This document shows positions 1-49,304 of a stretch of DNA of 49,304 bases, piece after piece. How positions within the stretch are numbered: position 1 is the stretch's first letter; each line of letters starts with the position of its first letter. A program made the translations under genes and the position numbers. The notes beneath the pieces are model-generated. The model was not told where the DNA came from. It worked only from the letters and a program-made list of their open reading frames with translations, and made no database searches. This stretch comes from Campylobacterales bacterium (lineage in GTDB: Bacteria; Campylobacterota; Campylobacteria; Campylobacterales; Sulfurimonadaceae). The stretch lies in contig JAJRQV010000046.1 in assembly GCA_024280035.1 (NCBI GenBank), positions 1 through 49,304 of the forward strand. The letters are read 5' to 3'.

Positions 1-663
1 ACTAAAGGGCTTATGGACTCGGCTAAGATTTATTCTGATGAACCTTGGCAGTTAGTAAAAACCTTTGAAGAGATGGGTTCAGAATGGACACACTTGGTTG
101 ACCTTAATGGTGCCTTTGCGGGAGAGCCTAAAAACCTTGAACAGATTCGTCTTATTCGTAAAAACTGTAAGATGAAACTTGAACTGGGTGGGGGAATTCG
201 TGATGAAGAAACCATTAAAATGTATCTTGAACTCGGAATAGACAGACTTATCTTAGGTTCGATTGCTGTTACAAACCCTCAGTTCGTTAAAGATATGGCA
301 AAAAAATACCCTATTGCGGTAGGTATTGATGCGATTGATGGTTATGTCGCAGTAGAAGGTTGGGCAGAAACTTCTGAGATGAAAGCCACAGACTTAGCAA
401 AAGAGTTTGCTAAGGCGGGTGTAGAAGCGATTATCTGCACAGATGTAGGAAGAGACGTAACCTTAAGTGGAGTTAATGTAGATTTTACGAGCTCTATTGC
501 TGAAGCATCAGGTATACCTACTATCGCAAGTGGCGGTGTAAAGGATGAATCTGACCTTGAAGCCTTAGAAAAAGCGGGTAATGTTTCAGGTGTAATCATT
601 GGAAAAGCATTTTATGAGGGAACAATTGACCTTAAAAATGTTTTTAAAGTTCGCTCAAAGTAG
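1..663 (+). CDS. hisA: HisA, phosphoribosylformimino-AICAR phosphate isomerase (5' partial)
   Basis: The fourth enzyme-specific step of histidine biosynthesis: it opens the aminoaldose ribose of ProFAR to the aminoketose PRFAR in the cytosol. The fold is a (beta/alpha)8 barrel. The reading frame is open from the first base of the window ([15 protein letters not shown]), so the ATG at 13 is internal. The true N-terminus, with the first catalytic Asp in the usual PAIDL motif, lies upstream. Visible family motifs are [26 protein letters not shown] (second catalytic Asp), and the phosphate-binding IASGGV and [11 protein letters not shown]. The loop usually reading RDGTL is RDVTL here. It ends about 90 bp before cheY. 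The family assignment is secure. Confidence 0.96.
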
Positions 664-752
664 AATAAGTTATTATATAGGTAACAATTTAATAAATAAT
701 TAAATTCTCTGAATACATAAGAGGGTTTAAACAAATCTTGCAAGGATAAATA

Positions 753-1127
753 TTGAAATTAGTTGTAGTAGATGATAGTTCAACAATGCGTCGTATCATT
801 AAGAATACTTTATCGCGTTTAGGATATAAGGATATCTTAGAAGGTGAAGATGGTGTTCAAGGATGGGCAGTTCTTGATAGCAATCCTGATACAGGAATGT
901 TAATTACTGACTGGAATATGCCAGAAATGAATGGTCTAGAATTAGTGAAAAAAGTTCGTGCTGATGAACGTTTTGCTGACCTTCCTATTATTATGGTAAC
1001 CACTGAAGGTGGTAAGGCTGAGGTGATTACAGCCTTAAAAGCAGGAGTAAATAATTATATTGTTAAACCATTTACTCCTCAAGTATTAAAAGAGAAATTG
1101 GCAGCGGTAATGGGTATTGAAGGATAG
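753..1127 (+). CDS. cheY: CheY, single-domain chemotaxis response regulator
   Basis: A 124-aa stand-alone receiver domain that, when phosphorylated by CheA, binds the flagellar switch. It has the acidic pair D7/D8, phospho-acceptor D53 in LITDWNMP, switch residue T83 and invariant K105 in VKPF, and no output domain. TTG is the start, chosen because AGGA lies 8 nt upstream and the protein begins MKLVVVDD as in homologues. The same cheY-prmA-ftsH order is known from Campylobacter, which supports this being the main CheY rather than a random receiver protein. Its 3' end overlaps prmA by 11 nt, so the two are translationally coupled. Confidence 0.95.
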   Translation: MKLVVVDDSSTMRRIIKNTLSRLGYKDILEGEDGVQGWAVLDSNPDTGMLITDWNMPEMNGLELVKKVRADERFADLPIIMVTTEGGKAEVITALKAGVNNYIVKPFTPQVLKEKLAAVMGIEG

Positions 1128-1935
1128 TTATTTTGAATTAACAGTCCGTCCTTCTGCTGAATTAGAACATTTTAGTGATTTTTTAAGTTCTTCGGTTGAT
1201 GTTGGCTTTGAAGAGATAAAAGATGCCTTTATTATACGAAGTGAAGATGAACTTGAAACTCTCGTTTGGGGGATTGAACAGTTTGCCTTAGCCCTGAGTG
1301 AAGCCCTTTCTACTCAAATCACAGTAGAAACAGAAATTCTAGAAAAGAAAAATGTTGATTGGATTGCCAGTTACCAAGAAGGAATTGAACCAGTTACGGT
1401 TGGAAAGTTTCATATTTACCCAACTTGGGACGAGCCTTCACAAGATTTGATAAATATCAAACTTGACCCAGCACTTGCTTTTGGAACAGGGCATCATCCA
1501 ACAACATCCTCATGTCTGAAGGCTATTTCTAATCATGTAAATGAGGGAATGGATGTTGTTGATGTCGGTTGTGGTTCAGGAATCTTAGCCATTGCAGCTG
1601 AAAAACTAGGTGCGAATGTTGATTTATGTGATACAGATATTATTTCAGTAGATAATGCAAAAGAAAACTTTGACCTTAATGATGCTACTTACAACAGTAT
1701 TTGGGAAGGTTCTATAAATAACACAGAAAAAAGATATGATGTTGTTATTGCTAATATCGTTGCCGATGTTTTGGTCTTTATTGCGCGTGACCTTAAAAAA
1801 GCGACAAAAAGTAAACTTATACTTTCGGGTATTTTAGATAAATATGAAGAAAAAGTACAAAAGAAGTTTTCCGATATGACCTGCGTAGAGCGTATTGTTG
1901 ATGGAGAATGGATTAGCTTAGTTATGGAGAAATAA
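1117..1935 (+). CDS. prmA: PrmA, ribosomal protein L11 methyltransferase
   Basis: An S-adenosylmethionine-dependent enzyme that methylates ribosomal protein L11 in the cytosol. The 272-aa protein has an N-terminal substrate-recognition region (about 1-95), then a class I methyltransferase fold. The PrmA-typical FGTGHHPTT lies before SAM motif I, DVGCGSGILAIAA. NIVADVL matches the family's NI-A-L motif. TTG at 1117, inside the cheY 3' end, is the only plausible start and gives MKDSYFELTV, similar to homologues. The stop overlaps the ftsH start by one base (TAATG). Function is inferred from the family; confidence is high. Confidence 0.93.
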   Translation: MKDSYFELTVRPSAELEHFSDFLSSSVDVGFEEIKDAFIIRSEDELETLVWGIEQFALALSEALSTQITVETEILEKKNVDWIASYQEGIEPVTVGKFHIYPTWDEPSQDLINIKLDPALAFGTGHHPTTSSCLKAISNHVNEGMDVVDVGCGSGILAIAAEKLGANVDLCDTDIISVDNAKENFDLNDATYNSIWEGSINNTEKRYDVVIANIVADVLVFIARDLKKATKSKLILSGILDKYEEKVQKKFSDMTCVERIVDGEWISLVMEK

Positions 1936-3944
1936 TGAACGAGCCCAAGAACGACAAGAATAATAATTTTTTTAATCAAAACCCACTTTTAACCTTTGCC
2001 ATCTTTTCAGTGGTAATTATTTTAGTGTTTAAAACACTTATAGGTGAGGATAACACAAGCTTAGGCGGTGTTAAAACAGGCGTTGCTCAAAATAAAGAAG
2101 TAACCTACTCAGAACTTAAGTCAATGATTAATACTAAGTCGTTAACAGAAGTGGCAATTGGACAGAACTATATTCGTGGTTTTTCAGAAGAGAACGGCAG
2201 AAAAGTGGTTTATACGGCACGTCTTGTACATCAAGACCCAACGTTAATAGGCGAACTTGAAAAAAGTGGTATTCCTTATAAGGGTTTTTCTGAAACGAAC
2301 TGGTTTACAGAGATGTTTGGCTGGTTACTTCCATTTTTTATTATTTTAGCTATTTGGATGTTTTTTGCAGGACGTATGCAAAAATCTATGGGTGGTGGCA
2401 TACTTGGAATGGGGAACTCTAAAAAACTGATTAATTCTGAAAAACCCACTACAAAATTTGATGATGTTGCGGGTGCAGATGAAGCAAAAGAAGAGGTAAA
2501 AGAGATTGTTGATTTCTTAAAATATCCAGACCAGTACATAGAACTTGGAGCTAAAATTCCTAAGGGTGTCTTACTTGTAGGTAGCCCAGGTACGGGTAAA
2601 ACACTTCTTGCTAAAGCAGTTGCTGGTGAGGCAGATGTACCTTTCTTTTCTGTTTCAGGTTCTTCTTTTATTGAGATGTTTGTAGGAGTGGGTGCAGCGC
2701 GTGTTCGTGACCTTTTTGAACAGGCTAAAAAAGATGCCCCTTCTATCATTTTTATTGATGAAATTGATGCTATTGGTAAGTCTCGTGCTGCTAATGGAAA
2801 TATGGGTGGAAATGATGAGCGTGAACAGACCTTAAATCAACTTCTAGCAGAGATTGATGGTTTTGGTACAGATACACCTATTATTATCTTAGCCGCAACC
2901 AATAGACCTGAAATTTTAGACCCTGCTTTAATGCGTCCAGGTCGTTTTGATAGACAGGTTCTTGTAGATAAGCCAGACTTTGAAGGTCGTAAAAAGATCT
3001 TAGATGTTCATGTTAAAGGGATTAAATTAGATCCTAAGGCTGATTTAGAAGATTTAGCTCGTCTTACTGCAGGTTTAGCAGGTGCAGACTTAGCTAATAT
3101 TATTAATGAAGCGGCGCTTTTAGCCGGTCGTAAGAAACAGTCTACGGTGAGACAAGAAGATTTACTAGAATCTGTTGAACGTGCTATTGCAGGTCTGTCT
3201 AAAAAGAGTCGTAGAATTGATCCTAAAGAGAAAAGAATTGTGGCGTATCATGAGTGTGGGCATGCTCTGCTTGCTGAGATTACAAAGGGTGCGAAACATG
3301 TATCTAAGGTTTCAATTGTACCACGTGGTTTAGCCGCATTAGGATATACACTTAATACTCCTGAAGAGAATAAATATTTAGCTCAAAAGCATGAACTTTT
3401 AGCTGAGGTTGACGTACTTTTAGGAGGACGTGCAGCAGAAGAGGTGTTTATTCATGAGATTTCAACAGGGGCTAGTAATGACCTTGAACGTGCGACTGAT
3501 ATTATTAAAAATATGGTGCAAGTTTATGGAATGAGTGATGTTGCTGGGTTAATGGTTCTTGAAAAACAGCGTTCAACCTTTTTAGGTGGCGCAATGGGAA
3601 GTGCTAGAGAATATAGTGAAAAAATGGCAGAAGATATGGATCAGCATATTAAGGCTACCTTAGAAAAACATTATGTAGATGTTGTTAACTCTCTTGAACT
3701 ATATAAAGATGCTATAGAAACAATGGTAGCTTCTTTGTTTGAAAAAGAAAATATTGATGGAGATGAAGTACGTCAGATTATTGAAGATTTTGAAAAAGAA
3801 AATAATTTAGAGTCTCGCCTTAATTTAGCAAAAACAGATCTTGAACTTGCGGAAGAAAAAGCCAAAAAAGCCAAAGATATAGAAGAGTCTAAAGAAGCTA
3901 AAACAGAAGAACATAAAGATACTAAAGAGGATGAGAAGTCGTGA
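1935..3944 (+). CDS. ftsH: FtsH, membrane-anchored ATP-dependent zinc metalloprotease
   Basis: A hexameric AAA+ protease of the inner membrane that degrades misfolded membrane proteins and regulatory proteins. In order: TM1 about 17-36, a periplasmic domain, TM2 about 127-145, AAA domain with Walker A GSPGTGKT (216-223), Walker [10 protein letters not shown], a second-region-of-homology Arg pair (MRPGRFDR), and an M41 peptidase domain with zinc motif HECGH (HEAGH or HESGH is more usual) and third ligand Asp in SNDLERAT. The last 40 residues are a Lys/Glu-rich tail. At 669 aa it has normal length. Stop and next start overlap (GTGA), continuing the operon. Confidence 0.97.
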
Positions 3945-4582
3945 ACACGCGCACAGATACATTCATTATTTCAAGACATGGATGGAAGATAATTGCACCC
4001 TTAGCCACCTTAACCCTTCTTCTTTTATTATCAATGGGATTGGAGCTTTTAACCTTTATTCTTCTTGTTATTTTAGGATGTGTACTTTACCGTCATCGTA
4101 ATCCTGAGCGTATCTCAAACTTTGCACAAGAGGGCTCTATTTTATGCCCACTGGATGGAAAAGTTAAAAAAATTAGCTCTATTGAAAACTCTCCTATTGA
4201 TGGTAAACCAGGTTTTGAAATTGTAGTGGAATCGGGTTTAAGAGATGTTGCCATTTTAAGAGCACCTCTTAAGGCTAAAATGAGTATTGAAAAACTTCAA
4301 CGTGGTGCTATGCTAAGTGCAAAATCAAATGAGTATATACTCAATGAAAATGCTTTAATTCGTTTCTCCTCATCTGAAGGTGATATTATGATGAAACATA
4401 CCTTAGGTTCATGGACACGTCCATTGGTTTTTGGTGTTGAAGGTGAAATCAATCAAAATCAACGTTATGGATATATGCTTAATGGTATTAGTTCAATTTA
4501 CCTTCCTTCAAATTCTCGTGTGGCAATTAAAGAGGGAATGGGAATTAAAGCAGGAGAATCAATTATAGGATTTTTTAGTTGA
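3941..4582 (+). CDS. Phosphatidylserine decarboxylase-like membrane protein, catalytic residues missing
   Basis: A 213-aa protein with two N-terminal hydrophobic stretches (about 16-50) followed by a short Psd-like barrel domain (PCPLDGKV-type start, C-terminal IYLPSNSR-VAIKEGMGIKAGESIIG). In short bacterial Psd enzymes the sequence before YLP is I-R-F-G-S, whose Ser becomes the pyruvoyl cofactor. Here the aligned residues read M-L-N-G-I, with Gly 182 at the Ser position. The conserved His of the DVH-NR-P motif is Ala 104 (DVAILRAP). It is therefore unlikely to self-process. GTG start overlaps the ftsH stop; its own stop overlaps pssA. The position between ftsH and pssA suggests a phospholipid-related or structural role, but none is shown. 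Confidence 0.75.
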   Translation: MNTRTDTFIISRHGWKIIAPLATLTLLLLLSMGLELLTFILLVILGCVLYRHRNPERISNFAQEGSILCPLDGKVKKISSIENSPIDGKPGFEIVVESGLRDVAILRAPLKAKMSIEKLQRGAMLSAKSNEYILNENALIRFSSSEGDIMMKHTLGSWTRPLVFGVEGEINQNQRYGYMLNGISSIYLPSNSRVAIKEGMGIKAGESIIGFFS

Positions 4583-5307
4583 AGCAACCTAAGCAGTTAA
4601 TTTACATTCTTCCTAATCTCTTTACTGCGGGGGGTATCTTCTCGGGTATGATGAGCCTTATTATGAGTTCAGCAGGTAAATTTGAAGAAGCCGCATGGTT
4701 GATTTTACTTGCTCTTATTTTTGATGGTTTAGATGGACGTGTAGCACGTCTTACTAACACCACTTCAAAGTTTGGTATGGAGTATGATTCATTAGCAGAT
4801 ATTGTCTCTTTTGGGGTTGCTCCTGCAATGCTGTTATATCAGTACTGTGGTGTTGAGTTTGGTCGCTTTGGTATGGTTGTAAGTGGTTTGTATGTTGTTT
4901 TTGGAGCGATTCGTTTAGCACGTTTTAATGTGACAACAATGGACATTGAACCTTCTGTATTTATTGGTGTGCCTATTCCAACGGCAGCAGTATTTATCTC
5001 TATTTTAATTCTTTTGTATGAAAAGTATTCTATTACTATGTATCTACCACTTCTTCTGGCTATGCTTTTTACAGCAGGTTTAATGGTCAGTAATATTCGT
5101 TACCCCAGTTTTAAAAAGGTTAATTTAGAAAAGTCTAATTTTATTAAGGTTTTGGTGGCTTTAGTGATTTCTGCTTCACTCATATTTATTTATCCTATTG
5201 AGTCACTAACTGTAGTGATTGGTGGTTATCTCTTTTTTGGATTTATCCGTGCTTCTGTCTATTTCACAAAACAACTTCGTAAGGGAAAGAAAAAAGAAGA
5301 GATTTAG
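4579..5307 (+). CDS. pssA: PssA, CDP-diacylglycerol-serine O-phosphatidyltransferase
   Basis: Makes phosphatidylserine from CDP-diacylglycerol and serine at the inner membrane, the committed step towards phosphatidylethanolamine. This is the integral-membrane type: multiple hydrophobic helices across 242 aa and the CDP-alcohol phosphatidyltransferase signature in FDGLDGRVAR followed by FGMEYDSLAD, supplying all the conserved Asp residues. TTG start overlaps the preceding gene (TTGA). Last gene of the plus-strand operon; a hairpin overlaps its stop codon. The expected partner enzyme, a functional Psd, is not in this window, because the adjacent Psd-like protein lacks the active-site residues. 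Confidence 0.94.
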   Translation: MKQPKQLIYILPNLFTAGGIFSGMMSLIMSSAGKFEEAAWLILLALIFDGLDGRVARLTNTTSKFGMEYDSLADIVSFGVAPAMLLYQYCGVEFGRFGMVVSGLYVVFGAIRLARFNVTTMDIEPSVFIGVPIPTAAVFISILILLYEKYSITMYLPLLLAMLFTAGLMVSNIRYPSFKKVNLEKSNFIKVLVALVISASLIFIYPIESLTVVIGGYLFFGFIRASVYFTKQLRKGKKKEEI

Positions 5308-5317
5308 TTCTCTTTTT
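5294..5317 (+). terminator. Intrinsic terminator at the end of the pssA operon
   Basis: Arms AAGAAGAGA and TCTCTTTTT pair over nine positions with one G-U, around a 6-nt loop, and run into a T-rich stretch. It overlaps the pssA stop and sits between convergent pssA and the TPR gene, so it may act in both directions. Confidence 0.55.
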
Positions 5318-5326
5318 CTAACTTTT

Positions 5327-7651
5327 TTACTGCTGAATCTTAAAATTAAAATATTGTGATTGAAAATTCTCTTCTTTAATATTTTTAAAGGCAATCACCG
5401 CACCCTCATTATTTTGTAATTGTAAATATAAAAGCCCTAATGCATAACGACTTTCGCTATGTTTAGGATTTTTCCGTTTGGCTAACTCTAAAAGAGCAAT
5501 AGCATTAGCGGGATGTTTAGCTCCTGTAGCTGCAATAGCGGCAAGAAAGAGAGTATGGGCATCATACTGGGCATATTGGTCAATGAGTTGATTATAAATA
5601 GTATATGCCTCTTCAAAGTTTTGTGTATACACACTGGCTAAGGCTAATGCATGCATTACGCCAACGGGTCTGTCTTTTTCAGTACTAAGTTTGTCTCTAA
5701 TCTTAAGTTTTAAAGGGTACAAAGAACCTGTTATTTGTGCATATTGTGTATACAGATATTGGGTAATAAAAGGACCATAATAGAAGTCATTCATACTGAA
5801 ATTTTGACGCTTAAGATGAGTAATTGCTTTACGGGCAAACATCTTTTGCTCCAGTGAAGAGAAGTGGGTATCAATATAAAGTAGATGAGGTAAAATATCA
5901 TTAGGGATGAGTTGGATAAGTTTCTCAGAATATTCTTGTGCAAAGCTAACTTTGTCCATGCTCATAGCAATTAAAATTTCAAAAGCAAGGTTAAAAGGGC
6001 TCTCTTTTTTATCCTCTTCCATCCAAGCATATGTAGCAGGTAAGTTCGCCTCTTTAAAGTGAATAAGCGCTCTATATAGGTCATATTCAGGATTCTTTTT
6101 CTCATTCGCAAGGTTCTGTTTAATAATAGTATTAAACTTTTCATCTTCTTGGTTTATGAGTTTTGCACTCATCATTGCAAAAATACCAGAAAGATAATTT
6201 TTAGCATCTAGGTTATGTGATTTTTTAAAGTGTTCAAAAGCAAGCGTAATATCTCCAAGTTGAGCATAAGTAAGGGCTAAATCATACTGAACAATACTAT
6301 GACGAGGATATTCTTTGGCAAGTTTTTTAAGCTCTTCATTGGCTTTTAAGAGATCAAAATTCAGTGCCATTTGAATAGCCTTGGCTAAACGGAGGTTAAC
6401 ACGAGATAGTGTCGCACTTTCATTAAGGTAGTTTGATACGCCTGAAATATTATCAATAGAGATATTTGCATTTCCTTTTCGAATATATGAGATTGTTTTA
6501 TTTGCATTAAAAATCTTGTAGGGTGCAAAATAAAATAGAATTTCATAAATGGTATAAGGGTTGTGAATAATGTTTTTATGAAAATTATGTTGCGCCAGAT
6601 TGATATCAAAAAGGGATTTCTTTAAAAAAGTTTCTATAGGATAATGCGTATAAACATCTTCAGGATACATCGCATTAATGTTTTCAATAAGGGTAGCTGC
6701 TGTATGCACCTGACCTGATTTTAAATTAACGTAAGCTAATGCTAGTTGAGATTTTACTGGTGAAATACCATGTGAAATAGCTGCACTGAGGTACTTTTTT
6801 GCTAAGATGCTGTCGCCTATATTAGCATATAAAAGACCAAGACTTAAGGCATTCTCATCTTGGTACTGTTCCTCAAGATCAGCAACTGCATTATGGTAAG
6901 AAGAGAAAAGAAAATTTATCTTAGCACTGAGTTGGTTTTGTACAACTGCATAATCCTCAGAACTTCTGTGTTTAAGGGGAGAGAGTGTTTCTAAATAGTT
7001 TTCTTGATAAAAATTAACCAGTGCATAATAATAAGAGTATAAAGGTGAAGAAGCCTCTGTTGGAAGGTAGGAGTGTGCAAGATTAATAAAACTCTCAAAA
7101 CGCTCTTGGTCTGCAAGTTCTAAAGAAGCAACAGCGGCATTAATCGCACTAACACAAAGATTTTGTCGATTTTGAATAGCAAGTTCAAAATTAGTAATAG
7201 CCTTTTCATACTGTTTTTCTTGTAATTCAGAAACACCAAGATTATAATAAGAGATAGATTCATTATAAGTGGCAATTTTTTTATATAACTTAAGGGCTTC
7301 TTGTTTATCTCCTTGTGTGTACATAATATGGGCACGTTTTATCATTTTTTCTATTTGTGTGATAGATGTTCTTTTGGCTTTTTTTGGTTCGGTTTGCGCT
7401 TCAGTAATGTCTATGTAGCGGTAAGGGTCTTCAACCTCTTCCTCACCTGAAAGAATAAATACAGAGATTATTATAATAAGAATAATAATAAGAGCACCAA
7501 TAATAATAAAGAGTTTCTTTTTTGAAGTTAAAGAAGAGCTTTTTTCTTTTTCAGCACTCTCTTCATCTGTAGTGTTTACAGACTTAGAATTCTCTCCTTG
7601 GGCTGCATCTTCTTCTTCAATTATTATTATCTCTTCTTCTTGTTCTGCCAC
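5327..7651 (-). CDS. Large membrane-anchored TPR-repeat protein
   Basis: A 774-aa protein of unknown specific role. It opens with about 40 mostly acidic residues (EEEIIIIEEEDA), has one transmembrane helix at about 45-68 (IIIGALIIILIIII), then a long helical region in which TPR-like repeats are visible. Examples are MYTQGDKQEALKLYKKIA, YNLGVSELQEKQYEKAI and near the C-terminus ALGLLYLQLQNNEGAV. By topology most of it would be periplasmic, acting as a protein-protein scaffold. The GTG start at 7651 is supported by AAAGGA about 7 nt upstream. It is a single-gene unit between convergent pssA and a divergent taxis operon, with its own extended -10 promoter. No enzymatic motif seen. Confidence 0.85.
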   Translation of the reverse strand: MAEQEEEIIIIEEEDAAQGENSKSVNTTDEESAEKEKSSSLTSKKKLFIIIGALIIILIIIISVFILSGEEEVEDPYRYIDITEAQTEPKKAKRTSITQIEKMIKRAHIMYTQGDKQEALKLYKKIATYNESISYYNLGVSELQEKQYEKAITNFELAIQNRQNLCVSAINAAVASLELADQERFESFINLAHSYLPTEASSPLYSYYYALVNFYQENYLETLSPLKHRSSEDYAVVQNQLSAKINFLFSSYHNAVADLEEQYQDENALSLGLLYANIGDSILAKKYLSAAISHGISPVKSQLALAYVNLKSGQVHTAATLIENINAMYPEDVYTHYPIETFLKKSLFDINLAQHNFHKNIIHNPYTIYEILFYFAPYKIFNANKTISYIRKGNANISIDNISGVSNYLNESATLSRVNLRLAKAIQMALNFDLLKANEELKKLAKEYPRHSIVQYDLALTYAQLGDITLAFEHFKKSHNLDAKNYLSGIFAMMSAKLINQEDEKFNTIIKQNLANEKKNPEYDLYRALIHFKEANLPATYAWMEEDKKESPFNLAFEILIAMSMDKVSFAQEYSEKLIQLIPNDILPHLLYIDTHFSSLEQKMFARKAITHLKRQNFSMNDFYYGPFITQYLYTQYAQITGSLYPLKLKIRDKLSTEKDRPVGVMHALALASVYTQNFEEAYTIYNQLIDQYAQYDAHTLFLAAIAATGAKHPANAIALLELAKRKNPKHSESRYALGLLYLQLQNNEGAVIAFKNIKEENFQSQYFNFKIQQ

Positions 7652-7725
7652 CGGGGTCCTTTAAGGATAAAGTTTATCTATAATAAGCAATTTTCTTTCC
7701 ATGTTTTAACTTTTAGACTAATATC

Positions 7726-7755
7726 TATAATAAATTAATTAGATTTATTATAACA
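7726..7755 (-). promoter_or_regulatory. Extended -10 promoter inside a perfect inverted repeat, upstream of the TPR gene
   Basis: TATAATAAAT (7726-7735) and ATTTATTATA (7743-7752) form a perfect 10-bp inverted repeat with a 7-nt spacer. On the minus strand the proximal arm reads TGTTATAAT, the extended -10 form seen elsewhere in this window, about 96 nt before the GTG start. The repeat could be an operator, but its high AT content means chance cannot be excluded. Confidence 0.42.
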
Positions 7756-8092
7756 CATAGAAATTGAGTGATATATCTTACAAAATATCACTGAAAATAC
7801 TAAGGAATTACTAAACTACTAATCAGGTCAAAAGGATTGTAAAGTAAGTGCAGCTGATTCAATTTTATATAAACTGTCAGAATTAATAGAAAATAATCTT
7901 TTTTTAATTAAATAACATGCTAAAATTGGTTACGAAATATTAATATATTTTTTTCGAGTACTTGTAACTATTGTTGACATAGTGGATTTAGAACATCATG
8001 TGTGTTACAAGAAATGGATTATACAAGAAAAAAAACATTTTATTTCTATTTTTAGATGTAAGAAAAGATTAATATATTAAAAAGGTTGTGTA
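7756..8092. other. Non-coding stretch between divergent genes
   Basis: About 340 bp of AT-rich sequence between the TPR promoter and the PAS gene. I find no credible ORF and no RNA gene. TTGACA at 7974-7979 has no matching -10 at the right distance. AAAAGG lies 8 nt before the PAS gene ATG. The promoter of the taxis operon must be here but I cannot assign it. Confidence 0.5.
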
Positions 8093-8578
8093 ATGGAAAT
8101 CCATATGAATGAAAATGATATGATTGTCTCCAAGACAGATATGAAAGGTCGTATTACTTACGGGAATGAAGCCTTTATAAACATATCAGGTTATTCAGAA
8201 AAAGAGTTACTGCACTCTCCTCATAATATATTAAGACATGATGATATGCCTAAGATTATTTTTCAATTTTTATGGGAACGTTTAAAAGAGAGAAAATCTA
8301 TTAATGCTTATGTGAAAAATGCACGAAAAGATGGTGGTTTTTATTGGGTTTTTGCTAATGTTACTGCCTCAGTAGATGCTAATAATAATGTTATAGGATA
8401 CTATTCTGTACGCAGAAAACCATCTGAGCAGGGAAAAAAAGTAATTGAAGCCTTATATAAAAACTTATTAAATGCGCAGAATCAAGGTGGAGTAAGCGTG
8501 TCAATGCAACTGCTTAATGAAACACTTAAAAAAGAAGGAGTAAGTTATGATGAATTTATCGTTAATCTTCAAAAATAA
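8093..8578 (+). CDS. Aer/CetB-type PAS redox sensor protein
   Basis: A 161-aa cytosolic protein containing one PAS domain (about 10-115) of the Aer class, which binds FAD and senses redox or energy state. Residues shared with E. coli Aer include the block [12 protein letters not shown] and a following Trp (FLWERLK), the region that contacts FAD in Aer, then [12 protein letters not shown] and IGYYSVR. The remaining 45 residues are helical, without transmembrane segments. It overlaps the next gene, a membrane chemoreceptor, by 32 nt. This two-gene layout matches the CetB/CetA bipartite energy-taxis receptor of Campylobacter jejuni (known family); that this pair acts the same way is inference. 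Confidence 0.88.
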
Positions 8579-9956
8579 GCATAGACTTTTTTATAGTGTT
8601 TTAGGGGTTATCGCTGTAATCATAATTTCACTTGATTCTTTGGTGTATGGGATTATTTTATTAGTGCTAATAATACTAGGTATATTTATTCCTACTGATG
8701 ATAATGAGAATGAACTCTTTGAGCAGATTAATTCTATTATGGCTCAAGGTGCTGTTGGAAACCTAGAAGATAGGGTGGTAAATATTCCTATAGACTCAAA
8801 ATATTTTAATATTGCTTGGAGTTATAATAACTTACTTGATCAAACGGAAGCCTTTATTCGAGATGCTCAAAGTGCCATTAGTTTAGCTTCTGTAGGAGAT
8901 AAGAGTGCAGTAATGTTTGCTGATGGGTTTACGGGTAGTTTCTCTAGTACGGTTAAACCAATTAATAAAGCAGTAGAAGGGATTTTACTGAGTAAACGTG
9001 TTGAAGTACAAAACCAACTTAGCAAAGCATTTAACTCTATTGGTGGGGGAACAACAGGGGGAATCATGCAGATAAAAGATGATATTGAGAAGGGGAGTGT
9101 TGCCATGCAAGATATTGTCAAGGCTTCAGATAAAACCAGTGAGGCATCACGACAGAGCATGGAGGCTGTGGGTGCTATAGAAAAAAACTTTGAAGAGTTA
9201 AGCCAGAGTATTGATACAACCTCACAAAGTGCAATGAACTTAAGTGAGCAATCAAAAGAGATTTCTAGTATTGCTGAACTCATTAAAGACATTGCCGATC
9301 AGACTAATTTATTAGCATTAAATGCTGCTATTGAAGCTGCAAGAGCGGGTGCACATGGTCGTGGTTTTGCTGTTGTTGCAGATGAGGTGAGAAAACTTGC
9401 TGAAAGAACAGCTAAAGCTACTCAAGAGATTTCTATAACGATTTCAACCCTGCAACAAGAGACGGTCGAGTTACATAGCAACTCTAAAAATATGTCAGTT
9501 TTAGCAAGTCAATCGGTTGAATACGTGAGTGAGTTTTCTACTACAATTGAAGACTTTAATACCAGTTCTATTCAATCTTCTCGTGATGCGAGTTTTATTA
9601 ATGGCATTTTTATGGTTTCATTGGCAAAAATTGATCATATTATTTTTAAATCCAAGGGTTATTCAGCCGTACTGGGTAATACTAAAAACACCTTTTTTGA
9701 AGATCATTCAAAATGTAGATTTGGACAATGGTACTTAAATGAGGGGAAAAAAGAGTTTGGAGATAAAAAAGCTTATAGTGAAATAGAAAAGCCTCACCAT
9801 AAATTGCATGAGGCTGTTATTGAAAATATGAAACTTGTGGAAGATGGGAGTATTTATGACCCTATTAATACAAAAATTATTATTCAAAGATTTAAAGAGA
9901 TGGAAGACTCAAGTGAGGAACTGTTCTGCTTATTTGATGCAATGATACAAGAATAA
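8547..9956 (+). CDS. Membrane chemoreceptor (CetA-like MCP) with C-terminal CZB zinc domain
   Basis: A 469-aa methyl-accepting chemotaxis protein. Two hydrophobic helices at about 13-48 lie almost back to back, leaving no periplasmic sensor, so the signal must come from inside, presumably from the preceding PAS protein. The signalling hairpin is canonical ([35 protein letters not shown]). After it comes a CZB (chemoreceptor zinc-binding) domain at about 350-440: a His in [18 protein letters not shown] with the Cys ligand, and [13 protein letters not shown] 7 nt before the ATG at 8547 supports the start. CetA-like receptors are known; the CZB tail on one is noteworthy. Confidence 0.9.
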
Positions 9957-9968
9957 AATACAAGCCTT

Positions 9969-9997
9969 CAGAGATAGTCTTAAACGTTTTATCTCTG
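9969..9997. terminator. Shared hairpin between convergent MCP gene and serS
   Basis: CAGAGATA (9969-9976) and TATCTCTG (9990-9997) form a perfect 8-bp stem with a 13-nt loop, placed in the 50-bp gap between two converging genes. There is no long T tract on either side, so efficiency is uncertain. Confidence 0.45.
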
Positions 9998-10006
9998 TAC
10001 TTAGTT

Positions 10007-11251
10007 TTATTTGATGTAAGGTTTTAAAACTTCTGGAATATCTATACTTCCATTTTCGTTTTGGTAGTTTTCCATAATTGCAACCATTGTACGACCCACG
10101 GCTAAAGATGAACCATTTAAAGTATGGACTAAAAGGTTTTTCTTTCCATCTTTATAACGAATTTTTGCACGTCTTGCTTGGACCTCTCTTGTGTTGGAAA
10201 TAGAAGATATCTCTCTATAAGTTGCCTGACCGGGTAACCAGACTTCAAGGTCAATGGTTCTTGCTGCTGAAAAGCCCATATCTCCTGTACATAATTGCAT
10301 CTGTCTATACGGAAGCCCTAATGCTTCTAACATATCTGAAGCACATTCCACCATCTCTTGAAAGACCTTATCTGACTGTTGAGCTGAGGTAATTGAAACA
10401 AGTTCAACCTTTGGAAACTGGTGCTGACGAATGATTCCGCGTGTATCACGTCCTGCTGAGCCTGCCTCTTTTCTAAAACATTGGGTAAATGCCGTCATTT
10501 TAATAGGAAGTTCATTCAGGGGAATAATCTCATCTTGAAAAAGGTTTGTTACAGGCACTTCTCCCGTAGGAATAAGGTATAACTCTTCACCTTCAATCTT
10601 ATAAAGGTCCTCTTCAAACTTAGGGAGCTGACCTGTTCCCATTAAAGAAGCTCTGTTGGTAATAACAGGAACAGAAACCTCACCAAAACCACGTTCAGCA
10701 TTAAAGTCAAGCATAAAGTTAACTAAGGCACGTTCAATTTTTGCACCCATTCCTGAAATAACAGAAAAACGACTTTTGGCAACCTTTACACCTCTTTCAA
10801 AGTCAATCCAACCATTTTCAGCGAGTTCCCAGTGCTCTTTTGGTGTAAATGAAAAACTTTTAGGTTCAAGAACTTTTTTAATTTCTACATTTTCATCTTC
10901 ATCTTCACCCACAGGAACATCTTCATCAGGAATATTTGGAATAGACGTTAAAATGGTATTTAACTTCTCTTCTTCAAGACGGGTGAGTTCTTGCTTTTGT
11001 GTTATTAAAAGCTTATTGGCTTCAACCTCTGCCTTAAGTTCAGTAATGTCTTTTTTCTCTTTCATGTACTGACCAAAGAGTTTAGACTTCTCATTTTGTG
11101 TGGCTTGAGCAGACTCAAGTTCTTGTTTTACTGCCTTAAAAACCTGATGAACTGAACGCAGTTCTTCTAAAAGTTGAGTATCCACATTCCTGCGTTTAAG
11201 CATTTGTGTAACACCATCAAAGTCTCTGTTTAATAGTTTAATATCGATCAT
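10007..11251 (-). CDS. serS: Seryl-tRNA synthetase
   Basis: Charges tRNA-Ser with serine; class II synthetase, cytosolic homodimer. The 414-aa protein starts [12 protein letters not shown] as in homologues, so I use the ATG at 11251 (GGA 9 nt upstream) rather than the in-frame ATG 45 nt earlier. An N-terminal coiled-coil arm (about 30-110) binds the tRNA. Motif 2 is visible as [14 protein letters not shown], with HQFPKVELV. Motif 3 is [19 protein letters not shown], where most SerRS have NGSGLA. TPTGEVP-type substrate loop appears as [11 protein letters not shown]. Essential housekeeping gene with no operon partner; divergent from the FIST kinase. Confidence 0.96.
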
Positions 11252-11308
11252 AAATTGTCCATAAAATAAAGTTTTTAAGTATATCAAAAATATCATTAAA
11301 GCTTGTTT

Positions 11309-11336
11309 TTGTTAATATATTATTCTATGTTATAAT
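11309..11336 (+). promoter_or_regulatory. Sigma-70 promoter with extended -10 for the FIST kinase
   Basis: TTGTTA (11309-11314), 16-nt spacer, then TGTTATAAT with the -10 hexamer at 11331-11336, 28 nt before the ATG. Confidence 0.55.
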
Positions 11337-11364
11337 TTATAAAATTTAATGATTAAGTGTATCC

Positions 11365-13821
11365 ATGAAAAGTGTTTCAACTCAGTATAAAAATTTAAAA
11401 CAACTTAGAGAGTTTAGTTTGCCTTATGCGCAAGAAGAGAACTGTTTAGTTCAGATATTTTCAGGTGTAATGGATAAAGACTTTTTAACAGAAATAAGTA
11501 CACATGTGTGTGAAATACTCCCTAAGGCACATATTATAGGTTCTACTACTGATGGTGAGATTTATAATAGAGAAGTAACTGTTCATGAAACCATCATATC
11601 TATTTCATGTTTTGATGATGTGAAACTGACTTCGGGCTTCTCTTTGGAGGCTGACTCTTTTCAAAGTGCCCACTCTCTTTTTACTACAATAGCTTCAGAT
11701 AAGACACGCTTAATGATTGTCTTTTGTGATGGTATCTACTGTAATGGAGATGATGTTTTAAGTGCTTTACATAAGTGTAAAAAAGAGATGATTGTAGCAG
11801 GGGGCTTAGCTGGTGATAATGGGCTTTTGAAAAAAACCTTTGTTACGCACAATAAAGGAGTGTATACGGAGGGTTTAGTTGCGGTTGCTTTTGAAAGTGA
11901 AAGTTTACAAATTAATACCCATTACAGTTTTGATTGGATTCCAATTGGAACTGAAATGCAAATTACCTTAGCTAAAGCGAATAGAGTTTATGAGATTAAT
12001 CATAAACCAGCCCGAGATATTTATGCTAAATATTTAGGTGATACTGCTGCTGTAAAACTTCCTAGTATAGGGGTTGAATTTCCTTTAATTGTAGAAGAAA
12101 ATGGAGTAAGAATTGCCCGAGCAGTTCTTCAAGTTCACCAAGATAAGTCTTTGAGTTTTGCAGGAAACCTTAAAGAGGGAACGAAGGTTCGTTTTGGTGT
12201 AGGTAATCCTGAACTTATTTTACAAAATGGTTTAAAGAATTCACAAGAAATTAAAAAATATCCTATTGAAGCTGCTTATATCTACTCATGTATGGCAAGA
12301 CGACGTTTTTTACAAGAACATATCTCCACAGAATTGGAACGTTATCCTCTTGATGTGACCTTAAGTGGTTTTTTTACTTATGGTGAATTTTATAGTACAA
12401 CAGAGTCTAAAAGTTTTTTAAATCAGTCTGTAACTATTTTAATGCTGTGTGAATCAGCTAGCCTTATAACGAAGAACTACTCAAAATTTGTAAAAAAAGA
12501 TGATACTAAAACAAAAGAGTATTCACAAAACTTAGAAGCCTTAGCACATTTGGTCAATGCGACATCTAAAGATGTAATAGAGTTAAATGAAACCTTAGAA
12601 AATAGAGTCGAAGATAAGGTTAAAGAGTTAGAAAAATCTACACGTTTTTTTCAAAAAATATTTGAAACTGCAAATGAAGGTATCTGGGTAATTAATGTTG
12701 ATAAAGAGACCATTATGGTTAATAGAGCCTTATGCCTAATGCTTGGTTATACAGAAAAAGATCTTTTTGGAGTGCCTATTAATGATTTTGTAGATACGAA
12801 AAACAAACAAGAGTTTCTTGAAAATACAGTTGAAACACAAAATGAAAAGGGGGGTAAAAGTTATGAAATCGACCTTATTCATAAGGATGGAAGAGTTGTT
12901 CATACACTTTTTAGTACAGAGGTCTTGTATGATGAAAATAGCAGGGTTATTGGATCTTTTGCTATGGTTTCTGATATTACTAAACGTAAACAAGCTGAAG
13001 ATGAGTTAGTCTCTTTTAACCTTCTTTTAGAAGAAAAGATTGCGGAAGAGGTTCTAAAAAACCGCTCTAAAGATGAGCTAATGACAAAACAGATGCGTCT
13101 GGCTCAGATGGGTGAGATGATTTCAATGATTGCGCATCAATGGCGTCAACCCTTATCTACAATTTCAACCATTGTGGCGTCTATACAGATGAGTCTGAGT
13201 TTGGATGAAAAAGAAGAAACGCCTTTGTATGAAGACCTTAATCATGTAAATGAGCATATCCAATTTTTATCCGACACCATAGATGACTTTAGGCATTTTT
13301 TTAGCCCGAATAAACTCAAAACACAGGTGAAGATTTCAGATATGCTAGATAACTCTTTAGGTATTGTAAAACAGGCTTTAATACAGGCAAATATCGATAT
13401 TATTAATGATTATTCGCATCTTCAAAGACCGATGAAACTTTACTCAAATGAGTTAGTTCAAGTCTTTTTAAATCTTATCAAAAACTCTATGGATGTTTTG
13501 ATTGAAAAAGATTTAGATCGTGCCTATATCTGTATTCGTGGAAGTGAGTATAAAGATAAATCGGTGATTGTTTTTGAAGACAATGGAGGGGGTATTCCTA
13601 CTAAGATTATGGAAAAAATCTTTGAGCCATATTTTACAACTAAAAATGAAAAGAATGGTACAGGTTTAGGTCTTTACATGTCTAAAATGATTATTGAAGA
13701 GCATTGTGATGGGCATTTAATTGTTGAAAACACCGATGTGGGTGCCCGTTTTACGATCGCCTTAGATTACTTAAAAGAAGATGAAAACATTAGCCAAATC
13801 TTAGAAAAAGAGATGGTTTGA
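11365..13821 (+). CDS. FIST-PAS hybrid sensor histidine kinase
   Basis: An 818-aa soluble sensor kinase without transmembrane helices. An N-terminal FIST domain (about 25-215: [26 protein letters not shown]) continues into a FIST-C domain (about 220-370: [24 protein letters not shown]). FIST is thought to bind small ligands. After a coiled coil comes a PAS domain (about 430-555: [22 protein letters not shown]), then a kinase core with His box [14 protein letters not shown] (HWRQ type), N box [11 protein letters not shown]1 DNGGGIP and G2 GTGLGLYM. No receiver domain is attached and no response regulator is adjacent, so its partner is unknown. Single-gene unit followed by about 200 bp before hemN. 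Confidence 0.9.
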
Positions 13822-14026
13822 AGCTAAAGACTTTAAGAATAATAAGTATATTTAAAGAGTTCAATTCGTTTTACCTCTTTTTTAGTCCATCTTAGGCATA
13901 ATCGCGTCTTATATTGATTAACATTGTGGTGAGTAAGCACTCATTATTCTATGTTAACACTAGGTTTTTTTTGACGCAACGCCCGCGTACTAAAGCTACT
14001 TAGACTTTAAAGACAATGGATTAATA

Positions 14027-15394
14027 ATGCTAGATTTTGAAAAATATATAAAATATTCTAAACCCGGACCGAGATATACTTCATATCCAACAGCCCTTGA
14101 GTTTTCTGATGCTTATGAGTATGATGTTTATATTAAAAAACTGAAAAACCAAGACGCTTCTCGTCCTCTTTCACTTTATTTTCATGTTCCATTTTGTCGA
14201 TCGGCTTGTTATTTTTGTGGTTGTAATGTTATTTTCACCTCTAAAGAAGATAAAAAAGAGTCTTATGTTAAGTACCTAGAGCGTGAGATGGATATTATGA
14301 AAGAGCATCTTGATACGTCTCGTGAGGTCATGCAACTACACTTTGGAGGCGGTACACCAACCTTTCTTTCAGCCGAACAGTTAGGACGTGTAATTGCTAA
14401 AATTAAAGATACTTTTCCAAACTGGCGTGAAGATGCTGAAATTTCATGTGAGATTGATCCTCGTTTTTTAGATGATGAGCAGATGAAATTGATGGTTGAA
14501 AATGGCTTTAACCGTGTCAGTTTTGGACAACAAGATTTTGATCCTAAGGTACAACAAGCGGTACACAGAATTCAGCCTTTTGATATTACAAAAAAAGCCG
14601 TAGATTTAGCACGTAAATATGGAATTGAGAGTATTAATGTTGATCTTATTTATGGGCTTCCCTTTCAAACCTTTGAAACCTTCAAAAAAACATTAGATAT
14701 GACACTTCTTCTTAATCCTGATCGCCTTGCAGTATTTAATTATGCACATGTACCTTGGTTAAAAAAGACCATGCGTAAGATTGATGAGACAACACTTCCC
14801 ACACCTGATGTTAAACTCAATATCTTAAAATATACGATTGATTTCTTTGAGCATAATGGTTATAAGATGATTGGTATGGATCACTTTGCAAAACCTGATG
14901 ATGAACTTTTCTTAGCGATTGAAAAGGGTGAATTGCACAGAAACTTCCAAGGTTACACAACTAAGGGCGGGGCTGACCTTATTGGAATTGGTGTAACTTC
15001 TATTGGAGAAGGCGCGGATCATTATGCTCAAAACTTTAAAGATCTTCCTTCATATGAAGCTGCTATTGATGCCGGAAAACTACCTTTTGAACGCGGTGTG
15101 GTTTTAAATGATGATGATATGATTCGTCAAGAAGTGATTATGGAGTTAATGTCTAACTTCAAACTTGATATAAGACGCTTTGAAAAGAGCTCAGGGATTA
15201 ACTTTAAAGCGTACTTTTCTGAGGCACTTGAAGCTCTAAAGGAGTTTGAAGAAGCAGAGCTTTTAACAGTAACTGATGATAAAATCACCATTACAGCAAC
15301 AGGAACAATGTTAATTAGAAATATTGTTATGCCATTTGACGCCTATATGAATGCACATGCAGGCAGTAAAAAAACTTTCTCAAAAACGGTATAA
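14027..15394 (+). CDS. hemN: HemN, oxygen-independent coproporphyrinogen III dehydrogenase
   Basis: A radical SAM enzyme that decarboxylates two propionates of coproporphyrinogen III to give protoporphyrinogen IX, the anaerobic heme route. The 455-aa length fits HemN proper. The N-terminus KYSKPGPRYTSYPTA is typical, and the 4Fe-4S ligands are C57, C61 and C64 in CRSACYFCGCN. Also visible are LHFGGGTPTFL, SCEIDPR and the second SAM site motif NVDLIYGLPFQT. The gene lies 9 bp before the Fe-S protein gene, as in Helicobacter pylori (HP0665-HP0666). Confidence 0.96.
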   Translation: MLDFEKYIKYSKPGPRYTSYPTALEFSDAYEYDVYIKKLKNQDASRPLSLYFHVPFCRSACYFCGCNVIFTSKEDKKESYVKYLEREMDIMKEHLDTSREVMQLHFGGGTPTFLSAEQLGRVIAKIKDTFPNWREDAEISCEIDPRFLDDEQMKLMVENGFNRVSFGQQDFDPKVQQAVHRIQPFDITKKAVDLARKYGIESINVDLIYGLPFQTFETFKKTLDMTLLLNPDRLAVFNYAHVPWLKKTMRKIDETTLPTPDVKLNILKYTIDFFEHNGYKMIGMDHFAKPDDELFLAIEKGELHRNFQGYTTKGGADLIGIGVTSIGEGADHYAQNFKDLPSYEAAIDAGKLPFERGVVLNDDDMIRQEVIMELMSNFKLDIRRFEKSSGINFKAYFSEALEALKEFEEAELLTVTDDKITITATGTMLIRNIVMPFDAYMNAHAGSKKTFSKTV

Positions 15395-15403
15395 AGAGTT
15401 TAA

Positions 15404-16696
15404 GTGCAAAAGAAACCAGAAGATATTTTTAATTTCGCAGAATACACGGACCCCTGTATTAAGTGTGCAAAGTGTGTACCTGTATGTACCATTCATAATG
15501 TTAATGCTGATGAGGTCACGAGCCCTCGTGGTTTTCTTGACCTTCTTGGCGCGTACCAAAGAGGATACCTTGAACTTGATGCCAATGCAAAAGACATTTT
15601 TGAGAGTTGTTTCTTATGTACGGCATGTGTTGAGGTCTGTCCTAAATCACTTCCAACAGATATGGTCATTGAACAGGTACGTTCTGATATTGCTAAAAAG
15701 TTTGGAATTGCTTGGTATAAAAGAGCCTTTTTCTTACTTTTACGCCATCGATGGTTAAATGATTTAGCCTTTAAGATGGGATGGGTGTTTCAGACCTGTG
15801 GTTTTAAAATTAAAGCCGACATTGATTCTATGCATTCACGTTTTTCTATTCCAATGTTAAAAGCAGACCGACTTCTACCGAGTTTAAAAAAGACCTCTTT
15901 TTTAAACTCACATCCTGAAAACATTAATAATGGTGGAAAAAGAAAAGTAGCTATTTTCATTGGTTGTTTAGGAAACTATAATTATAAAAATGTGGGCGAT
16001 AGCCTGCTTAATATCTTAAAGCATTTAGAGATTGATGCCTTTTTAGCTAAAAGTCAAAAATGTTGTTCGGCACCGGCGTATTTTACAGGTGACTTTGATA
16101 CAGTAGACTATAACGCGAAGTTTAATATTGAGTATTTTGAGTCTTTTTCAAAAGATGTTGAAGCGATAATCGTTCCTGAAGCAACCTGTTCGGCAATGCT
16201 AAAAATTGATTATGAACACTATTTTCATGACCAACCCGAATGGAAAGCCAGAGCCATGGCGGTGAAAGATAAAATCTTTATGGCAACAGAGTGGTTAGAA
16301 AAACATACGCATCTGAATGAACTTTTAGAAGCTAAAGAGTTAGACAGTACCATTGTTACTTATCATGATCCTTGTCATGCTAAAAAGATGCAGGGGATTC
16401 ATGAAGAACCGAGAAATCTTATTCGTAAAAATTATGAGATTGTAGAGATGAGTGATCCTAACAGCTGTTGTGGTTTTGGTGGTGTAACGATGCAGAGTGA
16501 AAAATATCATTTTGCTAAGGCTGCGGGTGTTCCTAAGGCAGCAATGATTAAAAATACTAAGGCAGACGTGGTGAGTGCGGAGTGTAGTGCTTGTCGTATG
16601 CAGATTACGAGTGCTATGGGTGTTGAGTCAGAAACAGTGTTTAAAAACCCAATAGAGCTTATTTCTGATGCTTTAAACTCTAAGGATAAAAACTAG
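15404..16696 (+). CDS. GlpC/GlcF-like two-cluster Fe-S protein with CCG domains
   Basis: A 430-aa cytosolic or membrane-associated electron-transfer subunit. Two 4Fe-4S ferredoxin motifs lie in the N-terminus (C18, C21, C24, C28 in CIKCAKCVPVC; second set CFLCTACVEVCPK). Two cysteine-rich CCG-type domains follow, with KCCSAPAYFTGD and NSCCGFGGV. This is the layout of GlpC, GlcF and HdrD, which pass electrons from a flavin dehydrogenase to quinones or disulfides. No dehydrogenase subunit is adjacent, so the substrate is not identifiable. GTG start at 15404 lies 9 bp after hemN; its stop overlaps the lgt start by one base. A link to heme synthesis is possible from position only. Confidence 0.85.
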   Translation: MQKKPEDIFNFAEYTDPCIKCAKCVPVCTIHNVNADEVTSPRGFLDLLGAYQRGYLELDANAKDIFESCFLCTACVEVCPKSLPTDMVIEQVRSDIAKKFGIAWYKRAFFLLLRHRWLNDLAFKMGWVFQTCGFKIKADIDSMHSRFSIPMLKADRLLPSLKKTSFLNSHPENINNGGKRKVAIFIGCLGNYNYKNVGDSLLNILKHLEIDAFLAKSQKCCSAPAYFTGDFDTVDYNAKFNIEYFESFSKDVEAIIVPEATCSAMLKIDYEHYFHDQPEWKARAMAVKDKIFMATEWLEKHTHLNELLEAKELDSTIVTYHDPCHAKKMQGIHEEPRNLIRKNYEIVEMSDPNSCCGFGGVTMQSEKYHFAKAAGVPKAAMIKNTKADVVSAECSACRMQITSAMGVESETVFKNPIELISDALNSKDKN

Positions 16697-17550
16697 TGGA
16701 CTATTGGAATCATATTTATGAAAACTTTAACCCTGTAGCCTTCTCTTTTTTTGGACTGAAGGTACACTGGTACGGAATGATGTATGTCTTAGCCCTGTTA
16801 TTTGCTCTTTATGTTGCAAAATGGTTAGTCAAAAAAGATAAGATAGATATGAAAGGTGCTGTACTGGATGACTTTTTTATCTGGGTTGAAGTGGGTGTCA
16901 TTCTAGGTGCACGATTAGGTTATATTCTCTTTTATGATCCCAATACTCTAGAATATTTAAGCCACCCTTGGAACATCTTTAATCCTTTTGTTAATGGTGA
17001 CTTTGTGGGTATTCGTGGCATGTCTTATCATGGTGCATTGATGGGTTTTATGTTGGGAGCTTATTTATATGCAAGAAAAATAGGTGTAAATTTTTGGTTT
17101 TTAATGGACAGAGTAGGTATCGCCGTACCTATTGGTTACTTCTTTGGACGTATAGGAAACTTTTTAAATCAAGAATTAGTTGGGCGTGAAACGACCTTAG
17201 CAGATACACCTTGGGGAATTTATGTGGATGGTGTTTTACGTCATCCTTCTCAGTTATATGAGGCATTTTTAGAGGGTATTTTAATTTTTGTAGTTTTATA
17301 TCTGTTTAGAAAAAAAATGACCTTTACGGGTTCGATTGCTTTGACTTACGGAGCGATGTACGGTTTAGGGCGTTTTATTGCAGAGTTCTGGCGTGCACCT
17401 GACGTTCAAATTGGTTATGTTCTTGGAACAGATTGGTTAACACGAGGTCAGGTGATGTCTTTATCCATGGCAATTCTAGCAGTGCTTTGGTTATTAACTC
17501 TGTATATTTTAGATAAGAAAAACATTAGCTACTTCTCCTGCGAAAAATAA
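16696..17550 (+). CDS. lgt: Lgt, prolipoprotein diacylglyceryl transferase
   Basis: An inner-membrane enzyme that transfers diacylglycerol from phosphatidylglycerol to the lipobox Cys of prolipoproteins, the first lipoprotein maturation step. The 284-aa protein has about seven hydrophobic helices, the early motif VHWYGMMYVLA, the GMSYHGAL segment, the Lgt signature GRIGNFLNQELVGR and RHPSQLYEAFLEG. GTG start is directly coupled to the stop of the Fe-S protein gene. A weak hairpin and 138 bp of non-coding DNA separate it from the convergent permease gene. Confidence 0.96.
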   Translation: MDYWNHIYENFNPVAFSFFGLKVHWYGMMYVLALLFALYVAKWLVKKDKIDMKGAVLDDFFIWVEVGVILGARLGYILFYDPNTLEYLSHPWNIFNPFVNGDFVGIRGMSYHGALMGFMLGAYLYARKIGVNFWFLMDRVGIAVPIGYFFGRIGNFLNQELVGRETTLADTPWGIYVDGVLRHPSQLYEAFLEGILIFVVLYLFRKKMTFTGSIALTYGAMYGLGRFIAEFWRAPDVQIGYVLGTDWLTRGQVMSLSMAILAVLWLLTLYILDKKNISYFSCEK

Positions 17551-17578
17551 AACTCTAATCACCTAGAAACAGACTTAT

Positions 17579-17601
17579 TAAGCTTGTCTTTCATAAGCTT
17601 A
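17579..17601. terminator. Possible weak hairpin between convergent lgt and permease genes
   Basis: TAAGCTT (17579-17585) and AAGCTTA (17595-17601) pair over 7 bp around a 9-nt loop. No T tract follows, so this may be a chance palindrome. Confidence 0.25.
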
Positions 17602-17688
17602 GAGCAGTACTAAACCTTGTTTAGCACTCTCTTTTATATAAACTTTTTTCTAAGCCCTTATTATATGGAACAAGATGTTTAACAAAGT

Positions 17689-18747
17689 TTAATTAGAGGT
17701 CTTGGGTGTATCTGAAAAGTAGTCATCACCCTTAGTTTCAAAGAGTTTAAGCAGAGCCATAAAAAAGGCTGTAATCGCAGGTCCTAGAACCATTCCCCAA
17801 AAACCAAAGGCTGTTAACCCCGCAAGAATTGAGAAGAAAATAAGTAACTCATTAATTTTTGTACTGGATTTAATAAAATTCAAATTAATATATTTAATAA
17901 TCATTGGTTTAACGAAGGTGTCAGCAATGATGGAAATAATGACAATAGAATAGATAGCAATAAAAAGAGCATTTCCCGTGTTTCCTAAGGCAAGTTCATG
18001 AATTAAAAAAGGAATCCACATTAAAGCACCCCCAATAACAGGAATTAAAGAGGCAATGCCGTACATGATTCCAAACAAAAGCCCGTTATATCCAATAATG
18101 CTAATCATCACACCAAAGAGAGCACCTTCAAGAGTAGCTGTCGCAATAATAGAGTAAAAAACCACGGACATTACATTGGATATTTCTAGGCTTAAAAGTG
18201 TAGTATCTTGCTGGGGAAGACGGATGATTTTAATAAGGTAGTGCATAATCGTTTTTCCGTAGTACTGAGCAAAAAAGTAGAAGATAATAATTAAAAAAGC
18301 ATCTTTAATAAAAGAGGCGGAGTATTTACCAACATTAGCAGCAATACTTAAAGAGTCCCCTGCAATACTTGCAAGATTGTCATAATCAAGAAAGTCTTCA
18401 ATTTGAACCTTTAAAAAAGTCATAGACTCAGGAAGGTTTTGTACCCATAGATTAATCTTATCATATACCGCAGAGAAGGAGTTAACGTCAACACCATGAA
18501 GTTTAATGGTTAAGGTGGTTAAAAAATAACCTAAGGGAGCAAAGAGTAAGGTAGCAAGAAGTAGACTTGAAAGTAAAGAGGCTAAGAGATTATTTTTAAG
18601 TATAATATATAAGTATTTATGGATATTTGCTGTTGAAATAGCTAAAAGAGAACCGATTAAAATAGGCATCCAGTAAGCATGATAAAGTTCATACATCCAG
18701 TACAAGGCAAAGATAAAAAGCATCATTAAAAAGTGCTGTGGTTTCAT
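17689..18747 (-). CDS. AI-2E family (PF01594) membrane permease
   Basis: A 352-aa inner-membrane protein with about eight hydrophobic helices: paired helices at the N-terminus, a hydrophilic stretch at about 80-145, then helices from about 150 to the C-terminus. The late segments IPVIGGALMWIPF and GFWGMVLGPAITAFF match the family's conserved P-G and GP motifs. Members have been linked to autoinducer-2 export, Na+/H+ exchange or other transport, so substrate cannot be assigned. It lies 21 bp downstream of ruvB and is probably in the panB-ruvB transcript. Confidence 0.86.
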   Translation of the reverse strand: MKPQHFLMMLFIFALYWMYELYHAYWMPILIGSLLAISTANIHKYLYIILKNNLLASLLSSLLLATLLFAPLGYFLTTLTIKLHGVDVNSFSAVYDKINLWVQNLPESMTFLKVQIEDFLDYDNLASIAGDSLSIAANVGKYSASFIKDAFLIIIFYFFAQYYGKTIMHYLIKIIRLPQQDTTLLSLEISNVMSVVFYSIIATATLEGALFGVMISIIGYNGLLFGIMYGIASLIPVIGGALMWIPFLIHELALGNTGNALFIAIYSIVIISIIADTFVKPMIIKYINLNFIKSSTKINELLIFFSILAGLTAFGFWGMVLGPAITAFFMALLKLFETKGDDYFSDTPKTSN

Positions 18748-18768
18748 TAATATTTCCTAGTTTTTAGT

Positions 18769-19776
18769 TTAAAAAAGTGTATCGTCTTGAGGTGAATTAA
18801 ATTTTAAAACCTCATAAGTTTTAATCGTAGCAATACGACCACGAGCTGTTCGTTCAAGATAACCATTAGCTAATAAATAAGGTTCAAAAACATCTTCTAT
18901 GGTTCCCTCATCCTCACTTAAAGCAGCTGCTAGAGTACTTAACCCCATGGCTTTTCCCTTAGCCTCAACAAGAAGTTTTAAAAGACGTAAATCCATCTCA
19001 TCAAATCCATTATCATTAATGCCCAACTCATCTAAGGCATATTGTGTTCGTTGCAGAACAATAGATGTCTCATCTGCTACTTCTGCAAAGTCACGAACAC
19101 GGCGTAAAAGACGAAGCGCAATGCGGGGTGTTCCTCGACTTCGACGAGAAATTTCTAATGCAGAAGACGCTTCAATAGGTTTTTCTAGTTTTTCAGAGGC
19201 TTTTACTAAGATAGTGGCTAACTCATTAGGCTTATAAAATTGAAGTCTAAAATTCATTCCAAAACGGTCACGCAGTGGGTTTGAAAGCATACCTGCACGA
19301 GTAGTGGCTCCAATAAGAGTAAAACGGGGAAGGTCAATTTTAACTGTTTGCGCCGCAGGTCCTGAACCGATGATAATGTCGAGTCTGAAATCCTCCATGG
19401 CAGGATATAAAATCTCTTCAACCGCAGGAGAGAGACGATGAATCTCATCTATAAAAAGAATGTCACCCTCATCTAAGTTGGTTAAGATTGCGGCTAAATC
19501 ACCTGATTTTTCAATCATAGGTGCAGCAGTGACTTTAATATTAGCATTCATCTCTGAGGCAATAATAAGCCCCAAAGTTGTTTTTCCTAAACCGGGAGGT
19601 CCAAAGAAAAGAACATGGTCTAAACACTCATCACGTTTTTTACTTGCTTCTATAAAAACAGAAAGATTCTTTTTTATCTGGTCTTGTCCAATATAATCAT
19701 TCCAACAATCTGGACGAAGTGTTGTTTCAAGTTCACTCTCCGAACTAAATTTTTCTATCTCTACAATTCTCTCCAT
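18769..19776 (-). CDS. ruvB: RuvB, Holliday junction branch-migration ATPase
   Basis: The AAA+ motor of the RuvABC complex, which drives branch migration of Holliday junctions during recombinational repair. In 335 aa: N-terminal [15 protein letters not shown], Walker [10 protein letters not shown], Walker B FIDEIHRL, sensor 1 GATTRAG, arginine finger in LRDRFGM, and a C-terminal winged helix with [10 protein letters not shown]. Its ATG shares one base with the panB stop, so the genes are coupled. A panB-ruvB pairing is also known in Helicobacter. Confidence 0.97.
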
Positions 19777-20567
19777 TAGTACGTATGCTCATTTGCTGGA
19801 AAAGTCTTTGACTCTACCTCTGTTTTGTAATGTGCCACTGCTTCTTTAACAAGGCTTGCCCCATCAATGTATTTTTTTACAAACTTAGGGGTAAAGGCTT
19901 CAAAAAGCCCTAACATATCTGAAAATACAAGGACTTGCCCATCCACACCTGAACCTGCGCCAATTCCAATTACAGGAATCTTAACTGCTTGAGCAATGAG
20001 TGCAGCAGCTTCGGCTTTAACCCCTTCAACTACAATACAAAAAGCACCTGCATCTTCAATGGCTTCAGCATCTTCAACAAGGGCTTCAATATCATGAGGT
20101 GTTTTTCCACGAACAATATAACCCCCTTCACCGCGAACAGACTGGGGGAGTAAGCCAATATGCCCACATACAGCAATGCCATTTTCACTTAAGGTTTGAA
20201 CTAAGTCAGCCTTATCTTTTCCACCCTCAATTTTTATCGCATCAGCAGGAGATTCTTGGTAAACCCTAATCGCATTTTTAAGGGCTTGTCTTTTGTTATT
20301 ATAGCTTCCAAAAGGCATGTCACAAATTACAAAGGTGTTTTTTGCCCCTTGACATACAGCATTGGTGTGGTAAATCATCTGGTCTAATGTCGCACTTAAA
20401 GTGTCGGGTTTTCCATTAAAGCTCATGTTTAAAGAATCACCCACTAACAAGATATCAGCACTCTCTTGTAGGAGTGTTGCAAAAAGAGCATCATAGGCTG
20501 TAACCATTGTAAGTAAGCGTTCATTCTTTGCTTTTTTAATTCCATTAATAGTAAGTTTCTTTTTCAT
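19776..20567 (-). CDS. panB: PanB, 3-methyl-2-oxobutanoate hydroxymethyltransferase
   Basis: Adds a hydroxymethyl group from 5,10-methylene-THF to 2-oxoisovalerate, giving ketopantoate for pantothenate and CoA synthesis. (beta/alpha)8 cytosolic enzyme of about 263 aa, with [29 protein letters not shown], catalytic Glu in VVEGV, and IGIGAG. Upstream in-frame ATGs exist at 20585 and 20570. I prefer 20567 ([14 protein letters not shown]) because GAAGG lies 7 nt before it, though 20570 cannot be excluded. Ketopantoate reductase, the next pathway step, appears to be encoded at 33299-34177. Confidence 0.95.
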
Positions 20568-20677
20568 CATAAAACCTTCTTGCATATATAAAGTACGCGA
20601 ATATTATCGTATTATAGCTAAGCTATATACTAATTTATTTTTTTATGTCTGAGAGTATAGAAAAATTTATACTATAT

Positions 20678-20686
20678 TGGTATAAT
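20678..20686 (+). promoter_or_regulatory. Extended -10 promoter for the Hpt gene
   Basis: TGGTATAAT, 24 nt before the ATG at 20711. It lies inside the longer reading frame that opens at 20645, which argues that the longer N-terminus is not made. Confidence 0.5.
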
Positions 20687-20710
20687 TATATAAATACTAA
20701 TGGAGAATAC

Positions 20711-21115
20711 ATGGGCGCTCGTCGTGATTTAGAAGATAATTATGATTTTGAAATAGTCGATGAGTTCTTGGACCATTATGCAATGATGGTTGAGATTATG
20801 GAACCTCTTATTATTGATTTGGGGAAAAAAGAGCGGTATGACCACGCTCTGGATGAACTTTTTAGGATTTTTCATAATATTAAGTCAGCGTCTGGATTTT
20901 TAAAGATTGCTCCAATGATTCGTCTGTCTACCTTTGTGGAAGACTCTCTTGAAGCGATGCGTTTTATTGATGGTCCTGCCAATCAAGAAGTGGTTGACTG
21001 GCTTATTGATGTTAATGATATGTATATTCAATGGCAAGAAGATTTAAAACTTGACAATCCCATGACAAGAGTAAAATTCTCACTTTTAAAACTACCTGAT
21101 ATGGAGACTTTTTGA
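20711..21115 (+). CDS. Stand-alone histidine phosphotransfer (Hpt) protein
   Basis: A 134-aa all-helical cytosolic protein with one Hpt domain. The motif IFHNIKSASGFLKI resembles the H-x-x-K-(S/G)-(A/G)-S-G block of CheA P1 and Hpt domains, making H55 the likely phospho-acceptor. Upstream helix LDEFLDHYAMMVEIMEPL-type residues form the expected first helices of the bundle. The start at 20711 is chosen for TGGAG 5 nt upstream and a promoter just before it. It shares the sequence TTGA with trpA, so the two are co-transcribed. No kinase lies next to it; it could relay phosphate from a hybrid kinase or CheA, which is inference. Confidence 0.82.
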   Translation: MGARRDLEDNYDFEIVDEFLDHYAMMVEIMEPLIIDLGKKERYDHALDELFRIFHNIKSASGFLKIAPMIRLSTFVEDSLEAMRFIDGPANQEVVDWLIDVNDMYIQWQEDLKLDNPMTRVKFSLLKLPDMETF

Positions 21116-21852
21116 AACACCTCGTAGGTTATATTACCACCGGTTATCCCGATAAAAACTTTACAGCTGACTTAGCTCTTTCACTTTCACAAAATGGTGT
21201 GGATTCTATTGAGCTGGGTGTCCCTTTTTCTGACCCTGTTGCGGATGGTCCTGTTATTGAAAAAGCCAACCATAAAGCCTTAGATTTAGGCTTTAAGTTT
21301 CAAGATATTTTAGATGTATCTGCTCAAGTAGCAGGTGAGGTTGATATCTTGTGGATGGGTTATTTTAACCTCTTTTATCAATACCAGATGGAAAAACTTC
21401 TTTCTAAGGCAAAAGCCTTAGGCGTTAGTGGAATGATTATTCCTGATCTTCCTTATGAAGAGACCCTTTTGTATAAAAACCTTTTTAAAGAAAATGCTAT
21501 ATCTAACATCTCTTTTGTCGCACCAACAGATAGCCCTTCACGTATTCAAGAGGTCGTTACAGATGCACAAAAGTTTATCTACTTAGTTGCATATGCAGGC
21601 ATTACAGGCTCTGGTAAAGCAGAAGACCTTCAAGGTATTATCACCTCAATTAAAGCACACACACCAACACCTGTTTATGTCGGTTTTGGTGTGAATTAAA
21701 AAACAGCAAAAGAGAAGGTAAAAGGTGCAGATGGCGTTATCGTTGGTTCAGCATTTATTCAAATTCTTTTAGATGAGTCACTTTCACATACGCAAAAGAT
21801 TCAAAACTGTTCTTCTTTAGCCAAAGAGATAAAAGATAAGATTAACGTCTAA
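21112..21852 (+). pseudogene. trpA: TrpA, tryptophan synthase alpha subunit, interrupted by an in-frame stop
   Basis: The alpha subunit cleaves indole-3-glycerol phosphate to indole and glyceraldehyde-3-phosphate. The 5' part is canonical: TTG start with GGAG 5 nt upstream, catalytic E34 and D45 in SIELGVPFSDPVADGP, and AYAGITGSG. At codon 196 (21697-21699) the frame reads TAA where GAA would give GVNEKTAKEKV. The same frame then continues cleanly with GADGVIVGSAF, the end of the phosphate-binding site, to a stop at 21850-21852. Without the stop it would be 246 aa, the normal length. A single G-to-T change explains it. It is a recent nonsense mutation or a base error. The Hpt gene precedes it; trpB is not in the window. 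Confidence 0.9.
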
Positions 21853-21932
21853 TCCTATTTTTCCTCGTTGTACTCTTAGGCGAAAAAAAAGCAAGTAGTT
21901 TTTGACTGTTTTTACTGATTAATAGATTATCC

Positions 21933-24900
21933 TTAAGCTTCATTATCACTCTTTTGAGATTGCAGTAAGGTACATATAGCATCTAATGCGATAGGTTTGC
22001 TAAATAAATAACCTTGAGCAAAATCACATTCTTGAGCTTTTAAATAATCAAATTGCTCTTGTGTTTCAACACCTTCAGCAATAACCTTCATTCCTAAGGC
22101 ATGAGACATCGCAATGATTGCATTAACAAGTTCTTTATTAGCCGAGTCTTTTGTAATATTACTAACAAAACTTCTATCTATTTTTAATATACTAAAAGAG
22201 TAGGCTCTTAAATAACTTAAAGACGAATAACCTGTTCCAAAATCATCCATTGCTAGCTCTATACCCAAGTCATGTAAATCATTTAGTGCCTGTGTTGCAT
22301 AATTATGCCCACTCATTAAAACACCTTCTGTAATTTCAAGTTCTAAGGTATTTACAGAAATATTATAGTCTTGAATGATAGCTTTTATAGACTCTACAAG
22401 GTTGGGATCACGAAACTGCCTAGGAGACAAGTTTACAGCAATCTTAAAAAGTGGGTGATACTCTTTTTGACACTTTAATGCCATCTGTATAGCCTCTTTT
22501 AAAACATAAAGTCCTATAGGAATAATTAAGCCAGTATGTTCGGCTATAGGAATAAATTCTGCAGGACTGACCATACCTAAGACGGGGCTATTCCATCGTA
22601 CAAGAGCTTCTGCTCCTATTATTTTTCCTGTAGATATATTAATCTGAGGTTGATACATCACACTTAATTCACCTCTGTCTAGGGCTCCATGCAGATGTTC
22701 TTCTATGCTTATACGTCGAGAAAGCTCTTGATTCATATCATCACTAAAATAGGCATATGTATTTCGTCCTAACTCTTTGGCATGATACATGGCAGAATCA
22801 GCATTACGTAGTAGTTCAGAAGGAGTGTTTCCATTATTTGGATAGGTTGCAATGCCTATACTTACGGTTAAAAGTAATTCTCTATTATCAATAACAAAGA
22901 CCTCTCTAAATTTCTGAACTAGATTTTGCGCAATATAATCAGCATCTTGTGTGTCTTGTAAATCATTTAATAAAATTATAAACTCATCTCCACCTAAACG
23001 ACCTACTGTATCTTCATTTCTTATAACACTTAGCAGACGACTTGAGGCTTCAATAAGAAGTTTATCTCCTGTTTCATGCCCTAGAGTATCATTTATTTTT
23101 TTAAAATCATCTAGGTCTAAAAATAAGACAGCAATACTTTTTGCATTTCTTTTTGCATCATTTAAAAGTTGTGTTAAACGATCAATGGAGAGCAGTCTAT
23201 TGGGAAGGTTTGTTAATGTGTCATAATGTGCTTGACGAAGGATATATGCCTCATGTTTTTTACGTAAAGATATATCTGAAAATGTTCCTACAAAACGTTT
23301 AGGTTTACCGTTTTCATCATGTTCAACAATCTCACCTTTTCCGTGTATCCATATATGATGTCCATCTTTATGTAAAAATCGAAACTCCATCTGATACTCT
23401 TTTGTGTCTCCTGATATAAAATCTTCTATACTTTTAACAACTGCATCAATATCATCAGGATGAAGACGTTTTTTCCATTCATTAAAATTTTGAGGATATT
23501 CATAAGGTTGATACCCACACATAGTATAATGACGTTCATCAAATGTGACCTCATTTTTTTGTAAATTCCAGTCCCATATACCATCACTAGCAACTGACAT
23601 GGCAAGTGTTAGTCTCTGCTCACTACGTTTTAGTTTTTCTTCCATTTTTATTCGGTGTGATATATCTAAAAAGGTAACAACTGCACCAAGCTTTTCATCT
23701 TTCCTTAATAGAGGATATGCCCAGTATTCTGCATTAAATGAACTGCCATCTTTTCGCCATAAAATCTCATTACTAATATGTGTATTTGTATTACAGAGGC
23801 ATGTCTTTACAATTGGGCATTGTGAAGTTGGATATTTAGAACCATCTGAGTGTTTGTAATGAATGAGTTTATGCATATGTTTACCAATAAGATCTTTTTC
23901 AGAGTCATATCCAAGAATATGTATACATGATTTATTAGCAAAGGTACATTTTCCTTGTGTATCTAATCCATAAATTGCTTCTGCTGTTGAGTTTAATAAA
24001 TCAGATATAAAGTCTGCTCTCTCTTTGGCAAGGAGTTCGCTTCTTTGTCTTTTTATATTTTGTATCATAATGTCTTTGTCGGTTCTTTTTAAGAGTATAT
24101 GTAAAAACCAAAACAGTATAAGTGTTAAAATTAAAACACTAATGAGTATATAAAGAGTGAGCTGTTTAAGCAGAGCCGTACTAGCAGAAATATCATTGAG
24201 TATAACTAATTCAGCAATATTTTTATTTTCAGCATCTTTAATAGGGGTATTAATCATACTCCATGTTTGCCCCTTATACTCAAGCTGAGAAACAAGTTCA
24301 TAATTGTGTTTAATCTTATTTTGAATAATAATATTCATACTAGCGTCCAAATATGCTTGAGTAGAATATGATAAAACATAATGTGTAAATTGATTCCATT
24401 TATGGGTACGTTTAAGCATATTCATACCGTTTTCCCATAAGGTTTTATTTAAGACCTTTTTCTTGATGAGTAAGATGAGTTCTACTTGATGATGATATTG
24501 TATAGTTTTTAATAAATCTTCTATCTCTTTGCCTAATTCAACATAACCTATAAGTACATTATCTTGAAAAATAGGTTTAACAATACGAAGGGTAAGTGTA
24601 CCTAATGTACCAAGCTCAAGCCCTGAAGAAACAGCACCCGTACGCTCTGCCTCAAGAAGTGTATATCGGTTAATCAAATCTCCATAACGCGTAGGCTGAT
24701 GCATACGCAAAAGGTTTTGTTTATTGGGAAGATGAAAGTAGAAATGCGTGATATTAAATCGCTTCTTAAATTCTATGTTTTTTGTATGATACTCATTAAA
24801 TAACGCTGTTTTATTTTTCTCTTTTAAAAGTTTTATTAGTATGGGTTTTTTACTGAGGTCGTTTAATAAGGTTTCAAGAAGCAGTGACTGCTCATCAAGA

Positions 24901-25088
24901 GTATGGTATAAACCATCTTTTGCAGCATTCATATTGATTTGTGCATTTTGTTTTATATGCTCTTTTTGCAGAAGAAATAGACTGATTACAAAGGTAGAAG
25001 TCATTAAAATTAATATGCTAACTAAAGGAATTAAAAGACGTTTTTGAACAGGTTTTATAGATGTCGATTCATTAATATACTCACCCAT
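21933..25088 (-). CDS. Membrane PAS-PAS-GGDEF-EAL cyclic-di-GMP protein
   Basis: A 1051-aa inner-membrane regulator of cyclic-di-GMP. TM1 about 20-40, a periplasmic Cache-like sensor domain about 40-300, TM2 about 305-328, two PAS domains (about 355-475 and 485-605), GGDEF about 615-775 and EAL about 790-1040. GGDEF has an intact active site (RLGGDEFIIL) with an upstream RNED that fits the RxxD inhibitory site. EAL has GAEALVRW, NLSPRQF, DDFGTGYSSL and KIDRSFV, suggesting working phosphodiesterase residues. Both activities may be present, so the net direction cannot be read. Monocistronic, upstream region shared divergently with ssrA. Confidence 0.93.
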   Translation of the reverse strand: MGEYINESTSIKPVQKRLLIPLVSILILMTSTFVISLFLLQKEHIKQNAQINMNAAKDGLYHTLDEQSLLLETLLNDLSKKPILIKLLKEKNKTALFNEYHTKNIEFKKRFNITHFYFHLPNKQNLLRMHQPTRYGDLINRYTLLEAERTGAVSSGLELGTLGTLTLRIVKPIFQDNVLIGYVELGKEIEDLLKTIQYHHQVELILLIKKKVLNKTLWENGMNMLKRTHKWNQFTHYVLSYSTQAYLDASMNIIIQNKIKHNYELVSQLEYKGQTWSMINTPIKDAENKNIAELVILNDISASTALLKQLTLYILISVLILTLILFWFLHILLKRTDKDIMIQNIKRQRSELLAKERADFISDLLNSTAEAIYGLDTQGKCTFANKSCIHILGYDSEKDLIGKHMHKLIHYKHSDGSKYPTSQCPIVKTCLCNTNTHISNEILWRKDGSSFNAEYWAYPLLRKDEKLGAVVTFLDISHRIKMEEKLKRSEQRLTLAMSVASDGIWDWNLQKNEVTFDERHYTMCGYQPYEYPQNFNEWKKRLHPDDIDAVVKSIEDFISGDTKEYQMEFRFLHKDGHHIWIHGKGEIVEHDENGKPKRFVGTFSDISLRKKHEAYILRQAHYDTLTNLPNRLLSIDRLTQLLNDAKRNAKSIAVLFLDLDDFKKINDTLGHETGDKLLIEASSRLLSVIRNEDTVGRLGGDEFIILLNDLQDTQDADYIAQNLVQKFREVFVIDNRELLLTVSIGIATYPNNGNTPSELLRNADSAMYHAKELGRNTYAYFSDDMNQELSRRISIEEHLHGALDRGELSVMYQPQINISTGKIIGAEALVRWNSPVLGMVSPAEFIPIAEHTGLIIPIGLYVLKEAIQMALKCQKEYHPLFKIAVNLSPRQFRDPNLVESIKAIIQDYNISVNTLELEITEGVLMSGHNYATQALNDLHDLGIELAMDDFGTGYSSLSYLRAYSFSILKIDRSFVSNITKDSANKELVNAIIAMSHALGMKVIAEGVETQEQFDYLKAQECDFAQGYLFSKPIALDAICTLLQSQKSDNEA

Positions 25089-25198
25089 TTATAGCTACTC
25101 TCACATTGGTTTAAATAGTATTATCTTATCTTTAATATATCTATTCTATCATAAAAATCAAAAATCATTCTCTTAAGTATTATATTTTACTTATAAAA

Positions 25199-25207
25199 TG
25201 GTATAAT
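25199..25207 (+). promoter_or_regulatory. Extended -10 promoter of ssrA
   Basis: TGGTATAAT ending 49 nt before the mature tmRNA 5' end, which would give a short 5' leader removed by RNase P. No clear -35 hexamer. Confidence 0.5.
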
Positions 25208-25255
25208 TATACATATTAGTGAACATTTACCTTTTATCCGTTAAGGATTAATCTT

Positions 25256-25636
25256 GGGGACGACTTGGCTTCGACTGGAGTGGTTTCGGGATTAGGTTGC
25301 ATGTCGGACTGAGCACTTCCGTTACGCGGCTCAACTTGCTTAAACGCAAACAACACTAATTACCGCCCAGCTTACGCAGTAGCATAAGTTTTACCCCCTC
25401 GCAAGAGGACGGGCTGCTTCGCTCTTTGATTCTATCCAAGAAGAGATTTTGAAGTATAACCCCCCATGATAGATATATTTTCAGGATGTCTCGACTGAAA
25501 ACGAATTTAGAGAATCGGATCGTTCTAGCTTTGCAGGTTGTGTGAAGACGTCTTAAACTAAACAACCTTACTAAACATGTAGACGCCTCTTTCTATCCAT
25601 TTTAGGACTGCGGTTCGATCCCGCACGTCTCCACCA
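25256..25636 (+). ncRNA. ssrA: Transfer-messenger RNA (tmRNA), tag ANNTNYRPAYAVA
   Basis: A one-piece tmRNA that rescues stalled ribosomes. The 5' end GGGGACG pairs with CGTCTCC (25626-25632), followed by the discriminator A and encoded CCA at 25634-25636. The T arm is GGACTGCGGTTCGATCCCGC-type. The conserved 5' block GACTTGGCTTCGACTGG follows the acceptor stem. The tag frame starts at GCA (25346) and reads ANNTNYRPAYAVA, then TAA at 25385-25387. The 13-residue tag ends in AVA, while related Campylobacterota tags that I know end in AKAA or similar. The 3' end appears to be the insertion site of the accessory cassette that follows. Confidence 0.97.
25605..25615 (+). repeat. Direct repeat copy 1 (within tmRNA T arm): GGACTGCGGTT
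   Basis: The same 11 bases recur at 25763-25773, 158 bp downstream, outside any RNA gene. It is a candidate attachment-site core, since tmRNA 3' ends are frequent integrase targets. Confidence 0.5.
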
Positions 25637-25651
25637 AAACACCTTTTAAAC

Positions 25652-25665
25652 CCCTATTTTTAGGG
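25652..25665 (+). terminator. Short terminator-like hairpin after ssrA
   Basis: CCCTA, a TTTT loop and TAGGG form a 5-bp stem starting 16 nt after the CCA end, followed by CTTT. The stem is short, so the call is tentative. Confidence 0.4.
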
Positions 25666-25762
25666 CTTTGATAACATTTAAAATCCCGATATTTACCGAT
25701 GATGGGAACCTTCAAGAATCTTTACTTATAATGCCCTGTCTTTGGAGCCTTCAGACTACTAT

Positions 25763-25773
25763 GGACTGCGGTT
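25763..25773 (+). repeat. Direct repeat copy 2 of tmRNA T-arm sequence
   Basis: Exact 11-base copy of 25605-25615 in the otherwise gene-free 290-bp stretch between ssrA and the first cassette gene. That stretch (25637-25925) holds the hairpin after ssrA, this repeat and a very AT-rich region leading to AAAGG before the ATG at 25926. I see no gene in it. Confidence 0.5.
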
Positions 25774-25925
25774 ATATACTTTAGGCTTGATATTATGCTC
25801 AAATTTTATATATAAATTTGTTTTTTTTATCTAAATATGCAATTATTTTAATATTCCATTAAATAAAATATATAAATTATTCCTTTTATTATATACTAAC
25901 AATTTAATTAAACTAAAGGTTTTAT

Positions 25926-26972
25926 ATGCCACCAAGAGCAAACGAAGAAGTCGCAATTAGATTTTATGATATTGATAGATGTGGTTATTATAAATATGAT
26001 GGTGCTGGTGGTTCTCATGAACTATGCACAATCACTGAAATGTTAGATGACCTTATTGATTGGTCAGATGGATTAACATTAGAAGAATCAAAAACAACAA
26101 ATTTGTTTACAACTGCTTCAGAAAGGCTAAATGTTTATTGCCTTTCTGTTAAAAAAAGTGCAAACAATCATTTTCTTATATCAACTTGGAATGAATCCCA
26201 TAATAAAGATGGTAAAATATTTAGTATATCTAAAGATGAAGTGGTTAGTGATGACCCAATTCTCAATTCTATTGAAGTAGAAGATGGCACCATTCCAGGC
26301 TATGCTACCTATTTTTGGTTTATACCCGAAGATAATATCTTTGCAACAATTCGTTTTCAGCATGTAGAAAATGGACATGCAGGGCTAAAGGCTTATTTAC
26401 ACGGTTTTTTAACATTTTTTTCAAAATTTACAATATCAGAAGTCAATGATGAAGGCGAAAATGAAATAAAAGGCTATGGAAATGAAGATACTCATCATAA
26501 TGATATTCATCCATATTTTAAATCAAAACTATTGCGATGTTCTGGTGATAATGCGAATATATTAGAATCATTCTCAGATATTACAAAAGTTATTCGAAGG
26601 GTTTCTTTAATGCAAAGTGTAGAAGAGGACATTGAAATATATGAAAAAATTACAAATTTTCTTGGGCTAACAGATACTCAAGTTATGCAAGATGTTGTGC
26701 CAATTGAATTTATAATTAATACACATCCAACGGAAACAGAAGTAGAACAAATTTTAGAAAATTATACTCACGATGAACAATCATGGGATGATATAGGTTT
26801 TAAATTTAAAAAACAGACAAATATTGAATGGCTTAGTAGTAAGATACCAAAGAAAAGTCTCAATGTGAGTATTGAGCGATACAATACTGAATTAATTAAT
26901 ACTCAAGACTTACTTACTGAATTAGATGCTAACTATCGTGAATTAAAAAGTATCTATGCAGACAATTCATAG
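25926..26972 (+). CDS. Cassette protein of unknown family, possible RexA-like cytosolic sensor
   Basis: A 348-aa acidic protein I cannot assign to a named family with confidence. No signal peptide, no transmembrane helix, no Cys/His cluster and no Walker motif. The middle (about 75-165) alternates short beta strands: LNVYCLSV, NHFLISTWNE, KIFSISKDEVV, GYATYFWFIPEDNIFATIRF, then a Gly and helix AGLKAYLHGFLTFF. The last 40 residues look coiled-coil. This order of strands and helix resembles lambda RexA as I recall it. With the two small membrane proteins downstream it makes a sensor-plus-membrane-effector layout. ATG preceded by AAAGG at 6 nt. Much more AT-rich surroundings than the flanking housekeeping genes. 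Confidence 0.8.
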   Translation: MPPRANEEVAIRFYDIDRCGYYKYDGAGGSHELCTITEMLDDLIDWSDGLTLEESKTTNLFTTASERLNVYCLSVKKSANNHFLISTWNESHNKDGKIFSISKDEVVSDDPILNSIEVEDGTIPGYATYFWFIPEDNIFATIRFQHVENGHAGLKAYLHGFLTFFSKFTISEVNDEGENEIKGYGNEDTHHNDIHPYFKSKLLRCSGDNANILESFSDITKVIRRVSLMQSVEEDIEIYEKITNFLGLTDTQVMQDVVPIEFIINTHPTETEVEQILENYTHDEQSWDDIGFKFKKQTNIEWLSSKIPKKSLNVSIERYNTELINTQDLLTELDANYRELKSIYADNS

Positions 26973-26984
26973 TATAATTAATTT

Positions 26985-27218
26985 ATGAAAAATTCTTTAT
27001 TAATTATAACAATTCTTTTAGTTCTTGCGATAAGTTATATTTTACCTGATGCACCTTTTAATAAACAAAAAGAACTTTTTGCACATCTATTGCAAATCTC
27101 TTCTATATTGTTAGCTGTTTCTGGAGCTTGGATAGCAATTATTTATCCTCAAGCCTTGAAAAATATTATTAATAATATCAATATAGATGATGAAAAAAAC
27201 AAGTCTTCACACTCATGA
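26985..27218 (+). CDS. Small two-TM membrane protein, possible N-terminal half of a RexB-like protein
   Basis: A 77-aa protein with two hydrophobic helices (about 4-21 and 31-54), a short linker SYILPDAPFNKQKELFAHL and a hydrophilic tail. It starts 12 nt after the preceding stop with no clear ribosome-binding site, which suggests coupled translation. Its stop lies within ATGA, overlapping the next start. The TM1, P-rich linker, TM2 pattern resembles the first half of the four-TM ion channel protein RexB of phage lambda. The resemblance is by eye only and needs a profile search. Confidence 0.72.
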   Translation: MKNSLLIITILLVLAISYILPDAPFNKQKELFAHLLQISSILLAVSGAWIAIIYPQALKNIINNINIDDEKNKSSHS

Positions 27219-27481
27219 AACCTATGCTTACATCTTTATCAATTATTGGGTTCATCATAATAATAGAAATATTGTCTTTTGTTCTTAGTCTTTATCAGTT
27301 TAGTGGATTACAGATACATTGGCTAAGAAAACTTTCTCTTGCTGCTCTTTTGTTTATGTATCTACTACAGTTATATGCAATTATTTATACATTCTTACCT
27401 ATTTTTCATGTTAAAAGAAAATCATCTTTAGAGAACAAAAAGCATAAAAAGCGGAATAAAATATTAAGAAAAAATTCCTAA
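27215..27481 (+). CDS. Small two-TM membrane protein with basic tail, possible C-terminal half of a RexB-like protein
   Basis: An 88-aa protein with two hydrophobic helices (about 5-28 and 38-64) and a strongly basic C-terminus (KRKSSLENKKHKKRNKILRKNS-type composition), which would stay in the cytoplasm. ATGA overlap with the previous gene gives tight stoichiometry. Together the two small proteins have 165 aa and four helices, close to RexB (about 144 aa, four helices). I see no frameshift that would simply rejoin them, so the split looks genuine. No function is established. Confidence 0.72.
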   Translation: MKPMLTSLSIIGFIIIIEILSFVLSLYQFSGLQIHWLRKLSLAALLFMYLLQLYAIIYTFLPIFHVKRKSSLENKKHKKRNKILRKNS

Positions 27482-27497
27482 TATTGTAAAATAACAC

Positions 27498-28163
27498 ATG
27501 ATAGACTTTAGCACATTATTCGGAACAATACTTTCTAACTTATGGCCTTTCATAATTGTTATAATCATAATAGCTTTTTTTAAAAGTCCTTGGATGAAAG
27601 GTAAGATTGGGGAGGCAATAGTAAACACATCAAATAAGCTGTTTTTAGACAAAGAAATCTATACCTCTATAAAAGATATTACTTTACAATTATCAGATGA
27701 TTCTACTACACAAATAGACCATATATTAGTATCTAAGTATGGTATCTTTGTAATAGAGACTAAAAATATGAAAGGTTGGATATTTGGAGCTGAAAATCAG
27801 AAGCAATGGACTCAACAAATATTTAAAGAAAAGAACCGTTTTCAAAACCCACTTCATCAAAACTATAGACATACTAAAGCTCTTGAAGAGATATTAGATT
27901 TACCTTCTTCTCATTTTACTTCACTTATAGCATTTGTTGGAGACTGTGAGTTTAAAACTCCAATGCCAGAGAATGTATTTTGTGGTTTATCATATACTAA
28001 ATACATAAAATCATTTAAAGTAGAAAGATTAACACCTGTTCAAATAAGAACTGTAATAAGCAAACTACAAAGAAAAAGATTAAAACAAGGCTTCTCAACT
28101 GATAGAGAGCATATAGATAATCTAAAGCAAAGAAAAAAAAGCTCCTACAACTTCTTCGGATAA
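27498..28163 (+). CDS. Membrane-anchored NERD (nuclease-related) domain protein, probable frameshift near its end
   Basis: A 221-aa protein with an N-terminal transmembrane helix (about 11-29) and a NERD domain at about 33-140. D74 in QIDHILVSKYGIF and E87/K89 in VIETKNMKG form the D...ExK pattern of the restriction-endonuclease-like fold. KNRFQNPLHQNYRH is also typical. NERD proteins are thought to act in DNA processing or defence. After an 8-A run (28133-28140), removing one A would continue the frame to 28230 through KKICSRCDSEMIVRK, the first half of the topoisomerase-type zinc ribbon that often follows NERD. So the gene is shifted or the run is miscalled. It starts 16 nt after the small membrane gene. 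Confidence 0.82.
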   Translation: MIDFSTLFGTILSNLWPFIIVIIIIAFFKSPWMKGKIGEAIVNTSNKLFLDKEIYTSIKDITLQLSDDSTTQIDHILVSKYGIFVIETKNMKGWIFGAENQKQWTQQIFKEKNRFQNPLHQNYRHTKALEEILDLPSSHFTSLIAFVGDCEFKTPMPENVFCGLSYTKYIKSFKVERLTPVQIRTVISKLQRKRLKQGFSTDREHIDNLKQRKKSSYNFFG

Positions 28164-28230
28164 GAAAATCTGTTCGAGATGTGATAGTGAAATGATTGTA
28201 AGAAAGAATAGATGTCAACGGCGGAGTTAA
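28164..28230 (+). pseudogene. Out-of-frame zinc-ribbon remnant of the NERD gene
   Basis: In the frame offset by one from the NERD stop, sequence encodes ICSRCDSEMIVRKNRC and then stops at 28228-28230. CxxC plus a third Cys fits the first part of a zinc ribbon; the expected second Cys pair is absent, so even the corrected protein would be truncated. Confidence 0.5.
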
Positions 28231-28305
28231 AATGGGCAGTATGAAAGCTGCTTGATAAGTAGTTTTTACAACCGAAAGCTTAAAGAAACTTTGTTTTATT
28301 AAAGA

Positions 28306-28596
28306 TCAAGCTGGTATGACTGAATCTGCTTTAAGTGTAAGTCCAAGTGCACTCATAACTTTCATTATGGTCTCAAATTTTGGTTTTGCACCTGGCATCA
28401 GTGTTTTATATAAGCTTGCGCGTCCAAGGCCAGTATCTTTTGAAATTTGTGTCATACCTTTTGCTTTAGCTATATATCCCATTACTCGGTATAGTTCATC
28501 TTGATCTCCATCAGCAAGAACTTGAGATAGATATTCTGCTATTGCTTCTTGACTATCAAGGTATTCTGATATATCAAATGGCGTTATATTTTTCAT
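28306..28596 (-). CDS. HTH antitoxin of a HigBA/RelBE-like toxin-antitoxin module
   Basis: A 96-aa DNA-binding antidote. The N-terminus (FDISEYLDSQEAIAEYLSQ) and the XRE-type helix-turn-helix (KAKGMTQISKDTGLGRASLYK, about 43-63, then FETIMKVMSALGL) match the COG3636 addiction-module antidote family. It is encoded after the toxin and its ATG overlaps the toxin stop by one base. The reading frame is intact, unlike the toxin. It would be expected to repress from the palindrome at 28892-28921. Confidence 0.9.
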   Translation of the reverse strand: MKNITPFDISEYLDSQEAIAEYLSQVLADGDQDELYRVMGYIAKAKGMTQISKDTGLGRASLYKTLMPGAKPKFETIMKVMSALGLTLKADSVIPA

Positions 28597-28889
28597 TATT
28601 TATACTCCTTTGCCATCTCTTTGGCTTTTTTTATATCTCTATGTTGTGTTGATTTATTTCCAGCATAAATTATAATAATAATTTCTTTGTTTTTGATGAT
28701 GTAGTAAACTCTGTATCCAGGTCCAACATCTATCTTTAATTCAGAGACACCTTCTCCTACTGGTTCAGATTTTGCAAAGTTTCCTAGTTGCATTTTATCA
28801 ATGCCACTAAGAATTGCTATCTTGGCTTTTAAGTCTTTTAACTTATTGAGCTATTTGTTAAACGAATCCGTTTTAGAAGTATCATACAT
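28596..28889 (-). pseudogene. RelE/HigB-family (Gp49-like) toxin interrupted by an amber codon
   Basis: The full reading from ATG at 28889 is 97 codons and matches the COG3657 toxin layout: FNK-stop-LNKLKDLKAKIAI, MQLGNFAKSEPVGEGVSEL, then GPGYRVYYI and a C-terminal KKAKEMAKEY. Codon 13 (28853-28851) is TAG where the family has Trp (TGG), so one G-to-A change breaks it. An internal ATG at 28793 would give only the last 65 residues. Toxins of this family cleave mRNA at ribosomes; loss of the N-terminal helices probably abolishes this. It could instead be a sequencing error. Confidence 0.82.
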
Positions 28890-28891
28890 AA

Positions 28892-28924
28892 ACTTATTGT
28901 ATCCTATAGGAAACAATAAGTCAA
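28892..28924 (-). promoter_or_regulatory. Toxin-antitoxin promoter with overlapping 30-bp operator palindrome
   Basis: Minus-strand TTGACT (28924-28919), 17-nt spacer, TACAAT (28901-28896), a near-consensus sigma-70 promoter. The 30-bp palindrome 28892-28921 (arms ACTTATTGT and ACAATAAGT around TCCTATAGGA, one mismatched pair) covers the spacer and -10, a classic site for autorepression by the antitoxin. The predicted transcription start falls at about the ATG (28889), so the mRNA may be leaderless. Confidence 0.75.
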
Positions 28925-28945
28925 GAAAACTTAATCTGTATAATA

Positions 28946-29083
28946 TTAAAACTGTAAATTATAAATAGAATCTCGACCACTATCAGGTGCTAGTTTGGCA
29001 TACCTCATAGTCATTTTTATATCTCTATGGTTCATCAACTTTCTAAAAGCACCTAAAATAGGTATTCTTCGATAGAGCAGGTC
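28946..29083 (-). pseudogene. C-terminal remnant of a tyrosine integrase
   Basis: An open stretch of 45 codons before TAA at 28946-28948 encodes KLMNHRDIKMTMRYAKLAPD and SGRDSIYNLQF. This is the end of a phage-type tyrosine recombinase: the conserved His in the LMNHRDI motif and the catalytic Tyr in MRYAKL. An in-frame TGA at 29086-29084 closes it upstream, and homology fades before that. The rest of the gene (catalytic R-K-H-R region and the start) is missing. It marks the far edge of the cassette that begins at ssrA. Confidence 0.8.
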
Positions 29084-29090
29084 TCAGCAA
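29068..29090 (+). repeat. Degenerate copy of the tmRNA 3' end, candidate attR
   Basis: Aligned without gaps to tmRNA 25614-25636, 16 of 23 bases match, including TTCGAT, GCA and GTCTC. It sits just beyond the integrase remnant, where an attachment site is expected. The match is imperfect, so this is suggestive only. Confidence 0.35.
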
Positions 29091-29144
29091 ATTATGTATA
29101 CTGTTTTTTGTTTTAATGACTTTGATTATTTTATTGTGATGTTT

Positions 29145-29173
29145 TTGATGTATACTTTGATTTATGATAATAT
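29145..29173 (+). promoter_or_regulatory. Possible promoter of the two-component operon
   Basis: TTGATG (29145-29150), 17-nt spacer, TAATAT (29168-29173), 18 nt before the response-regulator ATG. Neither hexamer is a strong consensus. Confidence 0.35.
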
Positions 29174-29191
29174 TAATACAAAAGATATCGT

Positions 29192-29830
29192 ATGACTAAA
29201 TCTATTTTACTTATGGAAGATGACCTTCTTTTAGGGGAGACTATTGAAGAACTCCTTATATCTAATGGTTATACTGTTGAGTGGGTTAAAGATGGACAGA
29301 GTGCGGCAGAATGTACTTATGACTCTTCTTATGATTTATATATCTTTGACATTAATGTACCTGAAATTAATGGTTTTGAACTTCTTGAAGATCTGCGTAA
29401 TGCCTCAGATGAAACACCTACGATTTTTATCTATGCGCTTGTTGACTTAGACAGTATTAGTACAGGATTTAAGTTAGGTGCAGATGATTATATTAAAAAA
29501 CCATTTTTCCCTGAAGAGTTATTGATTCGCGTGAATGTCAAACTCGCTAAGAGTGATAACTCCCTTGTACTGGGAAATATATCTTATGACCCACAGACTA
29601 AGGTTATTCGTAAAGATGGAGAGATTATTAGTTTAGGTGAGGTTCAATTACATCTATTTGATATGTTTATTTCACATCGAAATAAGGTTGTTGATAAGAA
29701 CTTATTATTAGAATGTTTAGAGCATCCCTCTTCAGTAGGTTTACGTGTTGCCATTACAAAACTCAAACAGACCTTAAATTTGAATATTAAAAATGTTCGT
29801 GGGGTAGGGTATGTACTTGAAAAAAGTTGA
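29192..29830 (+). CDS. OmpR-family response regulator
   Basis: A 212-aa DNA-binding regulator: receiver domain about 1-118 with acidic pair in LMEDD, phospho-acceptor Asp in YIFDINVPEING and Lys in IKKPFF, then a winged-helix output domain about 125-212 ending VRGVGYVLE. Oddity: the position normally holding the Thr/Ser switch residue reads IFIYALVD, with Tyr, so activation may differ from the norm. It overlaps the kinase gene by 20 nt. The pair presumably controls nearby envelope genes (30917-32371), which is inference from position. Confidence 0.92.
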   Translation: MTKSILLMEDDLLLGETIEELLISNGYTVEWVKDGQSAAECTYDSSYDLYIFDINVPEINGFELLEDLRNASDETPTIFIYALVDLDSISTGFKLGADDYIKKPFFPEELLIRVNVKLAKSDNSLVLGNISYDPQTKVIRKDGEIISLGEVQLHLFDMFISHRNKVVDKNLLLECLEHPSSVGLRVAITKLKQTLNLNIKNVRGVGYVLEKS

Positions 29831-30872
29831 GTTAGAGTCTTTTTCTAAAAGTTTTGCACTCTTTTTTATCTCTTTATGTCTACTTTTTGGTGCGTATATT
29901 TATCTAGACTTTAAAGAAAAGAAGAAGGTTTTAGATGCCTCTATTTTATCTGATATGCGCTTGTGTAGTTTTGATTTAAAATGTGAGCAGTTTAACTTAG
30001 ATTTTGCTCTAGCTGATAAGAAAAAATTGTACACCTTAAGTAAAGATGCTTCTGGAGTGTACTCCTTTTTTCCTATCTCACAAAGTACAAAAAATGTTTT
30101 AAAATTTACTTATCCTTTTAAAGCATACCATGCCAAAGAGATAGAAATTCGAAATGAGATGATTAAACAATCTTTGATGGTACTTTTAGTCATTATTATT
30201 ATTTCTGCACTCTTCTCTTTTTATGCCCTTCATCCACTACGAAGTGCCTTACGTTTAACCGAAGAGTTTATTAAAGATATTTTACATGACTTTAATACTC
30301 CCCTTGCTGCCTTACGTCTTAATATTAGTATGTTAAAGAGTGAGGTGGGTGAGAGTAAGAAAATTGTGAGAATAGAGCAGGGTATTGATAATATTTTAGG
30401 ACTTCAAGAAAACCTTCGTGGTTATCTACATCAACATGTACATCAAAAAGAGTCTTTTGATATTAAAACGCTGCTTCAAAACAGAATCCTTCCTTTAGAA
30501 AGTGCTTTTTCTCATATACGTTTTAAATTAGAACTTGAGCCTTTAGAAATTTATACGAATAAAGATGCTTTTACCCGTGTAATAGATAACTTGTTAAGTA
30601 ATGCGGCTAAATATAACAAAGATAAGGGTGAGGTCGAAGTAGGTTTAATAAAAGATGAAAATATTTTAATGATTAAAGATACAGGAAAAGGCATTGTTTC
30701 GGCAAAAAAAATATTTGGGCGTTTTTATACGGAACAAGAAAGGGGCTTAGGTATTGGTTTACATATTGTAAAGAAACTCTGTGATGAGATGAAGGTGAAA
30801 ATTCATGTTGAGAGTCAAGAGGGTGTAGGCTCTACCTTTTTTCTTGATATAACAGCACTTACACTTCGCTAA
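29811..30872 (+). CDS. Sensor histidine kinase, partner of the upstream response regulator
   Basis: A 353-aa inner-membrane kinase. TM1 about 13-33, a small periplasmic region (about 34-115, with two Cys in LCSFDLKCEQF that could form a disulfide), TM2 about 118-140, no clear HAMP domain. The His box is LHDFNTPLAAL rather than HELRTPL. N box NLLSNAAKYN, G1 KDTGKGI, F box FGRFYTEQERG and G2 GLGIGLHIV are all present, so it should be active. The ligand is not evident. Translation is coupled to the regulator by a 20-nt overlap. Confidence 0.92.
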   Translation: MYLKKVELESFSKSFALFFISLCLLFGAYIYLDFKEKKKVLDASILSDMRLCSFDLKCEQFNLDFALADKKKLYTLSKDASGVYSFFPISQSTKNVLKFTYPFKAYHAKEIEIRNEMIKQSLMVLLVIIIISALFSFYALHPLRSALRLTEEFIKDILHDFNTPLAALRLNISMLKSEVGESKKIVRIEQGIDNILGLQENLRGYLHQHVHQKESFDIKTLLQNRILPLESAFSHIRFKLELEPLEIYTNKDAFTRVIDNLLSNAAKYNKDKGEVEVGLIKDENILMIKDTGKGIVSAKKIFGRFYTEQERGLGIGLHIVKKLCDEMKVKIHVESQEGVGSTFFLDITALTLR

Positions 30873-30916
30873 CATTTGTGTGGGACAATACGACTATCAA
30901 AACAAAAGGAAACAAA

Positions 30917-31492
30917 ATGAAAATCTTAAAAACAGTAATCGCAACAGCGATAGTTCTAGGAAGTTTTACAGTCGTATTTGCAAATGAGAGTGTTGATACT
31001 CAAATTGCTAATATTAAAGGAGCAACTGCTCAAGAACGTGTTCAGTTAATGAATGAGTTTAAAGTGAAATTAGCAGAAATGAATGCTCAAGACAGAGCAG
31101 ACGCAATTAATCAACTTCGTTCACAAGTACAGGTACAAAAAAGAACACAAGCGGGTGAACAAGCCGGAACACAAGATGCAATGCAAACAAGAACTCGTAC
31201 ACAAGCATCTGCTGAAAAAGGAACACAAGAAGGCGTAGCGTCTGAAGTGAAATTACAAAAACAAGAGATGGCAGTTCAAGCTATTAGTCAAACCGATCAG
31301 ATGAATCAGGTTCAAAATATGAATCAAATTCATATGATGAGTCAACAACAGATGGGAAGTATGGTAGGTGATTTACCAATGGATCCTGCTTCAATGCCAA
31401 TGAGCCCAGGCGTTCTACCAGGTTCAACAACATTGCCTTCTCTTCCAACTACTACGGTACAGCCAACTAGTGCGACTATGCCAACAAACTAA
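30917..31492 (+). CDS. Met/Gln-rich periplasmic protein of unknown function
   Basis: A 191-aa exported protein; signal peptide about 1-23 with likely cleavage after VVFA. A helical region (about 24-75: NIKGATAQERVQLMNEFKVK) precedes a Gln/Thr-rich middle and a segment packed with Met and Gln (MNQVQNMNQIHMMSQQQMG), then a Pro/Thr/Met tail. Low complexity makes homology unreliable. Met clusters can bind Cu(I), which is a guess here. Start at 30917 is chosen for AAAGGA 7 nt upstream and because the earlier in-frame ATG would spoil the signal peptide. It follows the kinase by 44 bp, so it likely shares the operon. Confidence 0.82.
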   Translation: MKILKTVIATAIVLGSFTVVFANESVDTQIANIKGATAQERVQLMNEFKVKLAEMNAQDRADAINQLRSQVQVQKRTQAGEQAGTQDAMQTRTRTQASAEKGTQEGVASEVKLQKQEMAVQAISQTDQMNQVQNMNQIHMMSQQQMGSMVGDLPMDPASMPMSPGVLPGSTTLPSLPTTTVQPTSATMPTN

Positions 31493-31501
31493 GATCAGTG
31501 T

Positions 31502-31519
31502 ACTCCCTGAGAAGGGAGT
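31502..31519 (+). terminator. Intercistronic hairpin between the Met-rich protein and the barrel gene
   Basis: ACTCCC, 6-nt loop, GGGAGT forms a perfect GC-rich 6-bp stem directly before the Shine-Dalgarno of the next gene, followed by TTTAAAG. It may be a partial terminator or an mRNA-stabilising processing site. Confidence 0.5.
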
Positions 31520-31537
31520 TTAAAGAAAGGAAATAAA

Positions 31538-32371
31538 ATGAAAAAACTACTACTTTTAGTATTAATGAGTACAATATCATTATTTGCCTATGTAGATAGT
31601 GACTTAGACGGTGTTGAAGATAGCAAAGACCGTTGTCCAAACAGTGCAATGACTGATATTGTTGATATTCAAGGGTGTCCTGTTAAATCCTTAGTTTCAC
31701 AATACCATTTTGACATTATTGCAGGGCTGAGTTATGATGAAGAAAAAGATATTGCTTTTGTAGATAAGTTTAGTCGAACAACACAGAGTTTACAAATTGA
31801 TTATTATTATAAAAAATTTAGTTTTCAGATGTTGACCTCATATTATCAAAGCAGTACCAATTACGACAGTGACGCTAACCTTAGTGATGCAGATAATAGT
31901 GGAATGAATGACACCACTGTAGCAGGTTATTACCAAACTCAAGTAACACCTGATCTTGCCATTCGTTTTGGTGCAGGTGTAATTCTTCCAACCTTTAACT
32001 CCTCACTAAATAATGAAGCTACAGATTATCTTGGTTCACTTAACCTAAGTTATACTCTTGGAAAGGCTTCACTTTTCGTAGGTTATACCTACACCATGAT
32101 TAATGATGATGATGTAGATACAATTAAATACCAAAATACAAATGCCTTAAGTGGTGGTATAGGGTATTATCTATCACCAAGACTTTATGGAAGTCTTTCT
32201 TATTTTCAAAGTGATAGTCTTTACAAAGATGTGGATGACACTAAAAGTGCTTCAGCCTATCTATTTTACTCTTTAAGTTCACATTGGTTTACAACACTGG
32301 CGTATACAAAAGGTTTAAGCGACCCAACCAGTGACAACTATTTTGCAGTAAGAGTGGGTTATTATTTTTAA
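31538..32371 (+). CDS. Outer-membrane beta-barrel protein with N-terminal Ca-binding TSP3 motif
   Basis: A 277-aa protein: signal peptide about 1-17 (FAYVDSD), one thrombospondin type 3 repeat about 20-50 (DSDLDGVEDSKDRCPNS, with two Cys), then about 220 residues of alternating amphipathic strands rich in Tyr and Ser ending VRVGYYF. The terminal Phe is the usual signal for barrel insertion by the Bam complex. Strand count suggests about 10-12 strands, so a small pore or structural barrel. AAAGG lies 8 nt upstream. Function unknown; regulation by the adjacent two-component system is possible. Confidence 0.84.
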   Translation: MKKLLLLVLMSTISLFAYVDSDLDGVEDSKDRCPNSAMTDIVDIQGCPVKSLVSQYHFDIIAGLSYDEEKDIAFVDKFSRTTQSLQIDYYYKKFSFQMLTSYYQSSTNYDSDANLSDADNSGMNDTTVAGYYQTQVTPDLAIRFGAGVILPTFNSSLNNEATDYLGSLNLSYTLGKASLFVGYTYTMINDDDVDTIKYQNTNALSGGIGYYLSPRLYGSLSYFQSDSLYKDVDDTKSASAYLFYSLSSHWFTTLAYTKGLSDPTSDNYFAVRVGYYF

Positions 32372-32477
32372 GTTATGTATTGATAAACTTTATAACTATA
32401 ATTGATTTTTCTATCTAAGTACTTTATGAGATTAAAAGGACTAAAATAAACGTAGATACCCTTTTAAAGGAGACAAC

Positions 32478-32822
32478 GTGAATAAGTATGAAAATATAAC
32501 TAAAGAACTTCCTGAATTACAAGGAATTCTTCTTGATGCAATACAATCAGAATTTTTAGAAATTAAAAGTGTTGAAAAAACTTGTGAAAAATATATTGGT
32601 GCCTGTGAAGAGGTGCCTGAGTTAAAAGAAGCTTATTTTGTTGTGTACTCAAAATATATTAAAAAAAGCGATCACCGTTATGAAAAATTTATCTTTTTAA
32701 ATGAAAAAGGCAAAGAGGTTTGTAATGTAAGTGGTCAAGAGATGGAGCTGTATGGTCTCCTTGGTGAGTGCATGAATCTTGAGTTATCTAAAGAGTATGA
32801 AGCCAATCATACTGACGAGTAA
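32478..32822 (+). CDS. Hypothetical 114-aa cytosolic protein
   Basis: I do not recognise this family. GTG start preceded by AAAGGAG at 6 nt, so translation is well supported. The protein is acidic, with four Cys (KTCEKYIGACEE, KEVCNVSG, GECMNLE) and no transmembrane helix. Predicted mixed helix and strand with the segment KEAYFVVYSKYIKKSDHRYEKFIFLNEKG as its most structured part. It stands alone between the barrel gene and a hairpin plus homopolymer region. Confidence 0.72.
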   Translation: MNKYENITKELPELQGILLDAIQSEFLEIKSVEKTCEKYIGACEEVPELKEAYFVVYSKYIKKSDHRYEKFIFLNEKGKEVCNVSGQEMELYGLLGECMNLELSKEYEANHTDE

Positions 32823-32874
32823 ATTGCTTTATACTTAAGCGAAATATAGCTACTTTTCCTAGAAAACATGAGAA

Positions 32875-32903
32875 TGGGAAAATAAAATGTGCATATTTTC
32901 CCA
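32875..32903 (+). terminator. Perfect 10-bp inverted repeat after the 114-aa gene
   Basis: TGGGAAAATA (32875-32884) and TATTTTCCCA (32894-32903) with a 9-nt loop. A run of 11 C then 9 T begins 10 nt later. It could be a terminator or the target of a regulator; the T run is too distant for a textbook terminator. Confidence 0.4.
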
Positions 32904-32913
32904 AGCTTGTCTT

Positions 32914-32933
32914 CCCCCCCCCCCTTTTTTTTT
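32914..32933 (+). repeat. Homopolymer tract: 11 C followed by 9 T
   Basis: Eleven consecutive C (32914-32924), then nine T (32925-32933), within a pyrimidine-rich stretch reaching about 32960. It lies in the 220-bp gap before the 89-aa gene. Such tracts slip during replication and switch genes on and off in Campylobacterota. Here it is intergenic, so it could alter promoter spacing, or mark an assembly weakness. Confidence 0.85.
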
Positions 32934-33042
32934 AATCCTTCTTTCTTTCTGATTTTTCTTATGATTTTAATGTTGGAACACACTTTGCTGTATAAGCTTT
33001 GACTATATAAGGGTCTTCAAAAAAACCCTAAAAGGAGTTGTT

Positions 33043-33312
33043 ATGCAAAGTGCAGTAGTTGAACATTTAGGTGGATATCCACAAAAATTAGTTGATTTAC
33101 AATGGCTTGAAGAGGAGCTTCATGATGTTAACCAAGATGAGGTTAATTTAGATTGGAATAAACAACGTAGATGTGTAGAACATAAGTTCTCAGATGATTG
33201 GGAAGTAGAGTACTGTGTTTTAGAACACTGGGCAGAACATGTGGGTGCTCGTTTTAACATGACAGATGAAGAGAATAAAGATGGTTTTTATTCTGCCTTT
33301 ATTTATCGCTAA
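33043..33312 (+). CDS. Hypothetical 89-aa protein
   Basis: Small acidic cytosolic protein of unknown family, with a good Shine-Dalgarno (AAAAGGAG, 6 nt before the ATG). It is rich in Glu, His and Trp (VDLQWLEEELHDVNQDE, HKFSDDWEVEYCVLEHWAEHVG) with two Cys, hinting at a compact fold, but no motif is recognisable. Its last 14 nt overlap the convergent end of panE. The C/T homopolymer tract lies about 110 nt before its start. Confidence 0.7.
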   Translation: MQSAVVEHLGGYPQKLVDLQWLEEELHDVNQDEVNLDWNKQRRCVEHKFSDDWEVEYCVLEHWAEHVGARFNMTDEENKDGFYSAFIYR

Positions 33313-34177
33313 GTGCCTTGTTCATCTTTTGCATTAAAGGTAGCTTCATCTGGTGAGCTTGTGCTGTTTTTACAAGATAAGTAGAGATGGTCTCGAGTTC
33401 ATTTAAACCACCATTTTGAAAATCTAACCATAAAGAAGTTGCGGCATCAAGTGGAAGTTTTGATGCGGTATCTAAGGCCTTAATTATCTCTTTTTCTTCG
33501 ATATTAATCCCTTCCACCTTGGCTACAGAAAAAATCTCTTTTAAGATTAAAACCAGCTCTTCATGATGTTCCTTATAAATTCGTCCCATTCCTTTTTCAT
33601 AAAATGATGTCATAGTGCCCATGGCTGAAATAAAAAGATATTTTTTCCAAACTTCTTTTTGAATATCGTCTACGAACTTTGTTCTTAATCCCGCTTTCTT
33701 AAGTCTTTTTCCTAATACGTCTTCAATCTCTTTAGGAAGGATAAGGGCAAAAACATTATTGACTTTTTTAATCAGCCCAGTAGAGAGTTTATGTGATACG
33801 ATATATACACAGGCATCAAGAAGTTGAGCAGGGCTTAGGTCTTGAAGATTGTGGATGCTGTTAACACCATTCGCAATAGGAATAATAGTTGTTTTTTCTG
33901 TAATGGCATTTTTAAGATTAAGAAGAGCCTCTTTGGCATGATAACTCTTTGTACATAAAAAAATAATATCAAGAGTTTTATGATAATTTTCTTTGACTTC
34001 AGTAGGGGTGTAAAGGCTCTCTTCGTTTATGTCTATTAGGCGTAAACCCTTGTTTTTAATAGCTTCTAACTGCTCACCTCTTGCAATAAAAATAATCTCA
34101 TCTTCATCCTTTAAAGAGCAGAGTTTAGCTCCTATATATCCACCAACGCCACCTAATCCAACGATTGCTATTCGCAT
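33299..34177 (-). CDS. panE: 2-dehydropantoate 2-reductase (PanE/ApbA family)
   Basis: Reduces ketopantoate to pantoate with NADPH, the step after PanB (encoded at 19776-20567) on the way to pantothenate. The 292-aa protein has the Rossmann motif IVGLGGVGGYIGAKL at its N-terminus, LCTKSYHAKEAL with the conserved Lys region, PIANGVNS and a C-terminal helical domain with VWKKYLFISAMGTMTSF, where Lys and Asn/Ser are usually catalytic. Some ApbA-family members have other substrates, so the assignment rests on motif match and pathway need. ATG preceded by GGGAT; divergent from the AmmeMemoRadiSam operon. Confidence 0.88.
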   Translation of the reverse strand: MRIAIVGLGGVGGYIGAKLCSLKDEDEIIFIARGEQLEAIKNKGLRLIDINEESLYTPTEVKENYHKTLDIIFLCTKSYHAKEALLNLKNAITEKTTIIPIANGVNSIHNLQDLSPAQLLDACVYIVSHKLSTGLIKKVNNVFALILPKEIEDVLGKRLKKAGLRTKFVDDIQKEVWKKYLFISAMGTMTSFYEKGMGRIYKEHHEELVLILKEIFSVAKVEGINIEEKEIIKALDTASKLPLDAATSLWLDFQNGGLNELETISTYLVKTAQAHQMKLPLMQKMNKALSDK

Positions 34178-34200
34178 ATTATCCCTTTTTTAAAAAGAAC

Positions 34201-34223
34201 ATTATACTTTAAAGATGTATAAT
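34201..34223. promoter_or_regulatory. Divergent -10 elements for panE and the AmmeMemoRadiSam operon
   Basis: ATTATA at 34201-34206 reads TATAAT on the minus strand, 24 nt before the panE ATG. TATAAT at 34218-34223 on the plus strand lies 19 nt before the ATG at 34243. The plus-strand transcript would begin near 34230, which excludes the longer N-terminus starting at GTG 34231. Confidence 0.45.
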
Positions 34224-34242
34224 AAGGGATGTGGAGGTTATT

Positions 34243-34788
34243 ATGAAACGAGAATATTTAAAAATAGCCACAGAGGCTATACAGAGTTATTTTGATGGTT
34301 CTGTTCTTGATAAAGAGGTTTTTTTGCAAGAGTTTCCTGAACTTAAACAGAAGGGGGCTTCTTTTGTTACCTTAACGCTTTATGGTCAGCTTCGTGGGTG
34401 TATAGGTTCTATTATTGCACACAGAATACTTTTAGATGACATTATTTCTAATTCCCTCTCAGCTGCTTTTAAAGACCCTCGTTTTCCTCCTTTAACACAA
34501 GAAGAATTTAGAGATGTTAAGCTTGAAATTTCTATCTTAACGCCTGCTAAAAGAGTTAACTACACCGACATTGATGATTTAAAGCGGCAGATTCATGTAG
34601 GTAAAGATGGGGTTATTATTAAAAAAGGGCATCATCAGGCAACATTTTTACCTCAGGTTTGGGAAGAGCTCCCCAGTTTTGAGCTGTTTTTTGCACATCT
34701 TGGGCAGAAGGCAGGTTTAGCTCAAGACTATTTAAATGATTTCGCAGAAGTTAAGGTTTATCAGGTTCAAAAGGTAAAACAGGAGTAA
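34243..34788 (+). CDS. amrA: AMMECR1-domain protein (AmmeMemoRadiSam protein A)
   Basis: A 181-aa cytosolic AMMECR1-family protein. The family hallmark LRGCIGSI is present as QLRGCIGSIIAHR, followed by KDPRFPPLTQEEF and LEISILTP, then GVIIKKGHHQATFLPQVWEELP. The biochemical role of this domain in bacteria is not settled. The ATG at 34243 has GGAGG 5 nt upstream. It is the first of three genes with spacings of 3 bp and a short overlap that form the AmmeMemoRadiSam system, so the three products very probably work together on one substrate. Confidence 0.92.
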   Translation: MKREYLKIATEAIQSYFDGSVLDKEVFLQEFPELKQKGASFVTLTLYGQLRGCIGSIIAHRILLDDIISNSLSAAFKDPRFPPLTQEEFRDVKLEISILTPAKRVNYTDIDDLKRQIHVGKDGVIIKKGHHQATFLPQVWEELPSFELFFAHLGQKAGLAQDYLNDFAEVKVYQVQKVKQE

Positions 34789-34791
34789 TCA

Positions 34792-35775
34792 ATGGAATTT
34801 TACAGGGCATATAAAGAGGGTAAATTAATTTGTACACTTTGTCAGCATTATTGTAAAATTAAAGAGGGTTCGACTGGTATTTGTGGGGTTAATAAAAATG
34901 TAGGTGATAAGATTGATTGTCTTGTTTATGGGTACCCTTCGGCTTTATATATAGACGCGATAGAAAAGAAACCCTTGTATCACTTTTTACCCGCTACAAA
35001 AATCTTATCTCTTGGAACGGTAGGCTGTAATTTTCATTGTAGTTTTTGCCAGAACTGGTCACTTTCTCAAGAACATCAGATTGATAAAAGTCGCTATATT
35101 TCACCTAAGAATATGGTTCAACTTGCGCTTGAAAGTGATTGCCCTTCGATTGCTTATACCTATAATGAACCCACAATATTTTACCCTTATGCCCGTGATA
35201 TAGCTATTGAAGCTCATAAAAAAGGGCTTAAAAATGTATATGTTTCTAATGGTTATGAGTCAGATGAGGTGATAGACGATATGGAAGGGATAATAGATGC
35301 GATTAATATTGACCTAAAGTCTTATAACGCGGTTTATTATAAGTCTTTGGGGGGAAGTTTAGAAAAGGTACTTAAAAACATTAGACATTTTGCTAAAAAA
35401 GATATCTGGATGGAGATTACCACCTTAATTGTTCCTACTAAAAATGATTCAGGTGAAGAGCTGCATAAGATTGCATCGTTTATTGCGGAGTTAAGCCTTG
35501 ATATCCCTTGGCATATTTCGGCTTTTCATCCTGATTATAAAGAAATTGAACTTCCAAGAACCTCTTTACAGAGTCTAAAAAAAGCCTATGCTATTGGAAA
35601 GTCGTATGGTCTTAAGTATGTTTATATGGGAAATGTTAAGGCCAATGCAGACACCCTGTGCCCCTCTTGTGGTAAGCTTTTAATACAAAGAGATGGCTTC
35701 AGAAATAGCTTTCTTTTCCTTAAGGGGAATTTTTGTGAATGTGGAGAAAAAATAGAAGGAGTATTTGATGCGTAA
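34792..35775 (+). CDS. amrS: AmrS, AmmeMemoRadiSam radical SAM protein
   Basis: A 327-aa radical SAM enzyme related to pyruvate formate-lyase activating enzymes. N-terminal Cys-rich segment CTLCQHYCKIKEGSTGICGVN-type, then the 4Fe-4S motif CNFHCSFCQNWS, with SYTYNEPTIFYPYA-type middle and DAINIDLKSYNAVYYK. The C-terminus has a rubredoxin-like Cys set (CPSCGKLL and FCECGEK). Substrate and product are unknown for the family. The stop codon overlaps the start region of the Memo gene by 8 nt. Confidence 0.94.
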   Translation: MEFYRAYKEGKLICTLCQHYCKIKEGSTGICGVNKNVGDKIDCLVYGYPSALYIDAIEKKPLYHFLPATKILSLGTVGCNFHCSFCQNWSLSQEHQIDKSRYISPKNMVQLALESDCPSIAYTYNEPTIFYPYARDIAIEAHKKGLKNVYVSNGYESDEVIDDMEGIIDAINIDLKSYNAVYYKSLGGSLEKVLKNIRHFAKKDIWMEITTLIVPTKNDSGEELHKIASFIAELSLDIPWHISAFHPDYKEIELPRTSLQSLKKAYAIGKSYGLKYVYMGNVKANADTLCPSCGKLLIQRDGFRNSFLFLKGNFCECGEKIEGVFDA

Positions 35776-36541
35776 AATGAGTGTAGCAGGGCAATTTTAT
35801 CCTTTAGAATGTTCTGAAATTAAAAGATATATCGAGGTTTTTTCTCAAGAACTTAAGCCAGAAAAAGAAGAATATCGGGCAATTATTTCTCCTCATGCGG
35901 GTTATGTGTATAGTGGTTTTACAGCGAATTTAGCCTACTCAAAGATTGATTTTTCAAAAATAAAACGTGTGCTCGTGATTGGTCCCAGTCATAGAGTCTA
36001 TTTAAAAGGTGCGAGCATAGCCTTGTATGCGACCTATGAAACGCCTTGTGCAGATATGAAAGTAGATAAGAGATATAGTGAATATCTTAAAAATAGATAT
36101 GAATTTTTAGACTTTCAGCAGAGTGCCCATGCAGAACATTCCACAGAGACCCAAGTCCCTTTTATTGAGTTTTATGCTCCTCATGTAAACCTTGTTGAAG
36201 TGGTTTATGGAGAGTTAAATTATAAAGACTTGCTGCCTCTTATGGAAGAGGTTTTAAAAAATGAGGAGAATTTTTTAGTCATAAGTACGGATCTGAGCCA
36301 TTTTTATGATTTAAATCAGGCAAATACTATTGATTCTATCTGCCTCAAGGCGGTAAATGAGATGAATATCTTAGACTTAGACAAAGGTTGTGAAGCATGT
36401 GGAATGATAGGGGTTAAGGCTGTTTTACAAGCCTCTAAAAACCTAGACTTAAAGAGTAAGGTGATTGATTACCGAACGAGTGCGGATGCTTCTAATGATA
36501 AGAGCAGGGTTGTGGGCTATATGTCTGCACTTATCTCATAA
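35768..36541 (+). CDS. amrB: Memo-family protein (AmmeMemoRadiSam protein B)
   Basis: A 257-aa protein of the Memo family, structurally related to class III extradiol dioxygenases. Visible are ISPHAGYVYSGFTA and VIGPSHRVYLKG, each with a His that binds metal in human MEMO1, SAHAEHSTETQVPF, VISTDLSHF and CGMIGVKA with the conserved Cys. The ATG at 35768 is preceded by AAGGAG at 6 nt; the TTG one codon earlier is less likely. Ends 6 nt inside the convergent sufT gene. Probably uses a metal ion for redox chemistry; the actual reaction is not known. Confidence 0.92.
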   Translation: MRKMSVAGQFYPLECSEIKRYIEVFSQELKPEKEEYRAIISPHAGYVYSGFTANLAYSKIDFSKIKRVLVIGPSHRVYLKGASIALYATYETPCADMKVDKRYSEYLKNRYEFLDFQQSAHAEHSTETQVPFIEFYAPHVNLVEVVYGELNYKDLLPLMEEVLKNEENFLVISTDLSHFYDLNQANTIDSICLKAVNEMNILDLDKGCEACGMIGVKAVLQASKNLDLKSKVIDYRTSADASNDKSRVVGYMSALIS

Positions 36542-36862
36542 AAGCCCTAATTCTAAACGTGTCTCATAAGGAATGTTTTCAGGTGACCAAGGGGGCTCAA
36601 AAACAACATCAATCTTCATGGTTTCAATCTCTTCTAAAATAAGGGAGATATTGTAGACCTGGTCTATTAAAGACTCTGCAACAGGGCAGGCGGCAGAGGT
36701 GAGAGTCATCTCTATATCGCAATGTACTAAGGCATTGATTTCGGAAAATTCTATCTTATAAATAAGCCCTAATTGGTAGATATTAACAGGAATTTCAGGG
36801 TCATAAATCATCTCCAATAAAGAGATAACTTTTTTCCTAAGTTCATCTTCATTTTTTATCAT
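36536..36862 (-). CDS. sufT: SufT-like MIP18/DUF59 Fe-S assembly factor
   Basis: A 108-aa DUF59 protein, related to PaaD and eukaryotic MIP18, which helps Fe-S cluster maturation or transfer. Motifs: YDPEIPVNIYQLGLIY, MTLTSAACPVAESL with the conserved Cys, and FEPPWSPENIPYETRLELGL. Start at 36862 is chosen because AAGG lies 7 nt upstream; the in-frame ATG at 36877 lacks a site. It overlaps the sufE 3' end by 14 nt and closes the suf operon, which identifies it as SufT rather than a phenylacetate protein. Confidence 0.9.
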   Translation of the reverse strand: MIKNEDELRKKVISLLEMIYDPEIPVNIYQLGLIYKIEFSEINALVHCDIEMTLTSAACPVAESLIDQVYNISLILEEIETMKIDVVFEPPWSPENIPYETRLELGLL

Positions 36863-37277
36863 TGTCTTGCCTTGCATAGGTATAAATTTTTTGTATCATA
36901 GATGCAATTCCATTTTGACGCCCTGAAGAGATAATTTCACTAAGATGAAGCTCTTCTAGTAATGCCGTATTAATATCTAAAATTTCTTTTGAACTATGGG
37001 CAGAATAGATACGAATAAGAATCTGCACTAAACCCTTAACAATTAGGGCATCTGAGTCTGCTTCAAAATAGAGTTTTCCTTCTTTCTCGTACTCATGTAA
37101 CCAGACCTGAGACTGGCAGCCTTGTACAAGATTTGTTGTGGTTTTATACTTTTCATTTAAAACATGCAAGGCACGTCCTAACTCAATAATATATTCATAC
37201 TTATCCATTACATCATCAAAAAGCTCTAACTCATCAGCCAACTGTTTTATCTCTTTTGATATCTTATTTTGAGGCAC
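36849..37277 (-). CDS. sufE: SufE, sulfur acceptor for SufS
   Basis: A 142-aa cytosolic protein that takes persulfide sulfur from the cysteine desulfurase SufS and hands it to the SufBCD scaffold. The active Cys is C54 in NLVQGCQSQVWL, the SufE hallmark. Also typical are DKYEYIIELGR and SSGRQNGI. It overlaps sufS by 14 nt and sufT by 14 nt, so the three are translated together. Length is normal. Confidence 0.94.
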   Translation of the reverse strand: MPQNKISKEIKQLADELELFDDVMDKYEYIIELGRALHVLNEKYKTTTNLVQGCQSQVWLHEYEKEGKLYFEADSDALIVKGLVQILIRIYSAHSSKEILDINTALLEELHLSEIISSGRQNGIASMIQKIYTYARQDNDKK

Positions 37278-38466
37278 TTTTATCTCCCTTGTTCTTTGTT
37301 AACAGATGTATGGCTTTTTGAATTGCCTGTATGGTTTTATTAATATCTTCTTTCGTATTGTACAGAGCAAAACTGAGTCTGATGGTTCCTTTAATACCCA
37401 GTTTTTTCATAATAGGCATGGCACAGTGGTGACCTGTTCTTAACATAATGCTCTGTTTTGAAAGAAGAATACCGATATCGTTATGATGTACGCCTTTGAT
37501 ATTAAAAGAGATATTTCCTAAAACATTTTCTGCTTGGGTATAGAGTTGTATTCTTGAAAGCCCTTGAAGCTTTTCTTTGGCGTATTTCAATAAAATATCT
37601 TCTTCTTTTTGCGTCTGTTTTAGTGTAAAAAGATATTTTAAAGCAGCCTTAAAACCGATCACTTCAGCAATGGCTTGCGTACCCGCTTCAAAACGTAAGG
37701 GAGGCTTTAAATAACTGCTTTTTTTAAAGCTTACCTCTGTAATCATTGAACCTCCCCCTTGATAAGGTGACATACTTTCTAAAAGTGCATATTTTCCATA
37801 CAAAGCACCTATTCCCGTTGGTCCATAAGCCTTATGTGCTGAAACTGCATAAAAGTCGGCATCCAAATCTTTGACATCTATTCTAAGGTGAGCAAGGGCT
37901 TGAGCACCATCTATTAAAATTAGACATTCATACTTATGGGCAATGTTAATGAGTTTTTTAATGGGATTTATTATTCCAAAACTGTTAGAAACATGGGTAA
38001 TTGAAACAAAACTTTTTGGATTTAATCTTAGAAGTTTTTCATACTCTTCAAGATTAATATTTAAATCTTTATCAAGAGGTAAAACCACAATTTCAAGCCC
38101 TTGAAGTTGCCAAGGTACAATGTTTGAATGGTGCTCTAACTCACTTAGAAAAACCTTTGTAAACCTACTTTTAACAAAACTCGAAGCAACAAAATTAATG
38201 GCTTCTGTAGTGCCCTTTGTAAAAACAAGTTCGTCTGTATTTGCTCCAATAAATTTTGCAATATAGTCTCTAGAGTTTTCAAACTCCGTGGTCGCTTTAT
38301 CTCCTAACTCATGCTCACCTCTATGGGTGTTTGCACAGTACTGTGTGTAATATTCCTGCATTTTATCCAAAACGATTTGGGGTTTTTGTGAAGTGGCTGC
38401 AGAGTCAAGATAGACAATATCATTATTATTAAAAAAAGGAAAATCTTTTTTTATTATTGTGTTCAT
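37264..38466 (-). CDS. sufS: SufS, group II cysteine desulfurase
   Basis: A 400-aa PLP enzyme that removes sulfur from cysteine, leaving alanine and an enzyme persulfide. Visible: YLDSAATSQKP, the NTHRGEHELG loop, FTKGTTEAIN, LILIDGAQALAH, PLP lysine in SAHKAYGPTG, GGGSMI, and the catalytic Cys loop RTGHHCAMPIM. Start ATG at 38466, one base after the sufD stop, has AAGGGG 6 nt upstream; the longer in-frame start is unlikely. Confidence 0.96.
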   Translation of the reverse strand: MNTIIKKDFPFFNNNDIVYLDSAATSQKPQIVLDKMQEYYTQYCANTHRGEHELGDKATTEFENSRDYIAKFIGANTDELVFTKGTTEAINFVASSFVKSRFTKVFLSELEHHSNIVPWQLQGLEIVVLPLDKDLNINLEEYEKLLRLNPKSFVSITHVSNSFGIINPIKKLINIAHKYECLILIDGAQALAHLRIDVKDLDADFYAVSAHKAYGPTGIGALYGKYALLESMSPYQGGGSMITEVSFKKSSYLKPPLRFEAGTQAIAEVIGFKAALKYLFTLKQTQKEEDILLKYAKEKLQGLSRIQLYTQAENVLGNISFNIKGVHHNDIGILLSKQSIMLRTGHHCAMPIMKKLGIKGTIRLSFALYNTKEDINKTIQAIQKAIHLLTKNKGDKSASK

Positions 38467-38467
38467 C

Positions 38468-39583
38468 TTAAACCCCTTCATAATAGTTGGCTATCTTTTC
38501 TAGAACAATTTTTTTTGTAGGTTCATTTAAGTCTTGGAGTGTCTCATTGATAAATGCAGAAATAAGCATCTCTCTTACTTTTTGCATATTGATTCCCCGT
38601 GAGAGAAGGTAATTAATGGAGTTAGCATCTAAGTCTCCTACTGTTGAACCGTGTGAAGCGGTGAGTTCATCGGTATATATTTCTAAATGTGGAAGAGAAT
38701 GAATACGTGCTTTTTTATCTAAAAGTAGAGCATGAGAGGCTTGTTTTACCTGAGCCCCTTTAATCTGTCTCTCAATCTTTGTATTGGCATCAAAGAGGGC
38801 GAAACTGCTATCTTTTAGTACCTGTTTTGATAAAACATTACTGACACTTTTATCACCAAGGTGGTTAATGTCACAAGAAAAAAACTCTTTTTGTGTCTGT
38901 TTGGCTAAGAGTAAAGAGCGGATATTGAGTTGACTTAAATAACCCAGTGTCGCATGAATAAAATGTTGGGCATAAGCAGAACCTTTGAGAAGAACAAAGT
39001 TTTCTATAGAAGAAGATTCATCTAAAAAGAGACTGTTTTCAGAAATAATAATTGCAGAGTTATCTAAGTCTTGAAACTGGTATAACTCAACAGAACAATG
39101 CTTTAAGAGTTTGATGTTATTGGTATGTGAAATAAAACTTTTAGATGCCCCTAAAAAGTGCATGTAGATACGGCAGTGTATATTTTCTTTAATAACAAGG
39201 TTTAAAGCCGAAAGAATAAAACTCTCATCTGCATAATCAAAATAGAGATGAAGTTGTATGTTTTTGTGTATATAAAGACCAAGGTAGGGTGAACTTGAGG
39301 ATAAAGTAGCAAAAGGGTTGTTTTTGACTTCGTGGTTTAAATTACAAGTTTTGATATCTACAAAAGAGGGAAGTTGTTCTTGTAAAACCTTTCCATTTTT
39401 AAGATAAAGCCAATACTTATGGCGGGGTACAAAAGAGAGTTTATTGTCAAAATCAGGCTCTTTTTTGTAGCTTTTCTCCAGATAATCAAAAAGGGGAGAA
39501 AATCTCCATTTTTCCTCTTTTTTTGAAGGAAGAGAGCTGAAATTATGATTTTGACTAAGCAGTGCTTGAAGTGTGTAATACAT
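38468..39583 (-). CDS. sufD: SufD, Fe-S scaffold subunit
   Basis: A 371-aa partner of SufB and SufC in the SufBCD scaffold complex. The SufB/SufD-family C-terminus is clear: TASHGSTVGDLDANSINYL with the conserved His, followed by LSRGINMQKVREMLISAF. The N-terminus (YYTLQALLSQ, KKEEKWRFSPL) is diverged, as usual for SufD. ATG at 39583 has GAGG 8 nt upstream, better than the ATG two codons earlier. Overlaps the sufC 3' end by 29 nt. Confidence 0.93.
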   Translation of the reverse strand: MYYTLQALLSQNHNFSSLPSKKEEKWRFSPLFDYLEKSYKKEPDFDNKLSFVPRHKYWLYLKNGKVLQEQLPSFVDIKTCNLNHEVKNNPFATLSSSSPYLGLYIHKNIQLHLYFDYADESFILSALNLVIKENIHCRIYMHFLGASKSFISHTNNIKLLKHCSVELYQFQDLDNSAIIISENSLFLDESSSIENFVLLKGSAYAQHFIHATLGYLSQLNIRSLLLAKQTQKEFFSCDINHLGDKSVSNVLSKQVLKDSSFALFDANTKIERQIKGAQVKQASHALLLDKKARIHSLPHLEIYTDELTASHGSTVGDLDANSINYLLSRGINMQKVREMLISAFINETLQDLNEPTKKIVLEKIANYYEGV

Positions 39584-40306
39584 CTTCATATCCTCGACTT
39601 TCTAACTCTTTTGCTAAAGATGCATCTGCTGTTTTAACAATTTTCCCCTCACTTAATATATGTACGGCATTTGGATGAATATAGTCTAATAAGCGACTGT
39701 AATGGGTCACAATTATTACCGAAACATCTTTACTTAATAAGGCATTTATACCTTTTGTTACAGACTTTAAGGCATCAATATCTAAACCTGAGTCTATCTC
39801 ATCAAGTAAGATGAGTTTAGGCTCTAAAATCATCATCTGTAAAACTTCTGATTTCTTTTTCTCGCCTCCGGAAAAACCTACATTAAGTGAACGCTGTAAG
39901 ATGGATTTGTCTATCTCTAGAAATTTCATTTTTTCATATAAAATTTTCATAAACTCAGGAGAACTCAACTCCTCTTCTCCTCTAGTTTTTCGCTGTTCAT
40001 TAAGTGCAGTTCGTAAAAAATAAATCGTATTTACTCCTGGTATTTCTATAGGGTTTTGAAAACTCATAAAAATCCCTCTACTTGCTCTTTCATCTGCACT
40101 TAAGGCAGAGATATCTTCTCCTAAATAAGTAATCTCCCCTTGGGTTTTTGTCTCATAAGAGCCAGCAATAGATTTAAAAGGGTGGATTTACCTGAGCCAT
40201 TTAGACCCATAACAACATGCACCTCCCCAGCATTAATCTTTAAGTCTAAGTTTTTAATAACTTCTTGGTTGGCAATGCTTACATTTAGGTTTTTTAAATT
40301 AATCAT
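39555..40306 (-). pseudogene. sufC: SufC, ABC ATPase of Fe-S assembly, split by a one-base frameshift
   Basis: SufC powers the SufBCD scaffold. The first frame (from ATG 40306) carries [10 protein letters not shown] and Walker A GLNGSGKSTL, then shifts. The second carries GEITYLGEDISALSADERAS, FMSFQNPIEIPG, signature SGGEKKKSE, Walker B LILLDEIDSGLD and H-loop VTHYSR. The shift lies at a run of four A on the plus strand (40176-40179); five would join the two as STLFKSIAGSYETKTQGEI, giving about 250 aa, the normal length. Because sufC should be essential for this operon, a sequencing error in the run is quite likely. Confidence 0.92.
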
Positions 40307-41733
40307 CCGACACTCCCTTCTAGTGTTAAACTAAGCAAGGCTTTGGCTTCTACGGCAAACTCCATAGGAAGTTGATTAAGTACCTCTTTACAAAAGCCAT
40401 TCACAATTAAAGAGATGGCTTGTTCCTCACTAAGACCTCGTGCTTGAGCATAAAAAAGTTGTTCATCAGAAATTTTTGAGGTAGTTGCCTCATGTTCAAC
40501 CTGTGCACTAGGATTTTGAACATCTATATAAGGATAGGTGTGTGCCGCTGATCTGTCACCAATAAGAAGAGAGTCACATTGGGTGAAATTACGGGCATTA
40601 TCTGCTTGTGGACGTACTTTAACTAAACCTCTGTAGGTATTAGAACCCTTTAGTGCAGAGATACCTTTAGAGATAATGGTAGAGCTTGTGTTTTTACCCA
40701 GATGCAGCATCTTTGAACCAGTGTCAGCTTGTTGGGCTAAAGAGGTGATAGCAACAGAGTAGAACTCGCCTCGGGTGTTATCACCTAAGAGAATACATGA
40801 GGGGTATTTCCATGTAATTGCAGCCCCTGTTTCTACCCGTGTCCATGAAATCTTAGAGTTATCTCCTAAACATTTTCCGCGTTTTGTTACAAAGTTATAG
40901 ATACCACCTTTTCCATTTTCATCTCCAGGGTACCAGTTTTGTATTGTGGAATATTTTATCTCTGCATCTTTAAGGGTAATAAGTTCAACCACTGCAGCAT
41001 GAAGTTGATTTTCATCACGCATAGGTGCCGAACATCCCTCATTATAAGAGACATACGAACCTTCATCTGCGATAATTAAGGTACGTTCAAATTGCCCAGA
41101 ATTTAAGGCATTAATACGAAAATAGGTTGAGAGTTCCATGGGGCATTTTACATTTTTTGGAATATATGCAAAGGTTCCATCTGTAAATACAGCAGCATTG
41201 AGACAGGCAAAATAGTTATCTCCCATAGGTACAACTGAAGCAAGATACTTTTTAACGAGTTTTGGATATTCTTGAATCGCCTCAGAAATAGAGCAAAATA
41301 TAATACCCAATTGTGAAAGTTTTTCTGAAAAGGTGGTTTTAACAGAAACTGAATCAAAAACAGCGTCCACGGCAATACCTGCTAATATTTTCTGCTCTTC
41401 AAGGGGAATACCTAATCTTTCGTAGGTGGCTAAAATTTGAGGGTCAACTTCATCCAAAGAATTTATGTTTTTTTTAGGAGCAGAGTAATAAGAAATGTTT
41501 TGGTAATTAATAGGAGAAAAACTGAGATGAGACCATTTTGGTTCAATCATTTTCAGCCATCTTTTATAGGCTTTTAATCGCCAGTCTAACATCCATTGGG
41601 GTTCATTTTTTTTATGTGAGATAAAGGCAATAATACCTTCATTAAGACCAAGGGGTGCTTGTTCAGTTTCTATATCTGTTTCAAAACCAAGTTTATACTC
41701 TTGAGCAATAAAAGAGTCTATCTGTCTGGACAT
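40303..41733 (-). CDS. sufB: SufB, Fe-S scaffold subunit
   Basis: A 476-aa core scaffold on which Fe-S clusters are built. Typical segments: [23 protein letters not shown]-type N-terminus, the [18 protein letters not shown] block with the conserved Cys, [20 protein letters not shown], and C-terminal [24 protein letters not shown] with the conserved Glu and His. ATG at 41733 has AGGAG 5 nt upstream; the in-frame codon 21 nt earlier has none. First gene of the operon, preceded by a perfect inverted repeat. Stop overlaps the sufC start. Confidence 0.96.
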
Positions 41734-41741
41734 GCTAACTC

Positions 41742-41770
41742 CTATATAAGACAATTATCCTCTTATATAG
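41742..41770 (-). promoter_or_regulatory. Perfect 10-bp inverted repeat upstream of sufB, putative operator
   Basis: CTATATAAGA (41742-41751) and TCTTATATAG (41761-41770), separated by 9 nt, begin 9 bp before the sufB ATG and touch the Shine-Dalgarno. A repressor bound here, or an RNA hairpin, could block expression. The suf operon is normally controlled by iron- or oxidative-stress regulators (IscR, Fur or Rrf2 types); which one acts here is unknown. Confidence 0.6.
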
Positions 41771-41808
41771 ATTTAACTTATATTAAAACATTTTATTAGA
41801 GTGAAAAA

Positions 41809-43937
41809 CTAAGAGCTTATAATTTTATCTCTTCCTGCGTCTTTTGCCTCATAAAGATTAGCATCAACACGAGAAAGAAGAGAAGATTCATCATCTTTAT
41901 CATGCATATATTGTGTGACTCCAAAACTTGCGGTGATTGTTTCTTTAAAATCAAAATTATAATTTCGAATTTTTTTACGTAATTTTTCAGCCATTTCTGT
42001 TGCTTGTATGATATCAATTTGAGATAATATAATAAGAAATTCTTCCCCTCCCCACCTTCCGACTACGTCAGTATCTCGACTATTGTTTTTTAAGATATTA
42101 GCAATTGAGATTAAAACTTCATCTCCTTTTTGATGCCCATAAGTGTCATTAATACGCTTAAAAAAATCAATATCAATAAGGATTATACATAGGCTTGTAT
42201 TATGACGCAGGGCACGTTTGATCTCTTTTGCAAGGGTGATATCCAGATGTCTTCTGTTTGAAATTTGTGTGAGTTGGTCTGTTTGAGAAAGCTCTTGAAG
42301 TTTAGCATTTAAGTCTTCAAGTTCTTTATTCATAAGAAGAAGTTTATTATTATAGTTCAGTGCCATCTTATGTCTATATGCAAAAAAGGAAAGCACGAGT
42401 AAGAGAGTAATAAAAATTTTCAAAAATAGACTATAATCTATCTTATCAATATTTACAGATACCCATTTATCATATATCTCTTTTTTATGTTGTGCAGAGA
42501 TAGAGTTTAAACTTTTTTCTAAGATATTAAAAAGCATAAAGTCTTCTTTTCTAACTGCGAATCCTAGTCTTATTTTAGTATCAAGTTCACCTGAAATTTT
42601 AAGATTTGAAAAGGAGTGTGTTCGAAGTTGATATGAGCTGACTGCTAAGGAGCTAACAAAGGCATAAATTTTTTCTTTTTCTACTGCTTTCATACCCTCA
42701 TAGGCATCTGAAACATAAACTAAATTAAGAGTAGGGTTATCATGAAGCAAAACTTCATCATATCCATAATCTTTAACCACACCTATCTTTTTATCTTCAA
42801 GACCTTCAAGAGAGTGAACAAAAGAATTATCATCTTTGGTAACAATTACTAAGGATAAATCAATATATGAAGATGAAAAATTAAGAGAACTGTCTCTCTC
42901 TTTTGTGCGAATAGCTGAACTTAAAAAATCACATCTTTGTGTTTTAATAAAACTAAGAGATTGTGTCCATGAAGTGCTAGGGACTAGAGTAAAAGGAATT
43001 CCTGTTTTTTCAGAAATAATTTTTAAGTAATCTGCAGAGATTCCTATTAGATGAGAATCTTTTATCTTTTCTATGGGTAGCCAATTAGGGTTAGAGCAAA
43101 AACGTATGTTTTTTTCTTTTTTAAGTAGCTGCTTTCTTTTTGAGTTAATTGACTATATTTATCTTGTAACTCGCCTAACCATCGCATCCTTAACAGATGT
43201 ATCTCTTTTTCATGGAGGCTGTTTTGAACCTTGTCTAAAATACTTTTTAACAAAGGCCAGTCTTCTCGGATTGCTACATATTGTTTTGTACTTTGAAAAT
43301 AAGAGTCCCCTTTTAAAGCAAAAGCGTGAAGACCTACAAAAGAGTGTTTTTGTATACTGTGCTGAAAAATAGAGTAGTATCCTATCGTGGCATCCACCTC
43401 TTTATTAACAACCATCTGCATAGCTTCTATTTTGTCTTTAGCATAAACCAGTGTTATATCTGGAAAATTTAGAGTTAAAATACGTTCTTGATAGTGGTCT
43501 TTTAAAATAGCAACCCGTTTTCCTTTTAAATCGTTCATAGACAAAATATTGGCATTATTTCTTTGTAAAATGGCATGAAAAAGTTCTAAACTCGGCTTTT
43601 TTGAAAAGATTGCATAATTTTCTCTTTGGGGTGTTATTTTCATACTTGAGATGATATCAAGCTTTTTTTCATCTAACATTTGAAGATAGGTCGCCCAAGA
43701 ACGCCCCGGATAAAACTTGACTTTAAAACCTGCTTTTGTTGCTAAAAGAGTAATGTAATCAACTGCATACCCCTTGGCTTGAGCATTCTCTCTAAAGTCA
43801 ATGGGCGCCCAATTTCTTTCATTTTGAATACGTAAAACAGGGTGTTTGCTAATAAATAACTTTTCTTCATGGGTGAGTTTTATAGACGAGGCAAAGAGGG
43901 GTAGGTGTATAAATAAAAATAATAAAAGAATCTTCAT
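41809..43937 (-). pseudogene. Double solute-binding-domain GGDEF protein, split by a one-base frameshift
   Basis: An exported-sensor diguanylate cyclase. From ATG 43937 (GGAGAG 5 nt upstream): signal peptide (LLLFLFIHLPLFASS), first SBP_bac_3-like domain about 20-260 (HPVLRIQNERNWAPIDF, GYAVDYITLL), then a shift at two A runs on the minus strand (43109-43122). Resuming in the next frame: NIRFCSNPNWLPIEK, second SBP domain to about 500 (GISADYLKII, GVVKDYGYDE), TM helix, coiled coil and GGDEF domain with RWGGEEFLII and an RDTD inhibitory site. One extra A joins everything into about 709 aa. Real loss or base-call error are both possible. Confidence 0.88.
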
Positions 43938-44055
43938 TAACACTCTCCATTATATTTAATGCTTATTCTATCTTATCATCTTTAAGTGAAAGTATTTCTG
44001 ATAGAGGCACAAACTTGTAAGATTTTGGCTTATATCTTTAACTTTATTATTGATA

Positions 44056-44433
44056 CTAAGAAGTTATATTGATTTTTTCTTTAAAAACCTGAAATTCTTC
44101 ACGGGTAATGAGCCCATCATCAAGCATCTGTTTTAACTCAAGAAGTCTGTCTATCTTATTTCCATTTTCATCTACGGCACGCATCACAAATTGGTTTTTG
44201 AGTTTTTCTTCTTCGGCTTTTTTTATAGCAGCTTTTCGCTCTTGAATAGGATGTTCTTCTTCATAAGCTTTAGCATGTTTTCTTGAATAATAGATTGAGA
44301 CTAAAGACATAAAGCCTATCACTATAACAAAGGCAATGGCTTCGGTATAAATACTGTTAAGGTTTTCATCACTAATACCTTCTGCAAAAAGAGTATTAAG
44401 AAATAAAGAGAGTAAGAGAAGTTGTTTTTTCAT
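44056..44433 (-). CDS. Small membrane protein with C-terminal SHOCT domain
   Basis: A 125-aa protein: signal-like N-terminus (KKQLLLLSLFLNTLFAEG), one transmembrane helix about 30-52 (IYTEAIAFVIVIGFMSLVSI), a charged helix, and a SHOCT domain at about 92-124 (IDRLLELKQMLDDGLITREEF). SHOCT modules are short, often linked to oligomerisation of membrane proteins; no function is known for this one. I start at 44433, because the longer reading frame upstream has no signal peptide and runs into the divergent gene. Confidence 0.82.
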   Translation of the reverse strand: MKKQLLLLSLFLNTLFAEGISDENLNSIYTEAIAFVIVIGFMSLVSIYYSRKHAKAYEEEHPIQERKAAIKKAEEEKLKNQFVMRAVDENGNKIDRLLELKQMLDDGLITREEFQVFKEKINITS

Positions 44434-44508
44434 TTGAATTCCACGATTACAATTTTTTATTTTGTTATTATAGTAAAAGAAATTTAAAAAGATAAAAGGA
44501 ATTGACTT

Positions 44509-45891
44509 ATGCTTAGACCTCTTCTTCTTTGTGTAACACTTTTCAGCCTTTCTTATGCTTCTGTTGAAGTGTATCAAGATAAGGTGAAACTGAGTTACCT
44601 GCCCAGTCAAAAATTTGTAGGCTTTAATAAAAATGTCAAGCTTAGCAGTACTAATGGAAGTCTACGACTTGTACAGGGAAGTTGTGAAAACATCAAAAGC
44701 CCTGCGTGTAAAAGTTTAAATATTATTTCTAAGTTAAATGCTGAAAATAGATCCTTACAGAAACAGAAACAGATTCTTAACTTAACTCTTAATGAAGCAC
44801 TCTTTGATACAAAAGATGCACAAAAGACGATGGCATATATTGAAATGATGAGTAATAAGATTGTTTCTATTGAAAATCAGATTGAGCATAATAATTTTCT
44901 AATTATAAAAGAAAACACTAAAAGAGTTTTAAATTCAAAGTTTCCTTATTTCTTAGATGATTTAGCTAAAAGTACGATAGAACTTGAGTTTTCAGGGGTG
45001 AGTTTTGGAAGTGAGTATGAGTTAAACCTTGATAAAAAACGGCTTAAGCATAAACTGTTTTTTGTAAATCGTTCCGGCATAGATATTAAAAAGAGTGAGG
45101 CAAAAATCTTTGATAGAGCTCTTGTTGGTCTTGAAAATAATTATAAGTTTCAGCCAAGGCTTATTTATGTCAACAGCGCGCGTCCTATGAAAAAACGTGC
45201 TTTTTCTCAGTCAATGATGCAAAGTGAGGAGGCAAGTTTGAATAAGCTTGCAAGCGCTGTACCCAGAGCTATAAAAGAGTCAACCCGTATTTATAAAATC
45301 AAGAACTTTTCTCTTGATTCAGATGGTATGAAAAAATTCTATACAGTAGAAGAAAAAAATATAAAATTACAACTCCAAACGCAATGGAATACTTGGGAAA
45401 ATAAGGTTTTTAAACTTGCGAAACTTCACTTAGATGAGGGCTTAGAGGCAAAATCATTAAACCTGATTTATAAAAATGCCATGACAAAAAATGTAAGGGT
45501 TCGATCGGAGGGAAAAAATCTTATTTTTAATGTCATTCAAGAGTATGATCTTAGTGTTAAACGTGAAAAAATCCCTAATTATTCTAAAGATAAGGGTCTT
45601 TTTAATTCGGATACACAGATTCAACATGCTTATAAACTTCTTATAAGTAACCCTTCAAAACAGACAAAAAAGCTTATTGTAGTGCTAAGGATTCCTGTCT
45701 CAACACAAGAAAATATAAGGGTGGACTTTAAGGGGCTGTTTTTAAATAAAGAGAATAAAGAAGTGAAGTATACGTATTATAAAAAGCTGGGAAAAGTTGA
45801 ATTTACAATTCAATTAAAAGCAGGTGAAAGCAGAAAGTATAATTATGCGTTTACTATAAAACATCCGAAAAATATGCCCATTAGTTATTAA
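44509..45891 (+). CDS. Exported DUF4139/MuiA-like protein
   Basis: A 460-aa protein with a signal peptide (LLLCVTLFSLSYA, about 1-17), an N-terminal beta domain, a long coiled coil about 70-135 (ISKLNAENRSLQKQKQILN) and a C-terminal beta-rich domain from about 180 with repeats of alternating strands, ending KAGESRKYNYAFTIKHP. This order (strand domain, coiled coil, DUF4139 barrel) resembles mucoidy-inhibitor MuiA-type proteins, but sequence identity looks low. Possibly periplasmic envelope maintenance. It is divergent from the SHOCT gene, sharing a 75-bp promoter region. Moderate confidence in the family. Confidence 0.7.
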   Translation: MLRPLLLCVTLFSLSYASVEVYQDKVKLSYLPSQKFVGFNKNVKLSSTNGSLRLVQGSCENIKSPACKSLNIISKLNAENRSLQKQKQILNLTLNEALFDTKDAQKTMAYIEMMSNKIVSIENQIEHNNFLIIKENTKRVLNSKFPYFLDDLAKSTIELEFSGVSFGSEYELNLDKKRLKHKLFFVNRSGIDIKKSEAKIFDRALVGLENNYKFQPRLIYVNSARPMKKRAFSQSMMQSEEASLNKLASAVPRAIKESTRIYKIKNFSLDSDGMKKFYTVEEKNIKLQLQTQWNTWENKVFKLAKLHLDEGLEAKSLNLIYKNAMTKNVRVRSEGKNLIFNVIQEYDLSVKREKIPNYSKDKGLFNSDTQIQHAYKLLISNPSKQTKKLIVVLRIPVSTQENIRVDFKGLFLNKENKEVKYTYYKKLGKVEFTIQLKAGESRKYNYAFTIKHPKNMPISY

Positions 45892-46036
45892 CAATAGGCA
45901 CTTGTAATAGCAGATAATATATAGTTTTAAAAGTATAGAAAGCACGTCTACACACCCCTCTCTTGATATTAAACAATGATTTAAATGGGGTATTTATGCT
46001 AGTGTGAATATAGAAACTTTCTTGTAAAGGTAATAA

Positions 46037-47845
46037 ATGACATCTTTAATCATGAAAATTATGATGTTTCTTCTGCTTATAAGTACACTTTCTGGACTTG
46101 AAACTGACACTTTTGAAAGAGACATTTTTCTTACTCCCAATACAGATGAATTAAATCTTTTTAATTACCTTGATATTTACATAGATGTTGATAAAAACCT
46201 AAGCATTCAAGAGATTAGTGATGCTTCAAATCAAAACCTATTTAGACCTATTTCTGAGCTTGGAAATAGTTTTGGCTTTTCTGATGCTGTGTACTGGGTT
46301 CGGTTCTCTTTAGATACGCAAGAGATAGAAAATAAAACCTTTTTGCTAGAGTTGGCTTTTCCTCTTATTGATAAACTCACTTTTTATTTTCCACACAATA
46401 AGAACCTGTTTGGACACAAAGAGATGGGGGATGCTGTCGCTTTTTGTAAAAGGGATATAGATTATAGAAACTTTGTGATTGAACTGCCTTTAAAAACAGG
46501 TAAAAAAAACAGGTATTATATGCGGCTAGAATCAACAGGCCCTATACAGATTCCACTTTTTTTATGGACACAAGAAGCTTTTATTAGCCATATTGAAAAA
46601 ACAAACTTTCTTATTGGTGGATATTATGGAACTATGTTTTTACTGATGCTTATGGCATTAGTCGCTTTTATAAAAGTAAGAAAAGAACTGTTTATCTATT
46701 ATGTGTTTTATATTTCTAGTTTTTTAATTTTTCAACTTTCTCTTAATGGTTTTGTTTATCAGTACCTCTTATCAAAACATCCTTATGCAAATGCACTGTT
46801 TTTACCTATTAGTGTAGGGGCGGTTGTGATTGGTGGTCTGGTTTTTTCAAGTGAATTTTTACAAATATGGAGACGAGAACATAAGTACTTAAAATTGGCA
46901 TTTTTAACATTAATGAGTATGGGTGTTTTCACAATAGTCTTTACTCTCTTTGGTGACTACAGGCGCGCACTTGAAGTTGCGACCATTACAGGCTTTTTAC
47001 TTCCTCCTTTAGTTTTAGTGGCTTCTTTTCGTTCTTGGCATGTAGGTTACTCGCCTGCACGATATTTTTTATTAGCATGGAGTCTTTTACTCTTTGGTGT
47101 TTTTATTTCAGGTTTATTGCATTTAGGTTATGTGTCAAATAATTTTTTTACTGTATATTCTATGCAGATAGGTTCAACCTTAGAAGTCATTCTCTTAGGT
47201 TACGCTATGTTTGATCAAGTCACTCTACTGAACAAAGAAAAAGAGGATGCGACCTTACAAGCCAATCGGTATTTAAATCAAATTAATGAAGGTTTAGAAG
47301 GTTTAGTCTTAGAAAGAACAAAAGAGTTAGAAGAAAAAAACAGACAATTAAAAGAACTCTCCATTCACGACAGTATGACAGGTTTATTGAATCATAATAC
47401 TTCCATAGAACATCTGAAAATGATAATAAAATCGGTAAAACGTTATAACGACAGTTTGGCGGTCATCATGTTAGATATTGATTTATTTAAAAATATTAAT
47501 GACAATTATGGTCATCCCGCAGGCGATAAGGTAATTATCTCAATAGCTGCTATTTTAAAACAGAGTTTACGCGACTCTGATATCTGTGGTCGTTATGGTG
47601 GAGAAGAGTTTATTCTAATTTTAGATAGAATTGAGCGTGAACAAGCCTATGCTTTAGCAGAACGTATTAGAAAAAAGATTCTCTTACTTAAAATAGATGA
47701 AATTGATAATAGTGTAATTTCTGCAAGTTTTGGTTTGAGTATATATGATAAAAATAGATCAGATCAAGACTTAATTCTTGAAGCTGATAAGGCATTATAT
47801 AGAGCAAAAAAAGAGGGTCGAAATCAAGTAGTTATTAGCAGTTAA
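46037..47845 (+). CDS. 7TMR-DISM diguanylate cyclase
   Basis: A 602-aa membrane receptor that makes cyclic-di-GMP. Signal peptide about 1-20; 7TMR-DISMED2 extracellular domain about 28-180 (FSDAVYWVRFSL, LELAFPLIDKL are typical); seven membrane helices about 190-395; coiled coil about 400-440; GGDEF domain about 440-602 with HDSMTGLLNHN, IDLFKNINDNYGHPAGD, RYGGEEFILI and an RDSD inhibitory site, so it should be active. The ligand is likely a sugar or other small molecule by family analogy. Single gene followed by ppk2 at 22 bp. Confidence 0.93.
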   Translation: MTSLIMKIMMFLLLISTLSGLETDTFERDIFLTPNTDELNLFNYLDIYIDVDKNLSIQEISDASNQNLFRPISELGNSFGFSDAVYWVRFSLDTQEIENKTFLLELAFPLIDKLTFYFPHNKNLFGHKEMGDAVAFCKRDIDYRNFVIELPLKTGKKNRYYMRLESTGPIQIPLFLWTQEAFISHIEKTNFLIGGYYGTMFLLMLMALVAFIKVRKELFIYYVFYISSFLIFQLSLNGFVYQYLLSKHPYANALFLPISVGAVVIGGLVFSSEFLQIWRREHKYLKLAFLTLMSMGVFTIVFTLFGDYRRALEVATITGFLLPPLVLVASFRSWHVGYSPARYFLLAWSLLLFGVFISGLLHLGYVSNNFFTVYSMQIGSTLEVILLGYAMFDQVTLLNKEKEDATLQANRYLNQINEGLEGLVLERTKELEEKNRQLKELSIHDSMTGLLNHNTSIEHLKMIIKSVKRYNDSLAVIMLDIDLFKNINDNYGHPAGDKVIISIAAILKQSLRDSDICGRYGGEEFILILDRIEREQAYALAERIRKKILLLKIDEIDNSVISASFGLSIYDKNRSDQDLILEADKALYRAKKEGRNQVVISS

Positions 47846-47867
47846 AATTAGATAATAAGGGTGAAAG

Positions 47868-48716
47868 ATGAAAGAAAAACGAAAAAACGAAGAAGATAGA
47901 CGTAAACATAAAAAAGACGGAAAGGTACAGGTCTGGGTTAAAGAAGAAACACTTGAGTATGAAAAAGAGTTAAAACGTCTTCAGGTTGAACTGCTGAAGT
48001 TTCAAAATCATGTTAAGGCTAAGGGTCTGAAGATTTTAATGATTTTTGAGGGGCGTGATGCTGCAGGAAAGGGCGGTACCATTAAACGTATAACAGAACA
48101 CCTTAATCCAAGGGGCGCACGCATAGTTGCACTTGAAAAACCAAGTGATAAAGAGGCTTCTCAATGGTACTTTCAACGTTACACAAACCATCTTCCTAGT
48201 GCAGGAGAGATTGTCCTTTTTGATAGAAGTTGGTATAACCGTTCTATGGTTGAGCCGGTAATGGGTTTTTGTACAGAACGCCAACATCATAAGTTTTTAA
48301 AAGATGCCCCTGAGTTTGAAAAGATGCTTATTGCTGAAGAGATACAGATTTTTAAGTTTTATTTTTCTGTCTCAAAAGAGGAGCAAGCCAGACGATTTAA
48401 AGCTAGAGAAACAGACCCTCTTAAACAGTATAAACTTTCACCTGTGGATAAAGAGTCACAAAAGTACTGGAATGAATACTCTTTAGCAAAATACATGATG
48501 CTGAGTGCAACCCATACGAAGGTTGCCCCATGGACAATTGTAAAAAGTGATAATAAAAAACGTGCTCGTATTAACTGCATCAAACATATTTTAAACTTTG
48601 TAAATTATCCTGATAAAATTAGTAAAAAGAAGATAAAAGTAGAAGATGAAATTATCATCTATGGACGAGATGAAGCCATTGCTATGGAAAAAAAGTTTAA
48701 ATTCTCTTTAAAATAA
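47868..48716 (+). CDS. ppk2: PPK2, polyphosphate kinase 2
   Basis: A 282-aa cytosolic enzyme that uses polyphosphate to phosphorylate nucleotides (mostly GDP or ADP), or the reverse. Single-domain class I form. Walker A region FEGRDAAGKGGTIKR, then HLNPRGARIVALEKPSDKE, Walker B FDRSWYNRSMVEPVMGF, lid module ARRFKARETDPLKQYKLSPVD and TIVKSDNKKRAR. The N-terminal 30 residues are highly basic and charged (KEKRKNEEDRRKHKKD). GTGAAAG precedes the ATG. Direct neighbour of a cyclic-di-GMP receptor gene; whether they share a transcript is unclear. Confidence 0.95.
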   Translation: MKEKRKNEEDRRKHKKDGKVQVWVKEETLEYEKELKRLQVELLKFQNHVKAKGLKILMIFEGRDAAGKGGTIKRITEHLNPRGARIVALEKPSDKEASQWYFQRYTNHLPSAGEIVLFDRSWYNRSMVEPVMGFCTERQHHKFLKDAPEFEKMLIAEEIQIFKFYFSVSKEEQARRFKARETDPLKQYKLSPVDKESQKYWNEYSLAKYMMLSATHTKVAPWTIVKSDNKKRARINCIKHILNFVNYPDKISKKKIKVEDEIIIYGRDEAIAMEKKFKFSLK

Positions 48717-48736
48717 TAAAGAGCAATACGAAGCGT

Positions 48737-49304
48737 TTAATATCTTTGTATAAACCTCTCATATTCAATGTGACTGGGGCTTTTTATCATAAAAATTTCG
48801 GCTTCTTTTTGTGTTGAAATAGTAATCATCTCTTCATGTGCTAAAACAAGAAAATCATCTTTTTCAATAATATTATTGTTGATTTTTACTCTTCCTTTTA
48901 AGAGATAAAAAGAGTAAGTGGCTTCTTTATCTAAGGGTTCGCTGTATTTGCCCTCTGTCATACTCAGTTTTTGAATTTCTAAGCCTTGGGTGTCAAAAGA
49001 GACAGGTCCTCTGTCTTTTAGGTAAACCACTCTTTCAAGACCCTCTTCTTTGTAGACAATAAAACTTTTTTTTGCATAGTCTTTATACGCAGCACTCTTA
49101 TTTAAAGATAAAGAGAAATCAGGATCAAACCATATCTGAAAAAGTTCACTACCTTGTTTAATACGCTCAGCATGTTGAACCCCTGAACCTGCTTGAATAA
49201 CTTGGACATCGCCTTCATTTAAGGTAGTCCACACCTCAGTTGCTGTATCAAAATATTCTAAAGAACCCTTAAAGATAAAGGTCATGATTTCAAAACCCTC
49301 ATGA
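48737..49304 (-). CDS. Pirin-family cupin protein (5' partial)
   Basis: Bicupin protein of the pirin/YhhW family, which binds a metal ion and may act as a quercetinase or redox-sensitive regulator. The frame is open to the window edge and reads HEGFEIMTFIFKGSLEY, matching the pirin HPH-GFE motif, so the ATG at 49285 is internal and the N-terminus is outside. Also visible: GSGVQHAERI-type second metal motif (pirin usually GxGxxHSE) and FQIWFDPD. The C-terminal cupin (about 90-182) is diverged. Ends 20 bp from the ppk2 stop, converging on it. Confidence 0.85.
   Translation of the reverse strand, partial: HEGFEIMTFIFKGSLEYFDTATEVWTTLNEGDVQVIQAGSGVQHAERIKQGSELFQIWFDPDFSLSLNKSAAYKDYAKKSFIVYKEEGLERVVYLKDRGPVSFDTQGLEIQKLSMTEGKYSEPLDKEATYSFYLLKGRVKINNNIIEKDDFLVLAHEEMITISTQKEAEIFMIKSPSHIEYERFIQRY

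Follow-up and report, generated by a model that had tools for sequence, protein, structure and literature searches.

A CetBA-like receptor pair with a C-terminal CZB domain in the Campylobacterales, and a putative CZB relic in Campylobacter CetA

Bipartite energy taxis has its founding model in Campylobacter jejuni CetA, whose gene lies in the order cj1191c-cetA-cetB (PMC3558505), and Elliott and DiRita have announced 55 such HAMP/PAS pairs (PMC2628428). In M. gryphiswaldense, CetB2 contacts FAD through His54, Asn55, Arg58, Phe67, Trp71, Asn86, Val100, and Arg117, and CetB2 carrying substitutions at FAD contacts is non-functional (PMC12442639). CZB domains have been described in other chemoreceptors. 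In the solved structure of TlpD, zinc is held by H315, C340, H368, and H372 (spacing 25/28/4), the PAS domain lies near the CZB loops, and the Zn-bound form is proposed to favour kinase ON, the apo form being OFF (PMC12871147). For Salmonella McpA, the CZB has been proposed to sense how much zinc is bioavailable, a quantity that would stand in for exogenous redox (PMC13370339). Here, we describe a locus in which the two kinds of component stand side by side.

The gene pair and its domains

The window, meaning the whole stretch of DNA analysed, comprises 49,304 nucleotides of contig JAJRQV010000046.1 (assembly GCA_024280035.1) from a member of the Sulfurimonadaceae. On its plus strand, a PAS open reading frame (8093-8578, 161 aa) overlaps by 32 nt (8547-8578) with that of a methyl-accepting chemotaxis protein (MCP; 8547-9956, 469 aa). 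The pair is flanked by a divergent TPR-protein gene (5327-7651, minus strand) and by a convergent minus-strand gene (10007-11296) that we take, by eye, to be serS. Scanning 7600-10100 for promoters and terminators gave counts no higher than those from shuffled sequence (10 vs. 12.3 and 1 vs. 1.1), so we make no claim on regulation. Elsewhere, the window encodes an 818-aa FIST-FIST_C-PAS-histidine kinase (11365-13821, plus strand; PF08495 1e-39, PF10442 1.1e-24, PF02518 1.5e-17), a 1051-aa dCache-PAS-GGDEF-EAL protein (21933-25088, minus strand), and a 602-aa 7TMR-DISM-GGDEF protein (46037-47845, plus strand), as well as a 348-aa open reading frame (25926-26972, plus strand) without a Pfam match at 1e-6, which lies where the window, taken in 2-kb steps, is richest in A+T (26001-28000, G+C 0.288).

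The upstream gene encodes a CetB/Aer-type protein with a single PAS fold (aa 9-103), matched above cut-off by both PF08447 (9.6e-13) and PF00989 (3.5e-09). Among solved structures, it comes closest to the PAS domain of E. coli Aer (8dik, 5.3e-27), followed by Aer (31cj, 3.2e-24). In the aligned columns, it has all eight of the FAD contacts of CetB2, specifically H44, N45, R48, F57, W61, N76, V90, and R107. R48, F57, N76, and R107 are kept in 160/160 of the PAS partners collected across the Campylobacterales, and H44 in 159; the W61 column holds Trp in 141 and Tyr in the other 19, and the N45 column holds Asn in 104 and Ser in 53. These residues suggest that the protein probably binds flavin. 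The first-pass annotation had likened the pair to CetB/CetA, and the likeness is borne out by the Aer-type match, by the complete set of FAD contacts, and by the adjoining MCP gene, whose product lacks a periplasmic sensor domain. Across the same genome, we counted 19 PAS matches, 12 of which, counting that of the window, occur in short open frames of 128-195 aa, and three matches span in-frame stops; the loci noted besides the window's, L009-L017, L020, and L021, fall on contigs C5, C17, C18, C47, C50, C59, C61, C84, C100, and C104. A PAS search of 101 genomes of the phylum, for orientation only, found a match in 86.

The MCP begins with a hydrophobic stretch (aa 12-53; in 15-residue windows, the mean hydropathy peaks at 3.19) that would fit a transmembrane hairpin of two helices joined by a very short periplasmic turn; on Kyte-Doolittle windows, and with the topology taken by analogy with CetA (PMC2628428), we place this predicted hairpin at about aa 12-49 (8580-8693). 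A putative HAMP-like control region follows at aa 71-132 (8757-8942). This reading rests on family columns, in which G71, R76, N94, D98, E101, and G127 are invariant in 42/42 aligned members (two C. jejuni-labelled sequences, L186 and L197, included), and on the NCBIfam Aer2 profile, which aligns to aa 59-349, a match of which the signalling domain forms part. The Pfam HAMP profile (PF00672) finds no match in the window MCP, and with a threshold of E 0.01, four of the 42 members match HAMP_2 and one matches HAMP. Elliott, in 2009, is said to have marked the HAMP/PAS-pair family by a HAMP domain with conserved residues. The MCP signalling domain itself occupies aa 219-335 (9201-9551; PF00015, 6.3e-34). 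Outside this domain, homology to Campylobacter CetA is apparent, as aa 1-190 match genomes of family f11 (taken, by inference, as Campylobacter) at 5e-20 to 4e-6, genome G029 being one of them at 5.1e-10. Placement among the soluble, TlpD-like receptors was considered and rejected, given the hydrophobic stretch at aa 12-53.

Beyond the signalling domain, aa 364-426 (9636-9824) match the CZB domain PF13682 at 1.5e-15 (57.7 bits vs. a cut-off of 29.4). Together with those of the PAS and signalling domains, the Pfam and PDB E-values lie far beyond chance. A 3His/1Cys set is present, consisting of H364 (9636-9638), C390 (9714-9716), H417 (9795-9797), and H421 (9807-9809) with a spacing of 26/27/4, and D363, R391, and W395 are the counterparts of TlpD D314, R341, and W345 (PMC12871147). 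The first-pass annotation had placed a CZB domain with its His/Cys ligands at the end of the MCP, naming absent ligands as the objection that would count against it; the domain search confirms the former, and the objection falls. K368, G393, and W395 are invariant in 34 relatives. The rows of this set, and of the 122-row CZB profile used below, were chosen for having all four ligands, so ligand invariance within them is no evidence.

For the AF2 model of aa 346-469 (pLDDT 97.1), Foldseek places the DgcZ CZB (3t9o) first, ahead of DosC MID, which Pfam lists as a CZB-like bundle (PF21118). The five best rows are all one or the other, with probabilities of 0.97-1.00 and E-values of 0.047 at best (none below 0.001), and VIA gave Z scores of 11.7-11.8 tied with other helical bundles. 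A CZB fold is thus predicted, with weak E-values and in a class of structure, the helical bundle, that scores well in general. A PDB sequence search with 9600-9953 (E up to 1) found no match, though the DgcZ CZB is in the PDB, so the CZB comparison rests on Pfam, residues, and fold. The domain is followed by a predicted helix (aa 439-468, 9861-9950) that is conserved in the family, with E453 and S456 nearly invariant; K361, H364, K368, E453, and S456 are identical in the window, L186, and L197. The genome has six CZB matches in all, five beyond the window's own. One of these (L005, contig C11, 67324-67518) lies in an open frame of 253-262 aa without an MCP hairpin motif and with an N-terminus that looks CheW-like by eye, CheW-CZB being a known architecture (PMC8262984).

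Distribution across the Campylobacterales

As the query for relatives, we used MCP aa 1-190, a segment free of both the CZB and the Pfam signalling match and chosen against circularity. It is unique in its own genome and matches 162 of the 248 genomes of the order; 129 of these were read and 33 left out. The resulting set of 174 MCPs comprises the best 130 loci (window included), 30 low-scoring loci, and 14 named Campylobacter loci, and because loci were picked by score rank plus additions, the percentages are not frequencies in nature. Two loci of family f17 with split MCP frames (L158 and L184) were counted by their best open reading frame, and the CZB HMM applied to the best 130 loci drew on the six CZB sequences from the genome that holds the window. 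A CZB search over the whole order, again for orientation only, found a match in 210/248 genomes.

Among the best 130 loci, a CZB is present in 125 and a single-PAS gene lies immediately upstream in 124, and 116 have all four ligands; eight of the 125 CZB rows are missing the CxxGxW motif. Over all 174 loci, 123 have the complete ligand set, of which 121 also keep the G and W columns, and an upstream PAS open reading frame of at least 150 aa is present in 160, overlapping in 125. Members with the four-ligand CZB belong to 13 of the 17 family codes, and 99 of the 129 genomes read have at least one four-ligand copy. The window locus is an ordinary member of a CetBA-plus-CZB variant, and the rarity that the first-pass annotation had implied for a CetA with a TlpD-type domain gives way to these counts. 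That annotation had also held that its reading would suffer if CetA homologues generally carried the domain: this is so for the nearer Campylobacterales relatives, but the four ligands are found in only 7/30 of the low-scoring loci and in 0/14 of the named Campylobacter loci. The idea of the CZB as a recent, local add-on was rejected on this distribution and on the relics described below.

Judged by its ligand columns, the zinc site has decayed repeatedly among CZB-bearing relatives. At least one ligand is missing in 14 of the best 130 loci, where the CZB is the rule, and 5/74 tree rows are degenerate. CZB-type domains with at least one ligand replaced were seen at L028, L043, L056, L070, L106, L114, L127, L136, and L150, and for L043, L056, L106, L114, and L127 an intact family copy lies in the same genome.

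By a simple hydropathy rule, the hydrophobic N-terminus is absent in 25 of the 123 four-ligand loci, of which two have split frames, two are full-length (475-478 aa), and 21 encode proteins of 425-447 aa. The last may work with a PAS partner as soluble CZB receptors; they are L055, L066, L093, L099, L111, L115, L116, L119, L126, L128, L129, L132, L139, L141, L142, L144-L146, L149, L153, and L155.

The C-terminus of Campylobacter CetA

Among named genomes, the scan found 14 Campylobacter loci (L186-L199), four of them labelled C. jejuni (L186, L188, L189, and L197), with the gene order PAS-MCP-PAS in seven (L186, L187, L189-L192, and L195) and PAS-PAS-MCP in L196 and L197. Pfam, run on L186 and L197 at E up to 10, found the MCP signalling domain and no CZB. 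Comparison of alignments with the family CZB profile told more. The C-termini of 19 CetA proteins from Campylobacter and family f14 scored 67.4 over 101 columns (probability 97.4); 100 column shuffles reached 19.0 at most, and the alignment read in reverse gave 16.8. The codes f11, f14, and f9 are taken, by inference, as Campylobacter, Helicobacter-like, and Arcobacter-like, respectively. With 40 shuffles each, the 14 named Campylobacter rows scored 68.2 (shuffle maximum 16.0), four f14 rows 68.8 (13.8), f11 g39 48.3 (19.0), and one f5 row 55.9 (22.1). Four f11 g17/g47 rows, in which the W column is still Trp, reached 118.7 (17.3). Three f9 rows scored 11.9 vs. shuffles of up to 14.5, which is no relic. 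Weaker scores, not counted as relics, came from L166, L167, and L179 (26.9 over 24 columns only; shuffle maximum 14.9), L156 (24.3; 17.7), and f14 g51 (19.8; 17.6).

None of the profile-compared relic groups keeps the four ligands. The Campylobacter C-terminus starts with a nearly invariant KIDHILYKS, whose histidine (H27) aligns with window H364, and K24, H27, Y30, K31, and S32 are invariant in the 19 Campylobacter and f14 rows; because this first helix is nearly invariant, the bundle is probably still in use. In the named Campylobacter rows, the first ligand His is the only one present, the Cys column holds Asp or Asn, and there is no HxxxH. An ISNLC-type cysteine, seen by eye in 11/19 rows, was considered as a retained ligand and rejected: it falls a few residues past the C390 column, which all 14 named rows fill with Asp or Asn, and so only the first His is kept. 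The AF2 model of the Campylobacter C-terminus (pLDDT 91.7) has the same helix order as the window CZB, namely one long, two short, and two long helices. Foldseek gave no row with E below 0.001 and no CZB among the 50 rows listed, and VIA placed DgcZ at rank 37 (Z 7.9), tied with unrelated bundles, making the fold comparison non-diagnostic. Three of four ligands are gone from the aligned columns, then, and Campylobacter CetA has the look of a receptor whose zinc site was lost.

Whether the C. jejuni-type receptor lost the domain or the lineages related to the window gained it was also approached through trees built without the CZB columns, one of 74 rows and a second, careful tree without the outgroup and without L180, L159, and L161. 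CZB-less rows form separate groups: one unites the C. jejuni-type and f14 sequences (eight rows, L166 and L179 included), L060 stands apart, and another (L113, L156, and L157, plus the degenerate L181) is nested among full rows on branches with support of 99/93 and 99/95. On the careful tree, the CZB-less state requires four changes, all forced by starred branches. Reading gain or loss from the tree alone was rejected, since the root had a support of 38 with the outgroup, and the careful tree is unrooted; the direction of change therefore rests on the relic. As the Campylobacter C-terminus aligns with the CZB, the C. jejuni difference is better read as a loss there, and we infer loss in C. jejuni-type CetA rather than gain in the window's lineage. 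The converse would have a CZB-free CetA ancestor, as in C. jejuni, to which a TlpD-type domain was added in lineages akin to that of the window. With five further CZB matches in the same genome, a donor would have been at hand, and the weak root and the absence of a relic in the f9 rows would also suit such a gain. We consider it very improbable, given that the full CZB spans 13 of 17 family codes, that CZB-free Campylobacter and part of f14 have C-termini aligning with the domain at a profile score of 67 vs. a shuffle maximum of 19, and that the CZB-free group around L113 and L156 (with L157 and degenerate L181) sits inside full rows at 99/93 and 99/95.

Loss in C. jejuni-type CetA opens a broader proposition, for which we judge the odds to be even. 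C. jejuni CetA might be a reduced form of the common campylobacterotal receptor, one with two redox currencies (FAD in trans and Cys-Zn in cis), at least two lineages having kept the CZB bundle and dropped the zinc site to leave a metal-free part as in DosC MID. As part of the same evenly balanced proposition, the two lineages would be C. jejuni with some Helicobacter-like species, and the membrane-free Campylobacter-like members.

Signalling model and relation to known receptors

On the gene pair, its domains, the ligand and FAD-contact residues, the predicted CZB fold, the distribution, and the Campylobacter profile match, we put a probability of roughly three in four on the pair being a CetBA-type energy-taxis receptor in which FAD and zinc or oxidant inputs meet at one coiled coil. 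The soluble, Aer-like PAS protein would hold FAD, track the redox state of electron transport, and act on the membrane MCP at its HAMP-like base. The MCP chain would form the antiparallel signalling hairpin, return towards the membrane end, and close with the CZB bundle, holding Zn2+ on its 3His/1Cys set. Because the chain would run to the CheA-binding tip and back, the C-terminal CZB should be membrane-proximal, beside the HAMP-like region, and since the PAS site would be membrane-proximal as well, both inputs would press on the same end of one coiled coil. CheA would then read their sum, with FAD reporting respiratory redox and the CZB reporting either the supply of zinc or an attack by oxidants on Cys-Zn; the sign and weighting of each input lie beyond sequence. 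Such dual sensing would presuppose FAD binding, zinc binding, PAS-MCP contact, and summation. The integration of FAD and Zn/HOCl signals suggested by the first-pass annotation is plausible. The two-input form would be the common one in the Campylobacterales (13/17 family codes), with C. jejuni-type CetA keeping the CZB-derived bundle only.

Readings with a single sensor must be set against this one. If only the FAD-PAS protein senses, the CZB would cap the coiled coil as a structural element stabilised by zinc and would carry no signal, in keeping with the ligand-poor relics, which persist as conserved bundles (the five invariant residues in 19 rows) and would thereby show the bundle to be useful without zinc; the CZB-like DosC MID is another such bundle. 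A silent cap is harder to square with a complete ligand set in 123/174 members from 13 family codes, the G and W columns being kept as well in 121, or with the CZBs of TlpD and McpA, both of which are reported to signal (PMC12871147; PMC13370339), and we regard it as unlikely. The opposite assignment, with the CZB as the sole sensor and the PAS protein as a structural or assembly partner, draws on H. pylori TlpD, whose PAS is described as being without an obvious ligand pocket and as possibly mechanical (PMC12871147). It is barely credible for a PAS protein that matches Aer and keeps 8/8 CetB2 FAD contacts, four of them in 160/160 partners. The preferred reading remains that of two inputs on one receptor.

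FAD-PAS energy taxis and CZB zinc or oxidant taxis are usually treated as separate classes, and in the Campylobacterales, they would often belong to one receptor, making signal integration at the base of the coiled coil directly testable. Within the literature searched, we found no paper joining the CetA family with a CZB, nor one describing a CZB relic in CetA, and Elliott et al. 2009 may have noted the domain. The passages concerned in PMC9665402 name a CZB for Tlp6 and none for Tlp9/CetA, those in PMC6194562 and PMC9321776 hold nothing on a CetA with a CZB, and those in PMC13059710 discuss Aer together with TlpD as ROS sensors. By word count, a 2026 aerotaxis review leaves the CZB unmentioned. 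HAMP/PAS pairs and membrane CZB chemoreceptors are already known, and what appears to be new is the union of CetA with a CZB and the relic CZB in CetA.

Compared with individual systems, the window pair shares with C. jejuni CetA/CetB(/CetC) the separate Aer-like PAS protein and the membrane MCP with a hydrophobic hairpin and a HAMP-like region. The window MCP is 28% identical to the C. jejuni-labelled CetA L186, and the L186-type C-terminal bundle aligns with the CZB; L186 and L189 are arranged PAS-MCP-PAS, whereas the window has PAS-MCP with an overlap. E. coli Aer has the same kind of FAD-PAS sequence (8dik, 5e-27) and a sensor that acts from the cytosol, but it is one protein and is not known to have a CZB. 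The overlapping cetB-cetA genes of M. gryphiswaldense CetB2/CetA2 resemble the window pair, as do the FAD contacts, and in the main text of that paper, the words CZB and zinc each occur 0 times (PMC12442639). H. pylori TlpD and Salmonella McpA have, like the window MCP, a C-terminal 3His/1Cys CZB past the MCP hairpin; TlpD is, however, cytosolic and has a divergent PAS within its single chain (PMC12871147), in contrast to the membrane hairpin and separate Aer-like PAS protein of the window. Membrane MCPs with a CZB are one of seven architecture groups in the CZB survey, whose passages on that group link it neither to a separate PAS partner nor to CetA (PMC8262984). Set among these systems, the best-studied CetA would be one without an input that many of its relatives keep, and its unannotated C-terminal ~105 residues would gain an origin, as a former zinc-binding domain.
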